DNA of 36,259 nucleotides from Pedococcus aerophilus (GTDB taxonomy: Bacteria > Actinomycetota > Actinomycetes > Actinomycetales > Dermatophilaceae). Below, piece by piece: positions 1 to 36,259 of the stretch. The DNA lies in contig NZ_BAAARN010000004.1 in the NCBI RefSeq assembly GCF_039532215.1, positions 1 to 36,259 on the forward strand, written 5' to 3'. A program made the position numbers and the translations under genes. The notes below the pieces were generated by a model. That model saw only the letters and a list, made by a program, of their open reading frames with translations. It was not told where the DNA came from and searched no databases. Each line of letters starts with the position of its first letter. The stretch's first letter is position 1.

Positions 1-41
1 CTGCACTGGTTACGGTGTGGGAGAGTAGGACGCAGCCGGAC
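1..41 (+). rRNA. rrf: 5S ribosomal RNA, 3' end (partial)
   Basis: The first 41 bases read as the 3' end of an actinobacterial 5S rRNA: the conserved GGTGTGGGAGAGTAGGACGC segment followed by the GCCGGAC that closes helix I. The gene starts outside the window, so an rRNA operon lies immediately upstream. A perfect hairpin terminator follows 8 bases later, which supports this as the operon end. The exact mature 3' end is uncertain by a few bases. Confidence 0.85.
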
Positions 42-49
42 ATACTTTC

Positions 50-81
50 AAAAGGGCCTTCCCACACGGGAAGGCCCTTTT
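50..81 (+). terminator. rRNA operon terminator
   Basis: A perfect 14-bp stem (50-63 with 68-81) closes a 4-base ACAC loop. The stem has an A-rich start and a T-rich end (AAAAGGGCC.../...GGCCCTTTT), so it works as an intrinsic terminator. It sits 8 bases after the 5S rRNA. The following 200 bases before the next gene hold no other structure I recognise. Confidence 0.9.
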
Positions 82-282
82 GGCATGCCCTGGCGCAGAC
101 CCGACGGTGTGACAAGGGCATTCCCTTGGCCCCTCGAGCAATGGTGTTGACCAAGTCCGGGGGATTGGTCCCTTTTGTTGTCGCCCGGACTGGCTTAGTG
201 TGGAAGACCCCCAGCGGCCTCAATGGCGCGGCCGCTGGGCACCGTCTGCCGGCCCTGCCGGCCCGCTGCCCCGGAGGCCACC

Positions 283-2223
283 ATGTCGTCATCGCGTCCC
301 GCCGTGCCCCACCAGTCCGACCGCGTCGTCGGCGCTGCAGAGGCGACCCCGTCGGACCGCTCACGGCGCCAGGTGCTGGGCATGGCCGTTCTCGGTGGAG
401 CCGGAGCGGCGGCTGCGCTGTTCGCTGCTCCCGGTACGGCCCACGCGGTGCAGGAGAAGGGCAAGCCCGGCAAGGGCGGTGGCACGACATACCGCCTCAC
501 GGTCCTGGGGACGACGGACACCCACGGCAACGTGCTGAACTGGGACTACTTCAAGGACGCAACCTACGACGACTCCACCCACAACGACATCGGGCTGGCC
601 AAGATCGCGACGCTGGTGAAGCTCATGCGCGAAGAGCGTGGCTCGCGCAACACCTTGGTGCTCGATGCGGGTGACACCCTGCAGGGAACTCCGCTGGCCT
701 ACTACTACGCGAAGATCGACCCCATCACCGGAGGTTCGGTCCACCCGATGGCCAAGGCGATGAATGCCATCGGGTACGACGCGGCGGCCCTGGGCAACCA
801 CGAGTTCAACTACGGGATCGATACGTTGCGGACGTTCGAGTCGCAGTGCGACTTCCCGCTGCTGTCCGCCAACACCGTGGACTGGGTGACCGGTGCCCCG
901 GCGTTCGCGCCGCACGTCATCAAGTCCTACAAGGTCCCCGGTGTCGCGAAGCCGCTCAAGGTCGGTGTCCTCGGGCTCGTGACCCCGGGGGTCGCGATCT
1001 GGGACAAGGCGAATGTCGAGGGGGTGCTCAGGTTCCCCGGGATCGTCGAGCAGGCCAAGGTGTGGGTGCCGAAGCTCAAGAAGGCCGGCTGCGACCTCGT
1101 CATCGTGTCGTGCCACTCGGGAGCCAAGCCGGGGTCGTCGTACGGCGACGCCCTGCCCTACCCGGAGAATGCCTCGCGCCAGCTCGCCGAGCAGGTCGCC
1201 GGCGTCGACGCGGTGCTCGTCGGTCACGCACACGTCGAGATCCAGGAGGAGCTCGTCCCCAGTGCGGTCACGGCGGGCAAGAAGGTCCTCATCACCGAGC
1301 CCTCCAAGTGGGGCATGCGCTTGTCGGTCATGGACCTCGACGTCGTCCACGACGGAAAGGGCTGGGCCCTGACGTCCGCGCACGCCCATCTCCTCAATGC
1401 CAACACCGTCCCGGAGGACCCTGCGGTCGCCGAGCTCGTCCGACAGGACCATGCGGTGGTCCGTACCTACGTCAACTCGGTCATCGGGACGTGCACCACA
1501 GCGATGTCTGCGGCCACGGCGCGGTTCGAGGACACCTCAGCGCTCGACTTCATCAACCACGTGCAGGCCGATGCGGTGAAGGCTGCTCTGGCCGGCACTG
1601 CGGACGAGACGCTGCCTGTGCTGTCGATCGCCGCCCCGTTCAACCGCGACGCGGCCATCCCCGCAGGCAACGTCACCGTGCGCGACGTCGCGGGGCTCTA
1701 CATCTACGACAACACCCTGCTCGGGATCCGCTTCTCCGGGGCGCAGGTCAAGGCCTACCTCGAGTACTCGGCGGCGTACTTCGAGACGCGGACCACCACG
1801 GGGCCCTTCGCCCCTGATGACGTCACGAACGCGGTGAACCCTGCCACGGGCCTGGAGACCCCCGACTACAACTACGACGTCATGGGTGGACTCGACGCAT
1901 CGTTGGCCTACCAGATCGACATCGCCAAGCCGGTGGGGCAGCGCATCACGAACCTCACCTACGACGGGCAGCCGATCGACGCCGCGAAGCAGTTCGTCAT
2001 CGCCATCAACAACTACCGGCAGTCCGGGGGAGGGAACTTCCCTGGAGTCACCACCGCGCCGGTCCTCTACAACGCCCAGGTGGAGATCCGCCAGCTGCTC
2101 ATCGACTGGACGACGGAGCAGGGAGTCATCGATCCCGCGACGTTCACGACCTACGACTGGAAGCTGGTCGCGGGCGGTCAGCCGGTCGTCGTCCAGGGCG
2201 CCGCGGAGGGCGGGCGGCACTGA
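283..2223 (+). CDS. Exported bifunctional metallophosphatase/5'-nucleotidase
   Basis: This is a 646-aa secreted phosphoesterase of the UshA/CpdB family, expected to hydrolyse nucleotides or cyclic nucleotides outside the membrane. A twin-arginine signal (SRRQVLG at residues 27-33, then a hydrophobic run to PGTAHA at about 55) indicates Tat export of a folded metalloenzyme. The metallophosphatase domain follows with TDTHG (about 78-82), DAGDTLQGT, GNHEFNYG and GHAHVE as metal-ligand motifs. The C-terminal half fits the 5'-nucleotidase substrate-binding domain, including NNYRQSGGGNFPG. An in-frame ATG exists at 223, but the ATG at 283 has GGAGG 5 bases upstream and puts the Tat motif at a normal distance from the N terminus. 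The gene stands alone after the rRNA terminator and converges on nnaR with a 17-base gap. Substrate preference (2',3'-cyclic nucleotides or nucleoside monophosphates) cannot be decided here. Confidence 0.9.
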   Translation: MSSSRPAVPHQSDRVVGAAEATPSDRSRRQVLGMAVLGGAGAAAALFAAPGTAHAVQEKGKPGKGGGTTYRLTVLGTTDTHGNVLNWDYFKDATYDDSTHNDIGLAKIATLVKLMREERGSRNTLVLDAGDTLQGTPLAYYYAKIDPITGGSVHPMAKAMNAIGYDAAALGNHEFNYGIDTLRTFESQCDFPLLSANTVDWVTGAPAFAPHVIKSYKVPGVAKPLKVGVLGLVTPGVAIWDKANVEGVLRFPGIVEQAKVWVPKLKKAGCDLVIVSCHSGAKPGSSYGDALPYPENASRQLAEQVAGVDAVLVGHAHVEIQEELVPSAVTAGKKVLITEPSKWGMRLSVMDLDVVHDGKGWALTSAHAHLLNANTVPEDPAVAELVRQDHAVVRTYVNSVIGTCTTAMSAATARFEDTSALDFINHVQADAVKAALAGTADETLPVLSIAAPFNRDAAIPAGNVTVRDVAGLYIYDNTLLGIRFSGAQVKAYLEYSAAYFETRTTTGPFAPDDVTNAVNPATGLETPDYNYDVMGGLDASLAYQIDIAKPVGQRITNLTYDGQPIDAAKQFVIAINNYRQSGGGNFPGVTTAPVLYNAQVEIRQLLIDWTTEQGVIDPATFTTYDWKLVAGGQPVVVQGAAEGGRH

Positions 2224-2240
2224 GCCGGGGTCGGCCGAGG

Positions 2241-3383
2241 TCAGCTGGTTCGGCTCCGGTCGACGTCGAGCCGGTACCCGCGCTTGACGACCGTCTGGAT
2301 CAGACCCCTGGCCCCACACGCCTCCCGGAGCCTGGCGATGGCGACTTCTGCCGTGTGCGGGTCGTTCGAGTCGCCCGGCAGGACGTCGAGGACCTGCAGA
2401 CGGGTGACGACCTCGCCACCGGCGTCGGCGAGCAGACGCAACACCTCCAGACCGCTGGGCGACACCGGGAGGACGTGGTCGTCGAGCAGGGCCACGGTGC
2501 GCCGCACCTGGAGCCGTCCAGCTCCGGTGGTGACCGCCGAGGTCTGGGCCTGCTCGTAGTGGCTGACCAGGCTGCGCACGAGGGCGCCGAGCCGTCCACG
2601 ATCGGGGACGATGGGCTCGATACCCCGCTCCTGCAGGGGGCGGGCGGTGACCGGACCCACCGCGGCGGCGACCATCGACCCCGACCGCAGTCGCGCCACG
2701 ATCTGGTCGCCGAGGCCGGCTGAGTCGACGGCGGCCAGCCACGCGGCTGCACCGGGGGCCGAGGTGAAGACTGCTGCGTCGATCTCCCCGGCTGCGGCGG
2801 CCTGTACCGAGGCCGCGAGGGCCTCGGGATCCGGGGGAGGGCCCCAGCGGTAGACCACCAGGCTCTGGACGTCGGCGCCTGCTGCGGCGAGCTCGGTGTC
2901 GAGCCCGTCTGCTCCTGCACCGTGGTGCTGGACGGCGATGCGGTGGCCGGCGACCCCCTCGGCGAGCAGCAGGTCGAGGATCTCGGCGGAGGTCTCGGAC
3001 TCGGCGACCCAGTCCGCCTGCAACCCGGCGGCCTGGATCGCGCCGCGAGCCTTGGGTCCGCGCGCGATGATGCGGGCTCCTTCGAGCACGGCGGTGAGCT
3101 CGTCGGCGACACCGGCGGCATCGGCGGCCTCCACCCAGCCCCGGAACCCGATGCCGGTGGTCACCACCACCGTGTCGGGGTGGTCGACGAGCAGGGCCTT
3201 GGTGTCGAGGAGCAGCTGGTCGTCGTGCTCGTGCGGGACGATGCTCAGGGAGGGCGCGTGCCGCACCGTGGCACCTCGGCGGACCAGCGCCGACCCCAGC
3301 TCGCCGCTGCGGCGGTCTGCGGTCACGAGGACGACGCACCCGGCCATGACCTGGCTCAGCGCTGGCCCCGGGGCTGGGCTCAT
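2241..3383 (-). CDS. nnaR: NnaR-type nitrate assimilation regulator: HemD domain plus OmpR-type winged helix
   Basis: This 380-aa protein joins an N-terminal uroporphyrinogen-III synthase (HemD) domain (about 15-265) to a C-terminal OmpR/PhoB-type winged-helix DNA-binding domain (about 280-375; SPSGLEVLRLL...VSxxxx-like core and the terminal VVKRGYRLDV). The same architecture is known for NnaR of Streptomyces and mycobacteria, where it co-activates nitrate and nitrite assimilation genes with GlnR. It is the last gene of the narK-to-nnaR operon, and its ATG overlaps the stop of the siroheme synthase gene (ATGA, 3380-3383), which fixes the start. A regulator that keeps a HemD domain inside an operon making siroheme suggests it could sense a tetrapyrrole, but that is inference. 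It could also retain HemD catalysis; a second hemD gene elsewhere would argue against that. Confidence 0.88.
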   Translation of the reverse strand: MSPAPGPALSQVMAGCVVLVTADRRSGELGSALVRRGATVRHAPSLSIVPHEHDDQLLLDTKALLVDHPDTVVVTTGIGFRGWVEAADAAGVADELTAVLEGARIIARGPKARGAIQAAGLQADWVAESETSAEILDLLLAEGVAGHRIAVQHHGAGADGLDTELAAAGADVQSLVVYRWGPPPDPEALAASVQAAAAGEIDAAVFTSAPGAAAWLAAVDSAGLGDQIVARLRSGSMVAAAVGPVTARPLQERGIEPIVPDRGRLGALVRSLVSHYEQAQTSAVTTGAGRLQVRRTVALLDDHVLPVSPSGLEVLRLLADAGGEVVTRLQVLDVLPGDSNDPHTAEVAIARLREACGARGLIQTVVKRGYRLDVDRSRTS

Positions 3384-4654
3384 GCGAGCGGCTCCAGCAG
3401 GTCGGCGTCGGCGACCGCCCCCACGACGATGACGGCCGGGGCGCGAACTGCGGCGCGCGCCGCGACGTCGACGATCTGGCCCAACCCGGCGCGGGTGACC
3501 CGCTGGGTGGGCAGCGTGGCGTTCTCGACCACGGCGACCGCGAGCTCCGGCGCGGCTCCTGCGGCGAGGAGCTGCTGAACGTGCTGGCCCAGCATCGCCA
3601 CCCCCATCAGCACGACGAGGGTGGCGCTCGAGTCGACGACGGCCCGGACGGCGGCTTCCTCGAGCGTCCCGTGGCCGTGGGTGATGTGGACGGCTGCAAC
3701 GGTGCCCCGGTGCGTGACCGGGATGCCTGCGGCGGCGGGGGCGGCCAGGGCAGAGCTGACGCCCGGGACCACCTCGACCGGGATGCCGTGGGCGGCAAGC
3801 GCCGTCTGCTCCTCGCCGCCGCGGCCGAAGAGGAAGGGGTCTCCGCCCTTGAGCCGGACGACCACGCGCCCCCGCTGCGCCTGCTCCACGAGCACCGCGT
3901 TGATCTGGTCCTGGCTGATCGCGTGGGCCCCCGGCACCTTGCCCACGTCGATCACCTCGACATCGGTGGGCAGGGCGGCCAGCAGGCTCGTCGGGCCGAG
4001 GCGGTCGGTGACGACGACGTCTGCCTCCGCCAGGGCGCGTCGGCCACGGATCGTCATCAGGTCCGGGGCACCGGGGCCACCGCCGACCAGGACCACCCGG
4101 CCGACCGGCGCCCGGACGGAGAAGTCGAGGGTGGAGCCGGGACCGTCGATGGTCGACCGGAGCGGGGTGTCACAGGTCGCTCGATGCCGCCGCAGGTCGA
4201 GGTCGCCGGTCTCGAGGGTCAGGGCGAGCTGGTCGCGGACGGACCGGGCGCGGGCCGGGTCCGCCTCGCCCGTGGAGGTGACGCCGACGACGAGGCCGGC
4301 GTGCCGCGTGGTGGCCGGCGTCCGCGCCGTACCGTCCTGGACGGCACTGGCGCACACGCTCCAGATCCGGCGCTCGGTCGCCCACTGGCAGAGCAGGTCG
4401 TTGGTGCGGACATCGCCCGTGGCCGCGTGGACCAGCCAGGCGCCGTCGAGGTCGGACTCAACGACCTCGCGGTCGACCCACGTGAGCGCACCGTCCACGA
4501 CCGCGTCGACGAGGTCCTCGCACAGCTGCGGCGCCACGACCGTGACGAGCGCACCGTCTGCGGCCAGTGACGTCGCACGTCGGGCAGCGACCGGCCCGCC
4601 CCCGGCCACCAGGACCCGCTTGCCGGTGACCTCCAGACCCAGCAGCGTCGTCAT
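3380..4654 (-). CDS. cysG: Siroheme synthase: precorrin-2 dehydrogenase/ferrochelatase fused to uroporphyrinogen-III methyltransferase
   Basis: A 424-aa CysG-type fusion that makes siroheme for the nitrite reductase. Residues 1-150 carry the NAD-binding precorrin-2 dehydrogenase (GKRVLVAGGGPVAARRA). Residues from about 185 are an SAM-dependent uroporphyrinogen-III C-methyltransferase with VVLVGGGPGAPDLMT, VVRLKGGDPFLFGRGGEE and VVPGVSSALAAPAAAGIPVTHRG. A longer open frame runs upstream, but the ATG at 4654 overlaps the nirD stop by 4 bp (ATGA) and gives a normal CysG N terminus. The C-terminal gene junction with nnaR is also a 4-bp overlap. It is slightly shorter than E. coli CysG (about 457 aa), mainly around the dimerisation/chelatase part, so chelatase activity should not be assumed. 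Confidence 0.93.
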   Translation of the reverse strand: MTTLLGLEVTGKRVLVAGGGPVAARRATSLAADGALVTVVAPQLCEDLVDAVVDGALTWVDREVVESDLDGAWLVHAATGDVRTNDLLCQWATERRIWSVCASAVQDGTARTPATTRHAGLVVGVTSTGEADPARARSVRDQLALTLETGDLDLRRHRATCDTPLRSTIDGPGSTLDFSVRAPVGRVVLVGGGPGAPDLMTIRGRRALAEADVVVTDRLGPTSLLAALPTDVEVIDVGKVPGAHAISQDQINAVLVEQAQRGRVVVRLKGGDPFLFGRGGEEQTALAAHGIPVEVVPGVSSALAAPAAAGIPVTHRGTVAAVHITHGHGTLEEAAVRAVVDSSATLVVLMGVAMLGQHVQQLLAAGAAPELAVAVVENATLPTQRVTRAGLGQIVDVAARAAVRAPAVIVVGAVADADLLEPLA

Positions 4655-5037
4655 CGCGCACCGTGCCCTCCGGGTAGCCCCACGCTCACGACGTCGTCGA
4701 CCACGTGCACGGGGAAGGTGGCCAGCGAGTGGGGCTCCTTCCCGACAGGGTCGAGGCAGGAACCCGTGCGCAGGTCGAAGACCTGCTTGTACATGGGGGA
4801 GGCGACCGTCGGGACGTCGCCACGGGTGCCGACGATGCCCCGGGACATGACGTTCGCACCGCTGAACGGGTCGAGCTGCTGCACGGCGTAGACGCGGTCG
4901 TCGAAGGTCCGGAACAACGCGACCTGGCGACCCGCGACGAGGGCTGCGGCACCGCGTTCGCGGGACAGCGACTTGAGGCTGCAGATCTCGTGCCAGACGA
5001 CCCCGAGGTCGGTGGGCGTGGTCGTCTCGATGGTCAT
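4651..5037 (-). CDS. nirD: Nitrite reductase [NAD(P)H] small subunit
   Basis: A 128-aa Rieske-like NirD protein, partner of NirB. The N terminus has VWHEICSLKSLSRERGAAALV and the rest follows the family (VALFRTFDDRVYAVQQLDPFSGANVMSRGIVG, ending VHVVDDVVSVGLP). As usual for NirD, the Rieske Cys/His ligands are missing, so it probably binds no cluster and plays a structural role. Its ATG at 5037 overlaps the nirB stop (5034-5036), and its stop overlaps the cysG start, so translation is coupled through all three genes. Confidence 0.93.
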   Translation of the reverse strand: MTIETTTPTDLGVVWHEICSLKSLSRERGAAALVAGRQVALFRTFDDRVYAVQQLDPFSGANVMSRGIVGTRGDVPTVASPMYKQVFDLRTGSCLDPVGKEPHSLATFPVHVVDDVVSVGLPGGHGAR

Positions 5038-7613
5038 CTGCGGACCTCCAACGTCGTCCCGGCGATGAGGACCCCTCCGCCGGTGCGTTCGGATTCTGTT
5101 GCGGGGCGGGGCTGCCCGCGTTCGCTGATATACGCCAGCGTGTCGTCCGGCTGGTCGGGGGCATTGACGAACGACCCGAAGCGGCGCAGCTTCTCGGGGT
5201 CGTCGAGGGCTGCGGCCCACTCGTCCTCGTACCCCTCGACGTGGCCGGCCATCGCCGCGTCGAGGTCTGCGCCGATGCCGAGCGAGTCCTCGAGGACGAC
5301 GGCGCGGATCGCGTCGAGGCCACCCTCGTGGTCCTCGACCCACACCGCCGTCCGCTGGAGCCGGTCGGCCGTGCGGACGTAGTACATGAGGAAACGGTCG
5401 ATGGTGCGGACGAGGGTCTCGGTGTCGAGGTCCTCGGCGAGCAGCTGGGCGTGTCGTGGGGTGAAGCCGCCGTTGCCGCCGACGTAGACGTTCCATCCGT
5501 TGTCGGTGGCGATGACACCGACGTCCTTGCCGCGGGCCTCGGCGCACTCGCGCGCGCACCCTGACACGCCCAGCTTGATCTTGTGCGGGGACCGCAGCCC
5601 CCGGTATCGAAGCTCCAGCGCGATGGCCAGGCCGACGGAGTCCTGCACGCCGTAGCGGCACCAGGTCGAGCCGACGCAGGACTTCACGGTGCGCAGCGAC
5701 TTGCCGTAGGCATGACCCGACTCGAAACCGGCGTCGACGAGCCGCTTCCAGATCTTCGGCAGCTGCTCGATCCGGGCACCGAAGAGGTCGATGCGCTGGC
5801 CGCCGGTGATCTTCGTGTAGAGCCCGAAGTCCTTGGCCACCTCGCCGATGACGATGAGTCCTTCGGGCGTGATCTCGCCACCGGGGATGCGGGGGACCAC
5901 GGAGTACGAGCCGTCCTTCTGGAGGTTGGCCATGACGTGGTCGTTGGTGTCCTGCAACGTCGCCCGCTCACCCTCGAGGATGTGGCCGGTGCCGAGGGAG
6001 GCGAGGATCGAGCCGATGACGGGCTTGCAGATGTCGCACCCGCGACCGCGGCCATGACGAGCGATGATCTCGCTGAAGGTCGTCAGCTCCTGCACGCGGA
6101 CCACGTCGAACAGCTGGGCCCGGGAGAGCTCGAAGTGCTCGCACAGTGCGTTGCTCACCGTGACGCCGGACTTCTCCAGCTCGGTGGTGACGAGGCGCTT
6201 GACCAGGGGGAGGCAGGAGCCGCAGCTCGTGCCGGCCCTGGTGCACGCCTTGACCCCAGCGAGGTCCGTGCAGCCACCCTCGGTGACCGAGCAACGGATC
6301 GCGCCCGCGGACACGTTGTTGCACGAGCAGACGGTGGCGTCCTCGGGCAGGTCGCCGGCGGGTGCCGGCGCAGCCCCTTCGGGGAGCAGGTATGCCGCGG
6401 GGTCGCCGCCGAGCTCGCGGCCCACCATCGGTCGCAGCGCCGCATACGCACTCGCGTCGCCGACGAGGATTCCCCCGCGGAGCGTGCGGGCGTCGTCGGA
6501 CATCACGAGCTTCTTGTAGACCCCGGCGACCGGGTCGGAGATGACGACCTCGAGGGCACCGGGCTCGGTCGCGAACGCGTCGCCGAAGGATGCGACGTCG
6601 ACCCCGAGCAGCTTGAGCTTCGTCGACAGGTCGGCACCCGGAAAGGTGCCCTCACCACCCAGGAGCCGGTCGGCGACGATCTCGGCCATCGTGTAGCCGG
6701 GGGCGACGAGCCCTAGGCAGCGTCCGCCGATGCAGGCGACCTCGCCGATGGCCCAGACGGACGGGTCGGCTGTGGCGCAGGCGTCGTCGACGACCACACC
6801 GCCGCGTTCGCCGACCTCCAGTCCTGCCTCCCGGGCGAGCTCGTCGCGGGGCCGGACACCGACGGCGAAGACGACCACGTCGACGGGAAGCCGCTCACCG
6901 TCGGAGAACTCCATGGTGGCCACCTGCCCGAGGCGACCGGTGATCTTGGCGGTCGCCGTGCTGGTGCGGACGGACACGCCGAGCGCCTCGATGAGCCGTT
7001 GCAGCGCCTCGCCACCGCCGTCGTCGACCTGCAGCGGCATGAGCCGCGGGGCGAACTCGACCACGGTGGTGCCGACCTCCAGTGCCGTGAGGGCACCGGC
7101 CGCCTCGAGGCCGAGCAGGCCACCGCCGACGACCGCGCCGCGCAGGGGGCGACCGAGCTCCGTGCGGAGCTTCTCGACGTACGAACGCAGGTCGGCGACG
7201 TCGTCGATGGTCCGGTAGACGAACGCACCGCGGAGCTCCTTCCCGGGGACGGGGGGCACGGCGGCGTACGAGCCGGTCGCGAGGACGAGGGAGTCGTAGG
7301 GGAGTGTGCGGCCGTCGGAGGTGGTGACCGTCTTGTCGGTGCGGTCGATCCCGGTGGCAGCGACACCGCGGCGCAGCGTCACCATGGGGTCGTCCCACAG
7401 CTCCTGGCCACCGAGCGCGAGGTCCTCGGGGTCGCGTCCGGTGAAGTAGGAGGTGAGGGCGACGCGGTCGTACGGCGCCCGGGGCTCCTCGCACAGGAGG
7501 GTGACCGCCCACTCGCCGTCGGTGTCACGGGCGCGCAGGGCGTCGATGAGCCGTCGCGCGACCATGCCGCCGCCCACGACGACGAGCTGTCGCGGAGCGG
7601 TGTGGTCGACCAT
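5034..7613 (-). CDS. nirB: Nitrite reductase [NAD(P)H] large subunit
   Basis: This 859-aa cytoplasmic enzyme reduces nitrite to ammonium with NAD(P)H. In order: an FAD/NAD-binding oxidoreductase module (LVVVGGGMVARRL at the start, a second dinucleotide fold GAVVGGGLLGLEAAGAL), a BFD-like [2Fe-2S] domain (CSCNNVS at about 427, then CTRAGTSCGSC), a ferredoxin-like half domain, and the siroheme/[4Fe-4S] domain with CVGSTWC (about 640) and GCAREC (about 680) as the four cysteine ligands. An in-frame GTG at 7622 would add three residues. I prefer the ATG at 7613 because a TAACGT -10-like hexamer ends 7 bases before it. Neither start has a clear Shine-Dalgarno sequence. It lies in the nitrate operon between the electron-transfer gene and nirD. 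Confidence 0.95.
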   Translation of the reverse strand: MVDHTAPRQLVVVGGGMVARRLIDALRARDTDGEWAVTLLCEEPRAPYDRVALTSYFTGRDPEDLALGGQELWDDPMVTLRRGVAATGIDRTDKTVTTSDGRTLPYDSLVLATGSYAAVPPVPGKELRGAFVYRTIDDVADLRSYVEKLRTELGRPLRGAVVGGGLLGLEAAGALTALEVGTTVVEFAPRLMPLQVDDGGGEALQRLIEALGVSVRTSTATAKITGRLGQVATMEFSDGERLPVDVVVFAVGVRPRDELAREAGLEVGERGGVVVDDACATADPSVWAIGEVACIGGRCLGLVAPGYTMAEIVADRLLGGEGTFPGADLSTKLKLLGVDVASFGDAFATEPGALEVVISDPVAGVYKKLVMSDDARTLRGGILVGDASAYAALRPMVGRELGGDPAAYLLPEGAAPAPAGDLPEDATVCSCNNVSAGAIRCSVTEGGCTDLAGVKACTRAGTSCGSCLPLVKRLVTTELEKSGVTVSNALCEHFELSRAQLFDVVRVQELTTFSEIIARHGRGRGCDICKPVIGSILASLGTGHILEGERATLQDTNDHVMANLQKDGSYSVVPRIPGGEITPEGLIVIGEVAKDFGLYTKITGGQRIDLFGARIEQLPKIWKRLVDAGFESGHAYGKSLRTVKSCVGSTWCRYGVQDSVGLAIALELRYRGLRSPHKIKLGVSGCARECAEARGKDVGVIATDNGWNVYVGGNGGFTPRHAQLLAEDLDTETLVRTIDRFLMYYVRTADRLQRTAVWVEDHEGGLDAIRAVVLEDSLGIGADLDAAMAGHVEGYEDEWAAALDDPEKLRRFGSFVNAPDQPDDTLAYISERGQPRPATESERTGGGVLIAGTTLEVRR

Positions 7614-7620
7614 GGCGCCC

Positions 7621-7626
7621 ACGTTA
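7621..7626 (-). promoter_or_regulatory. Candidate internal leaderless -10 element for nirB
   Basis: TAACGT on the minus strand ends 7 bases before the nirB ATG. Its TAA is also the stop codon of the upstream electron-transfer gene. The arrangement matches the TAnnnT-N6/7-start pattern of several other genes in this window. A promoter here would let nirBD-cysG-nnaR be expressed without nitrate reductase. This is motif evidence only. Confidence 0.4.
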
Positions 7627-9168
7627 GGAGCCTGCCGTTTCAGCGCTGTGGATCATGTGTTTCCCCTTCGTTACGTCGTCCTCACGGGGACGGGCGGTGG
7701 TGGGAGAGGTGCGGGGCCGAGGTGTCGGCGTGGAGAGCGCGTCGAGGAGGGCACAGACGTCGTCGGTGCACCCGCCGCACCCCGTGGTCGCACGGGTCGC
7801 GGCAGCCACCTCGGCCACGGTCGCGGCGCCGTCGTGGACGCAGGCGACGAGCGCGCCCTTGGTCACGCCGTTGCACCGGCAGACGGTGGTGCCGTCGGGA
7901 AGGTCGACCGGGGAGACCGTGGCACCACCGAGGCGCGGCGTGAGGGCCGAGAGCAGGAGGTATGCCGGGTCGGCCGGCACGGGCGTGCGCCGGGTGTACG
8001 TCGTGACGAGCTCGGCGGCGACAGCGCCTGCACCCACGCAGGTCGCGCCGACGAGCAACCCCCCGGACACCACGACCTCGACGTGCCGGCCGAGTTCGGG
8101 ATCGCTGAGGCGCAGCGTCCGCTGCGCCGGGTCGTCGGCGCGCTGGGAACCACAGACCCCCATGGTCACGACGTCGAGGCCGTGCGCCTTGAGCCGCACC
8201 ACGTCGCTCACCGTCGACGGCGCCGCAGCGGACGGGGTGGGCGCACCGCAGAGGCGAGCCGCCAGTCGTCGTGACTGCTCCCACCCCTGGGCGACCAGAC
8301 CACCGCCGCCCTCCGGGGGTTGGGCACAGTCGCCGATCGCTGCGACGCGATGGTCGGTCGGGGAGGACAGGTCGTCCCGGACGAGGATCCCGCGCTCGAC
8401 GGCGAGGCCCGCCGAGGTCGCGAGCCCGGTGCTGGGCACGGTGCCTGTGGCGAGGACGAGCAGGTCGGCCGGCAGCACCGTGCCGTCGTCGAGCAACAGG
8501 CCGGTGAGGCGGCCGTCATCGGTCAGCGCCTCCACTGCGCCGCGGCCGACGTGCTGCTCGATGCCCAGCCCCGCCAGGGCCGACTCGACGACCCGGCTGG
8601 CGTCCTCGTCGAGCTGGCGCTCCATCAGGGCAGCCGCGGGGTGGACCACGCTCACCGCCACTCCGCGCCGAGCCAGGCCGCAGGCTGCCTCCATCCCCAG
8701 GACCCCGGCGCCGAGGACGACGGCGTGGCAGGCGTTGAGGGTGGCGGCGACGATCTCGCGGGCGTCGTCGATGGTGCGCAGGGCGTGGACCCCTGAGGTC
8801 AGGCTGTCCCGGTGCCGCAGCCCGGGAAGGCGAGGCACCCTGGCGTCGGACCCGGTCGCGAGGACGAGCCGGTCGTAGCGGACCCTGGCGCCGTCGCTCG
8901 TCTCCACGAAGCGGTCCTCGAGGTCGAGCCGGATCGAGTGGGTGCCACGCAGGGTGGTGAGCCGCTCGCTGCGGGGCGTCGGCAGCGTCAGTGCCGACAG
9001 GTCGTGCTTGCCGGCGACGACCTCACTGAGCAGCACCCGGTTGTAGGGCTCGCACCCCTCGGCGCCGATCACGGTGATGTCGAACCGACCAGCGGCATCG
9101 GCGGCGAGGACGTCCTCGACGAATCGTGAGCCGACCATGCCGTTGCCGACGACGACGAGGCGCGTCAT
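7624..9168 (-). CDS. FAD-dependent nitrate reductase electron-transfer subunit with BFD-like [2Fe-2S] domain
   Basis: A 514-aa pyridine-nucleotide-disulfide-type oxidoreductase, similar in layout to the front half of NirB and to Bacillus NasB. It begins LVVVGNGMVGSRFVEDVL (FAD-binding fold), has the second dinucleotide fold AVVLGAGVLGMEAACGLARRG and the FAD motif VAAIGDCAQ. Near residue 429 a BFD-like [2Fe-2S] domain follows with CRCNG and CGGCTDDVC. It probably passes electrons from NAD(P)H to the nitrate reductase encoded just upstream. Its ATG at 9168 overlaps the nitrate reductase stop (ATGA), and it ends with a TAA 10 bases before nirB. The role as nitrate reductase partner is inferred from position and architecture. 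Confidence 0.87.
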   Translation of the reverse strand: MTRLVVVGNGMVGSRFVEDVLAADAAGRFDITVIGAEGCEPYNRVLLSEVVAGKHDLSALTLPTPRSERLTTLRGTHSIRLDLEDRFVETSDGARVRYDRLVLATGSDARVPRLPGLRHRDSLTSGVHALRTIDDAREIVAATLNACHAVVLGAGVLGMEAACGLARRGVAVSVVHPAAALMERQLDEDASRVVESALAGLGIEQHVGRGAVEALTDDGRLTGLLLDDGTVLPADLLVLATGTVPSTGLATSAGLAVERGILVRDDLSSPTDHRVAAIGDCAQPPEGGGGLVAQGWEQSRRLAARLCGAPTPSAAAPSTVSDVVRLKAHGLDVVTMGVCGSQRADDPAQRTLRLSDPELGRHVEVVVSGGLLVGATCVGAGAVAAELVTTYTRRTPVPADPAYLLLSALTPRLGGATVSPVDLPDGTTVCRCNGVTKGALVACVHDGAATVAEVAAATRATTGCGGCTDDVCALLDALSTPTPRPRTSPTTARPREDDVTKGKHMIHSAETAGS

Positions 9169-11354
9169 GCGCCCACCTCCACCGGGTCTGGGGTGACGAC
9201 CATCGCGCTGGCAGCCGTCACGTCGACGGCGCAGACCTTGAACTCCGGCATGCCCGACACCGGATCGGTGGCGTCGGTCGTCAACCGGTTCACGCTTCCG
9301 GCGCCACCCCAGTGGAAGGGCATGAAGACCGTGTCCGGACGAATGGTGTCGGTCAGCCGTGCGGGTACGGCGACCGCGCCCCGGGCGGTCGCGAGGCGGA
9401 CCTTCTCTCCGTCGCGGACACCGAGGCGGGCGGCGAGCAGGGGGTGCAGCTCGGCGTACGGTCCGGGCACGGCGGACGCGAGGGCGTCGACCCGACGGGT
9501 CTGGGCGCCGGACTGGTAGTGCTGAAGGACGCGACCGGTGACGAGGTAGAGCGGCGCCTCCGGGCGCAGGTCGTCGGCAGGCCCGAGGTGGTCGACGGCC
9601 ACCATCCGGGCGCGGCCGGTGGCCGTGGGGAAGGTGTCGGTGAAAAGGCGTGGGGTGCCGGGGTGCTCCGGCTCGTCCGCGGGCGTGGCAGGGCAGGGCC
9701 ACCAGACGGCTGAGCTCTCGTCGTCACGGTCGAGGCGCGCGTGGCTCACCCCGCTGTAGTCGGCGCGGCCGCCCTCGCTGGCACGGGCGAGCTCGTCGAA
9801 GACCAGGCTCGGATCGGTGTCCCAGGAGCCGGCGGTGCCCAGCCGTCGGGCCAGCTCGGACCAGATCCACAGCTCGCTGCGCACGCCGACCGGGGGCTCG
9901 ATGGCCTTGCGGCGCCTCAGGATCCGTCCCTCGAGCGAGGTCATGGTGCCCTCCTCCTCGGCCCACTGCGTGACGGGTAGGACGACGTCGGCGAGCAGTG
10001 CGGTCTCCGACGGGACGACGTCGCAGACGACGAGCAGGTCGAGGGCATCGAGGCGCTCCGCGACGCGCTGGCCGTCGGGAGCGCTGACCCGCAGGTTGGA
10101 CCCGTGGACGAGCAGCGCTCGCGGGCCGCCGTCGGTGCCGAGCGACCGGAGCAGCTCCACCGCCGGCTTGCCCTTGCCGGGCAGCGAGGCAGGGTCCACC
10201 CCCCACACGCGGGCCACATGCTCCCGGGCGGCGGGGTCGTCGATCATGCGGTAGCCGGGCAGCTGGTCGGACTTCTGGCCGTGCTCCCGGCCACCCTGGC
10301 CGTTGCCCTGTCCCGTGATGGCGCCGTAGCCGCCGCCCACCCGGCCGGGAAGCCCGAGGACCAGGGCGAGGTTGATGGCTGCCGACACGGTGGCCGTCCC
10401 CTGCCGGGACTGCTCGACCCCGCGGCCGGTGAGCACGAAGGCCCCCCGACCACCGTGGACCGGGCTGGCCGCCGCGAGCAGCCGGGCCGCCGCCCGCAGG
10501 TCGTCGGCGGGGACTCCGCAGACCTGCTCGGCGCGCTCGGGCCACCACAGGGCGCTGCGACGGCGGAGCTCCTCGAGGCCCTCGGTGCGCTGCCGGAGGT
10601 AGGCAGTGTCGTCGAGCTGCTCGGTGAGCAGGACGTGGACCAGGGCCAGCAGCACCACGAGGTCGGTGCCGGGCAGGGGCTGCAGGTGCAGCCCCTGGCC
10701 GTCGGCTGCCAGGTCGGCGGTGGCGCTGCGCCGTGGGTCGACCACGACGAGCCCGCCGCGGCTTCGGACGTCGGCCAGGTGGGCCACCGAGGGCGGCATC
10801 GTCTCGGCGAGGTTGCTGCCGAGCAGGAGGACCGCGCCGGCCTGCGTCAGGTCGGTCAGCGGGAACGGCAGGCCCCGGTCGACGCCGAGCGACCGGTTCG
10901 CCGCCGCCGCGGCACTGCTCATGCAGAACCGTCCGTTGTAATCGATGTTCGCCGTGCCGAGGGCGACCCGGGCGAACTTGCCCAGCTGGTAGGCCTTCTC
11001 GTTCGTCAGGCCACCGCCGCCGAAGACGGCCACGGCATCGGGGCCGTCCTCGGCGCGGATGCGCAGGAGCTGGGCGGCCACGAGGTCGAGCGCCTCGTCC
11101 CAGCTCGCCTCGACCAGGCGACCGCCGAGGCTGCGGACCAGTGGGGCCGTCAGGCGGTCGGGGGACTCGAGCACCGCGGCGCTCGTCCACCCCTTCTGGC
11201 ACAACCCGCCCCGGTTGGTCGGGAAGGCGCGACCCTCGACGGCGACGCTGGCCCCTTCCCTCGCACCAGGGACGGGCGTCAGCGACTGGGCGCACTGCAG
11301 GGCGCAGTACGGACAGTGGGTGGAGGTGCTGGTAGCACCGTCGGGACCGGTCAC
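9165..11354 (-). CDS. narB: Assimilatory nitrate reductase, molybdopterin catalytic subunit
   Basis: A 729-aa Mo-bisMGD oxidoreductase of the NarB/NasA type that reduces nitrate to nitrite in the cytoplasm. The N-terminal [4Fe-4S] ligands are Cys14, Cys17, Cys21 (CPYCALQC) and Cys52 (GLCQKGW). Cys144 in NGRFCMSSA is the expected Mo ligand. The C-terminal molydopterin dinucleotide-binding domain is present (VTGRVLQHYQSGAQTRR...FHWGGAGSVNRLT). Unlike NasA proteins with a C-terminal [2Fe-2S] BFD domain, this one ends after the MGD domain; the BFD domain is on the neighbouring FAD protein. I chose the GTG at 11354, 13 bases after the narK stop with GAGG 11 bases upstream. A longer frame from 11417 would overlap narK by 50 bases and lacks family similarity in the extra 21 residues. 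No signal peptide is visible. Confidence 0.92.
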   Translation of the reverse strand: MTGPDGATSTSTHCPYCALQCAQSLTPVPGAREGASVAVEGRAFPTNRGGLCQKGWTSAAVLESPDRLTAPLVRSLGGRLVEASWDEALDLVAAQLLRIRAEDGPDAVAVFGGGGLTNEKAYQLGKFARVALGTANIDYNGRFCMSSAAAAANRSLGVDRGLPFPLTDLTQAGAVLLLGSNLAETMPPSVAHLADVRSRGGLVVVDPRRSATADLAADGQGLHLQPLPGTDLVVLLALVHVLLTEQLDDTAYLRQRTEGLEELRRRSALWWPERAEQVCGVPADDLRAAARLLAAASPVHGGRGAFVLTGRGVEQSRQGTATVSAAINLALVLGLPGRVGGGYGAITGQGNGQGGREHGQKSDQLPGYRMIDDPAAREHVARVWGVDPASLPGKGKPAVELLRSLGTDGGPRALLVHGSNLRVSAPDGQRVAERLDALDLLVVCDVVPSETALLADVVLPVTQWAEEEGTMTSLEGRILRRRKAIEPPVGVRSELWIWSELARRLGTAGSWDTDPSLVFDELARASEGGRADYSGVSHARLDRDDESSAVWWPCPATPADEPEHPGTPRLFTDTFPTATGRARMVAVDHLGPADDLRPEAPLYLVTGRVLQHYQSGAQTRRVDALASAVPGPYAELHPLLAARLGVRDGEKVRLATARGAVAVPARLTDTIRPDTVFMPFHWGGAGSVNRLTTDATDPVSGMPEFKVCAVDVTAASAMVVTPDPVEVGA

Positions 11355-11367
11355 GGGTGGTCCGACC

Positions 11368-12771
11368 TCAGATCGTCTCGGCGGCGAGCGCCGAGCCGCG
11401 GCGGGCGTACACGACATACGTGGTCGCGGCCATCAGGACGTAGGCGGCGACGAAGACCCACAGGGCCGGGACGAGCGAGCCGTAGGCCTCCTTGGCCATG
11501 GCGAACCCGCGGGGGATGAAGAAGCCGCCGTAGGCACCCACCGCCCCCGCGATGCCGATGCAGCCCGCGGCGGTCTTGCGGGCGGTGGGGAGACGGTCGG
11601 GGCTGACGCCGGCGCGGAACACGGCCGGGATCATGCGGTAGGTCGCACCGTTGCCGATGCCGGCACCGAGGAACAGCACGAGGAAGGAGCCGAAGAACAG
11701 GGCGAAGCTGTGCGACTCCAGGCCCTTGACGGCTCCGAGGGCGCCGGCCGTGAGGGTGGCGAAGGAACCGATGGTGACCCTCGCCCCGCCGAACCGGTCG
11801 GCGACCATGCCGCCGAGCGGGCGGGACAGGGCCCCGATCAGCGCACCGAGAAAGGCGATGGTGGTCGGGGTCTCGGGGAACTGCGTCTTGAGCAGCGTGG
11901 GGAGGGCGCCGGAGTAGCCGATGAACGAGCCGAAGGTGCCGATGTAGAGGAAGGAGATGATCCAGGTGTGCCGGTTGCGCGTGGCCCGGGCGAAGCTGCC
12001 GTAGTCGGAGCGTGCGCCGGACAGGTTGTCCATGCCTCGCCACGCGAGGACGGCGGCGATCAGTGCCAGGGGTATGAACATGAGGCCGGCCCGCTCGAGG
12101 TGCGTTCCGGTGCCGATGACGATGACTGCCGGGACGACGAGCTGGACGATGCCGGTACCGAGGTTGCCGCCAGCAGCGTTCAGCCCCAACGCCTTTCCCT
12201 TCTCCGCCTCCGGGAAGAAGAAGGAGATGTTCGACATCGACGAGGCGAAGTTGCCGCCGCCGAACCCGGCCAGCGCCGCGCAGGTCAGCAGGAGGCCGAA
12301 GGACGACGACGGTTCGGTGACGACCCAGGCCAGGGCGGAGGCCGGGATGAGCAGCAGGAGGGCCGAGATGATCGTCCAGTTGCGACCGCCGAACAGCGGG
12401 ACGGCGAACGTGTAGGGGATGCGGACCGTGGCGCCGACCAGGCTCGGCAGCGCGATCAGCCAGAACTGCTGGTCCAGGGTGAGGCTGAACCCGGCCGCCG
12501 GCAGCAGCGGCACGACCACGCTCCACAGGGCCCAGACGCAGAACCCGAGGAACTCCGCGTAGACGGAGAACGCGAGGTTGCGTCGGGCGATGGCCCGGCC
12601 ACCGCCGCGCCAGAAGGTGGCGTCCTCGGGGTCCCAGTGGTCGATCCATCGGCCGGAACGACGGACCGGGGTGGCAGGGACGGAAGCGGTGCGACCGGCG
12701 GCAGTGGTGGCTGCGGGGTCGGGCGCGGTCGTGTCGGGGGCGGTGGCCGGCTCGCGGGCGGGAGCGGACAT
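11368..12771 (-). CDS. narK: Nitrate/nitrite transporter, NarK-type MFS
   Basis: A 467-aa major facilitator protein with about 12 hydrophobic segments and NarK/NasA-family hallmarks, including GFGGGNFASSMSNISFFFPEAEKGKALGLNAAGGNLGTG in the middle of the N-terminal half and GIGNGATYRMIP in the C-terminal half. It should import nitrate for the downstream reductases and may export nitrite. The first 45 residues form a proline/alanine-rich cytoplasmic extension before WIDHWDPED, a feature common in actinobacterial members. The ATG at 12771 has AAGGAG 10 bases upstream. It is the first gene of the operon, and the GlnR-like box lies 74 bases upstream of its start. Confidence 0.93.
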   Translation of the reverse strand: MSAPAREPATAPDTTAPDPAATTAAGRTASVPATPVRRSGRWIDHWDPEDATFWRGGGRAIARRNLAFSVYAEFLGFCVWALWSVVVPLLPAAGFSLTLDQQFWLIALPSLVGATVRIPYTFAVPLFGGRNWTIISALLLLIPASALAWVVTEPSSSFGLLLTCAALAGFGGGNFASSMSNISFFFPEAEKGKALGLNAAGGNLGTGIVQLVVPAVIVIGTGTHLERAGLMFIPLALIAAVLAWRGMDNLSGARSDYGSFARATRNRHTWIISFLYIGTFGSFIGYSGALPTLLKTQFPETPTTIAFLGALIGALSRPLGGMVADRFGGARVTIGSFATLTAGALGAVKGLESHSFALFFGSFLVLFLGAGIGNGATYRMIPAVFRAGVSPDRLPTARKTAAGCIGIAGAVGAYGGFFIPRGFAMAKEAYGSLVPALWVFVAAYVLMAATTYVVYARRGSALAAETI

Positions 12772-12844
12772 GGGCGGTGCTCCTTCTCGTGGTCAGAGCA
12801 CGTCCTGGTGGACTGCTCTCTCCCGAGGAGGGTCGCAACGTTGT

Positions 12845-12882
12845 GTTTCACGACCGACCGATGCCCGTTAACCATCCGTAAC
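12845..12882 (-). promoter_or_regulatory. GlnR-like operator upstream of narK
   Basis: Read on the minus strand, the site is GTTAC-N6-TTAAC-N6-CGGTC-N6-GAAAC. This fits the actinobacterial GlnR box (gTnAC-N6-GaAAC repeated at a 22-bp period). Half sites 1 and 4 match the consensus, 2 matches in part, and 3 is poor; the spacing is exact. GlnR activates nitrate assimilation operons in Streptomyces and mycobacteria, so the position before narK makes sense. Functional status is inferred. Confidence 0.65.
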
Positions 12883-12908
12883 ACTTGCCGCACAGCACGG
12901 CACCACGC

Positions 12909-12935
12909 GCTGTGAGAAGTCGCAGCTGTGAGAAG
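12909..12935. repeat. Pair of 11-bp direct repeats upstream of the narK GlnR box
   Basis: GCTGTGAGAAG occurs perfectly twice (12909-12919 and 12925-12935), separated by 5 bases, a 16-bp period. The repeats lie between the pncA stop and the GlnR-like box, 26 bases from the latter. Direct repeats are the usual target of OmpR-type winged-helix regulators, so this could be the NnaR operator. That link is inference. Confidence 0.6.
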
Positions 12936-12940
12936 CCGCC

Positions 12941-13531
12941 TCAGGTCAGGACGGGTGTGCCTTCGAGCACGACCTCCGCAGCGGCCAGCTCGACGAGGGC
13001 GCGTTCGGTCGTCTCGCGGGCGACGCCCGCGGTGAGGTCGAGCAGCACGGTGGTCTCGAACCCCTCCTCGGCGGCGTCGAGGGCGGTGGCCCTGACACAG
13101 TGGTCGGTGGCGATCCCGACGACGTCGACCTGCTCGATGGCCCGGTCCCGTAGCCAGTCGGCCAGCGTCGCGCGGTGGTCGGCCTCGACGGTGAATCCCT
13201 CGAAGCCGCTGTAGGCGGCGCTGTGGTGGCCCTTGCGGAAGATCGCCTCGACGTGCTCGAACGCCTTCTCGGCGGCGGGGTGGAACAGGGCCCCGTCACT
13301 CCCGATGCGGCAGTGCGCCGGCCAGGTGTCGACGAAGTCGGGGTTGTCGCTGAAGTGGGCGCCGGGGTCGTCGTGCCAGTCGGCGGTGGCGACGATCACG
13401 GCGTACTCGTCGTGGTGCTCCTCGACGTACGTGCTGATGCGGCCGGCGACCGCAGCCCCACCGGCGACGGCGAGCGACCCGCCCTCGCAGAAGTCGTTCT
13501 GGACGTCGACGAGGACGAGCGCACGGCTCAT
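12941..13531 (-). CDS. pncA: Nicotinamidase/pyrazinamidase
   Basis: A 196-aa isochorismatase-fold amidase that converts nicotinamide to nicotinate for NAD salvage. The catalytic triad is visible: Asp9 (LVDVQND), Lys100 (FRKGHH) and Cys145 (ATDHCVRATA). Asp51 and His53 (ADWHDD) fit the metal site. Length matches the family (about 186-213 aa). Its ATG at 13531 overlaps the kynU stop by 4 bp (ATGA), so it is the second gene of a kynU-pncA operon. The next NAD-salvage enzyme, pncB, is encoded about 3 kb away at 16509-17804. Confidence 0.94.
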   Translation of the reverse strand: MSRALVLVDVQNDFCEGGSLAVAGGAAVAGRISTYVEEHHDEYAVIVATADWHDDPGAHFSDNPDFVDTWPAHCRIGSDGALFHPAAEKAFEHVEAIFRKGHHSAAYSGFEGFTVEADHRATLADWLRDRAIEQVDVVGIATDHCVRATALDAAEEGFETTVLLDLTAGVARETTERALVELAAAEVVLEGTPVLT

Positions 13532-14799
13532 GACCGTGGGCCGTCCGCAGCGTCGAACTCCACGATCGTGTCACGCAGCGCGAGCATGCCGACGACGACC
13601 TCGTCGAAGCTCGTGGACAGGGGCGCGACCCCGATGCGGATGCCGTCGGGATCGCGGTAGTCCGGGATGACGCCCTGCGTCCACAGCGTGGCCGTGATCT
13701 CTCGGAAACCGTTGCGGCGCAACGTGACGTGACCGCCGCGGATCGACGAGTCGCGTGGGCTGGCGATCTCGACCCCCAGAGGGGCGAGCAGGTCGTCGGC
13801 CAGGCGGATGACGAACTCGGTCAGCGCGACCGACTTGGCACGGATCGCCTCGATGCCGGCCTCCGCGATGACGTCGAGGGAGGCTTGCAGCGGCACCATC
13901 GCGAGGATCGGCGGTGTCCCCGAGATGAACGACCGCAGACCGTCGGCCGGGTCGTAGCCGGGGCCCATCTGGAACGCGTCCCGACGGCCGATCCAGCCCC
14001 AGATGGGCTGGCGCAGCGTCCCGTGGTGACGCTGCGCGACATACGCCCAGGCGGGAGCACCCGGCCCACCGTTGAGGTACTTGTAGGTGCAGCCGACCGC
14101 GAGGTCGACGCCCCACTCGTCGAACTGGACCGGCACCGAGCCACCCGTGTGGCTGAGGTCCCACAGGACGAGCCCACCCGCCTCGCGCACCGCGGCGGTG
14201 ATGCCGGCACCGTCGGCGATGAAACCCGAGCGGTAGGCGACGTGGCTGAACACCGCGAGGGCGGTCTTCGGCCCCACCACGGCCCGGACCTGCTCGAGGG
14301 TCACCCCGGCCCGCTCGTCGGCCTCGATCCAGCGCAGCGTGAGGCCGCGCTCGGCGGCGATCCCCTCCAGGACGTAACGGTCGGTCGGGAAGTTGTCGGT
14401 GTCCAGGACGATCTCGTCCCGACCCCGGGCGACCTGGGCGTCGACCGCGGCACGCGACAGCTTGTAGAGCAGCACCGTCGTGGAGTCGCCGACGAACGTC
14501 TGCCCGGGGCCGGCTCCGAGCACGAGCTCGCCGATCCGGTCACCGATGCGGGTCGGCCAGTCCAGCCACTGCTCGTCCCACGAGCGGATCAGGCGGTCGC
14601 CCCACGGGCCCGCCACGAAGGACTGGAGCTGCTCGGCCGCCGCCGCAACCGGCCGGCCGAGGGAGTTGCCGTCGAAGTAGGCGACCAGGTCGGTCCCCTC
14701 CGGCGTGAGGTAGCGGTCGCGCAGGGAGCGCAGCGGGTCGGCGGCATCGAGGTCAGCGGCCTCGGCGCGGAGGTCGGCGGCGATGTCGTGGGAGCTCAT
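13528..14799 (-). CDS. kynU: Kynureninase
   Basis: A 423-aa PLP enzyme that cleaves kynurenine to anthranilate and alanine (or 3-hydroxykynurenine to 3-hydroxyanthranilate). Seen: YFDGNSLGRPV near the start, VLDTDNFPTDRYVLEG, LWDLSHTGGSVPV, and the PLP lysine in CTYKYLNGGPGAPAW (about residue 237), followed by GWIGRRDAFQMGPGYDPADGLRSFISGTPPIL, all as in KynU. The ATG at 14799 is preceded at 6 bases by TAGGAT, so the mRNA is probably leaderless. No other kynurenine-pathway gene is in the window, so whether this serves tryptophan breakdown or NAD synthesis is open. Confidence 0.94.
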   Translation of the reverse strand: MSSHDIAADLRAEAADLDAADPLRSLRDRYLTPEGTDLVAYFDGNSLGRPVAAAAEQLQSFVAGPWGDRLIRSWDEQWLDWPTRIGDRIGELVLGAGPGQTFVGDSTTVLLYKLSRAAVDAQVARGRDEIVLDTDNFPTDRYVLEGIAAERGLTLRWIEADERAGVTLEQVRAVVGPKTALAVFSHVAYRSGFIADGAGITAAVREAGGLVLWDLSHTGGSVPVQFDEWGVDLAVGCTYKYLNGGPGAPAWAYVAQRHHGTLRQPIWGWIGRRDAFQMGPGYDPADGLRSFISGTPPILAMVPLQASLDVIAEAGIEAIRAKSVALTEFVIRLADDLLAPLGVEIASPRDSSIRGGHVTLRRNGFREITATLWTQGVIPDYRDPDGIRIGVAPLSTSFDEVVVGMLALRDTIVEFDAADGPRS

Positions 14800-14805
14800 G
14801 TCCGC

Positions 14806-14811
14806 ATCCTA
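14806..14811 (-). promoter_or_regulatory. Leaderless -10 element of kynU-pncA
   Basis: TAGGAT on the minus strand lies 6 bases before the kynU ATG, with no Shine-Dalgarno sequence between. A transcript starting the usual 6-7 bases after the hexamer would begin at the start codon. Confidence 0.55.
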
Positions 14812-14887
14812 GGAGCACCGCTGTAACGGCGTCAGACCGTCCGGACATGCATGAGGTGTCAGACTTCGTCGTCGTGGAGGGGGATGG

Positions 14888-15472
14888 ATGAGCTCGCCCG
14901 AGCAGCAGTTCTCGGACCTGTTCGAACGCACGCACGGGGCCCTGCTCGGGTATGCCGTGCGGCGGGTCACGGATCCGGCCGACGCCGCCGACGTGGTGGC
15001 CGAGACCTACCTCGTCGCCTGGCGGCGGCTCGAGGACGTCCCACCGGGGGCCCAGGCGCGACCGTGGCTGTTCGGGGTCGCGCGCCGCGTGCTGGCCAAC
15101 CACCATCGAGGGGAGCGGCGACGGCACGCTCTGGCTGACCGCTTGCGGGACTCGTTGCACCAGGTGGTTCCGGGCCCCGACGTCCTCGGGGAGAGCCTCG
15201 TGGAGCGGGCCGTCTCCCGGCTTGGTGAGGACGACCGCGAGCTGTTGCGCCTCGTCGCGTGGGAGGAGCTTGCGCGCGAGGACATCGCGGTGGCCATGGG
15301 GCTGTCCCGCGGCGCCGTGCGGGTCCGATTGCACCGTGCCCGCGCACGGCTGCGTGAGGTGATGACGCAGCTCGAGGACGAGCTGGAACTTGTTGCGGCG
15401 CAACGTTTCGAGACATCCGGACATGACCATCCCAGATGGGCGACCGCCCGTCGCGGCACCGAGGAGATCTGA
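14888..15472 (+). CDS. ECF-type RNA polymerase sigma factor
   Basis: A 194-aa sigma-70 family protein of the extracytoplasmic function group. Region 2 spans about residues 9-52 (LFERTHGALLGYAVRRVTDP...DVVAETYLVAWRRL), and region 4 about 105-155, with the helix-turn-helix REDIAVAMGLSRGAVRVRLHRARARL. There is no region 3. The ATG at 14888 has GGAGGGGG upstream. The stop overlaps the start of the next gene by one base (TGATG), so the two are coupled. The tail after residue 165 is not conserved in ECF proteins. Which signal it answers cannot be told; the downstream membrane protein is the likely controller. Confidence 0.9.
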   Translation: MSSPEQQFSDLFERTHGALLGYAVRRVTDPADAADVVAETYLVAWRRLEDVPPGAQARPWLFGVARRVLANHHRGERRRHALADRLRDSLHQVVPGPDVLGESLVERAVSRLGEDDRELLRLVAWEELAREDIAVAMGLSRGAVRVRLHRARARLREVMTQLEDELELVAAQRFETSGHDHPRWATARRGTEEI

Positions 15473-16482
15473 TGAACGAGTTCCGTGGAGACGAGCTGGT
15501 GGCCCTGCGGGCCGTGCGCCGGCTCGACGACGCGCAGGTCGTCGCGGTGACCGACCGACACGCGCTCGACGCGTTGCGGGAGGGGATCACCATGACGGAC
15601 CGGAACACGACGTCCACGACCGAGGCGCTGCGGAGGGGTGGGCGCCTCGGTCGCAGGGGAATGGCCGCGGGGGCACTCGGCCTGGCGCTGCTCGGGGGCG
15701 GGGCTGCCTACGCCGTCAGCCAGTGGGGGGACACCCCGACCCTGGACCGGCTCAACTGCGCGTCGTCGGTGACCCTCGACCCGCAGGGGGAGCTGCACCT
15801 CGTCGACGGCGTGGACGGTGTCGCCGGGAGCGGCGACGACGTCGCGGACTGCGCGCAGATCCGCCAGGATGCCGGGCGCCCACCGCTCGCAGATCCCTAC
15901 GCCTTCGTCCGGGGTGGTACCCACTTCGTCGTCAGCCGCGCCGGGGTGCCCGCGGCCGTCCTGGCCGAGGCGACGCAGCCGTTGCCCGCCGAGGAGCAGG
16001 CTGCGCTGCTGGAGCTCCGGTCGGCCATGTCCGACTGGGTCGACGGGCCGGAGGGCCAGTGCTTCACCGCGGAGCAGGCGCGGGCCTACGCACAGGACAC
16101 CCTCGGCGATGTCGGTCTGTCCGGCTGGACCGTCGAGGTCGTCGACGGAGCCGGGTCCCAGGGGGCGGGTCCGTGCGCCCTCGTCGACCCGCTGCCACAG
16201 CGGGAGGTGGTCCAGGTGCGCGCCCACGCCCGAGCCGTGCCGCAGGACGACCCGGCGGATGTCGCGCACGTGGTCCACGTCGTCGCAGACGACCTGCGCG
16301 CGAACGTGGCGGCCAAGTGCCTGTCGCTCACCGAGGCGCGGCAGGTCGCCAAGGTCGTCGTCGGCGACGACGGTGAGGTGCGGACGGTCACGGACGAGGC
16401 CGCCGGCTGCACCACGGTGGACATGGAGGTCGGGGGGTCGATCTTCGTGACGCTGCGCGGGCCGGCGGTCGCCAAGCCCTGA
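15472..16482 (+). CDS. Membrane-anchored protein with cysteine-rich outer domain; possible sigma-factor regulator
   Basis: A 336-aa protein of no family I recognise. Residues 1-55 are cytoplasmic and charged. One membrane segment follows at about 60-78 (GMAAGALGLALLGGGAAYAV). The remaining 255 residues would lie outside and contain six cysteines (in LNCASS, VADCAQ, GQCFT, GPCAL, AKCLS and AGCTT), enough for three disulfides. The ATG at 15472 has GAGGAG upstream and overlaps the sigma factor stop (TGATG). A single-pass protein translationally coupled to an ECF sigma gene is commonly its anti-sigma factor, but no ZAS (HxxxCxxC) or other known anti-sigma motif is visible in the N-terminal segment. 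Confidence 0.75.
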   Translation: MNEFRGDELVALRAVRRLDDAQVVAVTDRHALDALREGITMTDRNTTSTTEALRRGGRLGRRGMAAGALGLALLGGGAAYAVSQWGDTPTLDRLNCASSVTLDPQGELHLVDGVDGVAGSGDDVADCAQIRQDAGRPPLADPYAFVRGGTHFVVSRAGVPAAVLAEATQPLPAEEQAALLELRSAMSDWVDGPEGQCFTAEQARAYAQDTLGDVGLSGWTVEVVDGAGSQGAGPCALVDPLPQREVVQVRAHARAVPQDDPADVAHVVHVVADDLRANVAAKCLSLTEARQVAKVVVGDDGEVRTVTDEAAGCTTVDMEVGGSIFVTLRGPAVAKP

Positions 16483-16508
16483 ACGACCCTGACGAGCCCT
16501 GACCCAGC

Positions 16509-17804
16509 TCAGTCCTCGTAGACCGTCGGGATCGCCGGTTCTCCCCGCTGCAGTCGTCGTGCTGCAGCGGGGAGCTCGGCCCGGGACTCGGTGTGGCGCG
16601 TCCGGGCAGCCTCCAGCGTGTGGGCCTCGCTGTCGACGCGCTCGCCCCCTCGGACCAGCGGGACGAGCAGCGCCCGGTCGTCCCCGTCATCGGTCGGCGG
16701 CTCGCCGATCCCGACGATCTCGGCCTCTGCGACTCCTCGGGACGATCGTCGTCGCAGCGCGAACTTGCGCCCCGCCACCGACTGCTTGTCCTTGCTCCTC
16801 TTGGCGACGCCGACCATCGTCCCGGTCGAGTCTTCCCGGGAGACCAGCTTGTAGACCATGCCGGCCGTGGGCGCTCCCGAGCCGGTGACGAGGGACGTGC
16901 CGACGCCGTAGAGGTCCACGGGGCCGGCGGCCAGTCCGGCGATCGCGAACTCGTCGAGGTCGGACGTCACGACGATGCGGGTGCCGGTGTTGCCGAGCCG
17001 GTCGAGCTGCTCGCGCACGTCGCGCGCCTGGACGAGAAGGTCGCCGGAGTCGAGGCGCACGGCACCGAGCTCGGGGCCGGCCAGCTCCACCGCGGTCGCG
17101 ACGGCAGTGGGTACGTCGTAGGTGTCGACGAGGAGGGTGGTGCCCTTGCCGAGGGAGGCGATCTGCGCCGCGAACGCCTCCCTCTCGTCGTCGTGCAGCA
17201 GCGTGAACGCGTGGGCGGCGGTGCCGGCCGTCGGCACGCCGTACCGGCGACCCGCCTCCAGGTTCGAGGTGGTCGCGAACCCCGCGATGTAGGCCGCTCG
17301 GGCGGACGCGACTGCGGCCTCCTCGTGGGTGCGGCGCGAACCCATCTCGATGCACGGTCGCGACCCGGCTGCCGACGTCATCCGCGACGCGGCGGAGGCG
17401 ACGGCGCTGTCGTGGTTGAGGATGCTCAGCACCAGGGTCTCCAGGAGCACCCCGTGCGCGAAGTCCGACTCGACCACGAGCACCGGTGAGCCCGGGAAGT
17501 AGCACTCGCCCTCGGCATACCCCCAGACGTCGCCGGTGAAGCGGAAGCCGGCGAGGAAGTCGAGGGTCTGCTCGTCCACGACCTGGCTCGAACGCAGCCG
17601 CGCGAGCTCCTCGTCGCCGAACCGGAACGCCTCCAGGGCGTCGAGCAGGCGCCCGGTGCCGGCGACGACGCCATACCGGCGACCCTCGGGCAGACGTCGC
17701 GCGAACACCTCGAACACGCACCGTCGGGAGGCGGCACCGCTGCGCAGCGCAGCCTCCACCATGGTCAGCTCGTAGTGGTCGGTGAGCAGTGCGGTGGACT
17801 CCAC
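16509..17804 (-). CDS. pncB: Nicotinate phosphoribosyltransferase
   Basis: A 431-aa enzyme joining nicotinate to PRPP in NAD salvage, the step after PncA. Family features: LLTDHYELTMVEAALRSG at the N terminus (the first residues contact substrate), YFPGSPVLVVE, RRTHEEAAVASARAAYIAGFATTSNLEAG, LDSGDL and YGVGTSLVTGSGAPTAGMVYKLV. Length agrees with actinobacterial PncB. The start is a GTG at 17804 with no Shine-Dalgarno sequence; TAGGCT lies 6 bases upstream, so initiation is probably leaderless. It diverges from clpS with 22 bases between start codons. Confidence 0.93.
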   Translation of the reverse strand: MESTALLTDHYELTMVEAALRSGAASRRCVFEVFARRLPEGRRYGVVAGTGRLLDALEAFRFGDEELARLRSSQVVDEQTLDFLAGFRFTGDVWGYAEGECYFPGSPVLVVESDFAHGVLLETLVLSILNHDSAVASAASRMTSAAGSRPCIEMGSRRTHEEAAVASARAAYIAGFATTSNLEAGRRYGVPTAGTAAHAFTLLHDDEREAFAAQIASLGKGTTLLVDTYDVPTAVATAVELAGPELGAVRLDSGDLLVQARDVREQLDRLGNTGTRIVVTSDLDEFAIAGLAAGPVDLYGVGTSLVTGSGAPTAGMVYKLVSREDSTGTMVGVAKRSKDKQSVAGRKFALRRRSSRGVAEAEIVGIGEPPTDDGDDRALLVPLVRGGERVDSEAHTLEAARTRHTESRAELPAAARRLQRGEPAIPTVYED

Positions 17805-17826
17805 CCGGGCAGCCTAAGGTGGTCCC
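17805..17826. promoter_or_regulatory. Bidirectional leaderless promoter shared by pncB and clpS
   Basis: The 22 bases between the divergent GTG starts hold two overlapping -10 hexamers: TAAGGT on the plus strand (17815-17820) and TAGGCT on the minus strand (17816-17811). They share the central TA. Each is exactly 6 bases from its own start codon, so the layout is symmetric and both mRNAs would be leaderless. Confidence 0.6.
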
Positions 17827-18129
17827 GTGCCAGTTGCCGTGTCCATCGCCCCCGTGGAGCAGCGGAGCGTCTCCGCCGACGAGGCCACCGAGGTCGAGCA
17901 CCCGTGGATCACCCTCGTGTGGAACGACCCCGTGAACCTCATGTCCTACGTGACGTTCGTCTTCCAGACCTACTTCGGCTACTCCAAGTCCAAGGCGGAG
18001 CGGCTGATGATGGACGTCCACGTGAAGGGCCGGGCGGTCGTGTCGACCGGGTCGCGCGAGCGCATGGAGACCGACACCGAGGCGTTGCAGGGTTACGGCC
18101 TGTGGGCCACCTTCCAGAAGGACAGCTGA
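17827..18129 (+). CDS. clpS: ATP-dependent Clp protease adaptor ClpS
   Basis: A 100-aa adaptor that binds N-end-rule substrates and delivers them to the ClpC/ClpP protease. The diagnostic stretch WITLVWNDPVNLMSYV (about 32-47) supplies the N-degron pocket (ND and M residues), followed by AERLMMDVHVKGRAVV. GTG start at 17827, 6 bases after the TAAGGT hexamer. The DUF2017 gene begins directly after its stop codon, an order conserved across actinobacteria (Rv1331-Rv1332 in M. tuberculosis). Confidence 0.95.
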   Translation: MPVAVSIAPVEQRSVSADEATEVEHPWITLVWNDPVNLMSYVTFVFQTYFGYSKSKAERLMMDVHVKGRAVVSTGSRERMETDTEALQGYGLWATFQKDS

Positions 18130-18765
18130 GTGGCACGCGGGTTCAAGAAGCGCCACGGCGCGTATGTCGCGAAGCTCGACGCCGTCGAACGTGGCCTCGT
18201 CGTCGGGCTGATGGAGCAGGTCCGCGAGCTGGTGGAGCCGGCGCCGGTGGCGCCGGCGGATGAGGTGCCTGAGGGCGGCGGTGACGAGTTCGACCGCATC
18301 GTCGCCGGGCTCGGTGGCATCGGTCAGGGTGTGTCGCTCGCCGCCGACGACCAGGTCCAGCTCGCGGGTGGCGTGCCTGCCCCGCGCTACCCGGCCCTGG
18401 ACCGCATCTTCCCGACGGCCAACCGTGAGGACGACCAGATCGCGGCGGAGTTCCGCCAGCTCACCGAGCAGGGTCTGCGGGCCCGCAAGACGGCGAACCT
18501 CGACACGGCCATCGCCGCGCTGGCCCACCTCGAGGACCAGAAGGTCAGCCTCGACCAGGCGCAGGCGGTCGCCCTGGTCATCGCCCTGACCGACGTCCGG
18601 CTCGTGCTGGGGGAGCGGCTCGGGCTCAAGCAGGACGACGACCTCGACCTCATCGAGGAGCAGGTGTCGAGCCTGGAGGAGGACGACCCGGCGGTCTACG
18701 CGCTCGCGGTCTACGACTTCCTCACCTGGCTCCAGGAGACGCTGGCGCACGCGCTGGCTCCCTGA
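18130..18765 (+). CDS. DUF2017 family protein
   Basis: A 211-aa protein of the DUF2017 family found next to clpS throughout actinobacteria. It begins GFKKRHGAYVAKLDAVERGLVVGLMEQVRELV and ends with an acidic helical part (GLKQDDDLDLIEEQVSSLEEDDPAVYALAVYDFLTWLQETL). No membrane segment, no catalytic motif. The GTG start at 18130 abuts the clpS stop with no gap, so co-translation is likely. A link to ClpS/Clp proteolysis is implied only by constant neighbourhood. Confidence 0.88.
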   Translation: MARGFKKRHGAYVAKLDAVERGLVVGLMEQVRELVEPAPVAPADEVPEGGGDEFDRIVAGLGGIGQGVSLAADDQVQLAGGVPAPRYPALDRIFPTANREDDQIAAEFRQLTEQGLRARKTANLDTAIAALAHLEDQKVSLDQAQAVALVIALTDVRLVLGERLGLKQDDDLDLIEEQVSSLEEDDPAVYALAVYDFLTWLQETLAHALAP

Positions 18766-18825
18766 CCTGCGTCGGTGTGATTGAGCAGACGGCCCGTCGG
18801 TGGCCGTCGCAGGAGCGTCCCCGTC

Positions 18826-18831
18826 TAGCCT
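18826..18831 (+). promoter_or_regulatory. Leaderless -10 element of murI
   Basis: TAGCCT lies 7 bases before the murI GTG start, with no ribosome-binding site between. It gives murI and the following gene a promoter separate from clpS-DUF2017. Confidence 0.5.
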
Positions 18832-18838
18832 TGGGCCC

Positions 18839-19699
18839 GTGGCTGACGCACCCATCGGGATCTTCGACTCGGGATACGGCGGGCTGACCGTCGCCCGGGC
18901 GGTGCTCGACCAGCTGCCGCACGAGTCGATCGCCTACTTCGGCGACACGGCCCGCGCCCCCTACGGTCCCCGGCCCATCGCCCAGACCCGTGAGTTCGCG
19001 CTCGAGTGCCTCGACCGGCTCGTCGACCACGGCGTCAAGGTCCTCGTCATCGCGTGCAACACCGCCAGCGCGGCCGTCCTGCATGACGCCCGAGAGAGGT
19101 ACGACGTGCCGGTCGTCGAGGTCATCCGTCCCGCCGTCCGTCGTGCGGCCGCCGCGACCCGCAACCACAGGGTCGGCGTGATCTCGACACGAGGAACCCA
19201 CCAGTCCGGCGCGTACGTGGACGCGTTCGCGGCGGCCCCGCACCTGTCGGTGTCGAGCATCCCGTGCCCGCGCTTCGTGGAGTTCGTCGAGTCCGGGGTG
19301 ACCAGTGGCGCCGAGGTCATCGCCACCGCGCGCGACTACCTCGCCCCGCTGGTGGAGGGTGAGGTCGACACCCTCGTCCTGGGCTGCACCCACTACCCCC
19401 TGCTCACCGGCGCGATCTCCTACGTCATGGGGGAGTCGGTGACGCTGGTGTCGTCCGCCGACGAGACCGCCAAGGACGTCTACCGGGTGCTCGCCGACAC
19501 CGATGCGCTGCGTCCACCGGACCTGCCGCCCCCGAGCCACGGGTTCACGACGACGGGGGACGCCGCGGAGTTCACGCGGCTGGCACGCCGCTTCCTCGGT
19601 CCGGAGGTGGGGGCCGACAGCGAGGGCGTCTTCGGTGACGCCGTCGTGCGGACCGTGGTCACCCCTGCCGGCTCGGCGTCCGGCGGAGGTGCGCGGTGA
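18839..19699 (+). CDS. murI: Glutamate racemase
   Basis: A 286-aa cofactor-independent racemase that makes D-glutamate for peptidoglycan. Seen: [17 protein letters not shown] at the N terminus, the two catalytic cysteines in [11 protein letters not shown] and LGCTHYPLL, and [11 protein letters not shown]. An in-frame start at 18800 would add 13 residues ahead of the conserved [11 protein letters not shown]. The GTG at 18839 fits the family N terminus and the TAGCCT-N7-GTG leaderless layout. The stop overlaps the start of the MBL-ASCH gene (GTGA). In M. tuberculosis murI is likewise followed by an MBL gene and rph. Confidence 0.95.
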
Positions 19700-20985
19700 A
19701 GCTCACCGTGATCGGGTGCTCGGGGTCGTTCGCGGGCCCGGACTCGCCGGCGTCCTCCTACCTGGTGCAGGCCGAGCACGAGGGACGGACGTGGAGCATC
19801 GTCCTCGACCTCGGCAACGGTGCCCTCGGGCCGCTCCAACGACAGGTCGACCTCGCCGACCTCGACGCCGTCTTCATCAGCCACCTGCACCCCGACCACT
19901 GCGTCGACATCTGCGGGCTCTACGTGACGCGCAAGTACCGGCCCGGCGGCGCCGTACCGGGACAGCTCGACGTCCACGCGCCGTCCGGGGCCGCAGACCG
20001 GTTCGCGCTGATGTACCACGGGCTCGAGCACGCCGGCATGAGCGCAGAGTTCGCGGTGCACGAGCTGGCCGACGAGCTCGTCACCACGCTCGGGCCCTTC
20101 ACCGTCACCTCCTACCGCGTCAACCACCCCGTCGAGGCGTACGGCTTCCGGGTCGAGGCCGACGGCGTCGTGCTCGCCTACACCGGTGACACCGACGCGA
20201 CACCGGCCCTGAGCCCACTGCTGGCGGGGGCGGACCTGGCCCTCATGGACAGTGCGTTCGTCGACGGCCGGGACGACGTGCAGGGCATCCACCTGTCCGG
20301 TCGCCGGGCCGCCGAGGCGGCGGTGACGGCCGGCGGTGTCGGACGTCTGGTCCTCACCCACATCCCTCCGTGGAACGACCGCGAGGTGTGCCGGGCGCAG
20401 GCAGCCGAGATCTGGTCCGGCCCGCTCGAGCTCGCTGCCCCCGGGGGCACGTGGACGCTCGGCGGCGCCGACGGACCCTCCGGGGCATCCGAGGACGGGA
20501 CGGTGGAGGTCGACCGCGCTGCGGGGCTCGCGCTGTGGGCGGACTACCGGGCCGTGCACCCCGCTCTGCCCGACGAGGGCGAGCCGCCGGTGGAGTGCTT
20601 CGGCGACAGCCCGGCGCTCGCGGACGAGCTCATCGCCTTCGTCGTGGACGGGCCCAAGCGGGCGACGGCCGGCCTGGTCGCCGCGTATGCCGCGGACGGT
20701 GACCCGCTCCCGCGCGTCGGCGCCCACTGGGTCGCGTGTGGCGGGGACGGCCAGCCACGCGTCGTGCTGCGGACCCACGAGCTGCGGGTCGGGCCCCTGC
20801 ACTCGGTGGACGCGCAGTTCGCCTGGGACGAGGGGGAGTACGACCGCACCCTGGAGTCCTGGCTGGACGGCCACCGCCGGTTCTTCCGCCGGGAGTGCGA
20901 GCGGATCGGCGCCGAGTTCTCCAACGACCTGGAGGTCGTCTTCGAGCGGTTCTCCATCGTCTGGCCACCCGAGCTCGCCGACTGA
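19696..20985 (+). CDS. Fusion of Rv1339-type metallo-beta-lactamase-fold phosphodiesterase with a C-terminal ASCH domain
   Basis: This 429-aa protein has two domains. Residues 1-255 match the MBL-fold family of M. tuberculosis Rv1339, reported as an atypical cAMP phosphodiesterase: metal ligands in [10 protein letters not shown] (His63, His65, Asp67, His68), His144 (NHPVEAYG), Asp165 (YTGDTD) and His222 (LTHIPPW). After a short Gly/Ser linker (about 255-272), residues 275-424 are an ASCH domain ([27 protein letters not shown], then [10 protein letters not shown] and FERFSIVWP). ASCH domains bind RNA or modified nucleosides, and some hydrolyse N4-acetylcytidine. The frame is open throughout. 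The GTG at 19696 overlaps murI (GTGA) and has GGAGG 6 bases upstream. Rv1339 relatives of about 270 aa lack the ASCH part, so the fusion stands out. The double activity is inferred, not shown. Confidence 0.85.
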
Positions 20986-21021
20986 GATCCCTCGCCCGGC
21001 ACCACCGGAGTTTCCGCGGCG

Positions 21022-21027
21022 TACAGT
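21022..21027 (+). promoter_or_regulatory. Leaderless -10 element of the MBL hydrolase gene
   Basis: TACAGT ends 6 bases before the ATG at 21034, and no Shine-Dalgarno sequence intervenes. A GGAG at 21006-21009 is too far from the start to serve as one. Confidence 0.5.
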
Positions 21028-21033
21028 CCGAGC

Positions 21034-21750
21034 ATGGCCAAGGACCCTGCGGTCGCCCTCGCCCCGAACGTGTGGCGGATCCCCCTGCTCGGCGACTTCG
21101 TCAACGGCTTCATGCTGCGCGACGACGACGGGCAGGTCACCCTGATCGACATGGGGGTCAAGCAGTCCGGCCCCAAGGTGATGGCGGCACTCGCGTCCAT
21201 CGGCTCGGGACCGAGTGACGTCACCCGCCTCATGCTCACGCACGCCCACCCCGACCATGCGGGTGGAGCGGCGCACGTCGCCGAGAAGACCGGGCAGGAC
21301 TTCGGGCTCCACGAGTCCGATGCTCCCTTCGTGACCGCAGGGAAGTCGCCGCCGCGGGACCACACCCTGCGGCTCGGTCGGCTGATGGACCGGCTGGGTG
21401 GCGGTGGCTTCGCGCCCCTCACGGTGGGGGAGACGTTCATCGACGGCCAGGTCGTGCCGTTCGCGGGTGGCATCGAGGTGGTCCACACACCTGGACACTC
21501 ACCCGGCCACGCTGCATACCTGCATCGTGAGTCAGGGGTGCTGATCACCGGGGACTCGATCTTCAACGTGCGTGGGCTGCGGTGGCCCATCAAGGCGTTC
21601 TGCACCAACTTCGCCATGACGACACGCACGGCGCACCGGCTCAGCGAGCTGGAGTACACGACCGCGGCGTTCACCCACGGACCGCACCTGGGCGAGCGGC
21701 CACGCGAGGAGATCCGGCGGTTCCTCGCGACGCACCCGACGGTGGACTAG
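21034..21750 (+). CDS. MBL-fold metallohydrolase (glyoxalase II-like)
   Basis: A 238-aa metallo-beta-lactamase-fold hydrolase. Zinc-binding motifs are complete: THAHPDHAGG (about 69-78), HTPGHSPGH (about 151-159) and TGDSIF (about 172). These resemble the glyoxalase II/RNase Z superfamily, but no substrate can be assigned. It is encoded alone between the MBL-ASCH gene and nfo. Its TAG stop overlaps the TAG stop of the convergent nfo gene in the 4-bp palindrome CTAG (21747-21750). Confidence 0.88.
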   Translation: MAKDPAVALAPNVWRIPLLGDFVNGFMLRDDDGQVTLIDMGVKQSGPKVMAALASIGSGPSDVTRLMLTHAHPDHAGGAAHVAEKTGQDFGLHESDAPFVTAGKSPPRDHTLRLGRLMDRLGGGGFAPLTVGETFIDGQVVPFAGGIEVVHTPGHSPGHAAYLHRESGVLITGDSIFNVRGLRWPIKAFCTNFAMTTRTAHRLSELEYTTAAFTHGPHLGERPREEIRRFLATHPTVD

Positions 21751-22547
21751 AGACGCGCTCGCAGCCAGTCGAGGTCGGCCCGCTGGCCGTCGAGGCCACC
21801 CCGGGTCTCGATGACGACAGGAGCGGCTGCGGCCGTGACGGCGGCAGCGAGCTCGTCGGGGTCGATCAGGCCCTCACCGAGGTTCGTGTGACGGTCGGCA
21901 CCGGAGTCGAACTCGTCACGGCTGTCGTTGCAGTGCACGAGGTCGATGCGCCCGGTGATCGAGCGGACCGCTTCCACAGCGGACTCGATCGGGATGCCGC
22001 CGGCGTGCGCGTGGCAGGTGTCGAGGCAGAAGCCGACGTTGTCGGACCCCTCGGCCGAGCCGATCGCGTCCCATGTGCGCGCGATGCGCTCGAGGGTGCG
22101 CGCCATCGCGTTGTCGCCACCGGCGGTGTTCTCCAGGAGCAGTGGGATCTTGAGGTCGGTGGCCTCGATCGCCTTGCGCCAGTTGTCGAAGCCCTTCCCG
22201 ACGTCCTCGGCCTTGTCGACGTGTCCGCCGTGGACGACGAGGCCCTTGGCGCCGATGGAGGCACCGGCGTCGATGAACTGCTGGAGAAGCTTGCGGCTCG
22301 GGATGCGGATCCGGTTGTTCGTGCTCGCGACGTTGATCAGGTATGGCGCGTGGACGTAGAGGTCGACCCCGGCCGCCTCGGCATCGGCCTTGAGGGCCTC
22401 GGCGCCACCGGCGTACTCGAACTCGGGCCCCTTGTAGCCCTGCGGGTTGCCGAGGAAGAACTGGGACAGGCCGGCGCCCCGCTCCTTCGCGGCCGTGACG
22501 GGGTCGGCGGAGTCGACGTGGGCACCGAGCGGGAAGGTTGCAGCCAT
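21747..22547 (-). CDS. nfo: Endonuclease IV-type apurinic/apyrimidinic endonuclease
   Basis: A 266-aa TIM-barrel AP endonuclease of the Nfo family, cutting DNA 5' of abasic sites in base excision repair. Metal-ligand motifs appear in order: GAHVDS, VHAPYLINVAS, LVVHGGHVD, LLLENTAGGDN, GFCLDTCHAHAGG, VHCNDSRDEFDSGADRHTNLGEG and VIETRGG. It is slightly short compared with E. coli Nfo (285 aa), but all motifs remain. The ATG at 22547 follows TAGGGT at 6 bases, so initiation is probably leaderless. It diverges from rph. Confidence 0.92.
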   Translation of the reverse strand: MAATFPLGAHVDSADPVTAAKERGAGLSQFFLGNPQGYKGPEFEYAGGAEALKADAEAAGVDLYVHAPYLINVASTNNRIRIPSRKLLQQFIDAGASIGAKGLVVHGGHVDKAEDVGKGFDNWRKAIEATDLKIPLLLENTAGGDNAMARTLERIARTWDAIGSAEGSDNVGFCLDTCHAHAGGIPIESAVEAVRSITGRIDLVHCNDSRDEFDSGADRHTNLGEGLIDPDELAAAVTAAAAPVVIETRGGLDGQRADLDWLRARL

Positions 22548-22553
22548 GGGTCC

Positions 22554-22586
22554 ACCCTAGGACGGCCCACCGACGCCGGTTAGCCT
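22554..22586. promoter_or_regulatory. Divergent leaderless promoters of nfo and rph
   Basis: On the minus strand TAGGGT (22559-22554) lies 6 bases before the nfo ATG. On the plus strand TAGCCT (22581-22586) lies 7 bases before the rph GTG. Neither gene has a ribosome-binding site. The two hexamers are 21 bases apart, so the polymerases would compete for the same stretch. Confidence 0.55.
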
Positions 22587-22593
22587 TGCGGGC

Positions 22594-23367
22594 GTGACCG
22601 ACTCCACCGCATCGAGCCCGCAGCCCCGCCACGACGGACGCACCCCCGACCAGACCCGCGAGGTGCGCATCACCCGCAACTGGCTGGACCACGCCGAGGG
22701 CAGCGTGCTCGTCGAGTTCGGGCGGACCCGCGTGCTGTGCGCCGCGTCCTTCACCGAGGGGGTGCCGCGCTGGCTCAAGGGCAAGGGCACGGGATGGGTG
22801 ACCGCGGAGTACGAGATGCTGCCGCGATCGACGAACACCCGCTCGGACCGTGAGTCCCGCAAGGGCAAGGTCGGCGGCCGTACCCATGAGATCAGCCGCC
22901 TCATCGGCCGCAGCCTGCGCGCCGTCATCGACACCAAGGCACTCGGTGAGAACACCATCGTCCTGGACTGCGACGTGCTCCAGGCCGACGGCGGCACGCG
23001 CACCGCGGCGATCACGGGGGCGTACGTCGCCCTGGTCGACGCGATCGAGGACGCGCGCGCCAAGGGCCTGATCGCCAAGAACGCGCAGCCGCTCACGGGG
23101 TCGCTCGCCGCTGTCTCCGTCGGCATCGTCAAGGGCCAGGCCGTCATCGACCTCGACTACCCCGAGGACTCGACGGCCGAGACGGACATGAACGTCGTCA
23201 TGACCGGCGACGGACGGTTCATCGAGGTGCAGGGCACGGCCGAGGCCGAGCCGTTCGACCGCGACATGCTCAACGCGTTGCTGGACAAGGCAACGCAGGG
23301 TTGCGCGGACCTCACCGCGAAGCAGCAGGAGGCGCTCGCCGCCACGCCGCGGGAGCGCCAGCAGTGA
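22594..23367 (+). CDS. rph: Ribonuclease PH
   Basis: A 257-aa phosphorolytic 3' exoribonuclease that trims tRNA precursors. Typical sequence throughout: [80 protein letters not shown] (phosphate and active site) and [19 protein letters not shown]. The first 20 residues are a non-conserved extension. GTG start at 22594 with the TAGCCT-N7 leaderless layout. Its stop overlaps the rdgB start (GTGA). Confidence 0.96.
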
Positions 23368-23972
23368 CGCGCGTCGTCCTCGCCACCCGCAACGACCACA
23401 AGGTCGTCGAGCTGCGCGCCATCCTCGCCGATGTCGTCGAAGAGCTCGGGCTCGAGATCGTCGGTGCCGGCGACTTCCCCGGTGCCCCGGACGTCGTCGA
23501 GGACGAGGTGACCTTCGAGGGGAACGCCCGCCTCAAGGCACAGGCGCTCGCCGAGTTCACCGGTCTGCCGTCGCTCGCCGACGACTCGGGGCTCTCCGTC
23601 GAGGTCCTCGGCGGAGCGCCCGGCATCTTCTCGGCGCGCTGGGCCGGTCGCCACGGCGACGACCGGGCGAACCTCGACCTGCTGCTGGCCCAGACGGCTG
23701 ACGTCAAGGACGAGCACCGGGCGGCAGCCTTCGTGTGCGCGGCGGTGCTGGCCCTGCCGGATGGCACGCTGCGGTCGGCCGAGGGGCGCATGGAGGGATC
23801 GCTCGCGCGGGAACCCAAGGGTGCCAACGGTTTCGGCTACGACCCGGTGCTCGTCGTCGAGGGCGATGGTCGCCATGCGGCCGAGCTCTCGTCCGAGGAG
23901 AAGAACGCGATCTCCCACCGCGGCAAGGCCTTCCGGGCCATGGTCCCGCACCTGCGCGACCTCCTCGGCTGA
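23364..23972 (+). CDS. rdgB: XTP/dITP diphosphatase (RdgB/HAM1)
   Basis: A 202-aa house-cleaning pyrophosphatase that removes inosine and xanthosine triphosphates. Seen: [19 protein letters not shown] at the N terminus, [34 protein letters not shown] and the C-terminal [15 protein letters not shown] plus ISHRGKAF. A longer in-frame start at 23301 would lie within rph. The GTG at 23364 overlaps the rph stop (GTGA) and matches the family N terminus. The rph-rdgB order is conserved across actinobacteria. Confidence 0.95.
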
Positions 23973-23985
23973 CCTGCTGAACTCC

Positions 23986-24070
23986 TGGTGCCAGAGGGGG
24001 GACTCGAACCCCCACGCCCGAAGGCACGGCATCCTAAGTGCCGCGTGTCTACCAGTTCCACCACTCCGGC
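23986..24070 (-). tRNA. tRNA-Leu (anticodon UAG)
   Basis: An 85-base class II tRNA read on the minus strand. The acceptor stem GCCGGAG pairs with CTCTGGC (one G-U). The anticodon stem CGGCA/TGCCG closes loop CTTAGGA with anticodon TAG, which reads CUA and other CUN leucine codons. A long variable arm and the T loop GTTCGAGTC are present, and the terminal CCA is encoded. It starts 13 bases after the response regulator stop, on the same strand. Confidence 0.95.
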
Positions 24071-24083
24071 GAGCGCGGTCAGT

Positions 24084-24767
24084 CTACGCAGGCGGAGGGT
24101 GCACGCTGGACTGGTCCGCGCGCAGGCGTCTGGTGTCGTAGGCCCACATCGCGAGCTCCACCCGGTTGCGGGCGCCGAGCTTCGTCATCACTGAGGCGAT
24201 GTGGCTCTTGACCGTGCTCAGGCCGACGAAGAGCTCGGTGGCGATCTCGGCGTTGGTCCTTCCTCGTGCCACGAGGGCGAGGACCTCCTCCTCGCGCTCG
24301 GTGAGGGGGTCGATGGGCTGGACCGGCGAGCGCGGCGCGTGGTCCGCGAAGGTCGCGAGCAGCCGGCGGGTGACGTTGGGCGCAATCAGGGCGTCGCCCT
24401 CGGCGGCAGCGTGGATGGCCTGCACGAGCAGCTCCGGCCCGGCGTCCTTGAGCAGGAATCCGCGGGCACCGGCACGCAGGGCGCCGAGGACGTACTCGTC
24501 GAGGTCGAAGGTGGTGATCACGACGACCGCCATCGGGTCGGCCACCCCCGGACCGGCCAGTCGCCGCGTCACCTCCACGCCGTCGACACCGGGCATCCGG
24601 ATGTCGACGAGGAGCACGTCGGGACGCAACCGTGTCGCCAGGTCGAGCGCCGAAAGGCCGTCTGCCGCCTCGCCCACGACCTCGAGGTCGGGGTGTACGC
24701 CGAGGATCATGACGAGCCCGGCGCGGACGAGGTCCTGGTCGTCGGCCACGACGATCCGGATGGTCAT
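24084..24767 (-). CDS. NarL/LuxR-family response regulator
   Basis: A 227-aa two-component regulator. The receiver domain (1-120) has the acidic pair Asp9-Asp10, phosphoacceptor Asp55 (LLVDIRMPG), a Thr at ITTFD and Lys in LLKDAG. The C-terminal LuxR-type helix-turn-helix is LTEREEEVLALVARGRTNAEIATELFVGLSTVKSHIASVMTKL. It overlaps the histidine kinase gene by 4 bp (ATGA at 24764-24767), so the two form one system. The divergent neighbour DUF6326 is a possible target. Confidence 0.95.
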   Translation of the reverse strand: MTIRIVVADDQDLVRAGLVMILGVHPDLEVVGEAADGLSALDLATRLRPDVLLVDIRMPGVDGVEVTRRLAGPGVADPMAVVVITTFDLDEYVLGALRAGARGFLLKDAGPELLVQAIHAAAEGDALIAPNVTRRLLATFADHAPRSPVQPIDPLTEREEEVLALVARGRTNAEIATELFVGLSTVKSHIASVMTKLGARNRVELAMWAYDTRRLRADQSSVHPPPA

Positions 24768-25909
24768 GCCGGCACCTCGACGGGCAGCACGGCCTCGACC
24801 ACCCAGCCGCCGTCGGCACCCGGTCCCGCGGACAGCGACCCACCCAGGAGGTGGGCACGCTCGGTCATGCCCAGCAGGCCGAACCCCGGCTCCGGCGCGG
24901 CTCCCGCGCCGTTCTGTCCGTCGTCGCTGACACGCAGCCTGACGACGTCACCGTCCCTGCACAGGTGGATCCCGACGCGGGTGACGCTCCTCGCATGCCG
25001 TACCGCGTTGGTGAGCGACTCCTGCGCCATCCGGTAGAGCGCCGTGTCCACGGGCGGTGGCAGGAGGGGCAGCGCAGCGTCCAGCAGCACCTCGACCGTG
25101 GGCGTCGCGTCGGTGCGTGCGAGGGCGACGAGGTCGGCAACTCCTCGTCGTGGGGAGAAGTCGACGGCTTCCTCCTCGCGCAGCAGCCGCACCATGGACC
25201 TCATCTCCGCCAAAGTCCGCGACGCCTCGGACTCGATCGCGGCCAGGGCGTCGACAGCCACCTCGGGCCGGATGCGGGCCACCGCTCGACCGGCCTGCGC
25301 CTGCACCGCGATGGCCGAGACGTGGTGCGCCACCGTGTCGTGCAGCTCGCGTGCCAGTGCCACGCGCTCCTCGTTGCGGACCTCTCGCTGTCGGCGTTGC
25401 CAGAGGTCGGCGCGGTAGCGGAAGACCGCCGCGAGCGACACGACCATCAGCAGAAGTGCGCTCCCACCGAAGAGCTCGGCCCAGTCGGCCGACCCGGCCC
25501 GCATGCCCAGCGCGACGACGACGGCCACGAACGCCGTTCCCGTGACGATCTCCCGCCCCGAGCCCCACCGCACGAGGGAGTACAGGAGGACGAGGACGGC
25601 CGTCATGGAGTAGAGACCGACGTCGCCGACGGACCGGGTCAGCTGGATCACGGAGAGCAGACCGGCGACCCCCCAGCCCGTCAGGGCGGCGACAAGGGGT
25701 CGATCCCGTCGCCAGAGCAGGGCAGGCACCAGCACCAGGGCGAGTGCCGTCACGACGTACCGCCAGGTCAGGCCCGGGCGGGCGACCCCCTCCACCAGGA
25801 CGGTGACCGCGAAAGCACCCACCAGCAGCCGGTCGTGACGACCAGCGGGTGGGACGCCACCGGGCCGCGGCTCGTCCCAGAGGGGGAGCCGGCGCTGGAC
25901 GGTGACCAC
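24764..25909 (-). CDS. Sensor histidine kinase, NarL-partner (HisKA_3) type
   Basis: A 381-aa membrane kinase. About five hydrophobic segments fill residues 22-160 with very short loops and no sizeable outer domain, so it probably senses something in or at the membrane. The HisKA_3 dimerisation domain has LARELHDTVAHHVSAIAVQA with phospho-His near residue 190. The ATPase domain shows ESLTNAVRHA, RVSDDG and GFGLLGMTERAHLLGGSL. The GTG start at 25909 follows TAGGCT at 6 bases (leaderless). The signal is unknown. Confidence 0.92.
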   Translation of the reverse strand: MVTVQRRLPLWDEPRPGGVPPAGRHDRLLVGAFAVTVLVEGVARPGLTWRYVVTALALVLVPALLWRRDRPLVAALTGWGVAGLLSVIQLTRSVGDVGLYSMTAVLVLLYSLVRWGSGREIVTGTAFVAVVVALGMRAGSADWAELFGGSALLLMVVSLAAVFRYRADLWQRRQREVRNEERVALARELHDTVAHHVSAIAVQAQAGRAVARIRPEVAVDALAAIESEASRTLAEMRSMVRLLREEEAVDFSPRRGVADLVALARTDATPTVEVLLDAALPLLPPPVDTALYRMAQESLTNAVRHARSVTRVGIHLCRDGDVVRLRVSDDGQNGAGAAPEPGFGLLGMTERAHLLGGSLSAGPGADGGWVVEAVLPVEVPA

Positions 25910-25915
25910 GGCTGC

Positions 25916-25921
25916 AGCCTA
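25916..25921 (-). promoter_or_regulatory. Leaderless -10 element of the histidine kinase/response regulator operon
   Basis: TAGGCT on the minus strand lies 6 bases before the kinase GTG start, the same hexamer and spacing as at pncB. No ribosome-binding site is present. Confidence 0.5.
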
Positions 25922-26072
25922 GGGACCCGCGGGGCCCTGCGTACCGGCCGAAAGTACAGGACGCGGACCGTGCCATCGGCCGGGTGGACAGCGGCCTCGG
26001 GAGGGATGTGGCCACCGCCGGGCTTCGGAGATCGTCGACGTGTCGAACCCCACCGCAGAGATGGAGCCCACC

Positions 26073-26564
26073 ATGAGCACCCACCGCCCCACCCCAGTCA
26101 CCCTCGAGGACCAGCGACTCCCCGTCAGGGCCAAGCTCGTCGCAGCGTGGACGAGCTTCGCGCTGCTGTACGCCTACGTGGACATCCTCGGCTTCTACAC
26201 GCCCGGCACCGTCGAGGACATCCTCGACGGAAAGGTCCACACGTTCGACCTCTCGCAGGCCTTCTCGATCACCGCTCTGACCATCGTGTCGGTGCCGATC
26301 TTCATGATCGTGCTGACGGCGGTCCTGAAACCTCGGGCGAACCGCCTCACGAACCTCGGCGTGGCCGCGCTCTACGTCCCCATCACGGTCTTCAACGTGG
26401 CGGGCGGGTTCTACCTGTACTACTACGGTTTCGGCGTCGTGCTGGAGCTCGTCGTGCTCGCCCTCGTGCTGCGCTACGCGTGGGCCTGGCCCCGGTCCGT
26501 GCCGTCGGCAGCGTCGGCCACCGGACCGGATGCCGAGCGGGTCCGGGTCGAGCAGCAGGCGTGA
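26073..26564 (+). CDS. DUF6326 family membrane protein
   Basis: A 163-aa protein with four predicted membrane segments (about 22-40, 68-90, 100-118 and 122-140), including the family-type YVDILGFYTPGTVEDIL loop between the first two. Function unknown. In-frame starts at 26040 and 26061 exist, but the ATG at 26073 has GGAG 6-7 bases upstream. It is transcribed away from the histidine kinase, and sensor systems of this type often control a divergent membrane-protein gene; that is only suggested by position. Confidence 0.78.
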   Translation: MSTHRPTPVTLEDQRLPVRAKLVAAWTSFALLYAYVDILGFYTPGTVEDILDGKVHTFDLSQAFSITALTIVSVPIFMIVLTAVLKPRANRLTNLGVAALYVPITVFNVAGGFYLYYYGFGVVLELVVLALVLRYAWAWPRSVPSAASATGPDAERVRVEQQA

Positions 26565-26732
26565 CCGCCGATGGACGGTCGGGATCGTGGTCCCCCACAG
26601 GGCACCGTCGGCAGGTTCGTGCCACGGTGGTCGGGCACGGCCGCCCCCTGGCGGTCGCCATCACCCGGCGAACCCCGCACCGCTGGGCCGAGCGCTTCAT
26701 CCGCGAGCACGCCCTGGAGGACCGACACCACC

Positions 26733-27359
26733 ATGACCGCCGTCGAGAACGACCTCATCTATCCGCCGCCGCTGCAGGTCGCGTCGTGGCGACGCGAGGT
26801 GCACTCCCTGTATGCCGCGGTGCGCGACGAGCCCGAACCCGCAGCCGCGCACGCCCTCTGGGTGCAGCGGCGGACCAAGCTGTTCGACACGCACCCCGCG
26901 TCACCCCGGCGGCCGGGGCAGCAGATGCGGCACGCGGCATACGACCCGGCCTTCCGGTTCACGGTCCCGGTGGTGCCGGCCGAGCTCGACCCGTGGGAGT
27001 TCACGTCGGGCACCAACGGTGTCGTGCCGTTCAGTGGGATCGGCACCGTGGCGCTCGGCGCCCTCGGCGAGGTGGCCGTGTGGTGGCTGGACTCCTACGG
27101 AGGCGGCGTGTTCCTGCCGCTGCGCGACGGGTCAGCCGGACGTGAGACGTACGGCGCCGGTCGCTACGTGCTCGACACGGTCAAGGGCAGCGACCTCGGT
27201 CGCAAGGACGAGAGCTGGGTGGTCGACCTGAACTTCGCGTACAACCCGTCCTGCGTCTACGACTACCGCTGGGTCTGCCCGCTGGCCCCGGTGACGAACC
27301 GCATCGACGCTCCCGCTGCGGTGGGTGAGCTCCTTCCAGAGGGCTACGACCTCGCCTAG
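26733..27359 (+). CDS. DUF1684 family protein
   Basis: A 208-aa protein of the DUF1684 family. The conserved end is clear: ETYGAGRYVLDTVKG, then VDLNFAYNPSCVYDYRWVCPLAPVTNRIDAPAAVGE (family pattern DFNxAYNPPCAF...CPLPPxxNRL...AGE). The frame extends upstream to 26571, but that part is low-complexity Arg/Pro-rich and unlike the family. The ATG at 26733 with GGAGG 12 bases upstream is preferred. No signal peptide. Function unknown. Its TAG stop is also the first half of the next gene's -10 hexamer. Confidence 0.85.
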   Translation: MTAVENDLIYPPPLQVASWRREVHSLYAAVRDEPEPAAAHALWVQRRTKLFDTHPASPRRPGQQMRHAAYDPAFRFTVPVVPAELDPWEFTSGTNGVVPFSGIGTVALGALGEVAVWWLDSYGGGVFLPLRDGSAGRETYGAGRYVLDTVKGSDLGRKDESWVVDLNFAYNPSCVYDYRWVCPLAPVTNRIDAPAAVGELLPEGYDLA

Positions 27360-27362
27360 GGT
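27357..27362 (+). promoter_or_regulatory. Leaderless -10 element of the CoA-transferase gene, overlapping a stop codon
   Basis: TAGGGT begins with the TAG stop of the DUF1684 gene and ends 6 bases before the next GTG start (27369). No ribosome-binding site is present between them. Confidence 0.5.
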
Positions 27363-27368
27363 CGAGAC

Positions 27369-28721
27369 GTGAACCAGTTGCTGCGGCAGGTGCTCCCCGT
27401 TCTCGGACTGGATGAGGAGCATGCGGCCGGGCACCTCGACCTCCCGGCCGGAAACGCCCTCCCGTCGGCTCTCCCGGTCAGCACGCTCGCCTGTGGCTCG
27501 GTCGCTGCGGCTGGCCTCGCCGGACTCGCTCTGCGCGGAGCTGGTGTCGAAGGTGCGGCCGAGGGCGGGCGCGTCCACGTGGATCCTCGACAGGTCGCCG
27601 TCGCCTTCCGCAGCGACCAGGTGCTGCGCGTCGATGGAGCTGCGATCGACGGGTTCGCCCCGTTGTCAGGGTTCTTCGCGGCCAGCGACGGATGGGTGCG
27701 CACGCACGCCAACTACCCGCACCACCGCGCTCGGCTGCTGAGGGCGCTCGACCTGCCCGAGACCGCCGGACGGCAGGACGTTGCGGCGGCCGTCGCCGGG
27801 CGCACAGCGCAATCCGTGGAGGATGCCGTCGTCGCCGACCACGGGATCGCCGTCCGGGTGCGGTCGGTCGGGGAGTGGATGGCCTCGGAGCACGCCCGTG
27901 CGGTGTCGACGCACGAGGTCCTGGCCGTGACCCGCGACGGCGACGCCGGCGCCATACCGGTCCCGGATCGTCCGCGGGTCCTGGACCTGACGCGCGTGAT
28001 CGCCGGGCCGGTGGCCACTCGCACGCTGGCCTTCGTCGGGTGCGACGTGCTGCGCGTCGACAGCCCCCACCTGCCCGAGATCGAGCTCCAGCACCTCGAC
28101 ACCGGTGCGGGCAAGCGCTCGACGTTGATCGACCTGCACGAAACCCATGCGCGGCAACGGTTCCACGAGCTTCTCGACGCTGCCGACGTCCTGGTCACGG
28201 GATACCGCCCGGGCGCCCTCGAGGTGTTCGGTCTTCATTCCGACGAGCTGGCCCGCAGCCATCCGGGTCTTGTCGTCGCGTCGCTGTCGGCCTGGACGCC
28301 GTCAGGACCGTGGGGGGACCGTCGCGGGTTCGACAGCATCGTGCAGGCAGCCACCGGGATCGCGATGATCGAATCGGTCGACGGCCAGACCCCCGGGGCA
28401 CTTCCGGCCCAGGCCCTGGACCACGCGACGGGATACCTGGTCGCTGCGGGAGTCCTTGCGGCACTGAGGAACCGGACGACCGAGGGAGGCACCTGGAGCG
28501 TCTCCGCCCACCTCGCCCGCACCGCCCACTGGCTGCTCCAGTCCGACGCGTTGGACGGACCGGCAGAGGCCGTCACCGACGTGGAGCCGTGGACCCTCGC
28601 TCGGGCGACTTCTCACGGGACCGTCACCCAGTCGCGGCCGGCGTTCCAGATCGCCGGCGGGCCGAGGGAGTTCGCCGATGTCGGGCACCGTTGGGGGACC
28701 GACACCGCCGAGTGGCTCTGA
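27369..28721 (+). CDS. Family III CoA-transferase (CaiB/BaiF type) with rearranged domain order
   Basis: A 450-aa protein of the CoA-transferase III family. The usual N-terminal signature (RPRVLDLTRVIAGPVATRTLAFVGCDVLRVDSP) only begins at residue 201. It continues with GKRSTLIDL, ADVLVTGYRPGALEVFGL, and Asp351 in ALDHATGYLVAAGVLAAL as the likely catalytic aspartate. Residues 1-195 instead resemble the part that normally follows the catalytic core: GRVHVDPRQVAVAFRS, then FFAASDGWVRTHANYPHHRARLLRAL and GIAVRVRSVGEWMASEHA. The protein is therefore permuted, or a tandem duplication that lost its first end. The GTG at 27369 is positioned for leaderless initiation. No acyl-CoA pathway genes are adjacent, so substrates are unknown. 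Confidence 0.82.
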   Translation: MNQLLRQVLPVLGLDEEHAAGHLDLPAGNALPSALPVSTLACGSVAAAGLAGLALRGAGVEGAAEGGRVHVDPRQVAVAFRSDQVLRVDGAAIDGFAPLSGFFAASDGWVRTHANYPHHRARLLRALDLPETAGRQDVAAAVAGRTAQSVEDAVVADHGIAVRVRSVGEWMASEHARAVSTHEVLAVTRDGDAGAIPVPDRPRVLDLTRVIAGPVATRTLAFVGCDVLRVDSPHLPEIELQHLDTGAGKRSTLIDLHETHARQRFHELLDAADVLVTGYRPGALEVFGLHSDELARSHPGLVVASLSAWTPSGPWGDRRGFDSIVQAATGIAMIESVDGQTPGALPAQALDHATGYLVAAGVLAALRNRTTEGGTWSVSAHLARTAHWLLQSDALDGPAEAVTDVEPWTLARATSHGTVTQSRPAFQIAGGPREFADVGHRWGTDTAEWL

Positions 28722-28881
28722 ACGTGTGCCGCCCTCGAGGTATCCGACGCCGAGGTCGTCAGCGAACTTCAGGACGTCGGAGAGACTTGCTCGATCCGGC
28801 GGTTCCAGCTCACCTCGACGCCGAGGAGGACCACCACCCCGCCAGGGCGCCCGACACCGTGGCCTCAGGCAGACTGGCGTG

Positions 28882-29259
28882 GTGTCCCGTCCCCCCTTGC
28901 CGTCCAAGCCCTGCGCCCGGTGCGGTCGAACCATCACCTGGCGCAAGGTCTGGGCTCGCTACTGGGACTCGGTGCGCTGGTGCTCGGACAGCTGCCGCAA
29001 GCACGGCCTGAGCGACGTCGATCGAAAGCTCGAGGCGTCCCTGGGGTCGCTGCTGGACGGGCGGTCGGCCAGCTCGTCGGTGTGCCCGTCGGAGGCGGCC
29101 CGTGCTGTCGGTGCGGACGACTGGTCCGGCCTGATGGAGCCGGCACGGATGGCCGCCCGACGGCTGGTGGCAGCGGGGCGCGCCCAGATCACCCAGGGTG
29201 GACAGGTCGTCGACCCCAGCAAGTTCAAGGGCCCGCTCCGCGTGCGCCGACCGCGGTGA
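28882..29259 (+). CDS. DUF2256-DUF3253 fusion protein with C4 zinc motif
   Basis: A 125-aa protein with two small domains. Residues 5-40 are DUF2256, a four-cysteine zinc-finger-like motif (KPCARCGRTITWRKVWARYW...RWCSDSCRKHG). Residues 48-120 are DUF3253, a small winged-helix-like domain (VCPSEAARAVG, LMEPARMAARRLVAAGRAQITQGGQVVDPSKFKGPLRVR). The frame is open far upstream, but similarity starts at RPPLPSKPC, so a GTG at 28882 (or 28879) is the likely start; no Shine-Dalgarno sequence is evident. It overlaps the photolyase-like gene (GTGA at 29256-29259). From memory, DUF2256 genes often sit next to cryptochrome/photolyase genes. The 160 bases before it hold nothing I recognise. Confidence 0.83.
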   Translation: MSRPPLPSKPCARCGRTITWRKVWARYWDSVRWCSDSCRKHGLSDVDRKLEASLGSLLDGRSASSSVCPSEAARAVGADDWSGLMEPARMAARRLVAAGRAQITQGGQVVDPSKFKGPLRVRRPR

Positions 29260-30554
29260 GCGCCGGCACCGACCGAGCGCGGCCGGGCAGCCGGCTACCC
29301 ACCCCGTCCGTCGGCGAGGAGGTCGCCTGGGTGCAGCGGCACGTGGGCCACCTCGTGCTCGAACCGGAGGTGAGGGCCAGCCCCGGGTTCCGCGGTGGTC
29401 AGAGTGCTGCCGACGCCGCCCTCGCCGCCTTCGACGTGACCGGGTACGCGCGGGCCCGCAACGAGGTCCTGCCCCGACGCGCGCGAGGGGCGAGCAGGTT
29501 GAGCCCGTACGTCCGCCACGGCCTCATCGACCTCCCCACCCTGTGGGCGCACGTGGCCTCCGGGCCCGGGCGCGACCGGGACAAGTACCGCGACGAGCTG
29601 CTCTGGCAGGAGTACGCCCGACACCTGCACGCCCGACTCGGGGATGCCCTGCGCTCGCCGCTGCGCCACGAACCGCCCCGCCGCACCCCCGACGGGGAGT
29701 GGGGCTGGAACCGCGAGATGGCCTGTGTCGACCTGGCCGTCGGAGAGCTCGAGAGCGACGGCTGGCTGGTCAACCAGACCCGGATGTGGCTCGCCTCGCA
29801 GTGGTCCGTGCGGGCCGGCTTCGACTGGCGCGAGGGGGCCGAGCACTTCGAGCGACACCTGCTCGACGGGTCGGCGGCAGCCAACCTGTTGGGGTGGCAG
29901 TGGACCATCGGCACCGGCACCGGCAAGCCGTACGGCTTCAGCCGTTGGCAGGTGCGCAAGCGCGCGCCCGGCCTCTGCGAGGCCTGCCCGCTCAACGACC
30001 ACTGCCCCATCGACGGATGGCCGAACTCGACCAGCGGCCCCGCGGTGACGAACCAGGATCCTCTGCTTCGCGCAGACCCCCGCGCACACGTCACTGCCGG
30101 GCCGGCGTCGGTCGAGGCGCTCGACAGCGGTGCCACGCCCGAGGCGGTGTGGCTGACATGGGAGTCCCTCGGAGACGGCGACCCGGCCCTCGTGGCCCAC
30201 CCCGACCTTCCCGCGGTGCTCGTCCTCGACGAGAGGCTGCTCGGAGTCCGACGGCTCTCGGGCAAGCGTCTCGTCTTCGTCGCGGAGGCCCTCGCCGACC
30301 TCGCCACCCGCCGCGAAGTCGAGGTGCACCTCGGCGACCCGGCCACCGTCCTCGGCGGACGTCCCCTCGCCGCCACCGCGGCGCCGGTCCCCGGCTGGCG
30401 ACGCCTTGCCTCACGTCTCGAGATCGAGCGTCACCCATGGCCCTGGCTCGTGCGTCCGGGTTCCGGCCCGGTCACGAGCTTCACCGCGTGGCGTCGCTCG
30501 AGTGGCGCCCCCACCACGGGTGCGAACCGCGGACGGTCGCCACGGCGTCGCTGA
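29256..30554 (+). CDS. Cryptochrome/photolyase-like protein with FAD domain first and antenna-like domain last
   Basis: A 432-aa protein. Residues 45-255 match the FAD-binding domain that is C-terminal in photolyases: RLSPYVRHG (81-89), RDELLWQEYARHL, GWLVNQTRMWLASQW (169-183), FDWREGAEHF and LLDGSAAANLLGWQW (202-216). Asn210 and Trp214 align with E. coli Asn378 and Trp382. Residues 295-415 look like the N-terminal alpha/beta antenna domain: EAVWLTWESLGDGDPAL, AVLVLDERLLG, HLGDPATVL, and WPWLVRPGSGPVTSFTAWRR. The domain order is thus reversed. The FAD part has four cysteines (157, 241, 244, 250; MACVDLAV and CEACPLNDHC) arranged like an FeS photolyase cluster. One conserved acidic residue of the FAD motif is serine (206). 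GTG start overlaps the DUF2256-DUF3253 stop. Activity (DNA repair or signalling) is unknown. Confidence 0.8.
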   Translation: MSAGTDRARPGSRLPTPSVGEEVAWVQRHVGHLVLEPEVRASPGFRGGQSAADAALAAFDVTGYARARNEVLPRRARGASRLSPYVRHGLIDLPTLWAHVASGPGRDRDKYRDELLWQEYARHLHARLGDALRSPLRHEPPRRTPDGEWGWNREMACVDLAVGELESDGWLVNQTRMWLASQWSVRAGFDWREGAEHFERHLLDGSAAANLLGWQWTIGTGTGKPYGFSRWQVRKRAPGLCEACPLNDHCPIDGWPNSTSGPAVTNQDPLLRADPRAHVTAGPASVEALDSGATPEAVWLTWESLGDGDPALVAHPDLPAVLVLDERLLGVRRLSGKRLVFVAEALADLATRREVEVHLGDPATVLGGRPLAATAAPVPGWRRLASRLEIERHPWPWLVRPGSGPVTSFTAWRRSSGAPTTGANRGRSPRRR

Positions 30555-30607
30555 TTCCCCATCCACGCGCTCCCGAACGCGGTCACCGACCTCAGACTGC
30601 TGAGCGG

Positions 30608-31357
30608 TCAGGGTGCGGGGATGCTCCGTGGGTCAAAGCCGAACGGCAGCTCGAGCCGGTGCGCGGACATGAGGGCGTCGTCCGTCAGCACGTCCCGGGT
30701 GGCGTCGTCGGCGACCACGACCCCGTCGGACAGGACGACCGACCGCGGGCACAGCTCGTAGGCGTAGGGCAGGTCGTGGGTCACCATGAGCACCGTGACG
30801 TCGAGCGACCGGATGATGTCGGCGAGCTCGCGACGCGACGCCGGGTCGAGGTTGGACGACGGCTCGTCCAGGACGAGCACCTCGGGCTCCATGGCCAGGA
30901 CGGTGGCGACCGCGACCCGGCGTCGCTGGCCGAAGGACAGGTGGTGCGGGGGTCGGTCGATGAAGTCCACCATCCCGACCCGGTCGAGGGCGTCGACCAC
31001 CCGACGCTCGAGCTCGACCCCACGCAGGCCGAGGTTGGCGGGCCCGAACTCCACGTCGGCCCGCACCGTGGGCATGAACAGCTGGTCGTCGGGGTCCTGG
31101 AAGACGACGCCGACCCTGCGGCGGATCTCCATGAGGTTGTCGCGGGTGACGGGAAGTCCCGACACCGACACCGATCCCGCTCCGGCAGTGAGGATCCCGT
31201 TGAGGTGCAGCACCAGAGTCGTCTTGCCGGCACCGTTCGGGCCGAGCAGCGCCACGCGCTCGCCCCGGTGCACGTGCAGGTTCACCCCGAACAACGCCTG
31301 GTGGCCGTCGGGGTAGGCGAAGGCGAGCCCTTGGACGTCGAGGACCGGTGTGCTCAC
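30608..31357 (-). CDS. cbiO: Nickel/cobalt ECF transporter ATPase (CbiO/NikO)
   Basis: A 249-aa ABC ATPase driving metal uptake. Seen: Walker A GPNGAGKTT, Q-loop VVFQDPDDQLF, signature LSFGQRRRVA, Walker B VLVLDEPSSNLD and the H-loop VTHD. The QDPDDQLF motif is typical of ECF-type A components. The GTG at 31357 overlaps the cbiQ stop (GTGA); longer upstream frames are out of character. It is the last gene of the cbiM-N-Q-O operon. Confidence 0.92.
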   Translation of the reverse strand: MSTPVLDVQGLAFAYPDGHQALFGVNLHVHRGERVALLGPNGAGKTTLVLHLNGILTAGAGSVSVSGLPVTRDNLMEIRRRVGVVFQDPDDQLFMPTVRADVEFGPANLGLRGVELERRVVDALDRVGMVDFIDRPPHHLSFGQRRRVAVATVLAMEPEVLVLDEPSSNLDPASRRELADIIRSLDVTVLMVTHDLPYAYELCPRSVVLSDGVVVADDATRDVLTDDALMSAHRLELPFGFDPRSIPAP

Positions 31358-32115
31358 AGCGCCACCGCCGCAGCCAGGGTGAGGACCGCGAGAGCCGGTA
31401 TGGCGCCGGCGACGCGCCACTGCGCGGACGTCGCCGTCAGCGGGTGGGTGACCGGGAGCTGTCCCTGGTAGCCGCGGGACAGCATGGCGAGGTGCACGCG
31501 TTCGCCTCTCTCGTAGGACCTGATGAACAGGGCGCCGGCGGTGGAGGCCAGCGCCGGCCACGCCCGGAACGACCTGGCCCGGAAGCCACGTGACTCGCGC
31601 GCGATCCTCATGCGGGCCAGCTCCGCGGTGACGACCTCGAGGTAGCGAACCATGAATCCCATGATCTGCACGAGCAGGTTGGGCAGGCGCAGCTTCTCGA
31701 GGCCTGCGACGACGTGCCGCGGCTCGGTGGTCGTCGCGACGACGAGGGAGGCCATCACGCCGAGGGTTCCCTTGGCGAGCAGCGCCCACCCGGACACCAG
31801 TCCCTGCTCGGACAGCTCCAGCGGTCCCAGGGAGACCTTGGGCCCGGTCGCCACGAACGGCACGAGCAGCGCGAACACCACGAAGGGCGTCTCCACCAGC
31901 ATCCGCTTGGCGAAGTAGGGGAACGGGACCCGGCTCGCCCGCTGGGCGACGAGGACGAGCAGGAGGTGGACGCCATACGCCCAGTAGGCCGTCCGCGGGG
32001 TGAGGACCACGGCCACGACGTAGGTGAGCAGCGTGACGAGCTTGACGTGCGAGGGCAGGCGGTGGACCAGCGAGTGCCCGTGGAAGTGCAGGTGATGGCC
32101 GTGGCCGGCGCCCAC
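31354..32115 (-). CDS. cbiQ: Nickel/cobalt ECF transporter transmembrane T component (CbiQ/NikQ)
   Basis: A 253-aa membrane protein with about five to six hydrophobic segments and the T-component coupling motif MRIARESRGFRARSFRAW. The N terminus has a histidine-rich run (GHGHHLHFHGHSLVHRL), plausible for metal handling. The GTG at 32115 lies one base after the cbiN stop; a longer frame upstream reads through cbiN in the wrong frame and is not coding. Its stop overlaps cbiO. Confidence 0.9.
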   Translation of the reverse strand: MGAGHGHHLHFHGHSLVHRLPSHVKLVTLLTYVVAVVLTPRTAYWAYGVHLLLVLVAQRASRVPFPYFAKRMLVETPFVVFALLVPFVATGPKVSLGPLELSEQGLVSGWALLAKGTLGVMASLVVATTTEPRHVVAGLEKLRLPNLLVQIMGFMVRYLEVVTAELARMRIARESRGFRARSFRAWPALASTAGALFIRSYERGERVHLAMLSRGYQGQLPVTHPLTATSAQWRVAGAIPALAVLTLAAAVAL

Positions 32116-32116
32116 C

Positions 32117-32491
32117 TCAGTCGCCGTGCTGGTCGTGCTCGCGGCGCCGCAGCACCATGAACAGGCCCCCGGCGACGGCCCCGACGACGACCACTCCGAC
32201 GACGCCGGCGATGCCCCCGGACAGTCGGGCGTCCTCGACGCCGCGCGTGGCGTACTCGGCGAACGGTGACCCGCTGCTGGCATGGTCGGTGGCGCTGCCG
32301 AGGAAGCCCTTCTCGCCGGCGACGAACTCCAGGCCGTCCGGGTGGCTCGAGGCGTAGAACGACACGACTCCCGCGAGGAGCAGCGAGACGAGCACCCCCA
32401 GGACGAGCAGCGTGCGCGTGGACACCCGCCGCCTGGCCTCGGGCTCCTGCTCGGCGCCCTTGCGGTCCTGCTGGGGGAGTCGGCGGGTCAT
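32117..32491 (-). CDS. cbiN: PDGLE-domain accessory subunit (CbiN/NikN type)
   Basis: A 124-aa protein with two membrane segments (about 26-46 and 90-112) flanking an outer part with the PDGLEFVAGEKGFLG motif (about 51-65) of the PDGLE family, which replaces or accompanies CbiN in nickel and cobalt ECF transporters. The ATG at 32491 overlaps the cbiM stop (ATGA). Confidence 0.88.
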   Translation of the reverse strand: MTRRLPQQDRKGAEQEPEARRRVSTRTLLVLGVLVSLLLAGVVSFYASSHPDGLEFVAGEKGFLGSATDHASSGSPFAEYATRGVEDARLSGGIAGVVGVVVVGAVAGGLFMVLRRREHDQHGD

Positions 32492-33177
32492 GCCGTCACC
32501 GCCGTGCGGATCGTCAGCTCGCGTTGCGCCAGAAGCGGTTTCGCGCCGTACACGAGGTCCGGTCGGGTCAGCACGATGCTCGAGACCGCCAGGGCCGTGA
32601 TGACCGCCTCACCGACCCCGATGACGACGTGCACCCCGACCATCGCCGACGCCACCGTCGAGAACGGCACGTCTGCGTTCCCGCCCAAGGCGAACAGGAC
32701 CGAGAAGGTGAAGGCAGCGATCGGCACGGACAGGAAGGCGCCGACGGCAGCCGCGGGGACGACCATGGCCATGCGCTTGGGAAGGATCGCCTGGGCGAGC
32801 TTGAACACTCCCCACCCGACCCAGACGCCGACGACGCCCATGAGCGTGATGTTGGTGCCGAGGGCCGTGATGCCGCCGTCCGCCATGAGGATCGCCTGCA
32901 CGATGAGCACGACGGTGATCGCCAGCGTCGCGGTGAAGGGACCCACGAGCACCGCGGCCAAGGCACCTCCGAGGAGGTGGCCGGAGGTTCCCGCGGCGAT
33001 GGGGAAGTTGAGCATCTGGGTGGCGAAGACGAACAGCGCAACCAGTCCGGCGAGGGGCGCGGTGCGGTCGTCGAGCTCGCGGCGCGATCCGCGCAGGGCC
33101 ACTCCGACCGCAGCCGCGGCGACCACCGCCGTCCCGACCGAGGTCGGCGCGTTGAGGAAGCCATCGGGGACGTGCAC
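32488..33177 (-). CDS. cbiM: Nickel/cobalt ECF transporter substrate-binding membrane component (CbiM/NikM)
   Basis: A 229-aa protein with about six to seven membrane segments. It begins M-HVPDGFL, where the N-terminal amine and His2 form the metal site in CbiM/NikM proteins, and carries the family stretch FPIAAGTSGHLLGGALAAVLVGPF with another metal-ligand His. GTG start at 33177 with AGGAG 6 bases upstream. Sequence alone does not separate nickel from cobalt. The Nur-type operator upstream favours nickel. Confidence 0.9.
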   Translation of the reverse strand: MHVPDGFLNAPTSVGTAVVAAAAVGVALRGSRRELDDRTAPLAGLVALFVFATQMLNFPIAAGTSGHLLGGALAAVLVGPFTATLAITVVLIVQAILMADGGITALGTNITLMGVVGVWVGWGVFKLAQAILPKRMAMVVPAAAVGAFLSVPIAAFTFSVLFALGGNADVPFSTVASAMVGVHVVIGVGEAVITALAVSSIVLTRPDLVYGAKPLLAQRELTIRTAVTA

Positions 33178-33248
33178 GGGTGCTCCTGCCTGCTCGGGTG
33201 CTGCGGCCGCTGCTGGGATAGGTTTGCCGCAGACCGATCATCACCCTA

Positions 33249-33265
33249 TTGCAAAGAGTTCGCAA
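33249..33265. promoter_or_regulatory. Nur-type (nickel-responsive Fur family) operator
   Basis: TTGCAA-AGAGT-TCGCAA is an almost perfect match to the Nur box tTGCaa-N5-ttGCAA known from Streptomyces. It lies 72 bases upstream of cbiM. A minus-strand -10-like hexamer TAGGGT (33248-33243) directly adjoins it, so bound Nur would cover the promoter and repress the transporter when nickel is plentiful. The divergent bcp gene starts 60 bases away on the other side and could share the control. Confidence 0.7.
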
Positions 33266-33324
33266 TTAGCGATGGGGTCGCCCACCCGATCCGCCGACCG
33301 ACACCCGTGAGGAGCACCGCGACC

Positions 33325-33795
33325 GTGAGCGCACGACTCAGCCCCGGCGACGCCGCCCCCGACTTCACGCTGCCCGACGACCAGGGCGGCGAGGTCTCTC
33401 TGTCCGGCCTGCGCGGACGCAAGGTCATCGTCTACTTCTACCCCGCCGCGATGACGCCCGGCTGCACCACGCAGGCATGCGACTTCAGCGACAACATCAA
33501 CACCCTCAAGGGCGAGGGCTACGAGGTCCTCGGCATCTCTCCCGACAGCCCGACCAAGCTCGCGAAGTTCCGCGAGAAGGACGGGTTGTCGATCACCCTC
33601 CTGTCCGACGCGGACCGCGCCGTCATGGACGCGTATGGCGCGTTCGGCGAGAAGAGGCTCTACGGCAAGACCGTGGAGGGGGTCATCCGGAGCACCGTCG
33701 TCGTGGACGAGGACGGTGCCGTGTCGCACGCCTTCTACAACGTCAAGGCCACCGGCCACGTCGCCAAGCTGCGCCGCGACCTCGGCCTCGACTGA
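33325..33795 (+). CDS. bcp: Thioredoxin-dependent peroxiredoxin (BCP type)
   Basis: A 156-aa peroxiredoxin reducing hydroperoxides with thioredoxin. The peroxidatic Cys47 and resolving Cys52 are in the BCP motif TPGCTTQACDF. LSPGDAAPDFTLPDDQGGEVSLSGLRGRKVIVYFYP leads into it. The frame is open far upstream, but the GTG at 33325 has GAGGAG 9 bases before it and gives a normal N terminus. It is followed by DUF3618 and a GroES-like gene. From memory the trio recurs in actinobacteria. Confidence 0.93.
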   Translation: MSARLSPGDAAPDFTLPDDQGGEVSLSGLRGRKVIVYFYPAAMTPGCTTQACDFSDNINTLKGEGYEVLGISPDSPTKLAKFREKDGLSITLLSDADRAVMDAYGAFGEKRLYGKTVEGVIRSTVVVDEDGAVSHAFYNVKATGHVAKLRRDLGLD

Positions 33796-33868
33796 GCGCC
33801 ATACCGCTGCCGCTCGCCTGCCCGCCCCTCCGGGGCGCCGCACCCGTTCACCCCAAGGAGCCACCGCC

Positions 33869-34138
33869 ATGAGCGACACCCCCTCCAGCAAGTCCGTGGA
33901 GCAGATCGAGGCCGAGATCGCTGCGGCCCGTGACCGCCTCGCCGGCACCGTCGACGAGCTGCACACCCGGACCGCGCCGCAGGAGATCGCGCGACGCCAG
34001 GTCGCGACGGCCAAGGAGAAGTTCACCGAGGCCACCCGCACGCCCTCGGGCGAGCTGCGCACGGAGCGGGTCGCCGCGCTGGCGGCTGCTGCGGTCGCGC
34101 TGCTCGGCCTCGGGGCCGCGCGCCGGCGTCGTGGCTGA
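33869..34138 (+). CDS. DUF3618 family protein
   Basis: An 89-aa DUF3618 protein: a charged helical N-terminal part (SVEQIEAEIAAARDRLAGTVDELHTRTAPQEIARRQVA) and one membrane segment near the end (RVAALAAAAVALLGLGAARRRRG). Function unknown. The ATG at 33869 has AAGGAG 8 bases upstream. It overlaps the next gene by 8 bases. Confidence 0.85.
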   Translation: MSDTPSSKSVEQIEAEIAAARDRLAGTVDELHTRTAPQEIARRQVATAKEKFTEATRTPSGELRTERVAALAAAAVALLGLGAARRRRG

Positions 34139-34502
34139 GGACTCCTCCACGCCGCTCGGGTCGGCGTCTCGGGCTCGTGCCGCGGACCGGCTGCCCATCC
34201 GGATGCTGCACGACCGCGTGCTCGTCTCGCTCGAGGGCGAGGGTGGCGAACGCCGTTCCGGCGGCGGCATCGTCATTCCTGCCACGGCCAGCGTCGGGCG
34301 ACGCCTGGCCTGGGCGACCGTGGTCGCCACCGGCCAGAACGTGCGGCAGGTCGAGGTCGGGGACCGGGTGCTCTTCGACCCCGAGGAGCGTGCCGAGGTC
34401 GAGCTGCAGTCCAAGGACTACGTGCTGCTGCGCGAGAAGGACCTGCACGCGGTGGCCGCCGCCCGCGTCAGCGAGGACGGCCAGACCGGCCTCTACCTCT
34501 GA
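34131..34502 (+). CDS. GroES-like (Cpn10) protein
   Basis: A 123-aa protein with a Cpn10 fold from about residue 20: IRMLHDRVLVSLEGEGGERRSGGGIVIPATASVG, WATVVATGQNVRQVEVGDRVLFDP and YVLLREKDLHAV. Compared with true GroES the mobile loop GGIVIP region is kept, but the N terminus is extended and no groEL is adjacent. It is probably a paralogue with its own role. GTG start at 34131 inside the DUF3618 gene (8-base overlap). Its end overlaps the convergent rhodanese gene by 10 bases. Confidence 0.85.
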   Translation: MAEDSSTPLGSASRARAADRLPIRMLHDRVLVSLEGEGGERRSGGGIVIPATASVGRRLAWATVVATGQNVRQVEVGDRVLFDPEERAEVELQSKDYVLLREKDLHAVAAARVSEDGQTGLYL

Positions 34503-35023
34503 GGCTGGACCGGCAGACCGGCCTCGCGCCAGGCCCTGAACCCGCCGACCACGTCGGTCGACCGCGTCACGCCAAGGCGCAGCAGCGCGTCGGCCGCGAG
34601 CGACGAGGTGAATCCCTCCTGGCACAGGACGAGCGCCCGCGTGTCCCAGCCGGCCTGGGGGAGCCGGGCCTCGTGCCGCGGGTCGAACCTCCACTCGAGG
34701 ACGTTGCGCTCGACGACCAGTGGGGCCAGGTGGGCAGCGACCTCGCCCTCGGCAGCGCGCTGGGCCGCCGGACGGATGTCGACAAGCAGGGCGCGTCCGT
34801 GGAGGACTTCCTGGTAGGCCGCGCGGACGCTGATGCGACGCAGGCGGCTGCGGGCATCGGCAAGCTGGTCGTCGATCCCCGCGTAGGTCGGTGCCTCCCA
34901 GCCCCGGGCGTGCGTGGTGGACGCGGGTGAGCTGAACAGCTGGGTCTCCCAGTGCCCGGCGGGCCGCGTCGACGTCGTGGCGTGCACCACAGCGGTGCGC
35001 GGGTTCTCGGTCGTGACGGTCAC
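34493..35023 (-). CDS. Rhodanese-like sulfurtransferase
   Basis: A 176-aa protein with a single rhodanese domain (about 65-172): LVDIRPAAQRAAEGEV, the active-site loop LCQEGFTSSLAA with the persulfide cysteine, and VVGGFRAWREAGLPV. The first 60 residues are not conserved. I chose the GTG at 35023 because it overlaps the cysteine dioxygenase stop (GTGA); a GTG at 35026 is one codon longer. Together the two genes fit sulfur handling when cysteine is oxidised. Confidence 0.9.
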   Translation of the reverse strand: MTVTTENPRTAVVHATTSTRPAGHWETQLFSSPASTTHARGWEAPTYAGIDDQLADARSRLRRISVRAAYQEVLHGRALLVDIRPAAQRAAEGEVAAHLAPLVVERNVLEWRFDPRHEARLPQAGWDTRALVLCQEGFTSSLAADALLRLGVTRSTDVVGGFRAWREAGLPVQPQR

Positions 35024-35505
35024 CACTGCTCACCGGCCTTCTCGACGCCGGTGGCGTGCAGGGCGCCGTCGAGCAGCGCGTACCGGGTCATCCCGCGCAG
35101 GGCAGGGGAGTAGACGTGCACCGACAGGGCCGGGGAGTCCCCGAGGTTGTGCACGTCGTGGACGTGGTGGCTTCCGAACGTGCGGCCCTCGCCGGCGGTG
35201 AGCAGGCGCTCGTGGACGGTGCGCTGCGACCACGAGTGCTCTGCCAGCGTGCCCTTGACGGTGAGGAAGGCGCCTTCGGACTCGAGGTGGTCGTGCCATC
35301 CGGTGGACGTGCCGACCGGCCAGCCGATCAGCCAGATCTCGAGGTGGTCGGTCGCGTCGAGCCGGTGCCAGGTGCGCTCGCGGGAGTCGAGGTCGACCAG
35401 CCGCTCGAGGTCCGGGTCGGTGGCGAAGAGAGCGGCGGTGCGCAGCAGCTGGCTACGGGTGAAGCGGTTGATGCCGGGGGTCCCGGCGGTCGTGATGGCG
35501 GTCAT
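35020..35505 (-). CDS. cdo: Cysteine dioxygenase
   Basis: A 161-aa cupin iron enzyme oxidising cysteine to cysteine sulfinate. Metal ligands: His71 and His73 (GWHDHLESEGAF) and a third histidine in the SHHVHDVHN segment (112-120). WHRLDATDHLEIWLIGW precedes the metal site. Length fits bacterial type I CDO (160-200 aa). The ATG at 35505 has AGGAG 7 bases upstream. It is transcribed with the rhodanese gene, and 202 bases of leader separate it from a six-cysteine upstream reading frame. Confidence 0.93.
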   Translation of the reverse strand: MTAITTAGTPGINRFTRSQLLRTAALFATDPDLERLVDLDSRERTWHRLDATDHLEIWLIGWPVGTSTGWHDHLESEGAFLTVKGTLAEHSWSQRTVHERLLTAGEGRTFGSHHVHDVHNLGDSPALSVHVYSPALRGMTRYALLDGALHATGVEKAGEQW

Positions 35506-35667
35506 GGTCCTGCTCCTGAATGGTCTGTGGGGTCGTCTGTGGGATGGCGAGATGCGTGTGGTGGCAACGCATTCGACATACCGACCCCTGGGTCAGGAGG
35601 AGGTCGAGGTGGATTCGGCGGTATGCCGTGTGGCTGGTGGCCATGGAACGTCTCCGGTGGGTTCGGG

Positions 35668-35688
35668 CGACGCCACGAGAGGGCGTCG
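35668..35688 (-). promoter_or_regulatory. Hairpin in the cysteine dioxygenase leader
   Basis: A perfect 7-bp stem (CGACGCC/GGCGTCG, 35668-35674 with 35682-35688) with a 7-base loop, starting 19 bases after the stop of the polycysteine reading frame. It has no T tract, so it is not a standard terminator. Its position suits a role in attenuation coupled to translation of that frame; that is inference. Confidence 0.45.
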
Positions 35689-35707
35689 GGGCTGGTGCGG
35701 GCTGAGG

Positions 35708-35788
35708 TCAGGCGCAGCAGCAACACCGCATGACGCCGCAGCACATGGAAGCCATGTGCATGCGCATCACTGCGGTGGTCGAAGACAT
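35708..35788 (-). CDS. Polycysteine leader peptide upstream of cysteine dioxygenase
   Basis: A 26-codon reading frame ending CCGVMRCCCCA-stop, with six cysteine codons in the last 11 residues. It lies 202 bases upstream of the cysteine dioxygenase start on the same strand. In mycobacteria, short polycysteine ORFs are known to act as cysteine-responsive attenuators of sulfur-metabolism operons. The ATG at 35788 has GGAGG only one base upstream, too close to be ideal. In-frame GTG (35770) and ATGs (35767, 35761, 35755, 35746) are alternatives. No clear -10 element was found for a leaderless start. Confidence 0.65.
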   Translation of the reverse strand: MSSTTAVMRMHMASMCCGVMRCCCCA

Positions 35789-35899
35789 GCCTCCAGTGGA
35801 GCACGACTCGTCGAGAGCCGTCCACGAAGTCCGGGGCGTGTCTCGCGTTCCGGGACGAAGCAACGGTCGGCGCACGGCCGGACGGGGGGAGTGGTCGGC

Positions 35900-35929
35900 G
35901 GCTCGGCCACGCGCGAACGTGGCCGAGCC
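35900..35929 (-). terminator. Hairpin terminator after the DksA-type zinc finger gene
   Basis: A perfect 12-bp GC-rich stem (GGCTCGGCCACG, 35900-35911, with 35918-35929) and a 6-base loop, 6 bases after the stop at 35936. It lacks a T tract, common for actinobacterial terminators. It separates the zinc finger gene from the cysteine dioxygenase leader. The 35506-35935 gene gap otherwise holds only the leader peptide and hairpin described here. Confidence 0.7.
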
Positions 35930-35935
35930 GGGACG

Positions 35936-36079
35936 TCAGTGCGAGCGGCCCCGGGACGGGGGGCGCCGCAGGTTGGCGCAGGCGAAGCAGGTGGTGGCGT
36001 GGGGGAGCGCCTCCAGCCGTTCCGCGCCGATGGGTTCGTTGCAGCTCTCACAGAGCGTGGGCAGTGGCTGGTCCGGCAC
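35936..36079 (-). CDS. Small DksA/TraR-type zinc finger protein
   Basis: A 47-aa protein consisting of little more than a four-cysteine zinc finger of the DksA/TraR type: LCESCNEPIGAERLEALPHATTCFACANL (CxxC-N17-CxxC). The coiled-coil part of DksA is missing, so it cannot act like full DksA. A longer frame runs to 36178, but the GTG at 36079 has GAGGAG 8 bases upstream and begins right before the conserved part. Function unknown. Confidence 0.72.
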   Translation of the reverse strand: MPDQPLPTLCESCNEPIGAERLEALPHATTCFACANLRRPPSRGRSH

Positions 36080-36227
36080 GTGTTCGTCTCCTCGATGGAC
36101 CCCAACCATCGCACGTCCCCAGCGGCCGGGACGCCACTGGTGTCCCGGCCGTGGTCCAGGGGGGAAGACGTCGCCCAACGCGGCAGGCCTCTTCGCGTCC
36201 CCTTGGTGCCCGGAGGCAGCACGTACG

Positions 36228-36259
36228 AGGGGCCGGTCACCTGGTGGTGACCGGCCCCT
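36228..36259. terminator. Terminator-like hairpin at the window edge
   Basis: A perfect 14-bp stem (AGGGGCCGGTCACC, 36228-36241, with 36246-36259) closes a TGGT loop and runs into the end of the window. It may end a gene that lies beyond the window. Orientation and any T tract cannot be seen. Confidence 0.6.

Follow-up and report, generated by a model that had tools for sequence, protein, structure and literature searches.

A gene in the window (the whole stretch of DNA that we have analyzed, 36,259 nucleotides long) raises the question of what kind of photolyase carries its FAD-binding domain first, and what the domain that follows it may be. A sequence-only reading of this DNA had described the protein as a photolyase or cryptochrome with its two domains in reversed order and four cysteines suited to an iron-sulfur (FeS) cluster, and had suggested that it may form a distinct branch. 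The domain order stands: Pfam, phmmer, hhalign and structural models place the FAD domain first and a photolyase-type alpha/beta domain last, with the limits shown in Table 1.

Table 1. Position in the window of the photolyase gene, its main features and the gene which precedes it
Feature	Position	Strand	Basis
DUF2256-DUF3253 gene, directly upstream, overlaps the photolyase start	28881..29259	+	PF10013 E 2.3e-14, PF11625 E 2.9e-24
Inverted-order photolyase gene, probably of FeS type	29256..30554	+	Open reading frame and translation; relatives; model pLDDT 93.7
FAD-binding helical catalytic domain, residues ~45-255	29388..30020	+	PF03441, hhalign, Foldseek
Cys157, first proposed cluster ligand	29724..29726	+	81/81 in the family
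FAD motif DGSAAANLLGWQW, residues 204-216, with Ser206 where Asp is usual	29865..29903	+	Ser206 in 81/81 of the family
Cys241, Cys244 and Cys250 (CxxC-x5-C), the other three proposed ligands	29976..30005	+	81/81 in the family
C-terminal photolyase alpha/beta (antenna-type) domain, residues ~295-416	30138..30503	+	hhalign, Deinococcus bridge, models, Foldseek

Catalytic domain, cysteines and flavin pocket

According to the translation of its open reading frame, the photolyase has 432 amino acids and starts with a GTG codon, which overlaps the stop codon of the preceding gene. About 44 residues precede the FAD domain. The only Pfam match above the cut-off is FAD_binding_7 (PF03441), at residues 155-224 with E 1.7e-13. 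A match below the cut-off, the endonuclease III FeS motif at residues 240-250 (E 0.12), spans C241 to C250. PF00875 does not match the whole protein, and PF04244 (the DPRP domain) does not match it at E up to 1. By phmmer, residues 48-223 correspond to the catalytic domain in class I photolyases of known structure. For class I and DASH proteins, NCBIfam and phmmer find that their catalytic half, which is normally the C-terminal one, aligns with the region from residues ~35-48 to 223. The comparison of the N-terminal part with the class I FAD domain by hhalign gives 99.7% (E 3.3e-25), and the first Foldseek match is 1iqr (E 6.7e-7).

A pattern scan of a genome collection covering 84,980 species gives 247 confirmed relatives. 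The best 80 of these 247 have 54-63% identity and conserve the reversed order: all 80 matches reach query residue 410 or beyond. The gene is widespread in Actinobacteria. By their record titles 77 of the 80 belong to this phylum; the other three are L027, labelled Myxococcota, and L051 and L069, labelled as uncultured bacterium. Close copies are found in six of the 59 genomes of the window's taxonomic family, its own genome included (above 400 bits), and in ten of 149 genomes sampled across the phylum (above 500 bits). A stop flagged in three genomes of this taxonomic family led to the suspicion that some copies are split, like phr4/phr5. This has been rejected for loci L117-L121, since no stop lies inside the part aligned with the query in any of the five.

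C157, C241, C244, C250 and S206 had been numbered correctly, and each is present in all 81 family proteins (the 80 relatives and the window copy). The sole exception among the 82 aligned rows is L082, the ordinary class I photolyase of the host genome. We have compared these positions in a joint alignment of 17 family rows with 10 class I, 12 actinobacterial PhrB-type, 3 Deinococcus and 3 alphaproteobacterial proteins. The family rows were taken from the 63 of alignment A1, which contains the window protein and 62 of the 80 relatives, less than 85% identical to each other. All four columns contain Cys in every PhrB-type protein (12/12) and in every Deinococcus relative (3/3), and no class I protein (0/10) has Cys in any of them. 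The three alphaproteobacterial relatives have no Cys in the C241, C244 and C250 columns, and one of them has Cys at 157. The alignment shows that the four invariant cysteines occupy the columns of the PhrB cluster ligands, which confirms at the sequence level that they are of the FeS type.

The first cysteine is located about 85 residues upstream of the other three. Their spacing, CxxC-x5-C, is kept throughout the family; it is shorter than the CxxC-x12-C of the 12 PhrB-type proteins, as the sequence-only reading had noticed, and is also the spacing published for Phr4 (PMC9426592). The Deinococcus proteins have CxxC-x6-C.

The replacement of Asp by Ser at position 206, also pointed out before, is confirmed in the sequences. 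This column contains Asp in all class I (10/10), Deinococcus (3/3) and alphaproteobacterial (3/3) proteins of the joint alignment, and the Asp is listed as FAD-contacting in PMC9426592. Other pocket positions are common to the family and class I: N173 and W191 are present in 17/17 family rows and 10/10 class I rows, and W214 is shared by the photolyase and the 10 class I rows. In the PhrB rows the corresponding residues are His, Pro and Met (12/12 in each case). Since the pocket residues are similar to class I and different from PhrB, CPD repair would be favoured over (6-4) repair.

We consider it probable that the protein is an actinobacterial short photolyase-like protein (SPL) or reversed-order (Phr6-type) FeS photolyase, and that it is a CPD photolyase with a 4Fe-4S cluster. 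In such an enzyme, reduced FAD near N210 and the W214/W191 pair would absorb blue or near-UV light and would donate an electron to the CPD (cyclobutane pyrimidine dimer) that has entered the pocket by flipping; the dimer would then be split. The cluster, bound to C157, C241, C244 and C250, would anchor the end of this catalytic domain. The alpha/beta domain, in its new position, would pack on the catalytic domain and close the flavin site, and it may hold an antenna pigment or be without one. Against this explanation stand Ser206, which replaces an Asp kept in class I, the (6-4) function predicted in PMC9426592 for the same architecture, and the FAD-domain trees, which do not firmly place the family relative to PhrB.

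The authors of PMC9426592 predict a (6-4) photolyase function for Phr4, Phr5 and Phr6 from their FeS cysteines. The same function is an unlikely alternative for our protein. Its four cysteines do align with the PhrB-type proteins, a type for which (6-4) repair is the activity of the characterised enzymes according to the same paper, and the loss of Phr4/Phr5 is described there as lowering survival after UV-C and leaving it unchanged after UV-B, which also speaks for this function. On the other hand, the pocket follows class I at three positions where PhrB has other residues, and the host genome already carries a PhrB-type gene.

The DUF2256-DUF3253 gene

The gene which overlaps the start of the photolyase codes for a DUF2256-DUF3253 protein. 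Its listed open reading frame extends from 28678 to 29259 (+), and the GTG at 28881 is its likely start. In order to be counted, a locus must have at least 1 kb on both sides of the photolyase. There are 62 such loci: DUF2256, DUF3253 or both are found within 3 kb of the photolyase in 16 of them (within 400 bases in 13) and are absent from this distance in the other 46. In most of the loci which have it the gene is upstream of the photolyase, in a few it is downstream.

Both genes also tend to be found in the same genomes. Of the 149 genomes sampled, ten contain the photolyase and 16 contain DUF2256 above the cut-off; nine contain both (Fisher p 1.4e-9, uncorrected for relatedness). DUF2256 is also present in 10 of the 19 genomes with PF04244 (PhrB). 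The counts agree only partly with the idea that it is a marker of every FeS photolyase: it is found in 3 of the 11 genomes which have PF04244 and no family member, and 4 of the 16 DUF2256 genomes (G070, G081, G092 and G200) contain neither a family photolyase nor PF04244. The host genome has a second DUF2256 gene at C1:609276-609386.

In the collection of papers available to us, none was found that brings DUF2256 together with photolyases. We consider the DUF2256-DUF3253 protein as a candidate partner of the photolyase, and this recurrent neighbourhood supplies a concrete context for a domain of unknown function. Such a neighbour might also be the output partner of a cryptochrome-like light sensor without repair activity, in a host genome which has two other photolyase-family genes; this is quite improbable, as the family keeps the pocket residues of photolyases and the anatomy of the protein suggests no output domain.

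Other photolyase genes are present in these genomes. In the host genome they are a class I photolyase (C1:1483115-1484257) and a PhrB-type PF04244 photolyase (C5:387232-387807). A PhrB-type FeS photolyase open reading frame adjoins the inverted gene or lies within 1 kb of it in 3 of 80 loci with limited flanks (L015, L022 and L027), and the same situation is found on contig C25 of genome G167. This points to two FeS photolyases being carried jointly.

The C-terminal domain

The C-terminal part of the window photolyase has no domain match in Pfam or NCBIfam. In the family, PF00875 matches 8 of 37 C-terminal parts (best E 0.0069), and the window copy is not among these eight. These 37 rows form alignment A2, a manual selection to which the window contributes 468 bases and each of 36 relatives, chosen among the 62, its final 420 bases. 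A HMMER profile of the domain finds no significant photolyase match among PDB sequences; the best has E 0.51 and is ranked below antibody chains. Since this search is too weak to decide, we have used the comparison of profiles with profiles.

With hhalign this half of the protein also finds a photolyase domain: the 63-row alignment, cut to residues 280-420, matches the N-terminal domains of actinobacterial class I photolyases at 95.9% (E 5.7e-9), over 73 of 141 columns, which correspond to window residues ~293-367, about the first half of the domain. As controls, a reversed target and 20 shuffled ones do not exceed 1.3%, and the value for the class I FAD domain is 0.1%.

Plasmid proteins form a bridge between both kinds of domain. 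We have found 132 matching records in the plasmid collection, all below 60% identity, and have compared 8 proteins taken from the best 60 of these records. The top match is a Deinococcus protein, with 32% identity over 80% of the query. Three Deinococcus plasmid proteins (L140, L141 and L142), annotated only as FAD-binding domain-containing proteins, have the reversed order and the cluster cysteines. The C-terminal parts of these three match the actinobacterial C-terminal domain at 97.9-98.0% in the same type of profile comparison, and the class I N-terminal domain at 96.0-96.9%, over 108-109 of 158 columns. In the viral_contigs collection, a scan based on this family yielded 23 pattern matches, none of which is a relative.

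The family profile gives a further indication. In the 149 genomes there are 43 other places which match its FAD part, and in three of them the C-terminal positions (~271-363) match separately, with E 4.2e-7, 1.4e-4 and 6.9e-4. In each case this match is located upstream of the FAD match, so that the domain swap is directly visible in three photolyases.

Structural models agree with these comparisons. The AlphaFold model of the photolyase has a mean pLDDT of 93.7 and a pTM of 0.92, with strands and helices which alternate between residues 297 and 416; they also alternate when the C-terminal domain is modelled alone (pLDDT 86.7). When the latter model is compared with 350,542 chains by Foldseek, the first ten places are taken by entries for class II photolyases. 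Their probability is 0.90-0.99 and their TM-score, relative to the length of the query, is 0.41-0.52; the best E is 0.025 and none is below 0.001. These entries apparently correspond to a single Methanosarcina mazei protein, and the list does not give the aligned part. A Chlamydomonas cryptochrome comes 12th and mouse cryptochrome 1 comes 14th. Lower positions include chains of malate dehydrogenase, PIN and universal-stress proteins.

It is very improbable that this is an unrelated Rossmann-like domain, for example a universal-stress-protein-like one: such a domain would fit the lack of Pfam and significant HMMER matches, the partial hhalign coverage, the modest best Foldseek E value and the other folds lower in that list, and it is opposed by the hhalign E value with its clean controls, by the longer Deinococcus bridge, by the three photolyases matched upstream of their FAD domain and by the ten photolyase entries which head the Foldseek list. 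Profile comparisons and models show that the C-terminal domain is related to the antenna domain which other photolyases carry at their N-terminus: it appears to be relocated, not absent.

Known classes, relatives and trees

According to the sequence-only reading, known photolyases have their domains the other way round; this statement is no longer up to date. In PMC9426592 (2022), Phr4/Phr5 and Phr6 are described as starting with the FAD domain, ending with the photolyase domain and having four cysteines, and NewPHLs and SPLs are called inverted in domain topology in PMC13274461. Reversed-order FeS photolyases were already published in 2020-2022. The proposal of a distinct branch is correct as far as distinctness goes; the branch is not new, as Phr4/5/6 were in print in 2022. 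By their published description, Phr6 and the split Phr4/Phr5, known from Cyanobium and marine Synechococcus, are similar to our protein in domain order and cysteine positions: C169, C254, C257 and C263 in RS9916 Phr4 (PMC9426592) correspond to 157, 241, 244 and 250 here. These proteins are cyanobacterial, and a frameshift divides Phr4/Phr5 into two open reading frames; the window gene consists of one.

Xu et al. reportedly purified in 2021 the SPL of Rhodococcus fascians, with FAD, a FeS cluster and CPD repair activity. The description of SPLs agrees with our protein in the absence of an N-terminal alpha/beta domain, in a class I-like FAD domain and in the FeS cluster reported for them. The difference is that SPLs are described without any alpha/beta domain, while the window protein has a related domain at its C-terminus. 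In PMC9649867, SPLs are called CPD repair enzymes, are shown to bear a FeS cluster and are described without the alpha/beta domain. Synechococcus elongatus also carries an SPL gene (PMC9178010), and SPLs have been proposed as a possible origin of the photolyase/cryptochrome family (PMC9498864).

Novelty may lie in two observations: the antenna domain described as missing would be relocated rather than absent, and the DUF2256-DUF3253 gene recurs beside the photolyase. With somewhat less than even confidence, we propose that FeS SPLs are not primitively short, their alpha/beta domain having moved to the C-terminus, so that they descend from a two-domain ancestor or have one in common with other photolyases, and that the DUF2256-DUF3253 protein is their dedicated partner. 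If the domain has been relocated, SPLs would no longer be an example of a simpler, antenna-less state. This would bear on the idea of ancestral SPLs, whose rooting may be tested with structures and domain-level trees.

NewPHL/Phr7 (Emmerich et al. 2020) shares with our protein the inverted topology and the N-terminal catalytic domain. Phr7 is described in PMC9426592 as devoid of FeS cysteines and ending in a Z-domain, unlike the window protein, which has these cysteines. NewPHLs are also reported to repair lesions only in single-stranded DNA. We have taken the three alphaproteobacterial relatives, which resemble the description in print, as NewPHL/Phr7-like. Their C-terminal parts match the actinobacterial C-terminal domain at 0.2-20.6% singly and at 1.3% as a joint alignment, which does not show that all inverted photolyases have a relocated domain in common. 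Aligned together, the same three parts match the class I N-terminal domain at 68.6%.

The FeS-BCP/PhrB prokaryotic (6-4) photolyases share the four ligand columns with our protein and differ in their N-terminal DPRP domain, as well as in the cysteine spacing and pocket residues described above. Class I CPD photolyases have WQW, N173, W191 and N210 in common with it. They differ in their N-terminal antenna domain, in the absence of cluster cysteines and in the Asp which takes the place of Ser206.

The FAD-domain trees contain 14 of the 63 A1 rows, 15 of 29 PF00875-type open reading frames (obtained from 30 loci, with 32 genomes matching), 12 PhrB-type open reading frames (from 19 matching genomes) and the 8 plasmid proteins. 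When six rows are omitted, five divergent PF00875 proteins and a DASH protein, the actinobacterial, Deinococcus and alphaproteobacterial inverted proteins are found on one side of a branch. Its support is 100/99 if PhrB is also omitted and falls to 80/50 if PhrB is kept. Inclusion of the divergent rows groups the actinobacterial family with PhrB (80/61). A single clade of FeS proteins, which would include the family, Deinococcus and PhrB, is not rejected (p-AU 0.386). These trees do not firmly place the family relative to PhrB. The five divergent proteins (L107, L109, L110, L112 and L114), which are actinobacterial and match PF00875, form a very long branch (length 2.9) apart from the class I rows.
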